DNA of 32,443 bases from an uncultured Pelagibacteraceae bacterium (lineage in GTDB: Bacteria > Pseudomonadota > Alphaproteobacteria > Pelagibacterales > Pelagibacteraceae): assembly GCA_902514945.1 (NCBI GenBank), contig CABXSO010000010.1:1-32443 (forward strand), written 5' to 3'. Numbering within the stretch: the stretch's first letter is position 1; the number at the start of each line of letters is the position of its first letter. Under the pieces are notes generated by a model, which was not told where the DNA came from, searched no databases, and saw only the letters and a program-made list of their open reading frames with translations. Positions 1 through 32,443 of the stretch are shown piece by piece. Made by a program: the position numbers and the translations under genes.

Positions 1-2
1 TG

Positions 3-2066
3 CATATTTATGTAAGACAAGATAAATACAAGGGAAAGTTGAAATCTGAAAATTGGGTAGGGAGAACTTTTCATAATGGTAAGCAAAAAGTCATATCTTC
101 AGGTACAACCGACCTTGAAGAAGCGAAAATAATTTTAGAAAAGTGGTATGATGATCTTATTTCGGGAAAATTAGAGGAAAATTTGGACAACAAAGAAAAC
201 AACATCAATAATCTTTCTGAAAGTGACATTTCAGATCCAAAGTCAATGGAAAATGAGCAGGTAATAAAAGAAAATACAAAAGACGAAACAATAGAAACAT
301 CCACTCCTAATGTTGAAGAGGAAAAAAAGAAAAAACTTTTTAATATCGATTTATCATCTTTAAAAAATTTATCATCTTTAAAAGACAAATTTTCTTTTAA
401 AGAAAAAGGGACAAATAAAGATGGCACAGAAAAGAAAAAAAGTCTTTCAAACTTTAAGAAACTATTTTCAGAAAAAATAAGTAAAGCAAACGTTGCAGGT
501 GAGGAGATAGCAGGTGTAGATATAAGCGAGGAGTCAATTAAAATAGCTCAACTAAGTAAAAAGGAATCAGATTGGATATTAGAGAAAATTTCCTTAAGAC
601 TTCTTGATAAAAATAAAACGGCAGATGGAATAATTAATTCAAAAGATTATGTATCAGATGAATTGAAACTTGCCATGGATAATTCAAAAATAGCTACCAC
701 TAATGTTGCAATTTCTATTCCAGTAACAAGTGCTATAATCAGAGTTGTAACCAGCCCCTTAATGTCTGATGAGGAGCTTCAAAAAGCAATAGAAACAGAT
801 TCGCTTTGGGAAAATTTAGTTCAACTAACAGACGATTTAAATGAGTATTCAATATTTCATCAGGTGATAAGTAGAAATAATAAAACTAATACAATGGAAA
901 TTCTTTTTGTAGCCTCAAAACTTAGTGATGTTAACTCGTACTCCTCAATAGTTAAAAAGGCTGGATTAAATCCTGTAATTATGGATGTTAAGTGTTTTAC
1001 TTTAAAGAACGCATTCGATAATACTTTAAAGATAGAAAACAAGGCAAATAATGCTTTACTTGAGATTGGAGCTGAAGATAATTATTTAATTATAGTTCAT
1101 GATAATATCCCAATTATTACAGATATTTTTTTGAGGCCCAACGAAAAAGAAATTTTATCACAACACTCCGAAAATATGAATAATACTGACACAGAGAGCG
1201 TAGTAAGACGTTATTCTATGCAGTTAAAACAAGCTTTAAGTGATTATGAGAGCAAATATACGTCAAAGATAAACAATATAAAAATTGTAAGTAATTTAAA
1301 CAATATTGAAGAATTAATTCCCTTATTTAGAAAAAATTTGCTGAATACAGGTCTTCAAGTTTTTGATCCACTGAATGAGATAAAAGTACCTGAATACAAT
1401 AAAGAAAAAACTGACATAAAAAATAGATCTATTTATACATCAGTTTTGGGGTTAGCCTACAGAAAGTTAGATGTATTCGGATACTATAAATTTGTTACAG
1501 CAGTAAAAAATATAAACCTTTTACCAAATAGAGATGCCTTAAAAAGACAAACTAAGATGAAATTTCTTTCTGGCTTTGCGGTAAAAGGTTTGGTTGGTGG
1601 TATTGCAGCTTTATATATCTTTTTGATGGGTTTCTCTTTTTTCCAAATCAATTCAAATAAAAATAAGTTAGTAAATGAAAATAATATTCAGCAAGAATTT
1701 AATCTTATTACAGCTGAGCATAAAAAAGCCAGCAAAATAGCGAATGATATGGAAAAAGCTTTAAAACTTGGATCAATGGTAAATTCAAACCAAACAATTT
1801 CTTACAGGGCCTTAGCTCAAATTACTAGAAGTGTTCCTCAGAGAGTGCAATTCACTAATTTAAATTATAATGGAACAAGTGAAATTATTATAACCGGCTT
1901 AGCTTTTTCTGATCAAGATATTATAAATTTTATATCGAATTTAAATGGCAAAGACCTTATTGATCAAGCTTCTTTAAAAGCAATGAATGTGCCTACTGGT
2001 CAAAATGATTTACAATCAGCAAATAATAAGAAAGGATTTACAATTCTTTGTAAATTGAAAATATGA
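3..2066 (+). CDS. PilM-PilN fusion type IV pilus assembly protein with N-terminal Arm/AP2-like domain (5' partial; open to the window edge)
   Basis: Frame is open upstream of the listed TTG start (reads HIYVRQDKYKGKLKSENWVGRTFHNGKQKVISSGT...). PilM-like actin fold start AGVDISEESIKIAQL; C-terminal TM plus coiled coil typical of PilN (LYIFLMGFSFFQINSNKNK...). Followed by PilO, PilP and secretin genes. Confidence 0.8.
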   Translation, partial: HIYVRQDKYKGKLKSENWVGRTFHNGKQKVISSGTTDLEEAKIILEKWYDDLISGKLEENLDNKENNINNLSESDISDPKSMENEQVIKENTKDETIETSTPNVEEEKKKKLFNIDLSSLKNLSSLKDKFSFKEKGTNKDGTEKKKSLSNFKKLFSEKISKANVAGEEIAGVDISEESIKIAQLSKKESDWILEKISLRLLDKNKTADGIINSKDYVSDELKLAMDNSKIATTNVAISIPVTSAIIRVVTSPLMSDEELQKAIETDSLWENLVQLTDDLNEYSIFHQVISRNNKTNTMEILFVASKLSDVNSYSSIVKKAGLNPVIMDVKCFTLKNAFDNTLKIENKANNALLEIGAEDNYLIIVHDNIPIITDIFLRPNEKEILSQHSENMNNTDTESVVRRYSMQLKQALSDYESKYTSKINNIKIVSNLNNIEELIPLFRKNLLNTGLQVFDPLNEIKVPEYNKEKTDIKNRSIYTSVLGLAYRKLDVFGYYKFVTAVKNINLLPNRDALKRQTKMKFLSGFAVKGLVGGIAALYIFLMGFSFFQINSNKNKLVNENNIQQEFNLITAEHKKASKIANDMEKALKLGSMVNSNQTISYRALAQITRSVPQRVQFTNLNYNGTSEIIITGLAFSDQDIINFISNLNGKDLIDQASLKAMNVPTGQNDLQSANNKKGFTILCKLKI

Positions 2067-2701
2067 ATTTAAATGAACTTAAAAATTTAGATCTTAAAAA
2101 TATTGATGTTAAAGAACTACTTGAAAAATTAAAAAACAGTGAATTATTTAAAGATAAGAAACTTCTAACAAAATTTGGGATTTATTTTGGATCTATTTTG
2201 GTTTTTTTAATTATTTATTACGCTTTTGTTAATCCTAAAGTAAATGCTCAGAAAGAAAGAATTAATTTGATGATACAAAATGAAAAACAAATTAGTGTTC
2301 TTAAACAGGAAATTATATTGCTGAAAGCAAAAATAAAAAAAATTCAACCTGAGTATGATAAAAAAAGTAAACTTTTCCATAGTCAGAAAGAAGTTGAAGG
2401 TCTTTATCAGAATATAAGTAATTTTGCTTCTTTGAACAATTTAAATATAATAAAATTAAACAAAGAAAACCCATTACCAGTTTCTCCAGGTAAAGATAAA
2501 AAAAAAGCTGCTTATTTTAAAATTCCAGTTTCTTATGAAATATCTGGAAATTATTTGGGATATTTGAAATTTAGAAGAGCACTAGCTAAATCTAATAAAG
2601 TTATAAATTTTGACAGAGAAGAGATTAAAGTTATAAAAGGTGGAGGAATTAATTCAGTTGGAACACTTTCAATAGTAGGATTGCCGGATGAATATAAATA
2701 A
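2063..2701 (+). CDS. pilO: PilO-like type IV pilus inner membrane protein
   Basis: Single N-terminal TM followed by coiled coil and a small alpha/beta domain; ATGA overlap with the PilMN ORF; operon position. Confidence 0.7.
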   Translation: MNLNELKNLDLKNIDVKELLEKLKNSELFKDKKLLTKFGIYFGSILVFLIIYYAFVNPKVNAQKERINLMIQNEKQISVLKQEIILLKAKIKKIQPEYDKKSKLFHSQKEVEGLYQNISNFASLNNLNIIKLNKENPLPVSPGKDKKKAAYFKIPVSYEISGNYLGYLKFRRALAKSNKVINFDREEIKVIKGGGINSVGTLSIVGLPDEYK

Positions 2702-3110
2702 AAAATTAATTACTTTTCTATTAACATCTTTGCTTTTTTTTAGTCCAGTCTTTGCTGAAGAAAAGAAAGAATTTGTTGAGGAGGAACTTCCTGCAGTAAA
2801 TCCTTTTTTAGGTGGTGCTACTGGAACAAGTGGTTTATCAGGAGATGATTTGAGTTCTAGTGGATTAACTACTTCATCGGATAAATCAATATCTTTAAAA
2901 AATTTAAAATTAAGTGGAGTTATAATAGGAAAGAACAAAAAATTTGCAATTTTTAATTTACCTGATGGCAGAACTGTTAGATATGAAGAGGATACAGCAA
3001 TTTCGGATGATCTGATGGTTTTAGATATATTTAATCAAGGGATTTTTATCAAAATGAATCAAGTAGAATATTCCCTTGATTTAAACAATAAGTTAACCAA
3101 GGCTGAATAA
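2688..3110 (+). CDS. PilP-like / pilus assembly periplasmic protein
   Basis: Signal peptide, low-complexity linker, small beta domain (LSGVIIGKNKKFAIFNLPDGRTVRYEEDTAI) as in PilP/GspC HR domains; located just before the secretin. Confidence 0.6.
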   Translation: MNINKKLITFLLTSLLFFSPVFAEEKKEFVEEELPAVNPFLGGATGTSGLSGDDLSSSGLTTSSDKSISLKNLKLSGVIIGKNKKFAIFNLPDGRTVRYEEDTAISDDLMVLDIFNQGIFIKMNQVEYSLDLNNKLTKAE

Positions 3111-4660
3111 TGAAACTTGAATATTTTAAGATAATATTATTTTTATTTTGTTTTTCCTTATTAACAAATTGTGCAACTCAAAAAAAATCTGTCCATGGAG
3201 ATAAACCTTTAATTGATCCTTCAAAGGTTGTTGTTGAGGGAACTAAAGAAATGAAAAAAAAAGTTGAATTTGGTCCAAAGCCATATGAAACAGAATTTGA
3301 TCCAACAGCAAATAAAAGAAAGACTATAACAACCGAACAAGTAAGAAATTATGTATCTATTTCTGATGAATATAAAAATTTGAAACAAAATATAAGTTTA
3401 AACCTAAATGGTGTTGATTTTAGAGATGCCATGGAAACACTAGCTGAAATTGGAGATATAAATATTATTATTGGGGAGGAAGTAAGCGGGACACTCACTG
3501 CTAAACTTGAAAATGTTGGTTGGGATGTAGCTTTTCAAACTTTGCTTGATATGAAAACATTAGGAGCTGATATAGATGTAGCAAGAGGAATTATCCGTAT
3601 TCATACACCTGAGAGATTAACTGCTCAAGAAACTTTGAAATCTGCAAGAGCTGAAGTCCTTAAAAAGAAAATTCAATTAGAGGATACAGTTGAACCTATT
3701 TTAGCTGATATTTTTCGATTATATTATATAAGTCCATCTGAGGCTAAAGTTACTTTAGAAAATCTCTTTAAATCTCAGGGCCCTGAGGGAACCAGTACTT
3801 TAAGTTCAATTCAAATTACAGAGGAAAGTATGACCAGATCCATTATTGTTAGAGGTAGAAAAGCAGACTTAGACGTAATCGATGCAGTATTGAAAGAAAT
3901 AGATGTTAAAACACAGCAAGTTTTAATCGAGGCATTTATAGTGACTGCAACTTCAGATTTTCAAAAAGCTTTGGGTACAAGGATTGGAGCAATGTCAAAA
4001 AGAGGCACAAGTGGGGAAACAGATTCTCAAATATTGTCTGGAACAATTGGTGGTTCAGCTACAACAGCAGCTGGCATTTCACTAGGAGCAGCAGCAGGAA
4101 CTGTGACTAACAATTCTATAACAGGTGCCACGAGTGGAATAGGAATAATTAAAACTTTTGGAACAGCGGCTCTTAAACTCGAGATAGAGGCTTTGGAATC
4201 GCTTGGAAAAACAAAAATTATTTCAAGTCCTAGTGTTTTTACTTTAAATAATCAAGAAGCTAAGATTACTCAAGGAACACAAATTGCTTATACAGTTACT
4301 GCAGATGGAACAACTTCAACAGAATTTAAGGATGCTGCCTTGTCTTTAACTGCAACTCCAAGTATTATTGGGGACGGGAATGTATTGTTAGATATTCTGG
4401 TAAACAATGATACACCTGTTGAAGTAGCAGGCTCTGATGAGCCGGGTATTACAAAAAGAGAAATTGATACAAAGCTACTTGTAAGCGATGGAGATATTGT
4501 TGTTATTGGTGGTATTAAAATAAATACTGACACAGCCTCTAACACTAAGACACCAGGATTAGGAAATGTACCAGTTGTTGGAAATTTGTTTAAAGGAAAA
4601 AATAATCAAAATAAGTTAGAAGAAATGCTTATTTTTTTAGCACCTAGAGTAATTAATTAA
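3110..4660 (+). CDS. Secretin, MshL/PilQ family lipoprotein
   Basis: Lipobox-like LLTNCATQ; STN-like and N-domains; secretin C-terminal motifs (VPVVGNLFKGKNNQNKLEEMLIFLAPRVI). Confidence 0.9.
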   Translation: MKLEYFKIILFLFCFSLLTNCATQKKSVHGDKPLIDPSKVVVEGTKEMKKKVEFGPKPYETEFDPTANKRKTITTEQVRNYVSISDEYKNLKQNISLNLNGVDFRDAMETLAEIGDINIIIGEEVSGTLTAKLENVGWDVAFQTLLDMKTLGADIDVARGIIRIHTPERLTAQETLKSARAEVLKKKIQLEDTVEPILADIFRLYYISPSEAKVTLENLFKSQGPEGTSTLSSIQITEESMTRSIIVRGRKADLDVIDAVLKEIDVKTQQVLIEAFIVTATSDFQKALGTRIGAMSKRGTSGETDSQILSGTIGGSATTAAGISLGAAAGTVTNNSITGATSGIGIIKTFGTAALKLEIEALESLGKTKIISSPSVFTLNNQEAKITQGTQIAYTVTADGTTSTEFKDAALSLTATPSIIGDGNVLLDILVNNDTPVEVAGSDEPGITKREIDTKLLVSDGDIVVIGGIKINTDTASNTKTPGLGNVPVVGNLFKGKNNQNKLEEMLIFLAPRVIN

Positions 4661-4661
4661 T

Positions 4662-6380
4662 ATGATTAGATTAGATACTACAAGCGAGCAAAGTATTATA
4701 AATATGCTAAGAGAGCACAATGCTCTAAATGGACAACAAATCAAACAAATTGAAAGTTTAAGTAAGGAGTCTGGAAAGTCTCAAATCGAAACGGCTTTTG
4801 AACTAAACATCACAAACGATACGAAAGTTGCACAGCTTTTATCAGAAAGTTTTTCGATACCATTGGCTAAACTGGATGAGATTAAAATATCAGAGGAAAT
4901 AAAAAAATATACTGAGATTAGATTTTTAAAAGAGAATTATATTATACCATTTGAAGTTGACAATAAATCTATAAAAGTTGCCATTGCTGATGCGTCTAAA
5001 TTTAGTTTAATTAAGAATATTCAAAGCTTAACGAATTTAGAACCAGAACTTTTTGCAGCCTCTATTAAACAAATATCAGATTTTATAACAAGATTAGAAC
5101 AAGGTGCTACAGTTAAACCTAAAAACCAAAAAATAGAACAAATTAAAAAGAAACAAGCTAACGTGCCTTTAGAGGTAGAGTCAGATGTTATAGCTTTTGT
5201 TGATAAAATTCTTAATAAAGCAATCAAATTAGAAACAAGTGATATCCATATTGAACCTTTTAAAGACACTGCCCATGTAAGATTTAGGATCGATGGAGTA
5301 TTAAGAGTGATGGATGAATTTTCTGATTTCTTAAATAAAGATCCTTTAAATTATAATTCTGTTGTAACCAGAATAAAAATAATAAGTAAATTAGATATTG
5401 CAGAAAGAAGAATCCCACAAGATGGTGGTTCTAATTTTAAATATGGTGATAAGGAGATGGATCTTCGTATATCAATAATGCCAACTAAAAATAACGAAAG
5501 AATAGTAATGCGTTTACTAAATAAAGAAGCTGGAGATGTGTCTCTAAATCAACTTGGCTTTGCAGATCAAGACCTAAAACTTTTAGAGGAGGCCATAAAT
5601 TCACCTCAAGGTATGGTACTAGTTACTGGTCCAACTGGAAGTGGTAAAACAACTACTCTCTACAGTATTTTAAAAACAATTAATAAACCATCTATGAATA
5701 TTTTAACTGCGGAAGATCCTGTTGAGTATGAGTTAGAGGGAGTTGGACAAGTTCAAGTAAGAGAAGATATAGGATACACTTTTGAGACAGCATTAAGATC
5801 TTTTTTAAGGCAAGACCCAGAAGTGATACTAGTTGGAGAGATAAGAGATAAAGCAACAGTTGATATTGCCCTAAAAGCTGCATTAACTGGACACTTAGTT
5901 TTTAGTACACTTCATACAAATGATGCGCCAAGCACAATTACAAGACTTCAAAACATGGGAACTCCAGATTATTTGATCTCTGCTGCATGTACTTTAGTTA
6001 TGGCTCAAAGACTGGCAAGAAAGACCTGTCAAGAATGTAGAGCGCCAGACGATAGAATTAATCCAAAAACTCTTACTTCAATTGGTTTTACTGCAGAGGA
6101 AGCATCAAGAATAAGGCCAGTAATTGGAAAAGGTTGCAGTGCATGTGCTAGTGGAGATTCAGGAGTTGGAAATGGCTATAAAGGCAGAATGGGAATTTAT
6201 GAAATCTTAAAAATTACAAAAAATATTAAAGATGCAATATTGAGACAAGCTACTACAGTTGAATTAAAACAAGTTGCGAAACAGGATAACTTTCGAACAA
6301 TGCAGGACATGGGTAAGGAATTAATTGCAACTGGTGATTTATCTTTTAGTGAATATCAAAGAATTTTAAGTTTAGAATAA
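4662..6380 (+). CDS. Type IV pilus extension / type II secretion ATPase (PilB/GspE family)
   Basis: Walker A GPTGSGKTTT, DPEVILVGEIRD Walker B, TGHLVFSTLHTNDAPS, Cys motifs CQEC / CSAC. Confidence 0.95.
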   Translation: MIRLDTTSEQSIINMLREHNALNGQQIKQIESLSKESGKSQIETAFELNITNDTKVAQLLSESFSIPLAKLDEIKISEEIKKYTEIRFLKENYIIPFEVDNKSIKVAIADASKFSLIKNIQSLTNLEPELFAASIKQISDFITRLEQGATVKPKNQKIEQIKKKQANVPLEVESDVIAFVDKILNKAIKLETSDIHIEPFKDTAHVRFRIDGVLRVMDEFSDFLNKDPLNYNSVVTRIKIISKLDIAERRIPQDGGSNFKYGDKEMDLRISIMPTKNNERIVMRLLNKEAGDVSLNQLGFADQDLKLLEEAINSPQGMVLVTGPTGSGKTTTLYSILKTINKPSMNILTAEDPVEYELEGVGQVQVREDIGYTFETALRSFLRQDPEVILVGEIRDKATVDIALKAALTGHLVFSTLHTNDAPSTITRLQNMGTPDYLISAACTLVMAQRLARKTCQECRAPDDRINPKTLTSIGFTAEEASRIRPVIGKGCSACASGDSGVGNGYKGRMGIYEILKITKNIKDAILRQATTVELKQVAKQDNFRTMQDMGKELIATGDLSFSEYQRILSLE

Positions 6381-6381
6381 T

Positions 6382-7614
6382 ATGCTTAATTTCGAATATA
6401 AAGGTATTTCTCAAGGAAAATATGTCGAAGGAGAAATTGAAGCTCTTAATAATTCTGAAGCAGCATATAAGTTAAAAGAACAAAAGGTTATTATTACTAA
6501 GCTTATACAAGCTAAAAAGAAAAAAGTAGAAAAAGTAAAAAAAAAATCTGCAGGGTTTAGCTTTAGTAAAGGTGTAAAAGCTAAAGAAATTTTAATTTTT
6601 TGCAAACAATTTTCTACAATGTTGAGATCTGGACTGCCTGTTTTAAATGCACTGAATTTACTTATTGATCAGACCACTTCTCCAAATATGAAAAAAATTA
6701 TTGAACAAATAAAAAAAGATCTGGAAGCAGGAAATGCTTTGTCTAAATGTTTTGAAAATCACCCAAAAACTTTTGACACAGTAACTGTTAACCTAATTAA
6801 AGCCGGAGAAGCTAGTGGAAAACTAGATACATTTTTAGAGAGAATAGTTATGTCTCTTGAAAAAAGAGAAAAGATTAAATCCCAGATAAAGAGTGCTTTA
6901 TTTTATCCAAGTGTTTTATTAACAGTTGCGCTTAGTGTTACAATTTTTATGTTAATAAAAGTTGTTCCAATTTTCACTGAAATGTATGAGGGGATGGGTG
7001 TTGAGATACCAGGAGCTACCGCTGCAATTATGAGTGCAAGTGCTTTTTTGAGTGGAACAGGTGGCTTTATGAGCTTGGTCATAACAATTGTTACAATAGT
7101 TTTATTTAAAGTTGGTTTGCAAAGAAGCTATCAATTTAGAAAAGCTTGGCATGCTTTTACTTTTAAAATTCCTGTATTTGGAGATTTGATAAGAAAATCT
7201 TTGTTAGCTAGAATTTCACTAGTAATGGGTAATCTTAACCAAGCGGGGGTCGATATACTTGAAAGTTTAGATATTGCTAAATCTGTAAGCACAAATACTA
7301 TAGTAACTGAAGCTTTAGAAAACATAAAAAAAGGAGTTTTTTCTGGAGAAACTCTAACAGCTTTATTTTCAAAAGAAAAAATATTTCCCCCAACCTTTAG
7401 TCAATTAATTTCAGTTGGAGAACAAACTGGAAGTTTAGACTCGATGTTTGCATCAGTTGCTCAGTACTACGAAGAGGAATTTGACACTGCTGTAAGAAAT
7501 TTATCTAGTTTGATTGAACCCATTATGATCGTATTTATGGGTTTAACTATTGGGGGTCTTATGCTTGCTTTATATTCACCAATCTTTAACGTTGGTGCAA
7601 TTATGGGTCAATAA
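6382..7614 (+). CDS. Type IV pilus inner membrane platform protein (PilC/GspF family)
   Basis: Two GspF repeats (FCKQFSTMLRSGLPVLNALNLL; LARISLVMGNLNQAGVDILESLDIAK) and C-terminal EPIMIVFMGLTIG. Confidence 0.95.
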   Translation: MLNFEYKGISQGKYVEGEIEALNNSEAAYKLKEQKVIITKLIQAKKKKVEKVKKKSAGFSFSKGVKAKEILIFCKQFSTMLRSGLPVLNALNLLIDQTTSPNMKKIIEQIKKDLEAGNALSKCFENHPKTFDTVTVNLIKAGEASGKLDTFLERIVMSLEKREKIKSQIKSALFYPSVLLTVALSVTIFMLIKVVPIFTEMYEGMGVEIPGATAAIMSASAFLSGTGGFMSLVITIVTIVLFKVGLQRSYQFRKAWHAFTFKIPVFGDLIRKSLLARISLVMGNLNQAGVDILESLDIAKSVSTNTIVTEALENIKKGVFSGETLTALFSKEKIFPPTFSQLISVGEQTGSLDSMFASVAQYYEEEFDTAVRNLSSLIEPIMIVFMGLTIGGLMLALYSPIFNVGAIMGQ

Positions 7615-7669
7615 GCTATGAAATTTATATGGTTGACAAAATAACAAATTTATTAAATAGTTAGTCTCA

Positions 7670-8134
7670 ATGAATAAAGGTTTTACACTAATTGAATTAC
7701 TTGTTGTTGTAGCTATTATAGGTATCCTTGCTGCAGTTGGTGTAACAGCATATTCTGGCTATACACAATCAGCAAACTTAAACGCTACAAAATCTATGCA
7801 TGCCAATGCTGTAAAAATAATATCAGCAGAGTCAAAACAATGTGAATTAGATCGAACTAATCATAATCCATTTGGGATTACTGGTGCTACTTGCGCAAAT
7901 TTAACAGTTGCCAATATTTTAACTGAGCTAAATAAAACTAACAAAAATCCTCATGGTGGTAATCCTTTCGTGAGTGGGACACCAACTCAAGGACAAGTCC
8001 AAGTTTCAGGGACTTCTATTGTTACATGTGCAGCTAAGAAAAATAATTCTTCGTGTCCTGCAACAGCTAATCAGAAAACTGCTGATGCAGAAAATATAAC
8101 AACAACAATAGATACCACTGGTTTCTCACTATAA
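7670..8134 (+). CDS. Type IV prepilin (class III signal)
   Basis: MNKG^FTLIELLVVVAIIGILAAVGVTAYSGY prepilin leader/TM motif; downstream of pilC. Confidence 0.95.
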   Translation: MNKGFTLIELLVVVAIIGILAAVGVTAYSGYTQSANLNATKSMHANAVKIISAESKQCELDRTNHNPFGITGATCANLTVANILTELNKTNKNPHGGNPFVSGTPTQGQVQVSGTSIVTCAAKKNNSSCPATANQKTADAENITTTIDTTGFSL

Positions 8135-8528
8135 TTTTAATAAAGCATTTTCTTTAATTGAACTATTAGTTGTAGTAGCTTTAATCGGGATTTTATCAGC
8201 TGTAGGAATTGTTTCGTATGGTGGTTATACCAAAAGTGCTAAACAAAAAAATGCTGAACTTAGCTTAAATACACTCAATCTTGGTCTTCAAGAATATAAG
8301 TCTAGTTATGGGTCTTATTATACTGGTGCTTCTACTTGTAATGCTGGTTCAAGTGCAAAAATAGTAACAAATGTATTAGATGGACAAGATAATTTAACAG
8401 ATCAAGATTTTCAATTTTGTATTAGTTCAAGTGGTTCAAATTACACAATAACTGCAAAAAACCCTAGTACAGGATGTGAGATTTCATTAAATCAAACTTT
8501 AAAAGCCACTAGAAATAATAGCTGTTAA
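8133..8528 (+). CDS. Second prepilin, start codon unresolved (absent from the supplied ORF track)
   Basis: Frame open from after TAG at 8109 to TAA at 8526-8528: ..NFNKAFSLIELLVVVALIGILSAVGIVSYGGYTKSAKQKNAELSLNTLNLGLQEYKSSYGSYYTGASTCNAG...KATRNNSC*. No in-frame ATG/GTG/TTG before the leader (only ATA 8112 and CTG 8118). 8133 is a nominal coordinate. Confidence 0.8.
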   Translation, partial: NFNKAFSLIELLVVVALIGILSAVGIVSYGGYTKSAKQKNAELSLNTLNLGLQEYKSSYGSYYTGASTCNAGSSAKIVTNVLDGQDNLTDQDFQFCISSSGSNYTITAKNPSTGCEISLNQTLKATRNNSC

Positions 8529-8538
8529 ATTTAACGTT

Positions 8539-9234
8539 GTGAAAAAATTTTTAATATTCACAATTTGCTTAATCATATCTTCATTTATTTTTGCAATTTT
8601 ATTTAGGGATTTAATAGTAAAAAAGACATTTGAAGGAATTTTATCTAATAATTTAAATAGAGTTGTTAAGATCGGTAGTTTTGATGTTGGATATCTAAGT
8701 GGTGAGGTCAATTTAGAGAAAATTGAGATTAATAATAAAGATTTTCCAGGCAAGCTTTTAATTGTTGATAAAGCATTTGCTCAATTAGATGCAATGTCAT
8801 TTTATGAAGACACCATTAAAATTGATAATATTTTGTTAGACGGTATTAATGTAAATTATTTTACTAACATCAATAAAAGAGTAAATAACAATTTTAATTC
8901 ACTAAAAAAAACCCTTGAAAATAATAATAGACAAGCCACAAAACCAGATTCAAAAAAGTTTTTAATTAAACAACTTAATATCAAAAATATTCAGGTTTCA
9001 GCTACTTCATTAGAATTAAATCTTACACAAAAGGTAGTTTTAAACGATATGAAATTTACAAATTTAGGTAATGCTAAGGGTAGTAAAAACTATAACATTT
9101 TAGTAAGAGAGATAATAGAAATTGCAAATAAAGAAATTAAAGAGAAAATTGTGGCAGGTGCTGTTGACGAGGAATTAATAAAGGATAAAATTAAAGAACA
9201 ACTTAAGAAAAAGTTTAAAAAATTATTAAAATGA
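8539..9234 (+). CDS. AsmA-like single-pass membrane/periplasmic protein
   Basis: GTG start; N-terminal TM then AsmA/DUF748-like pattern (KIGSFDVGYLSGEVNLEKIEINN...LLIVDKAFAQLDAMSFYEDTIKIDNILLDGINV). Confidence 0.55.
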   Translation: MKKFLIFTICLIISSFIFAILFRDLIVKKTFEGILSNNLNRVVKIGSFDVGYLSGEVNLEKIEINNKDFPGKLLIVDKAFAQLDAMSFYEDTIKIDNILLDGINVNYFTNINKRVNNNFNSLKKTLENNNRQATKPDSKKFLIKQLNIKNIQVSATSLELNLTQKVVLNDMKFTNLGNAKGSKNYNILVREIIEIANKEIKEKIVAGAVDEELIKDKIKEQLKKKFKKLLK

Positions 9235-9731
9235 AAAAAGGGTTTACATTAATAGAACTTTTAGTCGTTGTAGCGATTATGGGCATTATAGCAGCTATAG
9301 GTATCATGGCTTATAATGGATATATTAATAGTGCAAAAAGAAGCGTTACACTCTCACAGCATAATAAAGCAGTAGAATTTATTAAAAGCTCACTAGCTTT
9401 ATGTACAGCACAAGGCGGAGGAACACTTAAGTTAAGTAATACAAGATCAATTAACTGTGATATTGAAAATACTGCTGGAAATATAAACTCGATGAATAAT
9501 GTATTTATAAATCATTTTCTAGAATTAGGCTGGGAAAACCCATACGGGGAAAGTGATCCAGTTGTTTATACTGGTCGAAATAGCTCACAGGATAGAAATG
9601 GAAGAATGAGATTTGATGAAACTGAGTGCTCGAGTGGATCTCAAAAAAAACAAATAGCATTATGGGTAAAAACCCATGTAGATGATGATTATAATCCAAA
9701 ACTTATTGCGAAAAGTGGTTGGTGCTCTTGA
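9231..9731 (+). CDS. Third prepilin / minor pilin
   Basis: MKKG^FTLIELLVVVAIMGIIAAIGIMAYNGY; ATGA overlap with the upstream gene; four Cys in the mature domain. Confidence 0.93.
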   Translation: MKKGFTLIELLVVVAIMGIIAAIGIMAYNGYINSAKRSVTLSQHNKAVEFIKSSLALCTAQGGGTLKLSNTRSINCDIENTAGNINSMNNVFINHFLELGWENPYGESDPVVYTGRNSSQDRNGRMRFDETECSSGSQKKQIALWVKTHVDDDYNPKLIAKSGWCS

Positions 9732-9783
9732 GTTTGTGTTTATTTATATTGATTGAAAATTAATTTCTATTTAGAATAAACCC

Positions 9784-10764
9784 ATGGTTGAAACTGTAGT
9801 TGCACTATTACTTTTTTTAAATGGAAACATGGTTGAGCATGTTTACAAAGATAGCCTTAAAGTATGTAACGAATCTAAGAAAATTGCTGAACAAGTAGTT
9901 AATCCATTAAATGTTACTTTTGTGTGTAAAGAAGTTAAAGCAAAAACTGAAATAGATAGTGGTTCAAAACAAAAAAAAATAGTTAAAGTTTTTGATAACA
10001 ATATTTTCACTGGCTCTGGATCAGGTTTTTTTATCTCAGATGAAGGTCATTTAGTTACGAATTATCACGTTGTGAATTATTGCAATATAAATCAAGTTAA
10101 TTATGCTGGTAAAACCAGTAAAGCAAAAATACTTGCATACGATAGAATGAATGACTTAGCATTATTAGAGACAAACATTAAACCCAAAGACAAATTCGAT
10201 ATAGCAACGCAGGATGCTAAACTTTTAGATGATATATATGTCGCTGGTTATCCTTTTGGTAAGGCAGTTAGTTCATCAGTAAAAGTTACTAAAGGAGTTG
10301 TTAGCGCCCTTGCAGGGTTGCAAAATAATTATGCATTAGTTCAAATTGATGCAGCAATCCAACCAGGTAATAGTGGCGGTCCCATTGTTAATAGCAATGG
10401 TGATGTAATAGGAGTAGCTGTTGCAAAACTAGATTATAAAGATGCACTTGAATCTTATGGAACAATTCCTGAAAATACAAATTTTGGAATTAAATCCTCG
10501 ATATTAAAAAACTTTACATCTGCTAATAACATTAAAAATTCAAATGAGGCTCCTAAAGAAATTACCAAAGATAAAGTGGGTGAAAAAATTTTAAACGCAA
10601 CAGCCTATGTTGGTTGTTTTACCTCTGAGAATAAAATTTCTGCAATGAAAACTGTTGAAACTGCTTTTGGTCAGCCTAAATTAGCTTTTGATTTTGTTTG
10701 TTATAATGATTGTAAACAAAGAAATAGTGACAGTATTTGTCAGCAGCAATGTTCTCTTAACTAA
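9784..10764 (+). CDS. Trypsin-like serine protease (S1C/HtrA-type, no PDZ seen) with Cys-containing N- and C-terminal extensions
   Basis: Catalytic triad context TNYHVV / NDLALLE / GNSGGP; N-terminal LFLNGNMVEHVYKDSLKVCNESKKIAEQ; C-terminal CYNDCKQRNSDSICQQQC. Confidence 0.85.
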   Translation: MVETVVALLLFLNGNMVEHVYKDSLKVCNESKKIAEQVVNPLNVTFVCKEVKAKTEIDSGSKQKKIVKVFDNNIFTGSGSGFFISDEGHLVTNYHVVNYCNINQVNYAGKTSKAKILAYDRMNDLALLETNIKPKDKFDIATQDAKLLDDIYVAGYPFGKAVSSSVKVTKGVVSALAGLQNNYALVQIDAAIQPGNSGGPIVNSNGDVIGVAVAKLDYKDALESYGTIPENTNFGIKSSILKNFTSANNIKNSNEAPKEITKDKVGEKILNATAYVGCFTSENKISAMKTVETAFGQPKLAFDFVCYNDCKQRNSDSICQQQCSLN

Positions 10765-10778
10765 TAATCTTAAAGAAA

Positions 10779-12983
10779 ATGAAGATTAAATTAATAAATT
10801 TTGTTTTGTTCATTCTTTTCTTTGCTTTTCTTCCAGCACAAGCTGGAATAGTTGAGCCTGTTTATAAACAACTAAAGGATCCTGGTACAGATGATTTGCC
10901 ATCAACAGTTTCATTGCAAATAACTCCAAATGGAAAAAAAATGTTTGTATTGGATCACCTTGGAAATGCAGGTACTAAAAAAGTTCATATTTATGATTTA
11001 ACAACACCATTTGATCTAAGCACTATGGATGTCACAAACAGATTAAATATAAGTTTAGAAGGTCATGGTGATAATTTATTAGGTAATAATGATAACAAAG
11101 ATATAGAATTTAATAATGATGGAACAAAAGTGTTCTTTTTTAGTGAATATGGTTCATTGCAAATTCATAATTTAACAACTCCATATGATGTAGCTTCAAT
11201 TTCTTCTTCAACACTTGTAGCTGATGACGGACTAAATTACAAAACTAAGTATTCTGTAGATGATATTAAAGGTGTCGAATTTAATAACGATGGAACTAAA
11301 ATGTTTTTTGTTAATGGTAAAACCGCAGGGGCAACAGACATAGCACAAATTAATCTTTCCACTCCATTCGATCCCACGTCAGGAATTAAAGCATATACTC
11401 TTGATACAGAGCCTGCTGGAGTCTTTAAACATACAATGGAAGTATCTTTTGATGACGATGGTACAAGATTATACGTAAGTGAGACTAATAATAATTCAAC
11501 TGGTCTTACAACTTATATGTATGTTTACAAACTATATGATCCATTTGAATTGAGTTCTGCGAATTTTGTTGGCAAATGGCCAATTAAAGGAAATGGAAAC
11601 AATATTTCTGCATATTCCTGGACTTTTGGAAACAATGGAATGAAGCTTTATATCGGAACTGAAGACTTAAATAATGATGGAGATGATATAATTTATGAAT
11701 ATGATTTAACTTGTCCCTATGGAATAGTTATTTGTGAAAGTGAAACAGCATCAGTTGCAAGTGCTCAAGTGGAGATAGCTAAAAATGTTATTCATCAAAA
11801 TACTTCATCAATTTTTAAAAGATTTGAATGGTTGCGTAGAAATGAGAATAAAACAAATTTAAATAGTCATAATTTAAAATTAAATATTAACAATCCAATT
11901 TTAGCATCTTTAACAAATAAGTTACAATCTTCTTTTAAAGATCTTAAATATACTCAAGCATCATTAAAAACAAAAAAACCATTAAATGATAAAAGAAAAT
12001 GGTCCAGCTGGATACATGGAGATATTTCATTTGGAAGAAGGGGTGATACCATCTCATCAAAACCAAAAGGAATTTCCACTAAGGGAATATCGATTGGCAC
12101 GGATAAATTAACCAAAAATGGTAATTTCCTTGGATTTGCTATGAGATACGGTGATGACGATGTTGATATAAAATCTGCAACTAACGAGGAATTAAATTCT
12201 GAATCATTATCTTTTAATATCTATAGCCAATTACCAGGTAATACCTCAAATTTAAATGCTTTATTAGGGTTAAGCTTTTTAAATATAGAAAAAATGGTCT
12301 CTGGAAACACCACTGGTAAACGAATTGGAAAACAAATTTATACAGCTTTAAGTTACGAAGAAGAAAAAAATTACAATAAATTTGACATAATTCCTTATGG
12401 TAAAGCAGAATTAGGGATCACGCAGTTATCTGCATATACTGATTATGGAGCAGAAGGCGCAAATAACGCTGAGATCCATGAGAGACTTACTTTTAGAACA
12501 GGAAATGCATCTGCTGGCTTTAAGTTTGATCACACTTTATATATGGATGAAAGCAGATTAAGTAGAAATGGATTTTTAGAATACGTGTTTGATTTTACTC
12601 CTGATATAGATCATCGTTATAAAAATCACATCGATAATGTCACAGTTGAAAACACTATTAAAAGATATTCATCAAATAACATTAAAGGAAATATTGGTTT
12701 TGAATCATTTAATAAGAGTGGTTATACATTTGCATTAAATTATGAGCGATTTCAAAGTTTAGATAATAGTGCACACACAGATAGTCTCCTTTTTAAATTT
12801 GGAAAACAAAAAAATGAAAATACTAATTTTGATGTAATTTATGATCCTTTAAAAAATAATAATACTGAGATCAGTTACTTAAAAAATTATGATAATTTTA
12901 ATTTGAAAATTAAATCTAATTATGCGATGTATAGTAAAATTCCTGACTATGGTGCAGGCATTGAACTATCAGCAACGTTTTAA
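10779..12983 (+). CDS. Autotransporter-like surface protein: signal peptide, 5 propeller-type repeats, C-terminal beta-barrel
   Basis: Repeats F(N)xDGTKMFF...DLTTPFD; linker KRFEWLRRNENKTNL; C-terminal alternating strands ending in F (GIELSATF). Confidence 0.7.
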   Translation: MKIKLINFVLFILFFAFLPAQAGIVEPVYKQLKDPGTDDLPSTVSLQITPNGKKMFVLDHLGNAGTKKVHIYDLTTPFDLSTMDVTNRLNISLEGHGDNLLGNNDNKDIEFNNDGTKVFFFSEYGSLQIHNLTTPYDVASISSSTLVADDGLNYKTKYSVDDIKGVEFNNDGTKMFFVNGKTAGATDIAQINLSTPFDPTSGIKAYTLDTEPAGVFKHTMEVSFDDDGTRLYVSETNNNSTGLTTYMYVYKLYDPFELSSANFVGKWPIKGNGNNISAYSWTFGNNGMKLYIGTEDLNNDGDDIIYEYDLTCPYGIVICESETASVASAQVEIAKNVIHQNTSSIFKRFEWLRRNENKTNLNSHNLKLNINNPILASLTNKLQSSFKDLKYTQASLKTKKPLNDKRKWSSWIHGDISFGRRGDTISSKPKGISTKGISIGTDKLTKNGNFLGFAMRYGDDDVDIKSATNEELNSESLSFNIYSQLPGNTSNLNALLGLSFLNIEKMVSGNTTGKRIGKQIYTALSYEEEKNYNKFDIIPYGKAELGITQLSAYTDYGAEGANNAEIHERLTFRTGNASAGFKFDHTLYMDESRLSRNGFLEYVFDFTPDIDHRYKNHIDNVTVENTIKRYSSNNIKGNIGFESFNKSGYTFALNYERFQSLDNSAHTDSLLFKFGKQKNENTNFDVIYDPLKNNNTEISYLKNYDNFNLKIKSNYAMYSKIPDYGAGIELSATF

Positions 12984-12987
12984 TCTC

Positions 12988-15288
12988 ATGAAATTTATAA
13001 AAAAATTTATTTTAATTTTTTTATTTATGTTTCCTATCTCTAGCTCATATGGCGCTATGGTAACTAGTGTGCAAAACGAAACATTTGCTGATAATAGCTC
13101 TCGTGAAATAAATGGTATTGCATTTAATGAAGATGGAACCAAATTGTTTACTAGTTACAATATGTTAGCTAATCCTGGAGAAGAAGCGGAGGCCACTTAT
13201 AAGTTAAATGAATATAATCTATCTACTCCGTACGATATCTCTACCAGAACTTACGCTGGAAATGATGAAAGATGTGAATTGAATAGTGAGTCTGATGGTA
13301 CCGGCAATGGTCCATCTGGTGCAAGTGCTAAGTTACATGATATAAAATTTAGTAATGATGGAATGAAAGTATTTGTAGTGTCAGGACCATCTGCTAACAA
13401 TATAGATTCTGATAAAGTATATAGATTTGATTTAACCTCACCTTATGATATTTCAACCTGTTCTTACGTAAGTGAAACTACGAATCTTGACCTCATGAAA
13501 AATCAAAACGGAAGTCAAGCTGGATCAAGAGGTAGTGGAACCGCTGCAAATAAAGAAAAAAACCGTGTTCAAGGTATTGAATTTAATGAGACTGGTACAA
13601 AACTTTTTTTAATTTTTCATGGTCAAAGTAGTTTTCCGGCATCTGAAGGAGGTGGAGTCAGACCAACTAGACTTTTAGAGTATAAACTCTCAACCCCCTA
13701 TGACATAACTGATCTATCACTTGTTACTACAGCGGGAATTGAATTAGAAGATGAGGTTGCTAACCCAAATACAATGAGATTTAGCGAAAATGGAAAAAGA
13801 ATTTTTATTATTGACCACAATAACAATGCGGCAGGTCTTGAAGTTCATCAAATTTCACTTTCAAATCCATATGATACATCTTCATATACAATAGATGGAC
13901 GAGTTAGAACGGCGGATTTAGATGGTGATCATAATGAACCAAGAGGTATTGCATTTAGCAAATCTGGTTTAAAAATGTATGTAGGTGATGATAATGAACA
14001 AAGAATTTATGAATTTGATTTAGTTTGTCCTTTTAATATCATTAAGGGAAAATGTCCTCCAATTACAGAAAACAAAGACAGAACTGCAATGATAGAAGCT
14101 CAAATCGAAATTGCTAAAAGAACTATAGATCATTCAACTGATACTGCTTTAAATCGTTTAAAATGGATAAGAAGAAATAAAGATAATCAAAATTTAACAA
14201 ATCTTAATATTGATTTAAACTTTAACAATCAAATGATTAATTCGTTAACTAAAGCAGTAAAAACTTCTACTAATAAGAAAAAGAAAGAAGATAAAAAAAA
14301 GGACATATTTTATTGGAGTGAAGGAAGTATTGCTGTTGGTAGAATAGGAGACTCGAGTATCGCCTCAACTAAAAAAATTGGTACTGATGCTATTACAGTT
14401 GGTGCAGACAAACTTACTAATAACAATGGAATTAAAGGATTAGCTTTTAGAGTAGGCAGAAATGATGTTGATGTTGGAACTTCGGGAAGCAATTTAGAAA
14501 CCGATACATATAACCTTACATATTACGCAACATCTCCCATCAAAGATGATACAAAGTTTTTAGACACAATCTTTGGTATTGGTGGATTAAGCTCAAATTT
14601 ATTTAATAGTTTAGATGGTAAAAATTTAACTTCTGATAGAAACGGTGGACAAATATATGGAACGATTAGAATTAAAGATGAAATAAAGAAAAATAATCTT
14701 ACCTTAATTCCATCAGGAAGATTTGATATTGGTCATACTATTTTAGATAATTACAAAGAGCCAGGCGGTGGCGCTATAAAAGTAGAAAAACAACATGTTA
14801 GATCAAAAAAAATAAGAGCAGGATTAGCTGCTGTAGAAGATTCATCTAATGATAATTATACTTTTAGAAGACATGGAAAATTAGAGTACGTTGCTAACAT
14901 CGATCGTTCCTCTAATTTTAAATATACTTACGTTTCTGATACTTCTAAGAGGTTTAATGAAAAATTAAAAACCGGATCTTTGCATAATTTAAGTGGTGAA
15001 ATTGGTATTGATATTATTATGCCAAATAGTTTTAGTATTTTTCTAATATATGAGCGTAATCAAGAGTTAGGAACTGGATATACTGATAAAATGCATATTG
15101 CACTTGGATATTTACCAAATCAAAATACTAATTATGCTTTTATAGTTGATGGTATAGATGAACCTAGATCAAATTATATTATCAAAAAGAAAGTAAATGA
15201 TTTTTCAGTTGATTTTAAGTTAACAAATAATTTAATGAATCCTACAGATTACCATGAGGCATCTTTAAATTTGATACGTAAGTTTTAG
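12988..15288 (+). CDS. Autotransporter-like surface protein, paralogue of the preceding gene (start corrected to internal ATG)
   Basis: MKFIKKFILIFLFMFPISSSYGA signal peptide at 12988; five FxxDGTKxF...LSTPYDIS repeats; linker NRLKWIRRNKDNQNL; terminal ..LIRKF. The listed start at 12922 overlaps the upstream gene. Confidence 0.72.
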   Translation: MKFIKKFILIFLFMFPISSSYGAMVTSVQNETFADNSSREINGIAFNEDGTKLFTSYNMLANPGEEAEATYKLNEYNLSTPYDISTRTYAGNDERCELNSESDGTGNGPSGASAKLHDIKFSNDGMKVFVVSGPSANNIDSDKVYRFDLTSPYDISTCSYVSETTNLDLMKNQNGSQAGSRGSGTAANKEKNRVQGIEFNETGTKLFLIFHGQSSFPASEGGGVRPTRLLEYKLSTPYDITDLSLVTTAGIELEDEVANPNTMRFSENGKRIFIIDHNNNAAGLEVHQISLSNPYDTSSYTIDGRVRTADLDGDHNEPRGIAFSKSGLKMYVGDDNEQRIYEFDLVCPFNIIKGKCPPITENKDRTAMIEAQIEIAKRTIDHSTDTALNRLKWIRRNKDNQNLTNLNIDLNFNNQMINSLTKAVKTSTNKKKKEDKKKDIFYWSEGSIAVGRIGDSSIASTKKIGTDAITVGADKLTNNNGIKGLAFRVGRNDVDVGTSGSNLETDTYNLTYYATSPIKDDTKFLDTIFGIGGLSSNLFNSLDGKNLTSDRNGGQIYGTIRIKDEIKKNNLTLIPSGRFDIGHTILDNYKEPGGGAIKVEKQHVRSKKIRAGLAAVEDSSNDNYTFRRHGKLEYVANIDRSSNFKYTYVSDTSKRFNEKLKTGSLHNLSGEIGIDIIMPNSFSIFLIYERNQELGTGYTDKMHIALGYLPNQNTNYAFIVDGIDEPRSNYIIKKKVNDFSVDFKLTNNLMNPTDYHEASLNLIRKF

Positions 15289-15353
15289 CTTAATTATGGT
15301 GTAAATACAAAAATTAGTAAAAATTTTTAGTCTAGTTATGCTATTTATAGAAA

Positions 15354-17309
15354 ATGAAATTTCCGATTCTATTACCCAATATTTTTAATCATCCTTTTAC
15401 TTATGAAAGTGATTTAAAATTAAAAGTAGGTGATTACGTCTTGGTCCCTTTTGGTAAATCTAAAATTACAGGTGTAGTTTGGGATGAATTTGAAAAAAAA
15501 AATAATAAAAATTTCAAGTTAAAAACTGTTTTAAAAAAATTGAATGTAACTCCGTTAAAAAAAACAACTATAAAATTTCTTAATTGGTTTGCTGAATACA
15601 ATATAGTTCCAAAAGGAATGGCTTTAAAATTAGTTTTATTAAGTAGTAATGCTATAGAAAAGTTTCCAAAAGAAGTTTTTAAAACCTTTAATACTAATAT
15701 TAGCGAAAATAAAATTAAACTTTCTGAGGAACAAAAAAAATCTCTAAAAAAAATGAATATTTTTAATGACAAATTTAGAGTTCATGTTCTTCAAGGGACA
15801 ACAGGATCAGGGAAAACTATTGTTTATTTTTCAGCTTTAAAGGAAATTATAATCAAAGGTTTTCAAGGCTTAATACTTTTACCTGAAATAGGTTTAACAA
15901 GTCAGTTCGAAAAAAAGTTTTTAGAGTTTTTTGGAATTAATCCTGCAATTTGGCACTCTAGTATTTCGAAGAAAAAAAAAGAAGTCATTTGGAGTGGTGT
16001 TGCAAATGGCGAAATTAAAGTGGTAATAGGGGCAAGATCATCTTTATTTTTGCCGTTTAAAAGATTAGGATTAATTGTAGTTGATGAAGAACATGACCAA
16101 TCTTACAAACAGGATGAAGGTGTTACCTATAATGCAAGAGATATGGGAATTACAAGAGCATCATTTGAGAATATTCCTATAAATCTAGTAACAGCGGTTC
16201 CATCTATTGAAACATATGAAAATATAAAAATAGGAAAGTATAGTGTATCTAAATTAAGTCAGAGATATAAAAATGCATCTCTGCCTAATTACGAAATTAT
16301 AAATTTAAATAATTCTAAGTTAGAAAAACAGTCTTGGTTATCAAATGAAATTATTCAAAAGGTAAATTTACACCTAGAAAAAAAAGATCAAGTTTTATTT
16401 TTTCTTAATAGACGAGGATTTTCACCACATGTACTTTGTAATAAGTGTTATACAAGTTTTTCATGTCCAAATTGCAGTATCAATCTAGTTTATCATAAAA
16501 AGAAAGAAAATTTGCTCTGTCATTACTGTGGATACAAAGCTCTTTTAAAAAGAGACTGTTCAAAAGAAGGAAATTGTGAATTTGTCTTTAGTGGTCCTGG
16601 TGTCGAAAGAATATCAGACGAAGTAAAAAGAAAATTTCCAGATAAGAAAATTGAAATCTTCTCAAGTGATACTATGAACAAAAAAAGTGCGATTGATAAG
16701 CTGAACAAAATTATTAAAAATGAAACTAATATTTTAGTTGGAACACAATTAATTTCAAAAGGATTTCATTTTCCAAGTTTAAATTGTATTGTAGTTGTTG
16801 ACATCGATCTTTCATTGCAAGGACATGATTTAAGAGGAGCTGAAAAGAATCTACAACTTTATCATCAACTTTCAGGAAGAGCTGGCAGAACTGGAAAATC
16901 AGCTACAGTTTATTTTCAAACATATAATCATGATACAAAAATGATTGACGATATTACTAATAAAAATCCTGATATTTTTCTGGAAAGAGAGTTAGAGATT
17001 AGAAAAAAAAATAAACTCCCCCCCTTCCAAAGATTTATTTCACTAATACTTACTGGTGAAAATGAGAATAAATTAGAAACAGAGGCTTTGGCATTTAAAA
17101 ATTTTATAGAAAATAAAATTGAAGGCAGGGTATTGGGACCAGTAAGTGCACCCATATTTAGATTAAAGAGAAAATTTAGAGTTAGATTGCTAATAAGAGG
17201 AATTAAATCAATGAAAGTACAAAACTCAATTGCAAAGATTATTCCAAACTATAAGTTTGCAGCTGGAATAAAACTTTCAGTTGATGTTGACCCTATAAAC
17301 TTCAATTAA
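15354..17309 (+). CDS. priA: Primosomal protein N' / helicase PriA
   Basis: GTTGSGKT, DEEHDQSYKQDEG, zinc-binding Cys cluster (CNKCYTSFSCPNC...CHYCGY), LSGRAGRTGK. Confidence 0.95.
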   Translation: MKFPILLPNIFNHPFTYESDLKLKVGDYVLVPFGKSKITGVVWDEFEKKNNKNFKLKTVLKKLNVTPLKKTTIKFLNWFAEYNIVPKGMALKLVLLSSNAIEKFPKEVFKTFNTNISENKIKLSEEQKKSLKKMNIFNDKFRVHVLQGTTGSGKTIVYFSALKEIIIKGFQGLILLPEIGLTSQFEKKFLEFFGINPAIWHSSISKKKKEVIWSGVANGEIKVVIGARSSLFLPFKRLGLIVVDEEHDQSYKQDEGVTYNARDMGITRASFENIPINLVTAVPSIETYENIKIGKYSVSKLSQRYKNASLPNYEIINLNNSKLEKQSWLSNEIIQKVNLHLEKKDQVLFFLNRRGFSPHVLCNKCYTSFSCPNCSINLVYHKKKENLLCHYCGYKALLKRDCSKEGNCEFVFSGPGVERISDEVKRKFPDKKIEIFSSDTMNKKSAIDKLNKIIKNETNILVGTQLISKGFHFPSLNCIVVVDIDLSLQGHDLRGAEKNLQLYHQLSGRAGRTGKSATVYFQTYNHDTKMIDDITNKNPDIFLERELEIRKKNKLPPFQRFISLILTGENENKLETEALAFKNFIENKIEGRVLGPVSAPIFRLKRKFRVRLLIRGIKSMKVQNSIAKIIPNYKFAAGIKLSVDVDPINFN

Positions 17310-17344
17310 TGAGCAAAAAAAGACCTTTTTAACAAATCGGTTAC

Positions 17345-17399
17345 TTGAAGACCTAAAGTTCATATGCTAATTAGAGCCTGATTTTAGTTTAATCTTCAA
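17345..17399 (+). promoter_or_regulatory. Candidate hairpin in the atpH leader (TTGAAGA ... TCTTCAA)
   Basis: 7-bp perfect arms 17345-17351 / 17393-17399 with inner CTAAA (17353-17357) / TTTAG (17383-17387) pairing, 18 nt before the TTG start of atpH. Confidence 0.3.
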
Positions 17400-17416
17400 C
17401 ATAACAAGGAACAAAG

Positions 17417-17974
17417 TTGAGCAAAGACACGGGATTTTCAATAACTTCAGCAGAAAGATATTCGCTTGCACTTTATGAGCTATCCAATGAGAGCAATCTT
17501 TTAACTCAAATTGAGGAACAATGCTCATCAATCCTAGGTTTAATAAACTCAAGTAGGGATTTTAAAAATTTAATAAAAGATCCAACAACTAAACAAGATG
17601 ATTTATTCAAGATTACAACCTCAATTTCAGAAAATTATAAATTTGAGACTTTACTTAAAAATTTTTTGAATTTTTTAATTCAAAAAAGACGGTTCTTTTT
17701 TTTAGAGAGAATTCTTAAAAGTTTTATTGAGATATGTTCAAAAAAAAGAGGTGAACTTAAAGCAGAATTAAAATCAGCAAAAGAGTTGTCCAATGATGAA
17801 ATAACCAGAATCACAGAGGAACTAACTAAAAATTTTAGCTCAAAAATAAAATTAAACTACAAATATGATAAAAGTTTAATAGGAGGTTTAGTGCTTCAAG
17901 TTGGAAGCACTATGGTTGACGCCTCAATTAAAAATAAATTACAACAAATTGAAAACAGAATGATAGAGGCATAA
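17417..17974 (+). CDS. atpH: F1 ATP synthase delta subunit
   Basis: Delta/OSCP family sequence and position before atpA; TTG start. Confidence 0.92.
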   Translation: MSKDTGFSITSAERYSLALYELSNESNLLTQIEEQCSSILGLINSSRDFKNLIKDPTTKQDDLFKITTSISENYKFETLLKNFLNFLIQKRRFFFLERILKSFIEICSKKRGELKAELKSAKELSNDEITRITEELTKNFSSKIKLNYKYDKSLIGGLVLQVGSTMVDASIKNKLQQIENRMIEA

Positions 17975-19507
17975 ATGGAAATAAATCCTTCAGAAGTTAC
18001 AAAAATATTAAAAGAACAAATCAAAAATTTTGGCGAAAAGACTGAGGTAACTGAAGTTGGCCAAGTCTTATCAGTTGGAGATGGTATTGCTAGAATTTAT
18101 GGCTTAGACAATGTTCAGGCTGGTGAAATGGTTGAGTTTGCTGATGGCTCAAAAGGGATGGCTCTTAACTTAGAAAGTGAAAATGTTGGGGTTGTAATTT
18201 TTGGTGATGACAGAAATATTAAAGAAGGTGATGTTGTTAAAAGAACAGGAAACATCGTTGATACACCAGTTGGAAAAGAACTTTTAGGTAGAGTAGTTGA
18301 TGGCCTAGGAAATCCAATTGATGGAAAAGGATCGCTGGATAAAAGTGTTAAAAAAACAAGAGTAGAGGTTAAAGCCCCTGGTATTATCCCTAGGCAATCA
18401 GTTAGTGAACCAATGCAAACCGGATTAAAATCAATTGATAGCCTGGTGCCAATTGGAAGAGGTCAAAGGGAATTAATTATTGGAGACAGACAGACAGGTA
18501 AAACTGCTGTTGCTGTCGATGCAATTATAAATCAAAAAAAAATTAATGAGTCAGGTGATGAGAAACAAAAATTATATTGTATCTATGTTGCAGTTGGTCA
18601 AAAAAGATCAACAGTAAGACAAATTCAAAAAACCTTAGAAGAAGCTGGTGCAATGGAATACACAACTATTGTTGCTGCTACAGCATCGGACTCAGCTCCA
18701 TTACAATTTTTAGCTCCTTATACAGGTTGTGCAATGGGTGAATATTTTAGAGATAATGGAATGCACGCATTAATTATTTATGATGATTTATCGAAACAAG
18801 CTGTTGCTTATAGACAAATGTCTCTTCTTTTAAGAAGACCCCCAGGAAGAGAAGCATACCCAGGAGACGTATTTTACTTGCATAGTAGATTACTAGAAAG
18901 AGCAGCAAAACTTAGTGATGAACATGGTGGAGGATCACTAACAGCACTTCCAATAATTGAAACCCAAGGTGGTGATGTTTCCGCATTTATTCCAACAAAT
19001 GTAATTTCAATTACAGATGGCCAGATATTTCTGGAAACAGAGCTTTTTAACCAAGGTATTAGACCAGCAATTAATGTTGGTTTATCTGTATCGAGGGTTG
19101 GGTCCTCAGCCCAAACAAAAGCCATGAAAAAAGTATCAGGCTCAATGAAACTTGAGTTAGCACAATACAGAGAAATGGCTGCTTTTGCTCAATTTGGATC
19201 AGATTTAGATGCCTCTACGCAGCAGCTACTTAATAGAGGTTCAAAGTTGACTGAACTACTAAAACAAAAACAATATTCACCGCTGACGGTCGCAGAGCAA
19301 GTGGTATCCGTTTTTTGTGGAGTTAAAGGTTATTTAGATGATATTAATTTAAAAGATATTGCAGAGTTTGAGTCTAAAATAATTGAAAAGTGTAAATCTG
19401 ATAAGCCTGAAATAATTGATTCAATCCAAAGTTCTGGAAAGCTTGAAGAGGATAAAGAAAAACTATTAATAGAAGTAATCACTCAACTTAAACAAAACTT
19501 TAAATAA
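17975..19507 (+). CDS. atpA: F1 ATP synthase alpha subunit
   Basis: [19 protein letters not shown]; strongly conserved throughout. Confidence 0.99.
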
Positions 19508-19517
19508 TAATAAGAAA

Positions 19518-22198
<2,681 letters not shown>

Positions 22199-22206
<8 letters not shown>

Positions 22207-22675
22207 TAATTGTTTTAATTTTTTCCTTAAGTTCTTTGTAGACATTAAATTTAAAGTCTACCACTACTTCTGTCAAGGTTTCTAGATCAATCCACTTCCA
22301 CTCTAAAAACTCAGGTTTTCTTGTTTGAATATCTATTTCTTTATCTTCGCCAGTGAATTTCATTATAAACCATTTCTGTTTTTGTCCTTTATACTTGCCT
22401 TTCCATATAATTCCCAACAAATGATCAGGAAGCTCATATGTAATAAAGCCATCCAATTCTTTTATAAGTTCTACTTTTGTTATACTAGTTTCCTCCTCTA
22501 ATTCTCTATAAGCGGCCGAAAGATAATCTTCACCTTCGTCAATACCTCCTTGTGGCATTTGCCAGAATTTTTTTGGATTATCTATTCTTCTTGCAACAAA
22601 AATCTTATTTTTTTTGTTTAAGACAACTATACCTACACCATTTCGCAATGGTAAATTTCTGTATATATCTTTCAT
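22199..22675 (-). CDS. rppH: RNA pyrophosphohydrolase RppH (Nudix)
   Basis: YRNLPLRNGVGIVVLN; Nudix box GGIDEGEDYLSAAYRELEEETS. Confidence 0.93.
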
Positions 22676-23818
22676 TTAGCCTTTTAAAAGTTTTAAAGCG
22701 TAATTTAATTGATTATCAGTTTCAGTCTTAATTCTAAATTCATCTGAATCCTCATTAATTTCAATATCTGGACTTACTCCAACTTCTGAAATAGATTTAC
22801 CTGACGGCAAGTAATATTTTGCAACTGTCAGTCTTATAGCTCCTTTATTTTTAAGTGGTATTATTGACTGCACTGAACCTTTTCCATAACTATTTTCCCC
22901 AATTATTATTGCCCTTTTATGATCTTTAAGAGCACCAGCAACTATCTCTGAAGCTGATGCAGATCCATAATTTATTAAAACGAGTAAGGTTTTGCCGTCA
23001 ATTAAATCTCCTTTTCTTGCAAACCACTTTCTGTTTTCAGAGGCCTTTCTTCCTTTAGTCGAAACTATTTCTCCGTTATTTAAAAAAAAATCTGAAACCT
23101 TAATCGCTTGAGATAATAAGCCACCAGGGTTATTTCTTAGATCAAGTATATACGAGCTTACATTCTGATTGTCCTCAAATTTTTTAATTTGATCACTTAT
23201 TTGTTCACTACTATTTTCATTGAAAGAGGTTAATCTAATATATCCAACATCTCTTTTGAGTAATTCAGCTCTAACAGATTTGATTTCGATAATTTCTCTA
23301 ACAATATTAAATTTAAGTGCTTTCTTTTGACCGATTCTCCTAATTGTTAAATTTATGGAAGAACCAACAGGCCCTCTCATCAAATCCACAGCTTCACTGA
23401 GAGATTTACCTTGAACTTGTGTGTCGTCTATTTTTATAATGAAATCTCCAGCTTTAATTCCTGCTTTTGATGCGGGTGTATCGTCAATAGGCGAAATAAC
23501 TTTAACAACCCCAGACTCCATACCTACCTCTATTCCTAAGCCTCCAAATTCACCACTTGTTTCAGTCTGCATCTCATTAAAAATTTCTGGGGACATATAT
23601 GCCGAATAAGGATCAAGCGATTGCAACAAACCATTAATTGCTGAGTCTATACCATCAGACTGATTTATTTCATCTACATACTCTTTATTGATTTTTTCTA
23701 ATACTTCTCCAAACAAATCTATTTTTTGGTAAATATTATTTTCAGCAGAGTTGGCAACGCTTAAGGTTAAAAATTTAAAAATAATTAAAGCGCTTAAAGT
23801 AAAAAAATTTTTTTTCAT
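22676..23818 (-). CDS. ctpA: C-terminal processing protease, S41 family (start corrected to MKKNFF)
   Basis: PDZ plus S41 motifs (GYIRLTSFNENSSEQI; NYGSASASEIVAGALKDHKRAIIIGENSYGKGSVQ). ATG at 23818 gives a short overlap with rsfS. Confidence 0.95.
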   Translation of the reverse strand: MKKNFFTLSALIIFKFLTLSVANSAENNIYQKIDLFGEVLEKINKEYVDEINQSDGIDSAINGLLQSLDPYSAYMSPEIFNEMQTETSGEFGGLGIEVGMESGVVKVISPIDDTPASKAGIKAGDFIIKIDDTQVQGKSLSEAVDLMRGPVGSSINLTIRRIGQKKALKFNIVREIIEIKSVRAELLKRDVGYIRLTSFNENSSEQISDQIKKFEDNQNVSSYILDLRNNPGGLLSQAIKVSDFFLNNGEIVSTKGRKASENRKWFARKGDLIDGKTLLVLINYGSASASEIVAGALKDHKRAIIIGENSYGKGSVQSIIPLKNKGAIRLTVAKYYLPSGKSISEVGVSPDIEINEDSDEFRIKTETDNQLNYALKLLKG

Positions 23819-24165
23819 ATTATTAATTTTTCTTTTGGTATAAATTCGGACCACATTTTTTCCAATTCATAAAATTTCCTTTTTTCAGGGTGAAAAATAT
23901 GAACTATAAGATCTATTCCATCTACAAGTTTCCACTCAGTACTCTCTTTTCCCTCAATTTTTGACTCTTTCATTCCATAATCTATAAATTTTTTTAAAAC
24001 TTGTTCTGAGAGTGACTGAATATGTCTAGAGGAGGTACCACTAGCAATTATCATATAATCTGCCATAGAGCTTTTGTCTTTAAGATCGATACTGACAATG
24101 TCTAGGGCTTTATTTAAATCTAAAGTTTTAATTATGACTTTTTTTAAATCTAAAGTTTTATCCAT
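23815..24165 (-). CDS. rsfS: Ribosomal silencing factor RsfS (start likely ATG at 24165)
   Basis: DLKDKSSMADYMIIASGTSSRHIQSLSEQV...EGKESTEWKLVDGIDLIVHIFHPEKRKFYELEKMW. Confidence 0.93.
   Translation of the reverse strand: MDKTLDLKKVIIKTLDLNKALDIVSIDLKDKSSMADYMIIASGTSSRHIQSLSEQVLKKFIDYGMKESKIEGKESTEWKLVDGIDLIVHIFHPEKRKFYELEKMWSEFIPKEKLII
24113..24160. repeat. Two copies of an 18-bp exact direct repeat (30-bp period) in the rsfS 5' end
   Basis: tttaaatctaaagtttta at 24113-24130 and 24143-24160; encodes KTLDLKK / KTLDLNK. Confidence 0.9.
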
Positions 24166-24182
24166 TAGTTGTATAAAGCATA

Positions 24183-24725
24183 TCAAATTTTCCTTAATTG
24201 AGAAGAAGAAATATTGACCTTTTCAAATTCTATAAATTTCAAATTTTCTTTATTTAATCTTTTATATGATGTTGAATTTAAAGATTTTTTTTTATAACCA
24301 TGTCTGTCGAAAACTATTATTCTACATTTTTGTGAAATTGATTTCCATTTATACCATTTATGAAATTTTATTAAATTATCAGCTCCCATTATAAAATAAA
24401 TTTTATTTTTTTTATTCTTTAAAATATGATTTACTAAATCAAAGGTTTTATTTGAGTTAATAATATCTTCGTAAAATTTTACTTTAATGAATTTATTAGA
24501 GCCTATAACTTTTTTACAATATTTAATTCTATTATCTAAACCTGTGTATGTTTTTTTTTTAAAAGGATTTTTTTTTGTTATTGCCCAAATAACATTACGT
24601 AAATCAAATCTTTTAATGGCCTCTTTAGAGATTGTAAGATGACCTTTGTGTGCAGGATCAAAAGATCCACCCAGAATTCCAACTTTGTTTTTTTTTTTAA
24701 TCAATTTAATTCCTGATTTTACCAT
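24183..24725 (-). CDS. nadD: Nicotinate-nucleotide adenylyltransferase
   Basis: VGILGGSFDPAHKGHLTISKEA; FIMGADNLIKFHKWYKWKSI; C-terminal ISSSQLRK. Confidence 0.93.
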   Translation of the reverse strand: MVKSGIKLIKKKNKVGILGGSFDPAHKGHLTISKEAIKRFDLRNVIWAITKKNPFKKKTYTGLDNRIKYCKKVIGSNKFIKVKFYEDIINSNKTFDLVNHILKNKKNKIYFIMGADNLIKFHKWYKWKSISQKCRIIVFDRHGYKKKSLNSTSYKRLNKENLKFIEFEKVNISSSQLRKI

Positions 24726-25956
24726 TACTTGTTACTTGATATTTGTAGGAAATTAATTGTCTTAGTCCCACAGGTCCCCTTGGAGGAAGAACATTTGTTG
24801 AAATTCCGACCTCACCACCAAATCCAAATTCTCCGCCATCTGCAAATTGTGTAGATGTGTTATGCATTGCTATTGAACTTTTAACTTCTCTTAAAAACTT
24901 TTTTGCAGATTTTTTGTTTTTAGTAATGATACAATCAGTGTGCATGGTTCCGTATTTGTTAATATGAGAAATAGCCTCTTGTAAGTTTTTGACCGATTTC
25001 GCAGAAACAGTAGGGGATAAATATTCTTTTGACCAATCTTTGATTGATGCTTTTTTGATTTTACCTTTATAAATCTTTCTTATTTTATTATCTCCGATTA
25101 TCTCACAACCTTTTTCCTCTAATTTTTTTAATATACTAATTCCAAACTTTTTGATTATATATTCATGAAGCAAAATTGTTTCGGTTGCTCCACAAATTGC
25201 TGTATTTCTTAATTTAGCATTTATTATTAATTTACAAGCAATATTGGGGTCAGCATCTTTGTCAACATACGAATGACAAACCCCTTCTAAGTGACCAATA
25301 GTTGGAATTTTGGAAATGTTTTGTACTTTCTCAACTAAATTCTTTCCTCCTCTTGGAATAATTACGTCAATAAAGTTACTCATTTTAGTTAGTAAAAAAT
25401 CAACTACTTTTCTATCTTTTATATCAATGAATTGAATAAAATTTTGATCAACCTTATTAATCTTTAGTGCTTTTCTAAATAAATTTGATAAAATTTTATT
25501 AGAATGAAATGCTTCAGTACCACCTTTTAAAATAACCGGATTTCCAGATTTAAAACATAATGATGCAACATCTGAAGTTACGTTTGGTCTACTTTCATAA
25601 ATAATTCCTATAACTCCTATCGGAATTGAAATTTTTGTAAATACAAGTCCATTAGGTCTTTTCCATTTTTCAATAACGTTATTAGTTGGGTCCTTTAATT
25701 TAATTATTTCTTTAATTGAATTTATAATGCTAGAAAATTTTTTTTCATTTAAAATTAGTCGATTTATTAAGTTATCTCTTAGTTTTTTCTTAATAGCTTG
25801 ATTTATATCTTTTTTGTTTTCTTTAAGAATTAAATTTTTATTTTTCCCAATTAATTTAACATAGTCATTTAAAACTTTATTTTTTTTATTGGTGTTTATT
25901 TTTTGATCAAATGCTAACCTTGATTTTTTTCCAATATTAATTAATATTCCCCTCAT
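24706..25956 (-). CDS. proA: Gamma-glutamyl phosphate reductase
   Basis: IPIGVIGIIYESRPNVTSDVASLCFKSGN; NTSTQFADGGEFGFGGEVGISTN. Confidence 0.97.
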   Translation of the reverse strand: MRGILINIGKKSRLAFDQKINTNKKNKVLNDYVKLIGKNKNLILKENKKDINQAIKKKLRDNLINRLILNEKKFSSIINSIKEIIKLKDPTNNVIEKWKRPNGLVFTKISIPIGVIGIIYESRPNVTSDVASLCFKSGNPVILKGGTEAFHSNKILSNLFRKALKINKVDQNFIQFIDIKDRKVVDFLLTKMSNFIDVIIPRGGKNLVEKVQNISKIPTIGHLEGVCHSYVDKDADPNIACKLIINAKLRNTAICGATETILLHEYIIKKFGISILKKLEEKGCEIIGDNKIRKIYKGKIKKASIKDWSKEYLSPTVSAKSVKNLQEAISHINKYGTMHTDCIITKNKKSAKKFLREVKSSIAMHNTSTQFADGGEFGFGGEVGISTNVLPPRGPVGLRQLISYKYQVTSNGKIRN

Positions 25957-27062
25957 TATATCTCTACCATATCATCTTTGTGAACTACCTCAGATTTTGA
26001 AACATATCCTAAAATTTTTTGTATTTCATTTGAATGACAACCCATAATCAGATTTATTTCTTTAGATGAAAAAGAACTCAGTCCACGAGCAAACTCTTTT
26101 TTTTTGTTGTCCAAAATTCTAATGTGATCTCCTTTATTAAATCTTCCAAATACTTTTGTAATTCCAGCCGCTAATAAACTTTTTCCCTTATTAAGAGCTC
26201 TTTTTGCTCCGTCGTCTATTACAAGCTCACCTTTAGGAGAAATTGAGCTGATTATCCACTTTTTTCTTGCATGCATTTTAGATATTTTTGAAATAAACCA
26301 TGTGCAGTTATTTTTATTCTGAATTCGATCTATAGGATTAAAACTTAATCCATTTGCTATCACCATATTGCAACCTGCTAAATTACAAATTTTAGCAGCC
26401 TCAATTTTTGTATTCATGCCACCACTACCTAATTCTGTCATACCTTTAATACTTATATTTTTAATATCTTTGTCTAAATTACTGATACTCTTAATCAACT
26501 CAGCATCTTTGAATTTTTTTGGATTTTTTGTATATAAGCCATCTACATCAGATAGTAATATTAAAGTGTCTGCATTTGAAATTTGAGCAACTCTGGATGC
26601 GAGCCTATCATTATCTCCATACTTAATTTCAGTTGTAGCGATAGTATCATTTTCATTAACAATAGGAATGAAATCAAGTTCAAATAAGTTTTCAAAAGTT
26701 CTTTTTGCATTGATCGATCTTCTTCTCTCTTCAGTATCATCAAGGGTAAGTAAAATTTGGGAAATATTTAACTTATATTTTGAAAATGTTTCTAAGAATA
26801 AGTTCATCAATTCAATTTGTCCTATAGATGCGATTGCTTGGCTTTTATCAAGTTTAAGATTTTTTTTACTATAATTCATTTTTTTACATCCTAGGGCTAT
26901 CGCACCTGAAGAAACAATTATAACTTTTTGATTATTTGATCTTAATTTTTTAACATCTTTTGCAAAGCTGGAAAGCCATTTTTTCCTGATTTTCTTATCT
27001 TGATCAACTAAAAGTGAAGATCCAATTTTGATGACTATTTTTTTTGAGTTTTTAAGAAACAT
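25956..27062 (-). CDS. proB: Glutamate 5-kinase (with C-terminal PUA domain)
   Basis: VIKIGSSLLV; VSSGAIALG; PIVNENDTIATTEIKYGDNDRLASRVAQI; GMNTKIEAAKI. Confidence 0.97.
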   Translation of the reverse strand: MFLKNSKKIVIKIGSSLLVDQDKKIRKKWLSSFAKDVKKLRSNNQKVIIVSSGAIALGCKKMNYSKKNLKLDKSQAIASIGQIELMNLFLETFSKYKLNISQILLTLDDTEERRRSINAKRTFENLFELDFIPIVNENDTIATTEIKYGDNDRLASRVAQISNADTLILLSDVDGLYTKNPKKFKDAELIKSISNLDKDIKNISIKGMTELGSGGMNTKIEAAKICNLAGCNMVIANGLSFNPIDRIQNKNNCTWFISKISKMHARKKWIISSISPKGELVIDDGAKRALNKGKSLLAAGITKVFGRFNKGDHIRILDNKKKEFARGLSSFSSKEINLIMGCHSNEIQKILGYVSKSEVVHKDDMVEI

Positions 27063-28035
27063 AATTCAATAATTTTGATTTGATCTTTGATAATGAGGTT
27101 TTATTCAGGGTGGATATAGCAACGATTTCTGATTTAGTATTCTTTTTAAAATCTTTAATAATGTGATTGACCTCTTTTTCATCAATAAGATCTATTTTGT
27201 TTAACACTACTAATTCTTTTTTTTTAACGAGTTTGCTACTATATTTTTTAAGCTCATTCTTTACTTGTTTATAGTTTTTTTTTAAATCCTCACTTGTGAT
27301 ATCGATTAAATGTAAAAGAGATTTACATCTCTCAATGTGTTTCAAAAACTGAATTCCTAGACCTGTGCCCTTATGAGCCCCTTCAACTAAACCAGGAATA
27401 TCTGCTATCGTAATTTCTTTATCATCATAACTCGCTACACCCAAATTTGGATTTAAAGTAGTGAATTGATAATTTGCAATTTTAGGATTTGCATTAGTGA
27501 CCGATGCTAATAAACTTGATTTTCCCGCATTAGGCAATCCTATAATTCCAATATCAGCTATGGTTTTTAACTGAAGCCAAATCGTAAACTCTTCTCCTTG
27601 AGTACCTTTTGTAAATTTTCTTGGAGCGCGATTGGTAGAACTTTTGAATCTTGTATTGCCTAATCCACCTTTGCCACCAGCTGCAGCAGTAAATTTCTCA
27701 CTAATTTTTGTAAAATCATAAATTAATGTTTTATTATCCTCTTCAAAAACTTGAGTTCCTAGAGGAACCTTTAAGATCAAATCCTCACCGCTCTTGCCTG
27801 TTCGATTTTGTCCTGAACCGTTTTCACCCCTTTTTGCTTTGTGATGTTGTTGATATCTAAAATCAATCAATGTATTTAAGTTCTGCTCAGACTTTAAAAT
27901 CACTGAACCTCCTTTTCCACCATCACCACCATCTGGGCCACCAAATTCTATAAATTTTTCCCTTCTGAAACTAGGAGAACCATCTCCACCATTTCCAGCT
28001 TTAACATATATTTTTACTTGATCTAAGAATTTCAT
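27052..28035 (-). CDS. obgE: Obg family GTPase
   Basis: MKFLDQVKIYVKAGNGGDGSPSFRREKFIEFGGPDGGDGGKGG; GLPNAGKSSLLASVTNA; DIPGLVEGAHKGTGLG. Confidence 0.98.
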   Translation of the reverse strand: MKFLDQVKIYVKAGNGGDGSPSFRREKFIEFGGPDGGDGGKGGSVILKSEQNLNTLIDFRYQQHHKAKRGENGSGQNRTGKSGEDLILKVPLGTQVFEEDNKTLIYDFTKISEKFTAAAGGKGGLGNTRFKSSTNRAPRKFTKGTQGEEFTIWLQLKTIADIGIIGLPNAGKSSLLASVTNANPKIANYQFTTLNPNLGVASYDDKEITIADIPGLVEGAHKGTGLGIQFLKHIERCKSLLHLIDITSEDLKKNYKQVKNELKKYSSKLVKKKELVVLNKIDLIDEKEVNHIIKDFKKNTKSEIVAISTLNKTSLSKIKSKLLNYVS

Positions 28036-28062
28036 AATACAACAATAGTTTAAGTTGTACTA

Positions 28063-28317
28063 TTAATTGGGTTTTACTGAAACAAAAGTTCTATCTGATT
28101 TTGTTTTTTTGAAGACTACTTTACCTTTAATAACTGAAAAAATTGAATGATCTTTGCCCATCCCCACATTTTCTCCAGGAAATATTTTTGTACCCCTCTG
28201 TCTTACAATAATGTTTCCAGGTATAACAGATTGTCCACCATATTTTTTGACACCAAGTCTTCGTCCAGCACTATCACGTCCATTTCTAGATGATCCCCCT
28301 GCTTTTTTTGTTGCCAT
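28063..28317 (-). CDS. rpmA: 50S ribosomal protein L27
   Basis: [48 protein letters not shown]. Confidence 0.99.
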
Positions 28318-28330
28318 AATTATTTCCTAG

Positions 28331-28729
28331 TTATTTACTAGCCTCTTTTTTTATTTCTGTCTTTTTTGATACCTTAGAAACCTTTTCAGCTTCTGAAAGA
28401 ATTTTACCATCTTTCGAAAAAATTTTATTTATTCTAATCATAGAATACTCCTGTCTATGTCCATTTTTTCTTCTTGAATTATGTCTTCTTCTTTTTTTAA
28501 AAATTAATACAGTTTTATTTTTACTATTTTTAATAAAGTCAGCTTCTACTTTTGCACCATTTACCATTGGGGCTCCAACTTCTATTTTGCTATCGTCTCC
28601 ATAAGCTAAAATTTCATTAAATTCTATTTTTGAATTAGCTTTAGAATCTGGTAATTTTTCTATTTTCAAAATCTCTCCAGACTTGACTTTATATTGTTTA
28701 CCACCTGTTTTTATTACTGCGAACGACAT
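28331..28729 (-). CDS. rplU: 50S ribosomal protein L21
   Basis: MSFAVIKTGGKQYKVKSGEILKIEKLP...KKRRRHNSRRKNGHRQEYSMIRI; next to rpmA. Confidence 0.98.
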   Translation of the reverse strand: MSFAVIKTGGKQYKVKSGEILKIEKLPDSKANSKIEFNEILAYGDDSKIEVGAPMVNGAKVEADFIKNSKNKTVLIFKKRRRHNSRRKNGHRQEYSMIRINKIFSKDGKILSEAEKVSKVSKKTEIKKEASK

Positions 28730-28755
28730 ATAAATACTCTAAATTTTGTTATGGC

Positions 28756-28783
28756 AATATAGTCTTAGCAAACTTATAGTCAA
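28756..28783 (-). promoter_or_regulatory. Predicted sigma70-like promoter for the rplU operon
   Basis: Minus strand TTGACT (28778-28783), 16-nt spacer, TATATT (28756-28761), 26 nt upstream of the rplU start codon. Confidence 0.7.
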
Positions 28784-28793
28784 GTTTTATAAA

Positions 28794-29525
28794 TCAAAAA
28801 TTATCCTTTAAATCTCTTAATTTTGAAAAACTTTCAACATCCTTAGCTTTAAGAAATATATTGCATTCTATTTCATCAGATAAAATGGAAGGAATAGTGG
28901 GTTCACCGCTTCTTATATTTTCCTTAATTTTTTCAATTTTAATCTTTAAATTTAAATTATCAGGATCATTTGACTCACAAAATTTAGAATTTTGCAATGT
29001 ATATTCATGACCACAATAGATCTGTGTATCTTTTGAAAGTTTTTTTATTTTTTTTAATGAATTGAACATCTGTTCATAGGTTCCCTCAAAAATTCTACCA
29101 CATCCTAAAGAAAACAATGTATCTCCAGTAAAAATTTTTTTTTCCTTAAAAAAATGAAAAGCGATATGCCCACTTGTATGACCTGGTGTGTGATAAATTT
29201 TTGCCTCAAAATTTTCACCTTTCCATTTTTGATTATCCTCAACAAGTATATCAATTTCTGGTATACGATTTTTATCTTCTTTAAACCCGACTATTTTACA
29301 ATTATAACGTTTTTTCAATTCCAAATTACCACCTACATGATCATAATGATGATGGGTATTAAGAATATATTTCAATTCAATATTATTTCTTTCTATATAC
29401 TTGATAATGGGAGCTGCTTCGCCAGGATCAACAATACATCCAATACTTTTAATATCATCGATTAGCAAGTAACTATAATTGTCTTGTAAACACTTAATTA
29501 TTTCAACTCTCATATTATTTTTCAA
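28794..29525 (-). CDS. gloB: Hydroxyacylglutathione hydrolase (glyoxalase II); start may be the ATG at 29513
   Basis: THHHYDHVGGN, HTPGHTSGHIAFHF, GDTLFSLGCGRIFEGT, YCGHEYTLQN. Confidence 0.95.
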   Translation of the reverse strand: MKNNMRVEIIKCLQDNYSYLLIDDIKSIGCIVDPGEAAPIIKYIERNNIELKYILNTHHHYDHVGGNLELKKRYNCKIVGFKEDKNRIPEIDILVEDNQKWKGENFEAKIYHTPGHTSGHIAFHFFKEKKIFTGDTLFSLGCGRIFEGTYEQMFNSLKKIKKLSKDTQIYCGHEYTLQNSKFCESNDPDNLNLKIKIEKIKENIRSGEPTIPSILSDEIECNIFLKAKDVESFSKLRDLKDNF

Positions 29526-29578
29526 TTAAGAATATACCTAATTCTGCAAATAAATTTTTATAAAATAAGTTATAATTA

Positions 29579-30112
29579 TTAATATTTGATATATTTTTTA
29601 TTAGTCAGAGCCAAAGATTTGAAGATTTTAAAGTCTATAACTTTTGAAAATTTGAAAAAATCTTTAATCGTACACATATGAATATTCGGAGTGTTATACC
29701 AATCATTTGGTAATGATTCTGTGACAGGCATAGTTCCTTTAATAAGCAAATTCAGTCTTACTTTCCAATGACCAAAATTTGGAATTGTTACAATAGCTTT
29801 CTTTCCAACTCTTAGTAGTTCTCGTATAACAATTTCAGGGTTAACAAAAGCTTGTAAAGTTTGACCCAAGACAACATAATCAAAAGAATCATTTGGAAAT
29901 TGTTTTAAATCAAATTCTGCATTTCCTTCAATTACAGTTAGTCCTTTTGATACACAAATTTGAACTTTGTCTTTTGAGATCTCAATCCCTCTGGCGTCGA
30001 TGTTCTTATTATTTTTTAATGACTCCATTAATGTTCCATCATCACAACCAACGTCTAAAACTCTTGCATTCTCCTCTATTATATCGACTATAATTTTATA
30101 TTCTGTTTTCAC
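29579..30112 (-). CDS. metW: MetW-like methyltransferase-fold protein
   Basis: VLDVGCDDGTLMESL; ARGIEISKDKV; TIPNFGHWKVRLNLLIKGTMPVTESLPNDWYNTPNIHMCTIKDF; abuts metX. Confidence 0.95.
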   Translation of the reverse strand: MKTEYKIIVDIIEENARVLDVGCDDGTLMESLKNNKNIDARGIEISKDKVQICVSKGLTVIEGNAEFDLKQFPNDSFDYVVLGQTLQAFVNPEIVIRELLRVGKKAIVTIPNFGHWKVRLNLLIKGTMPVTESLPNDWYNTPNIHMCTIKDFFKFSKVIDFKIFKSLALTNKKYIKY

Positions 30113-31233
30113 TATTTTCTCTCTAAATAAGATTTATCTAAAAAATTTTTCAAAGTTTTCAAAAAATCTGGAACATCTAATAAAAAAGAATCATGCCCTT
30201 TGTCAGATTTTATTTCTACAAATCCAACATCAGCACCAATTGCATTGAGAGCAATAACTATGTCTTTATTTTCCTGAGTTGGATATAGCCAGTCTGAAGT
30301 GAAAGATATTATAAAGAACTTAGCCTTAGTTTTTTTAAATGCAGTAGACAAATTACCATCAAATTGTTTAACTAAATCAAAATAATCCATGGCTCTTGTG
30401 ATATAAAGATAACTATTTGCATCAAATCGATCTACAAATACTGATCCCTGATATCTTAAATAACTTTCTATCTGAAAATCTGCATCAAATCCAAATTTAA
30501 GAGCATCTCTTTCTTGAAGTTTTCTACCAAATTTTTCTTGTAAACCCTTTTTCGACAAGTAAGTAATATGGGCAGCCATTCTTGCTACTGACAATCCTTT
30601 ATCAGGAAGAGTATTATTAGATAAATATTTTCCTTCAGACCAGTTATGATCTGATGCTATCGCTTGTCTACCCAACTCATTGAAAGCAATATTTTGAGCA
30701 GAGTGACTAGAGGTACATGCGATTGGCACTACAGTTCTAGCTTTATCTGGGTAATTACTAATAAATTGTAAAACTTGCATACCCCCCATTGAACCACCAA
30801 CAATTGAAAAAAGTTTTTCGATTTTAAAATGATCTAATAAATTTATCTGTGCATTAACCATGTCATTAATCGTAATTACAGGAAAATCTGTGCCATAAAT
30901 TTTTTTTGTTTCAGGATTTTCGTGGCTTGGACCAAACGATCCCATACAACCACCTATAACATTTGCACAAATCACAAAATATTTGTTTGTATCAATTGAT
31001 TTGTTAGGACCTACTGCATAAGACCACCAACCATCTTTTTTTGTTATAGGATTAATACCAGTAACAAATTGATCACCAGTAAGAGCATGAAAAACTAAGA
31101 TTGCATTATCTTTGTTTTCATTGAGTGAACCATAAGTTTCGTATGCAAGCGGAAAATTGTTGATACTTTTACCACAATCAAGCTTTAATGGTTTTTTAAT
31201 AATAAGTGTTTTTATATTCTCTTTAATATTCAT
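30112..31233 (-). CDS. metX: Homoserine O-acetyltransferase
   Basis: AYETYGSLNENKDNAILVFHALTGDQFV; GGSMGGMQVLQF; SDWLYPTQ; KGHDSFLL. Confidence 0.97.
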   Translation of the reverse strand: MNIKENIKTLIIKKPLKLDCGKSINNFPLAYETYGSLNENKDNAILVFHALTGDQFVTGINPITKKDGWWSYAVGPNKSIDTNKYFVICANVIGGCMGSFGPSHENPETKKIYGTDFPVITINDMVNAQINLLDHFKIEKLFSIVGGSMGGMQVLQFISNYPDKARTVVPIACTSSHSAQNIAFNELGRQAIASDHNWSEGKYLSNNTLPDKGLSVARMAAHITYLSKKGLQEKFGRKLQERDALKFGFDADFQIESYLRYQGSVFVDRFDANSYLYITRAMDYFDLVKQFDGNLSTAFKKTKAKFFIISFTSDWLYPTQENKDIVIALNAIGADVGFVEIKSDKGHDSFLLDVPDFLKTLKNFLDKSYLERK

Positions 31234-31271
31234 ATATTTTAATGCTAATTAATGAATTGTGAGAAAAAAAA

Positions 31272-31321
31272 CTTTTTTAGCGGTTTTTTTAAAGCGCTCG
31301 CAATTCAGGTAAATCAGCGCA
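31272..31321 (-). ncRNA. SAM-II riboswitch in the metX leader
   Basis: Minus strand TGCGCTGATTTACCTGAATTGCGAGCGCTTTAAAAAAACCGCTAAAAAAG: P1 GCGCT/AGCGC, conserved GCTGATTTA, TTGC-AGCGC and GCTAAAAAAG blocks of the SAM-II (metA) fold; directly upstream of metX. Confidence 0.92.
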
Positions 31322-31326
31322 TAAAT

Positions 31327-31355
31327 TTTGTACTAGATGTTATTTAGTATGTCAA
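31327..31355 (-). promoter_or_regulatory. Predicted sigma70-like promoter of metXW
   Basis: Minus strand TTGACA (31350-31355), 17-nt spacer, TACAAA (31327-31332); implied transcription start falls about at the 5' edge of the SAM-II aptamer. Confidence 0.75.
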
Positions 31356-31428
31356 TTTTTTAAAATATTTGAACTAATACTATATGAAAAATTGTTATTT
31401 TATTTATAAAGAGGCTTAAATTTAAAAG

Positions 31429-32443
31429 ATGACAACTATAAAATTTAAAAAATTTAATATTGAAGCTTATCAACCTGGTAAATCAAATGTTAAGAGATTA
31501 AAGAAAATTATCAAGCTTTCAGCAAATGAGTCAGCTCTAGGCGTAAGTGTGAGGGCCAAGAAAGCAATATCAAATGAAAAATTAAATCTTTTCAGATATC
31601 CGGATGGTAAGTCTAAAGAATTGCGAAGTCAGATTTCAAAAAAATTTAATTGTGATAAAGAAAAAATAATTTGTGGAGCTGGTTCAGATGAAGTTATCCA
31701 AATGTTATGCCAGCTTTTTCTTAAACCAAAAGATGAGGTAATTCTTCCTCAATTTAGTTTCTTGATGTATAGGATATATGCAAAAAATAGTTGGTGCAAA
31801 AGTTGTTTTTGCTAAAGAAAAAAATTTGAAAGTTTCTGTTTCGGAAATAATTAAAAAAGTTAATAATAAAACTAAAATCGTATTTCTTGCTAATCCAAAT
31901 AATCCAACCGGTACTTACTTAACCAAGTTTGAACTAATTAATTTAAGAAAAAGATTAAGAAAAAATATTTTACTCGTCGTAGATGATGCTTATGCGGAAT
32001 ACATGCAAAATAGAGATTATAAATCTGGTTTAGATTTATTCAAAAATAAACATAATGTTTTTATATTAAGAACATTCTCGAAAATTTATGGATTGTCTTC
32101 CTTAAGAATTGGTTGGGGTTATGGCTCAAAAAAAATTATAGATGCCTTGAATGTTATTAAACCTCCATTTAACGTTAATGAAGTTGCTCAAAAAGCAGCC
32201 ATTGAGTCTCTTAAGGATAAAAAATTTATTTCACGATCAGTGAAACATAATTTTATTTATGCTTCAAAATTAAAAGATTTTTTGAGTAATTATGATATCA
32301 GTTCTAATAAAGTTTCTGCTAACTTTTTATTATTGGACTTTAATAAATGTAAACTCCAGGCTAAAGGTTTTTTATGAAAAATTAAAAAAAAAGGGAATTA
32401 TTTTAAGGTCTACTGAGGAAGGTTATAAAATAAAAAATATGCT
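31429..32443 (+). pseudogene. hisC: Histidinol-phosphate/aromatic aminotransferase (HisC family) broken by two +1 frameshifts; 3' end beyond window
   Basis: Frame 1 (31429-~31785) KLSANESALG...ICGAGSDEVIQMLCQLF; frame 2 (~31785-32365) IVGAKVVFAKEK...FLANPNNPTGTY...LRTFSKIYGLSSLRIGWG; frame 3 (32367 on) VFYEKLKKKGIILRSTEEGYKIKNM. Confidence 0.85.

Follow-up and report, generated by a model that had tools for sequence, protein, structure and literature searches.

The pilus operon at the contig edge

The window, that is, the whole stretch of 32,443 nucleotides analysed here, is a SAR11 (Pelagibacter) contig, and its first base is also the first base of the contig (C10). This base cuts a pilMN gene. 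The open reading frame at 3-2066 (+), left open by the contig edge, encodes a single protein that reads HIYVRQDKYKG...EKWYDDLISGK, followed by a charged linker, PilM_2 and PilN. The first part (3-170, +) is a 5'-truncated head at the N-terminus of PilM-PilN, a putative arm-binding-type domain as judged from the in-frame ORF and from homology to two recombinases. Next is a charged, variable linker of about 109 residues (171-497, +), the homologues of which are 26-30% identical and predicted to be disordered. The PilM actin-like core (498-1511, +; PF11104 PilM_2, E 4e-24, best stretch residues 171-368) has its start marked by GEEIAGVD. It is joined to the PilN part (1512-2063, +; PF05137 PilN, E 4e-9, residues 604-684), with the stop codon at 2064-2066. 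A membrane helix is predicted in the PilN part at about nt 1575-1650 (+), where the hydrophobic stretch GFAVKGLVGGIAALYIFLMGFSFF is found. These limits of head, linker and core fit the boundaries drawn in the initial annotation.

The PilM_2 and PilN domains lie in a pilMNOPQ-type operon, all of it on the + strand. PilO (2063-2701; PF04350, E 2.7e-7) is followed by a small secreted protein (2688-3110) that is placed as PilP by position and size only, the Pfam search having given no match to PilP. The PilQ secretin (3110-4660; PF00263, E 4.8e-42), the PilB assembly ATPase with an MshEN domain (4662-6380; PF00437, E 4.5e-124; PF05157, E 9e-11), the PilC platform protein (6382-7614; PF00482, E 1.9e-56) and a pilin-like protein (7670-8134), whose N-terminus MNKGFTLIELLVVVAIIGILAAVG was read by eye, make up the rest.

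Because base 1 of the window is base 1 of the contig, the true start of pilMN is missing. The proteins of the nearest relatives (L207-L209, in which the PilM core is up to 92% identical) start with MT(D/N)IISTKDGRLHIYVRQDKYKGKLKSENWVGRT..., so about 13-16 residues are missing from the pilMN of the window and the head is in frame with PilM. The head described in the initial annotation is thus a real part of the protein, and it is found in 68 complete homologues as well. In the same genome, contig C33 opens with the pilT start codon, and pilT is divergent and upstream of pilM in the nearest relatives of the window. Thus, the pilT-pilM intergenic region and the pilM start were probably lost in an assembly gap. 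The operator array expected from the relatives falls outside the window, beyond the contig edge (1-2), and for the window itself this array is a prediction.

Conservation and predicted structure of the head

PilM was matched in 29 of 101 relatives and the head in 16. The head is encoded at 178 loci of the public genome collection; among the best 80 of these, all but two run on into PilM, and those two are interrupted by a contig end or a stop. It is also present in the PilM of at least three further genera of the family. Other SAR11 strains have a PilM-PilN fusion without the head.

Across the 68 complete proteins, the head, with about 57 residues, is the most conserved part (94% median identity, pN/pS 0.06). 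The values are 81% and 0.18 for the PilM core and 63% and 0.38 for PilN. In the common form, the head sits between two hypervariable linkers that are 26-30% identical (pN/pS 0.84-0.89). The head is under strong purifying selection, and since its identity is 94% compared with 26-30% in the linkers, it is not there by chance. In the PilM proteins L050-L129, linkers with almost no sequence constraint, at the pN/pS just given, flank a near-invariant head. The N-terminal acidic linker is missing in the clade of the window, and there the head is at the extreme N-terminus, as in integrases.

The AF2 models of the head have a pLDDT of 62 to 82. For the head of one homologue (pLDDT 81.6), four strands (residues 6-11, 14-25, 28-40 and 43-48) and a helix (54-75) are predicted. 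The strand part of the head has a net charge of +7. In the full-length model the linkers are disordered, with a pLDDT below 50 for residues 130-227 of L115, and the head is separately folded.

Relationship of the head to tyrosine recombinases

When 399 genomes of the genus were searched with a profile of the head, there was one outlier, a 423-aa tyrosine recombinase (L206) that has the same N-terminal domain (E 8.8e-28). A second head-bearing recombinase (L245) was matched by an updated profile (E 3.7e-35). The two are encoded at 3958-5229 (-) of L206 and 6103-7356 (-) of L245, both match Pfam Phage_integrase, and they are 69% identical over their length. Of 57 residues in the window-type head, 39 are identical in the N-terminal domain of L206 and 38 in that of L245 (up to 68%). 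In addition, the PHROG integrase family phrog_1 aligns from residue 32, within the head.

In both recombinases the head is N-terminal, where arm-binding domains sit; PilM itself is without a recombinase domain. An N-terminal arm-binding domain is a hallmark of element integrases and binds element DNA; the one in Tn916 Int is composed of three strands and a helix (PMC8138268). The integrase homology thus supports the view that the head is an arm-binding-type DNA-binding domain common to the tyrosine integrases of small SAR11 elements.

The head has no match among the Pfam and NCBIfam models, and Foldseek of the head model gave no PDB or BFVD match at E <= 0.001 (best PDB E 0.27). There is no clear relative among the PDB sequences, and the head was not found in the phage, viral and plasmid collections; the two integrases are the only ones found with it. 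In hhalign, the match of the head to the Arm-DNA-bind_3 integrases was weak (P 0.004, probability 8.7%, with 1 of 60 column shuffles scoring higher), in a sensible register. Since Pfam does not predict every known arm-binding domain (PMC8138268), the missing Pfam match alone does not exclude the head from this group. The initial annotation had likened the head to the integrase Arm and AP2-like modules. The integrase likeness is supported by the two tyrosine recombinases, though neither the Foldseek search nor the weak Arm-DNA-bind_3 match adds to it, and there is no Pfam match to AP2/ERF at E up to 10.

Other candidates were set aside. A WGR fold, suggested by the resemblance of NWVGR to WGR, found no match to the Pfam WGR models at the same threshold. 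PHROG 17986 and 36698 are weak matches to families of unknown function; a search of the relatives with phrog_17986 returned the PilM heads plus weak matches elsewhere. Among weak matches in other SAR11 proteins, three were examined; these fall within a CoA-transferase-like ORF and were rejected as chance.

Many PilM proteins have the head, across the loci and genera given above, but only two integrases do. This would fit a transfer in the opposite direction, where integrases took the head from PilM, and such a transfer is compatible with a DNA-binding function. We consider it improbable because element integrases generally have an arm-binding domain at the N-terminus (PMC8138268) and because the head of window-type PilM is at the extreme N-terminus, as it is in the integrases.

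Elements that carry the integrases

Both head-bearing recombinase genes adjoin tRNA-Leu(CAA). They belong to an element of about 5 kb (L206 300-5500; L245 2380-7520) with a tyrosine and a serine recombinase, a lipoprotein and small genes, and apart from the tyrosine recombinases the genes of the two elements are nearly identical. In L245, further tRNA-Leu-like remnants are found near 2379-2447 and 7479-7510, which suggests that the element, about 5 kb long, split one tRNA gene and brings a whole copy along. The genome with the L245 recombinase also has a head-bearing PilM. With a complete tRNA-Leu(CAA) gene and a tyrosine recombinase beside tRNA-like remnants, the elements resemble a small tycheposon as described in PMC10872708, a paper that cites the original tycheposon study. 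They differ from that description in having a length of about 5 kb and a serine recombinase in addition.

A site array upstream of pilM and at the element ends

The intergenic region upstream of head-bearing pilM is filled with copies of CTCTAACACAA in both orientations. All 74 head-bearing loci with enough upstream sequence have 5-9 copies in 512 bp (median 7), and at 11 of 11 headless pilM loci there are no copies in the 512 bp upstream; the loci are related by descent, so these counts are not independent tests, and the site matrix was built from a subset of the counted loci, so that the matrix and count sets overlap. The background is 0.019 per kb in block-shuffled sequence and 0.037 per kb in neighbouring DNA. 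An unguided 9-mer count gave the same word in 69 of 70 loci. Most neighbouring sites on the same strand, about 230 of them, are 20-23 bp apart, typically about 21 bp. The array is kept beside differing upstream neighbours, either pilT or one of several other genes. A second word, (T)GTTGATTT, is present upstream of pilM at 50 of 70 head-bearing and 6 of 10 headless loci, and since it is also found at headless pilM it is not tied to the head. The IHF consensus showed no enrichment upstream of pilM.

The ends of the integrase elements carry CTCTTACACAA, which is one base off CTCTAACACAA. The end repeat of the L245 and L206 elements is TTTGTGTAAGA(G), equal to (C)TCTTACACAAA. In L245, TTTGTGTAAGAGTAGTGTAAGAGT is at 2484-2507 and 7401-7424, and a related repeat is at 352 and 5272 of L206. 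Both ends have TTTGTGTAAGAG, the complement of CTCTTACACAAA, and this was found as a repeat without reference to pilM. The variable position is a core pair of bases. Of 497 pilM sites, 485 read TCT-AA-CACA, and the elements mostly read TCT-TA-CACA. In a genome where both systems are present (G516), all eight pilM sites read TAACACA. Paired CTCTTACACA also occurs in four viral contigs, none of which encodes an integrase of the head-bearing kind, and we rejected these pairs as chance.

We suggest that the copies of CTCTAACACAA are probably the landing sites of the head. Nucleic-acid binding by the head, as put forward in the initial annotation, thus gains strong indirect support, since matching repeats lie upstream of pilM and at the integrase element ends.

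Type IV pili often serve transformation, and most of the pilus-bearing genomes tested have both PilT-type (retraction) and PilB-type ATPases. Such features would suit a head that catches incoming DNA at the pilus base. However, ComEC (PF03772) is found in 0 of 25 SAR11 genomes, including 12 with a completeness of 90% or more, and the model used matches 10 of 14 controls. Because ComEC is missing from all 25 genomes tested, a standard role in DNA uptake is unlikely. In addition, CTCTAACACAA, at 0.037 per kb, is rare outside the region upstream of pilM, unlike an uptake sequence, and the head faces the cytoplasm in the expected topology. Thus, we regard the capture of incoming DNA as very improbable, and the initially proposed link to DNA uptake is not supported. 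Most of the 25 genomes have type IV pilus ATPases, apparently without the usual DNA-uptake channel.

Co-occurrence of head and array

In a tree of the PilM core, the headless SAR11 forms are one group, and the head-bearing L065 is nested within it (support 100/97 with L024/L025). There are eight sites upstream of pilM in L065, and none in its headless neighbours. It is possible that L065 re-acquired the head and the array as one block. L258 was scored as headless by pattern, yet it has a variant head and seven sites; thus, the four head/array changes counted are an overestimate. Since head and array adjoin, they could be passed on together as a single block even if the head does not read the array. 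In L065, additional genes separate pilM from pilT.

The head of PilM has an acidic helix side, and that of the integrases a basic one. This would be in keeping with a head that now binds a protein, such as an ATPase or another part of the pilus, while an unrelated regulator reads the array. We give this reading little credence, as the head and near-identical repeats are found together in the integrase elements, and as head and array come and go together, including in the nested L065. Furthermore, 30 of 40 residues of the strand part are kept, as is its positive charge.

A proposed role in regulation of the pil operon

In seven of the eight nearest relatives of the window, there is a promoter-like TTGACA-N17-TATTRT sequence with one site in the spacer and more sites on either side. 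The sites in this clade are in the promoter spacer and over the -10 region. A promoter-like match overlaps a site in only 12 of 77 loci overall, which makes repression elsewhere less certain, and TATAAT is directly before a site in only 7 of 75 loci. Most other lineages have their closest site starting 20-60 bp ahead of the start codon, and there no promoter was recognised with confidence.

On balance, we favor a model in which the membrane-anchored PilM-PilN binds and represses its own promoter through the integrase-type head and the CTCTAACACAA array. The head would recognise CTCTAACACAA, and the flexible linker would join it to the membrane-anchored PilM-PilN. With the predicted membrane helix of PilN, the head would be held at the inner membrane by a tether of about 110-130 residues. 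Because a spacing of about 21 bp is two turns of B-DNA, several heads could bind to one face of the DNA. Since the sites cover the pilM promoter in the nearest relatives, bound PilM-PilN would block RNA polymerase and so repress its own operon, and perhaps the divergent pilT too. PilM-PilN sits at the pilus base, and repression could thus depend on whether it is free or built into the machine. Negative autoregulation is reported for tRNA-associated integrase genes (PMC2951348). We infer the direct binding, the repression, the link to the assembly state and the direction of transfer from integrase to PilM from sequence comparison.

The main rival of autorepression, which may coexist with it, is anchoring. 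Here the head would mainly hold the pilus base at its own locus rather than repress, either for placement of the machine or for coupling transcription to membrane insertion, and a many-headed PilM ring would bind several phased sites together. The long flexible linker with the predicted membrane anchor, the many sites at a spacing of about 21 bp, and the overlap of a promoter-like match with a site in a minority of loci only are all in keeping with it. The sites in the promoter spacer and over the -10 region in the clade of the window speak against it, and we consider anchoring unlikely to be the main role.

A wider model, which we put forward tentatively, would take in either autorepression or anchoring. 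In this model, the pilus machine would read its own gene. The heads of PilM would jointly bind the phased operator array, and the number of free or assembled machines would set the expression of the pil operon, or else the pil locus would be held at the pilus base, with the domain and its sites both taken from an integrase.

Comparison with known systems

SAR11 cells are among the most abundant in the ocean, and few transcription regulators are known in them. Should our model hold, a structural protein of the pilus would regulate or anchor its own genes via a domain that it has in common with a mobile-element integrase. The predicted target of the head is 11 bp. Here a DNA-binding domain and its sites would clearly have changed in step, the pilM version being one base from the integrase version. 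Neither a DNA-binding head on PilM nor operator arrays in front of pilM turned up in our literature search.

As in the PilM/PilN inner-membrane platform of type IVa pili, there is an actin-like PilM core and a PilN, followed by a pilO-pilQ-pilB-pilC operon. The difference is that here the two are one protein, with an N-terminal head of DNA-binding type and a long linker. ToxR and CadC are membrane-bound one-component regulators, and they too have a DNA-binding domain tethered to the inner membrane. However, the head is not a winged helix, and its tether is a structural part of the pilus machine.

The arm-binding domains of lambda Int, Tn916 Int and genomic-island integrases (Pfam clan CL0081) resemble the head in its N-terminal position in the two SAR11 recombinases and, going by the AF2 model, may do so in the order of strands then helix. 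Short repeats at both ends of the SAR11 element, which encodes the homologous head, are a further likeness. The differences are that the head is joined to a pilus protein, with neither a core-binding nor a catalytic domain, that it is unmatched by any Pfam arm model, and that its model has one extra N-terminal strand. The intS gene of prophage KplE1 is a tRNA-associated integrase gene with sites that overlap its own promoter (PMC2951348), though in the present case the domain and sites would serve a pilus operon and not recombination.

Other features of the window

Beside the pilus operon, at 10779-15288, two neighbouring proteins of 734 and 788 aa resemble each other and contain repeats of the TPYD type. 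An adhesin that adjoins SAR11 pilus genes has been reported (PMC12636525), and these proteins may be that adhesin. At 31429-32377, an aminotransferase-like sequence (HisC by eye) is read in two overlapping frames (31429-31815 and 31778-32377), which suggests a frameshift or a sequencing error.
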